DNA of 5,358 bases. Origin: Candidatus Eiseniibacteriota bacterium. Lineage in GTDB: Bacteria; JAFGKV01. This document shows, piece by piece, positions 1-5,358 of the stretch. The notes beneath the pieces are model-generated. The model was not told where the DNA came from. It did no database searches and saw only the letters and a program-made list of their open reading frames with translations. Both the position numbers and the translations under genes were made by a program. Numbering within the stretch: the stretch's first letter is position 1; every line of letters begins with the position of its first letter. The stretch covers positions 1-5,358 of the forward strand of contig JALOPK010000249.1 in assembly GCA_025453925.1 (NCBI GenBank). The letters are read 5' to 3'.

Positions 1-171
1 ACCCACGTGGGGCCGGTGGGAGACCTTCCTCTCTCGGCGTTCTATGGGCCACGGCCGGCCGCTTCGCTCTCGGACTGGTGTCACAAGGGTCGCGTGCGAG
101 CGAGAAAGACGCTCGAGACGGGTATGTTGTCCGTGGAAGGCGGCGGGTACCGAGATCACGGGAGACACTGA
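1..171 (+). CDS. Possible 3' end of an upstream gene (partial, unrecognised)
   Basis: Frame 1 is open from the left edge to a TGA at 169-171, giving 56 residues with no start inside the window. GC by codon position is roughly 68/57/73 percent, a weakly coding-like pattern that favours this frame over the other two. The TGA shares its A with the ATG of the next gene (TGATG), an arrangement typical of translationally coupled pairs such as sigma factor/anti-sigma factor. The tail contains DWCHKGRVRARKT, which loosely resembles the recognition helix and wing of MerR/excisionase-type helix-turn-helix domains. It could also be read as the basic C-terminal helix of a sigma factor, but the spacing does not fit a full sigma region 4. 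The product is not identified, and chance openness in GC-rich DNA remains possible. Confidence 0.35.
   Translation, partial: THVGPVGDLPLSAFYGPRPAASLSDWCHKGRVRARKTLETGMLSVEGGGYRDHGRH
160..165 (+). promoter_or_regulatory. Ribosome binding site for the zf-HC2 gene
   Basis: GGGAGA sits 5 nt before the ATG at 171 and decides the start. It lies inside the coding frame of the putative upstream gene, in keeping with coupled translation. Confidence 0.6.
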
Positions 172-857
172 TGGAACACCCAGCCCTTGCCCAGGTATTG
201 CAGTATGTCGCGGGGGGGATGGCTGAGGAAGATGCCTACCACTTCGAGTCCCATCTGGGAAGGTGCCCCGATTGCGCGGCCCGCGTGCGTGCACAGCGCC
301 TCCTCCGCGAGCATCGAGCCTCCATCTTCTCGGCAAGACGCCGCCTGAGCCCGGCGGAGGCGCACCTCCAGGCCCGCCTTCGAGCGTTCCTGGGAGATGC
401 AGATTTGCCCAGCGATCTGAGGAAACGGCTCCTCCGCTGGTCGCGGAGTCTCTTCGCTTCGACGCAGGCGGCGCTCCGCATTGGGCTCGAATCGGCCACT
501 CGCCGGGCGTGGATCCGCGCCGAGGATCTCCCCCGGTTGCCCCATGGTCGCCTGCGGCTGGCGTTTGAGTCGGTTCCCCAGCCCATGCGAATCAGGGGGA
601 AGGATCAGAGTGCCCCCACGGTGGTGGAGTCTCGGGCGCAGTGGCCGACCAGGGTAGTTGCCGATGCGGCAGAGGGCATGGTGCTGGTGCGCCATCCCAG
701 AGGTCAACCGCCTTATCCGCTGATACTGCTTGTCTCGTCATCGGCGGAATGCGTCCGCTTCGCCGAACTGGCCGACATCCCTGGGGAGCCGTACCTCCTC
801 GCCCGCTTCGAAGATGTCCCCGACGGCGAGTATACGCTGCTGCTGCAGGGACAGTGA
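171..857 (+). CDS. zf-HC2-type zinc-finger protein without a membrane segment
   Basis: This is a 228-aa protein. The ATG at 171 is chosen because GGGAGA (160-165) lies 5 nt upstream and because the zinc-finger domain starts here; an in-frame upstream start at 78 would add 31 basic, unconserved-looking residues. Residues 1-40 match the zf-HC2 (anti-sigma-factor zinc finger) pattern, with His28, Cys32 and Cys35 forming H-x3-C-x2-C. His3 lies where many family members have the fourth ligand, and His24 is nearby. Residues 45-130 are Arg/Ala/Leu-rich and probably helical. From about 160 to the end the chain looks beta-rich and closes with FEDVPDGEYTLLL (213-225), reminiscent of carboxypeptidase-regulatory-like/prealbumin-like beta sandwiches. 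No transmembrane helix is visible, unlike classical membrane anti-sigma factors, so a cytosolic zinc-binding regulator is inferred. Its binding partner is unknown; the gene ending at 171 is the obvious candidate. Confidence 0.8.
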   Translation: MEHPALAQVLQYVAGGMAEEDAYHFESHLGRCPDCAARVRAQRLLREHRASIFSARRRLSPAEAHLQARLRAFLGDADLPSDLRKRLLRWSRSLFASTQAALRIGLESATRRAWIRAEDLPRLPHGRLRLAFESVPQPMRIRGKDQSAPTVVESRAQWPTRVVADAAEGMVLVRHPRGQPPYPLILLVSSSAECVRFAELADIPGEPYLLARFEDVPDGEYTLLLQGQ

Positions 858-896
858 GACTGTTGGGAACCTCCATTGTGGAGTTCGGAGGGCGTA

Positions 897-1040
897 ATGA
901 GGGGCGAGGCTCGGAGCTGCGCCACAGTACCCCCCTTCTCCTGGGAAGCGGTCCGACGAAGCGCGCTCGCGGCTCGCCAGGTAGCGAAGGGGGTGGAGAA
1001 TCGTTTCAGACACTTGATCACTCCTCGCGCCGCCGCTTGA
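897..1040 (+). CDS. Candidate small ORF, 47 aa, unknown
   Basis: An ATG at 897 is preceded by GGAGGG (887-892), one of the strongest Shine-Dalgarno matches in the window, at 4-5 nt spacing. The frame runs 47 codons to TGA at 1038-1040. The product is basic, with a central stretch from about residue 16 to 40 rich in Ala, Arg and Val that could form an amphipathic helix; one Cys is present at residue 8. GC at third codon positions is about 70 percent, so composition neither excludes nor proves coding. I recognise no family. It starts 39 nt after the zf-HC2 stop and could be a third member of that unit or a leader peptide. An inverted repeat (931-993) lies inside it, which could instead mean that the region acts as structured RNA. 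Confidence 0.3.
   Translation: MRGEARSCATVPPFSWEAVRRSALAARQVAKGVENRFRHLITPRAAA
931..993 (+). repeat. Nested inverted repeat, possible RNA stem-loop
   Basis: CCCCCTTC (931-938) is the exact reverse complement of GAAGGGGG (986-993). Within it CCTGG (940-944) pairs with CCAGG (977-981), and AGCG (947-950) can pair with CGCT (964-967). Together these form a stacked stem of 8, 5 and 4 bp with small internal loops and a 13-nt terminal loop. No T-run follows, so it is not a standard intrinsic terminator. It could be a leader or attenuator-like structure upstream of the 1141 gene, or a chance fold in GC-rich DNA. Confidence 0.35.
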
Positions 1041-1126
1041 CCCACCACCTGTTTCACGCATCTTCACCCGTGCGTGCCCTCCTGCGTGGCTCGACCCTCA
1101 CGAGTCAGTGGCTTGCGACCCTGTCC

Positions 1127-1132
1127 GAGGAG
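1127..1132 (+). promoter_or_regulatory. Ribosome binding site deciding the GTG start at 1141
   Basis: GAGGAG lies 8 nt before GTG 1141. The alternatives in the same frame are worse: GTG 1108 has no upstream purine-rich site, GTG 1135 is only 2 nt from this site, and ATG 1171 has nothing suitably placed. Confidence 0.55.
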
Positions 1133-1140
1133 CGGTGTCC

Positions 1141-2697
1141 GTGTCCAGGTGTGATATCCCGCCGACACGCATGTTCCGCCATGGGGATCTCCGCTTCGCG
1201 TTCGATGCCGTCGCCGCATTCAGCTATCTCGCTCACCATTGCCATGTACCCGTCATCAAGGGCATCACGGTCACCAATGAAGGCAACAGGCCACTCGATC
1301 CTCGCACGCTGATCGTCGACATTCCTGGCTACGCCCTTCCACTGGCTCTGACCATCGAGCCTCCGCCGCCAGGAGAGACGCTTCGGATCGCCCCTATTGC
1401 CCTGACACTCCTCTACGACCGGCTCCAGGGGCTTGAAGCGCGCCGCTACGCTGCCCTGACCGTTACGGTGGATGAACGCGAGATCTTCCGCGACGAGATC
1501 TTGGTCTTGGGCTTCTATGAATGGTCCTTTGCACCCGAGGCCCGCAAGACCCTGGCCTGCTACGTGCAGCCGGGGCAGGCCGTCGTACAGCAGATCATCG
1601 CGCATGCCGACGGATTGGCGGTGGGGTCAGATGGAGAGCCGGGGCATATGCCACCCGGGGATGCTGGGTGGGATGTCGAGCGTGAAGTGCGTGGGCTCTA
1701 TGACACGTTGCGTCTGTCGTACAACCTTCGCTACGTGCTTGAGGCGCCCAGCTATGAAATCGAAGGGCAGGCGATTCGCCCGCCTCACAGGGTGATCACC
1801 AATCCCAGGGCCCGCGCCGGTGCAGGGACCTGCATCGACCTATCGCTCCTGTTCGCGTCCTGCCTCGAGAGCCTCCGCCTGCAGCCGCTGGTGATCGTGA
1901 CCCGCGACCGGCAGCAGGCCGGCCGCCACGCCGTGGTCGGATGTTGGACGAGGGTAAGCGAACGTCTCGAACCGGTGATCGAATCACGCTCGCGGCTCAA
2001 TGACGCCGTGCGCCATCGGCGACTGATCCCACTCGAGGCAACCGGCGTTACTCTTTCCGCCGGCCGCACGCTCTCATTCGAAGAAGCAGTGGAAGCGGCC
2101 GGCCAACGGCTGATTGACGGAGAGCTCGTGTTCGCCTTGGATGTGGCGGCCGCGCGTGCCACGGTGGCGCCGCTGGAGTTTCCCCTGAGCCCGGGAGCGC
2201 TGTCAATCCTTGGCGCCGGGCACACGATCGCTCGATGCGAGGGCAGCGCCACGATGGAGACCAAACACCTGCTTCGGGCAGTCATTGGCCACGGGGGGCA
2301 CCGCGTCGCCGCATTCTTCGCGGGGGAAGGCCTCCGCGGAGCTGATACCCCCGATGGCAGGGCCATGCCGTGCGGTGACTCCGCCCCGCTCCGCGCCACG
2401 CTTAACTACCGCCGTTGCATCGATGACGCCCGCGCCATCGCCGCCGACTGCGGTGCGGGATTCGTCGAGGAGGAACACCTGGTGTATGCGGTGCTTCTCT
2501 CACCCAGCCGAAGCGTCGCTCGAGAGCTCGCGGGTTTCGGCCTGGATCGGGAGCGACTGCTTCACGCGTACCGAGCGCACTTCCTATGGACCAAGGACCT
2601 GGTGAGCACCGAGCAGGGTGGTGCGCAGGAGGGTCCCTCGCAGTCGCACCCACGGCGCGTCACCCAGGAAGGGGGCCATCGTGGTCGTGCCACCTGA
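1141..2697 (+). CDS. Transglutaminase-like (DUF4011-type) protein with C-terminal double Clp_N repeat
   Basis: This is a 518-aa protein starting at GTG 1141. Residues 12-120 form a beta-rich region with N-terminal features I recall from DUF4011 helicase-like proteins. It continues with FYEW (125-128), a VQPG stretch (142-145) and SYEIEGQ (204-210). The transglutaminase/papain-like core follows: GTCIDLS with Cys231, HAVVGCW with His263, and Glu299 in the strand LIPLEAT as a possible third member of the triad. In the large DUF4011 proteins this region precedes a helicase. Here, from residue 349, it is followed by two Clp_N-like repeats (about 349-395 and 416-478), each with the helix signature around LSPGALSIL and a KHLL or EHL motif. 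No Walker motif, helicase or Clp ATPase is present, and the last 35 residues are polar and low in structure. Clp_N domains bind substrates or adaptors, so a substrate-binding/processing role is inferred; enzymatic activity is not shown. The 3' end overlaps the next gene by 17 nt. Confidence 0.85.
   Translation: MSRCDIPPTRMFRHGDLRFAFDAVAAFSYLAHHCHVPVIKGITVTNEGNRPLDPRTLIVDIPGYALPLALTIEPPPPGETLRIAPIALTLLYDRLQGLEARRYAALTVTVDEREIFRDEILVLGFYEWSFAPEARKTLACYVQPGQAVVQQIIAHADGLAVGSDGEPGHMPPGDAGWDVEREVRGLYDTLRLSYNLRYVLEAPSYEIEGQAIRPPHRVITNPRARAGAGTCIDLSLLFASCLESLRLQPLVIVTRDRQQAGRHAVVGCWTRVSERLEPVIESRSRLNDAVRHRRLIPLEATGVTLSAGRTLSFEEAVEAAGQRLIDGELVFALDVAAARATVAPLEFPLSPGALSILGAGHTIARCEGSATMETKHLLRAVIGHGGHRVAAFFAGEGLRGADTPDGRAMPCGDSAPLRATLNYRRCIDDARAIAADCGAGFVEEEHLVYAVLLSPSRSVARELAGFGLDRERLLHAYRAHFLWTKDLVSTEQGGAQEGPSQSHPRRVTQEGGHRGRAT
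2666..2672 (+). promoter_or_regulatory. Ribosome binding site for the small membrane protein gene
   Basis: AGGAAGG lies 8 nt before GTG 2681, inside the end of the preceding gene. It favours GTG 2681 over GTG 2687 (14 nt away) and over an upstream in-frame start at 2618, which would add a very basic leader. Confidence 0.6.
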
Positions 2698-3064
2698 TAC
2701 CGACAGGATTCCGCGAGTGCCCCTGGTTGGGTTCCTGGTGATCGTCGTTCTCTACCTGGCCGCATCGCTCTATATGGCGGTGTTCGTGTTTCCCCGCGAG
2801 CCCGTCCTTGACTATGGCATCGGCACGACAACGCGCTCGATCCTCTGGGCAGGCCCCATTGGCGGCCTGAGAGACCTCACGGGGCTAGGCGCCTTTTTCG
2901 GTGTTCTCGGGTACATCCTGGGTTCCGGGATCCTCCTGTGGATGATCAAGGGAGCGCTTTTCGCCGAACGCGGGTGGGCCAAGCTCGGGTTCGCTGTCGG
3001 CGCGCTCGCATTCTGGTTCCTCTCGGGTGCCGCCCTCTTCGGCCCGGGATACATGGTGTTCTGA
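2681..3064 (+). CDS. Small three-helix membrane protein, unknown function
   Basis: This 127-aa protein starts at GTG 2681 and overlaps the end of the Clp_N fusion gene by 17 nt. Three hydrophobic segments are clear: about 14-37 (LVGFLVIVVLYLAASLYM), 66-89 (Gly-rich, with LGAFFGVLGYILGSG) and 101-121 (LGFAVGALAFWFLSGAALFG). Between the first two lies a loop of about 28 residues containing Asp44, Arg52 and Arg64-Asp65; between the last two is a short loop with Lys90, Glu96, Arg97 and Lys101. The glycine and small-residue pattern in helices 2 and 3 suggests tight helix packing. There is no signal-peptidase site, catalytic motif or recognised family. Being between the Clp_N fusion and the kinase-STAND gene, it is probably expressed with them. 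It could be a membrane anchor, a sensor or a membrane-acting effector, and the sequence does not distinguish these. Confidence 0.75.
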   Translation: MVVPPDTDRIPRVPLVGFLVIVVLYLAASLYMAVFVFPREPVLDYGIGTTTRSILWAGPIGGLRDLTGLGAFFGVLGYILGSGILLWMIKGALFAERGWAKLGFAVGALAFWFLSGAALFGPGYMVF

Positions 3065-3083
3065 GCACTCTCGACCCCATTCC

Positions 3084-3090
3084 AAGAAGG
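3084..3090 (+). promoter_or_regulatory. Ribosome binding site for the kinase-STAND gene
   Basis: AAGAAGG is 7 nt before GTG 3098 in the 33-nt gap after the membrane protein gene. It supports this start, which lies 18 codons before the kinase glycine-rich loop. Confidence 0.65.
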
Positions 3091-3097
3091 ACGTCCC

Positions 3098-5358
3098 GTG
3101 GCGCAAGGACGAACGCTGCTGAACGGTCGATTTGCCCTCGGTAATGCCATAGGGCGTGGCGCGTCCGGGAGTGTATTCCGGGGCCTCGATACTGTCACGG
3201 GTGAGTCAGTGGCCATCAAACTGCTTACTGCGCCCGGCGCCGGGATGGACCGTCTCAAGTCCGAAGCGAAACTGCTTCAGAAGCTTTGCCATCCGTGCAT
3301 CGTCACAGTGCGTGGCGCGGGGACTGAGAAGGAAACACCGTTCCTGGTGACAGACCTCGTTGAGGGCGGTTCACTGCGAGACCTCCTGATACGGGAACAC
3401 CGCCTTCCGATCACACGGGCCCTGGAGATCGCCATTGACCTGGCGGATGCGTTGCACCATGCCCACGAGCATGGCATCATCCACCGGGATGTGAAACCTG
3501 CCAACGTGCTCATCGCGTCGGATGGAACGCCCCGGCTCACCGACTTCGGAGTGGCTGCTGTCCATGATCCCGCGGCCGTGGGCCTCACCCGGGAGTTGAT
3601 CGGGACACTTGCCTACCTGAGCCCCGAGGGGTTTCGCGGCGAACCTCGAGGCCCCGAGTCTGACCTGTGGTCGCTGGGGCTGGTGCTCTTCGAAATGTTG
3701 GCGGGATCGCTTCCCTTCGGGGACCCGGCCACCGAGGCGGAGTTGCCCGGGCTGGCGGATCGCCCGGCACCCCTGGTCAGCGAGTTCAGACCAGAAGCAC
3801 CCGACGGCCTCGTGACGCTACTCTCTGCCATGCTCGAACGAGATAGATCCACGCGAGCCGGCGATGCGGGTGAGGTCGCCCGACAGATCGAGGGTATCCT
3901 GAAGGATCTGTGCGGGACCGGTCAGACCGGATCGAGACGCGCCACCGCAACGGGCGCACCCGGCGGATCGCACACTCCGTTTGTGGGGCGGGAACATGAG
4001 CACGAGGTGGTGCTGTCTCTCCTGAAAGGCCGGACTCACCGCCTCATTTGTCTGGTGGGTCCGGGTGGTATCGGCAAGACCAGGCTGGCCCGCGAAACCG
4101 TGGCGCTGGCCGCGGAGGCGTTCTCCGACGGGGTGTTTCTCGTCCCGTTGGCATCAATCCCATCGGCAGCCTTGATGCCGCCTGCCATTGCCGCCGCGGT
4201 CGGCCTGACATTCCGAGGTGCCGCGGAACCCAAGGTTCAGCTCCTGGAGTTTCTCAGCACGCGGAGGATGTTGCTCGTCATGGACAATGTCGAGCATCTC
4301 CTGGACGGGGTCGGCCTGTTCGATGACATACTCGATGCCGCGCCTGCCGCAACTCTCTTGGTCACTAGTCGTGAGCGACTGGGGCACCCCTCGGAGTACG
4401 CGGTAGAGCTCCGCGGCCTGGGCTTCCCCTCACTTGCTGATGACCCCGACCCGGACCGCTACCCGGCGCTCATGGTGTTTGAGCACGCCGCGAGAAGAGC
4501 ATCGGAGGGAGTCACCCCACAACCCAGGGACTGGGTTTCCATCGCCGCGATCTGCCGGCTGGTGGATGGCAACCCTCTGGGGATCGAGCTGGCGGCCGCG
4601 TCCGTTGACCAATGTCCCTGCCAAGAAATCGTCACGCGCGTCACCGAAGACATCGACCTTCTCGCTGCTCAGACACCCGAACTTCCCCCCCGCCATCGAA
4701 GCATGCGAGCAGTGTTCGACCATTCGTGGCGGCTCTTGCCGGATTCGGAACAGCACATGTTCCGGCGCATGGCGGTCTTCCATGGTGGATTCACGCTGGA
4801 AGCAGCGCGTGCGGTGGTTGGCGCATCCCGCTCCATGCTCTCCAGCCTGGTTCGCAAGTCGCTGCTGACCCGCGACGGGTCAGACCGATACGTTCTGCAT
4901 GAGTTGCTGCGTCACTATGCTCGTGAAGAACTGGGGCGTTGGCCGCATGAGTCGGGGGAAGTGGAGGATCTCCACGCAGAATACTACGGTCGATACGTCA
5001 AGGATCGGGAATCCGCGTTGGGCGCCGCGAGAGACAAGTCGGCTTTCCTGCAGATTGAGGCGGAGTTGCCCAACCTGCGGCGGGGCTGGGAACGTGCAGT
5101 CGCAGCACGGAAAAGCGACGTCGTCCTGATGTATCTCCGAGGCATGCACCGGTTCTTCGAGCACCAGTCGCGGTTTAAGGAAGGAGAGGCGGCATTCGGG
5201 GACGCCGTGGCGAGGCTTCGGAAGGCGCCAGACGCAGATGGACCATGCCTCAGGGCCCTGGCCGTGGCGCTGACATGCTGGAGTGCCATGATCTACCGAC
5301 TTGCTCGCTATCAGGAGGCGCGCGACCTGGCACACGAGGCGCGAGCGATGGCCGAGAA
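3098..5358 (+). CDS. Ser/Thr protein kinase-STAND ATPase-TPR fusion protein (3' end outside window)
   Basis: At least 753 aa in one uninterrupted frame from GTG 3098 to the right edge. Residues 10-270 are a complete Hanks-type kinase: glycine loop GRGASGSVF (19-27), VAIK with Lys41, alpha-C Glu56, HRD (129-131), Lys133 and Asn136, DFG (149-151), activation segment GTLAYLSPE (169-177), DLWSLG (189-194). All catalytic residues are present, so it should be active. A linker (271-292) leads to a STAND/NB-ARC-like NTPase: FVGRE (295-299), Walker A GPGGIGKT (321-328), Walker B LLVMD (392-396) followed by NVEH, TSRERL (423-428), and the GNPLGIELAAA motif (491-501). A winged-helix region follows (about 530-605), ending in LHELLRHYA. 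Helical TPR-like repeats begin near 620 and continue past the edge. STAND proteins are ATP-dependent switches whose repeats sense a ligand; here the output is likely phosphorylation. The architecture is similar to AfsR/PknK-type regulators. No membrane helix is seen. The C-terminus is unknown. Confidence 0.93.
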   Translation, partial: MAQGRTLLNGRFALGNAIGRGASGSVFRGLDTVTGESVAIKLLTAPGAGMDRLKSEAKLLQKLCHPCIVTVRGAGTEKETPFLVTDLVEGGSLRDLLIREHRLPITRALEIAIDLADALHHAHEHGIIHRDVKPANVLIASDGTPRLTDFGVAAVHDPAAVGLTRELIGTLAYLSPEGFRGEPRGPESDLWSLGLVLFEMLAGSLPFGDPATEAELPGLADRPAPLVSEFRPEAPDGLVTLLSAMLERDRSTRAGDAGEVARQIEGILKDLCGTGQTGSRRATATGAPGGSHTPFVGREHEHEVVLSLLKGRTHRLICLVGPGGIGKTRLARETVALAAEAFSDGVFLVPLASIPSAALMPPAIAAAVGLTFRGAAEPKVQLLEFLSTRRMLLVMDNVEHLLDGVGLFDDILDAAPAATLLVTSRERLGHPSEYAVELRGLGFPSLADDPDPDRYPALMVFEHAARRASEGVTPQPRDWVSIAAICRLVDGNPLGIELAAASVDQCPCQEIVTRVTEDIDLLAAQTPELPPRHRSMRAVFDHSWRLLPDSEQHMFRRMAVFHGGFTLEAARAVVGASRSMLSSLVRKSLLTRDGSDRYVLHELLRHYAREELGRWPHESGEVEDLHAEYYGRYVKDRESALGAARDKSAFLQIEAELPNLRRGWERAVAARKSDVVLMYLRGMHRFFEHQSRFKEGEAAFGDAVARLRKAPDADGPCLRALAVALTCWSAMIYRLARYQEARDLAHEARAMAE

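Follow-up and report, generated by a model that had tools for sequence, protein, structure and literature searches.

When a transglutaminase-like domain and the N-domain of a Clp ATPase are found in one protein that carries no motor, the question arises as to what these two parts do together. This question is raised by the gene at positions 1141..2697 (+ strand) of the window, the term used here for the whole stretch of 5,358 nucleotides that was analysed, which is one entire contig of the metagenome-assembled genome G000 (3.9 Mb, 502 contigs, 82% complete). The fusion encoded by this gene is real: a beta-sandwich is followed by a core of the transglutaminase fold (TGL), and this in turn by a tandem Clp_N domain. 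The answer that we prefer, to which we give about an even chance of being correct, is that the protein would be a kinase-linked cysteine peptidase of the TGL superfamily, whose Clp-type N-domain recruits its protein substrate, or else an adaptor of Clp.

The open frame of 518 aa begins with the GTG at 1141. This codon is taken as the start because the Shine-Dalgarno sequence GAGGAG, read ahead of it at 1127..1132 (+), is kept in the equivalent gene of a sister genome of the same genus (L012), where AAGGAG precedes the homologous GTG. The alternative start at GTG 1108 was dropped, as it is GTG 1141 that has the conserved Shine-Dalgarno sequence. An earlier note, made from the sequence alone, had described a transglutaminase/papain-like region fused straight to a double Clp_N, with no ATPase or helicase. 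The fusion is borne out by NCBIfam, Pfam, profile and fold matches, and neither Pfam nor NCBIfam finds a motor domain, be it AAA+, helicase or another, in the polypeptide; with its AAA+ module absent, the protein does not belong to the Clp/Hsp100 ATPases. Clp_N is the sole family matched by Pfam, a phmmer search with the whole protein against PDB sequences gave no matches, and PADLOC likewise has no match for this protein.

The assignment of the Clp_N part is secure. The tandem domain comprises aa 347-485 (2179..2595, + strand), and the significant match foreseen at 349-478 was found by Pfam, by profile and by fold. In Pfam, Clp_N (PF02861) scores 26.3 bits against a cut-off of 20.7 bits at aa 430-475, so that Pfam alone passes only the second repeat, the first being degenerate in sequence. 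However, when a profile of three relatives was compared with the ClpC N-domains in the PDB, single stretches extended across both repeats with a best E of 5e-7 (e.g. 8-129 vs 10-139 for 2y1q), and the Clp_N profile also aligns with the N-domains of the genome's own ClpC/ClpB (P 6e-7). Further, residues 347-485 of the structural model match ClpC N-domains in Foldseek (E 1.4e-6) and in VIA (Z 18.2, 2.2 A, 127 aa), by which both repeats are accounted for. Thus, the tandem repeat and fold are those of the N-terminal domains of ClpC/ClpB (PF02861), whereas the window protein has its Clp_N at the C-terminus, lacks the AAA+ module and has replaced the residue aligned with ClpC E32. In ClpC, E32 and E106 are residues of the phosphoarginine sites, E32 belonging to site 2 (PMC12583610). 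In the alignment to the genome's ClpC (window 2179-2340 vs L016 1178-1622), the position of E32 is occupied by Lys in the first repeat of the window protein and by Arg, Gly or Ala in its three closest relatives, while the position of E106 is kept in 3 of the 4 closest fusion proteins. Because the E32 equivalent is replaced in all four, ClpC-like ligand binding is not fully retained.

These results bear upon a different reading of the protein, viz. that it is an adaptor or decoy, in which Clp_N captures substrates or adaptors from ClpC/ClpB, or delivers them to these ATPases, and the TGL domain modifies or trims the captive. A role of this kind is presumed for proteins with Clp_N but no ATPase, mycobacterial ClpC2 and plant ClpT being examples. 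The structures of ClpC2 and ClpT are among the fold matches of the Clp_N model, the ClpC N-domains being the most similar, and the same genome encodes both ClpC and ClpB with normal N-domains, which agrees with such a role. However, the replacement of the E32 equivalent by K, R, G or A speaks against it, even with E106 kept in three of the proteins, and the invariance of the TGL residues described below would be unnecessary in a pure decoy. Further, although mycobacterial ClpC2 and plant ClpT1/ClpT2 resemble the window protein in having the Clp_N fold without an AAA+ motor, to our knowledge no catalytic domain is fused to them. On balance, we regard this reading as unlikely.

The region preceding Clp_N had been labelled DUF4011 in the earlier note, and this label has to be corrected. 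The window protein gives no Pfam match to DUF4011 (PF13195), and in L014, a full-length relative of ProA, DUF4011 lies at aa 398-569, i.e. after the region shared with the window protein; due to these two observations the label is wrong. It was off by a single domain, and the other term used in the note, transglutaminase-like, was apt. By sequence comparison, the region corresponds instead to the TGL domain that is N-terminal to DUF4011 in giant helicases of the ProA/MTES_1575 type. Its match to NF058533 (ProA) in NCBIfam covers profile positions 3-312 of 1903 (E 4.8e-41, 140.3 bits), and as the cut-off of this family is 1500 bits for full-length proteins, the window protein is not a full-length ProA. 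The order of domains in the ProA (NF058533)/MTES_1575-type proteins is TGL-DUF4011-SF1 helicase-Vsr REase-DUF3320, and what they have in common with the window protein is the N-terminal beta-sandwich and the TGL core, in which Cys, His and acid recur. In contrast, DUF4011, the helicase, the nuclease and DUF3320 are all missing from the window protein, in which the tandem Clp_N is present instead. The TGL domain of the MTES_1575-type proteins has been termed a transglutaminase-like peptidase, and a protein-cleaving role has been proposed for it (Anantharaman et al. 2013, PMC3710099). No paper describing ProA was found in the open-licence literature searched.

A domain-architecture search, as suggested at the outset, recovers the TGL-Clp_N fusion in five proteins from three phyla. 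Two of these, the window protein and its equivalent in L012, have no FHA domain, and the other three, viz. a second protein of the sister genome G001 (L011/L013; FHA seen in L011), L066 from a second phylum (G389; match E 1.9e-126 over the whole length) and L081 from a third (G687; match E 2.8e-41), have in addition an FHA domain (45-57 bits) at the N-terminus, FHA being a domain that binds phosphothreonine. The window protein is thus outside the FHA-containing subset, and no degenerate FHA was seen by eye in the frame translations of the gap at 858-1140. The Clp_N part of L081 was recognised through alignment alone, Pfam giving no match. As five proteins were obtained from about 1200 genome searches, some of them overlapping, the architecture is rare, and it should be noted that single contigs in these genomes may be contaminants. 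Among viral contigs, only giant ProA-like relatives were found, the fusion being absent, and of the 44 relatives on plasmids none covered 80% of the query, the listed ones being nearly all annotated as DUF3320 proteins.

The genes surrounding the fusion provide further information regarding its possible function. Its start overlapping the stop of the TGL-Clp_N gene, a gene for a small predicted membrane protein follows at 2681..3064 (+), with a homologue at the equivalent position in L012 and no Pfam family above cut-off, and the two genes are probably translationally coupled. This small product, whose gene is located between those for TGL-Clp_N and the kinase, contains the conserved segments IPRVPL.GF and DYGIGTTT. 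The next gene, at 3098..5356 (+) and cut by the contig end, encodes a Ser/Thr kinase joined to a STAND (NB-ARC/AP-ATPase-like) NTPase and TPRs (in Pfam, Pkinase E 4e-48 and AAA_22 over cut-off, NB-ARC and TPR weaker), and its full-length homologue in L012 (1931-5167) has 1078 aa. Upstream of the fusion gene is a sigma/anti-sigma pair. Of the first member, an ECF-type sigma factor gene, the contig start leaves just the 3' end (1..168, +), the translation of which matches the C-terminus of the syntenic sigma factor of L012; the latter in turn resembles ECF sigma models, its TIGR02937 match (E 8e-7) falling short of the curated cut-off. The second (171..857, +) encodes a probable zinc-binding anti-sigma factor with an HX3CX2C motif (HLGRCPDC) and a syntenic homologue in L012; its zf-HC2 score of 19.1 bits does not reach the cut-off of 22.2, and its match to RsrA-like proteins has E 3e-4. 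Hence, the window and L012 share an order of five genes, viz. ECF sigma, zinc anti-sigma, TGL-Clp_N, small membrane protein and kinase-STAND-TPR. In L013, a sigma and an anti-sigma gene stand immediately before the FHA-TGL-Clp_N gene, and a kinase with beta-propeller repeats is encoded 3.1 kb downstream. The kinase-TPR gene of L066 is about 1.5-2 kb downstream, with no sigma/anti-sigma genes nearby, and in L081, where 317 bases only are seen upstream, a kinase gene begins less than 100 bases away.

A same-strand Ser/Thr kinase gene is therefore found within about 3 kb of all five TGL-Clp_N proteins. The number of kinases is 6 in G000, 10 in G001, 5 in G389 and at least 145 in G687, and the rough chance of meeting one in a 10-kb neighbourhood is ~2% for the window/L012 type, ~2% for L013, ~1% for L066 and at least 17% for L081. 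These estimates being low, the joint co-occurrence with kinases is unlikely to be accidental, the G687 case adding little to this conclusion. The connection to a kinase proposed in the earlier note is in fact stronger than was stated there, when the FHA domain in 3/5 proteins is also considered, and the gene order suggests an undescribed kinase-controlled protein-processing switch. In a separate locus, L067 (6167-8959, 930 aa), TGL is fused straight to an NB-ARC/STAND NTPase and TPRs. By this direct joining the TGL and STAND modules are linked, and L067 is possibly a one-protein version of the neighbouring genes in the window.

The same context, however, also allows the protein to be viewed as a stripped-down ProA relative serving in an anti-phage module, where the sensing of infection by the STAND/kinase protein triggers the TGL effector. 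The homology of the TGL region to the N-terminus of NF058533, named 'anti-phage protein ProA', the STAND-kinase neighbour and the TGL-NB-ARC fusion in L067 fit such a role, as do the matches of the kinase to the mad6 and PD-T4-6 models. However, the latter matches are of a kind that the kinase fold gives in general, the syntenic loci examined contain no recognised defence genes, and an ECF sigma/anti-sigma neighbourhood is suggestive of regulation, so that a defence function seems to us doubtful.

If the preferred reading as a peptidase is correct, the TGL core should have the fold and the residues of an active enzyme. In Pfam, the window protein has no match to Transglut_core (PF01841) at E up to 1. 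The nearest approach, 22.5 bits against the 23-bit cut-off, is seen only among the secreted and TPR-bearing proteins that a profile of the TGL region additionally recovers. Since the TGL-part profile, like the phmmer search above, found no matches among PDB sequences, a comparison of folds was needed, and as the fold list of the full-length model was crowded by ClpC matches, the TGL domain was folded alone. The resulting model (337 aa, pLDDT 81, pTM 0.79) is built from a shallow alignment of 6 sequences. In it, the N-terminal beta-sandwich (about aa 10-123; 1168..1509, +; domain model pLDDT 81) matches immunoglobulin-like sandwiches in VIA with Z 7.4-7.7, middling values that may reflect just a common arrangement. 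The predicted catalytic core (about aa 131-341; 1531..2163, +), which is also within the N-terminal match to NF058533, has as its top VIA matches S. pyogenes TglA (Z 9.0), transglutaminase 2 (Z 8.9) and PeiP (Z 8.8), followed lower down by LapG (Z 8.3) and PNGase (Z 8.2), with factor XIII also sharing the fold. Nearly all VIA rows at Z >= 8 are enzymes of this kind, and the modelled core is thus of the transglutaminase fold, with the qualification that Z 8-9 is moderate and barely over the level of common matches.

The residues singled out earlier are confirmed at their places. In 20 aligned relatives, the invariant positions number 5 of 331 (Gln210, Arg213, Cys231, His263 and Arg339), and these include the putative nucleophile, Cys231 (1831..1833, +), and the putative catalytic base, His263 (1927..1929, +). 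The putative third member of the triad, Glu299 (2035..2037, +), is Glu or Asp in 20/20, and the order Cys, His, acid of the TGL superfamily is thereby present throughout. In an HMM alignment with L089, a Transglut_core protein (50 bits) of the same genome, Cys falls on Cys and His on His (P 7e-5); for a second Transglut_core protein, L091, the comparison is not significant, yet here too Cys and His fall into register. A pairing of Cys231 with His263 is in this manner supported indirectly, by conservation, by the HMM alignment and by the fold. The fold is shared with transglutaminase 2 and factor XIII, and the protein could accordingly be imagined as a strict transglutaminase that cross-links, deamidates or transfers amides on a docked partner. 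However, the data give transfer no preference over hydrolysis, and the VIA matches include LapG as well as PeiP and PeiW, both endoisopeptidases of pseudomurein; prokaryotic proteins of the transglutaminase fold are mostly peptidases or amidases, and we consider a strict transglutaminase quite improbable. The earlier note had also entertained an inactive scaffold. Such a scaffold, which would bind phosphoproteins and Clp partners and with which the lack of a Transglut_core match would agree, is the least probable reading, because with so few invariant positions Cys231 and His263 are among them and 299 is always acidic, making a catalytically dead protein unlikely.

In the reading that we prefer, i.e. 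a kinase-linked TGL peptidase, the Cys231-His263-Glu299 core would perform the chemistry, most likely peptide-bond hydrolysis, and the tandem Clp_N would dock particular partners rather than feed an AAA+ ring. Proteolysis is in this sense predicted, and we infer hydrolysis rather than transfer. Control would be exerted by the adjoining Ser/Thr kinase, to which a STAND switch and TPRs are fused in the window. In the FHA-bearing relatives, the coupling would be physical, the N-terminal FHA binding phosphothreonine on the kinase or on a kinase substrate, and the window protein, in which FHA is absent, may be phosphorylated directly or be contacted by the kinase. One plausible output would be that the adjacent zinc anti-sigma factor is cleaved or sequestered and the ECF sigma factor released; this idea is confined to one genus, because L066 has no sigma/anti-sigma genes in its vicinity and only 317 bases are seen upstream in L081. 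Proteolysis, phospho-control, the target and any part in phage defence are likewise all predictions for this protein. The absence of a Pfam transglutaminase match, the shallow alignment beneath the fold model and the lack of FHA in the window protein count against the preferred reading. More tentatively still, the proteins may constitute a multi-phylum system in which a kinase, through FHA-phosphothreonine docking or STAND, gates a TGL peptidase that selects its substrates with Clp_N, independently of ATP, the ECF anti-sigma factor being one target.

The component parts of this architecture are known, and their combination appears to be undescribed in the open literature. In surveys of conflict systems, vWA proteins are described as bearing ClpN repeats, and VMAPs as containing TGL-like peptidases (PMC7159879). 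Modular use of ClpN or TGL is common to the window protein and to these NTP-dependent conflict systems, viz. the FtsH-type vWA-MoxR ternary systems and those with VMAP proteins (PMC7159879). However, no vWA, MoxR or FtsH gene was recognised in the window and the loci read, and here TGL and Clp_N are in one polypeptide beside a kinase. The open-licence literature searched yielded no earlier account of a TGL-Clp_N fusion, with or without FHA. If the preferred reading is true, the substrate-recognition head of Clp has been uncoupled from its motor and joined to a kinase-controlled cysteine peptidase, representing regulated bacterial proteolysis without ATP-driven unfolding. Further, the window protein offers a compact means of approaching the TGL domain that the giant DUF4011 helicases contain, because this domain is here separate from helicase and nuclease and has candidate partners.

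Related TGL cores are also seen in other settings. TPR proteins of ~780 aa are encoded by the window's genome and two relatives (L041, L042, L032); they have a related TGL core containing the motifs GDCED, HAF/HVF and ETT, and an N-terminal region without family assignment. In L015 (1107-14046), a stand-alone ProA-N/TGL protein (9310-10695) is surrounded by a tandem array of related small proteins, whose N-termini resemble 'ITPDG-I--I-DDGTI-RIA' and several of which then carry zinc-ribbon-like CPNCG motifs.
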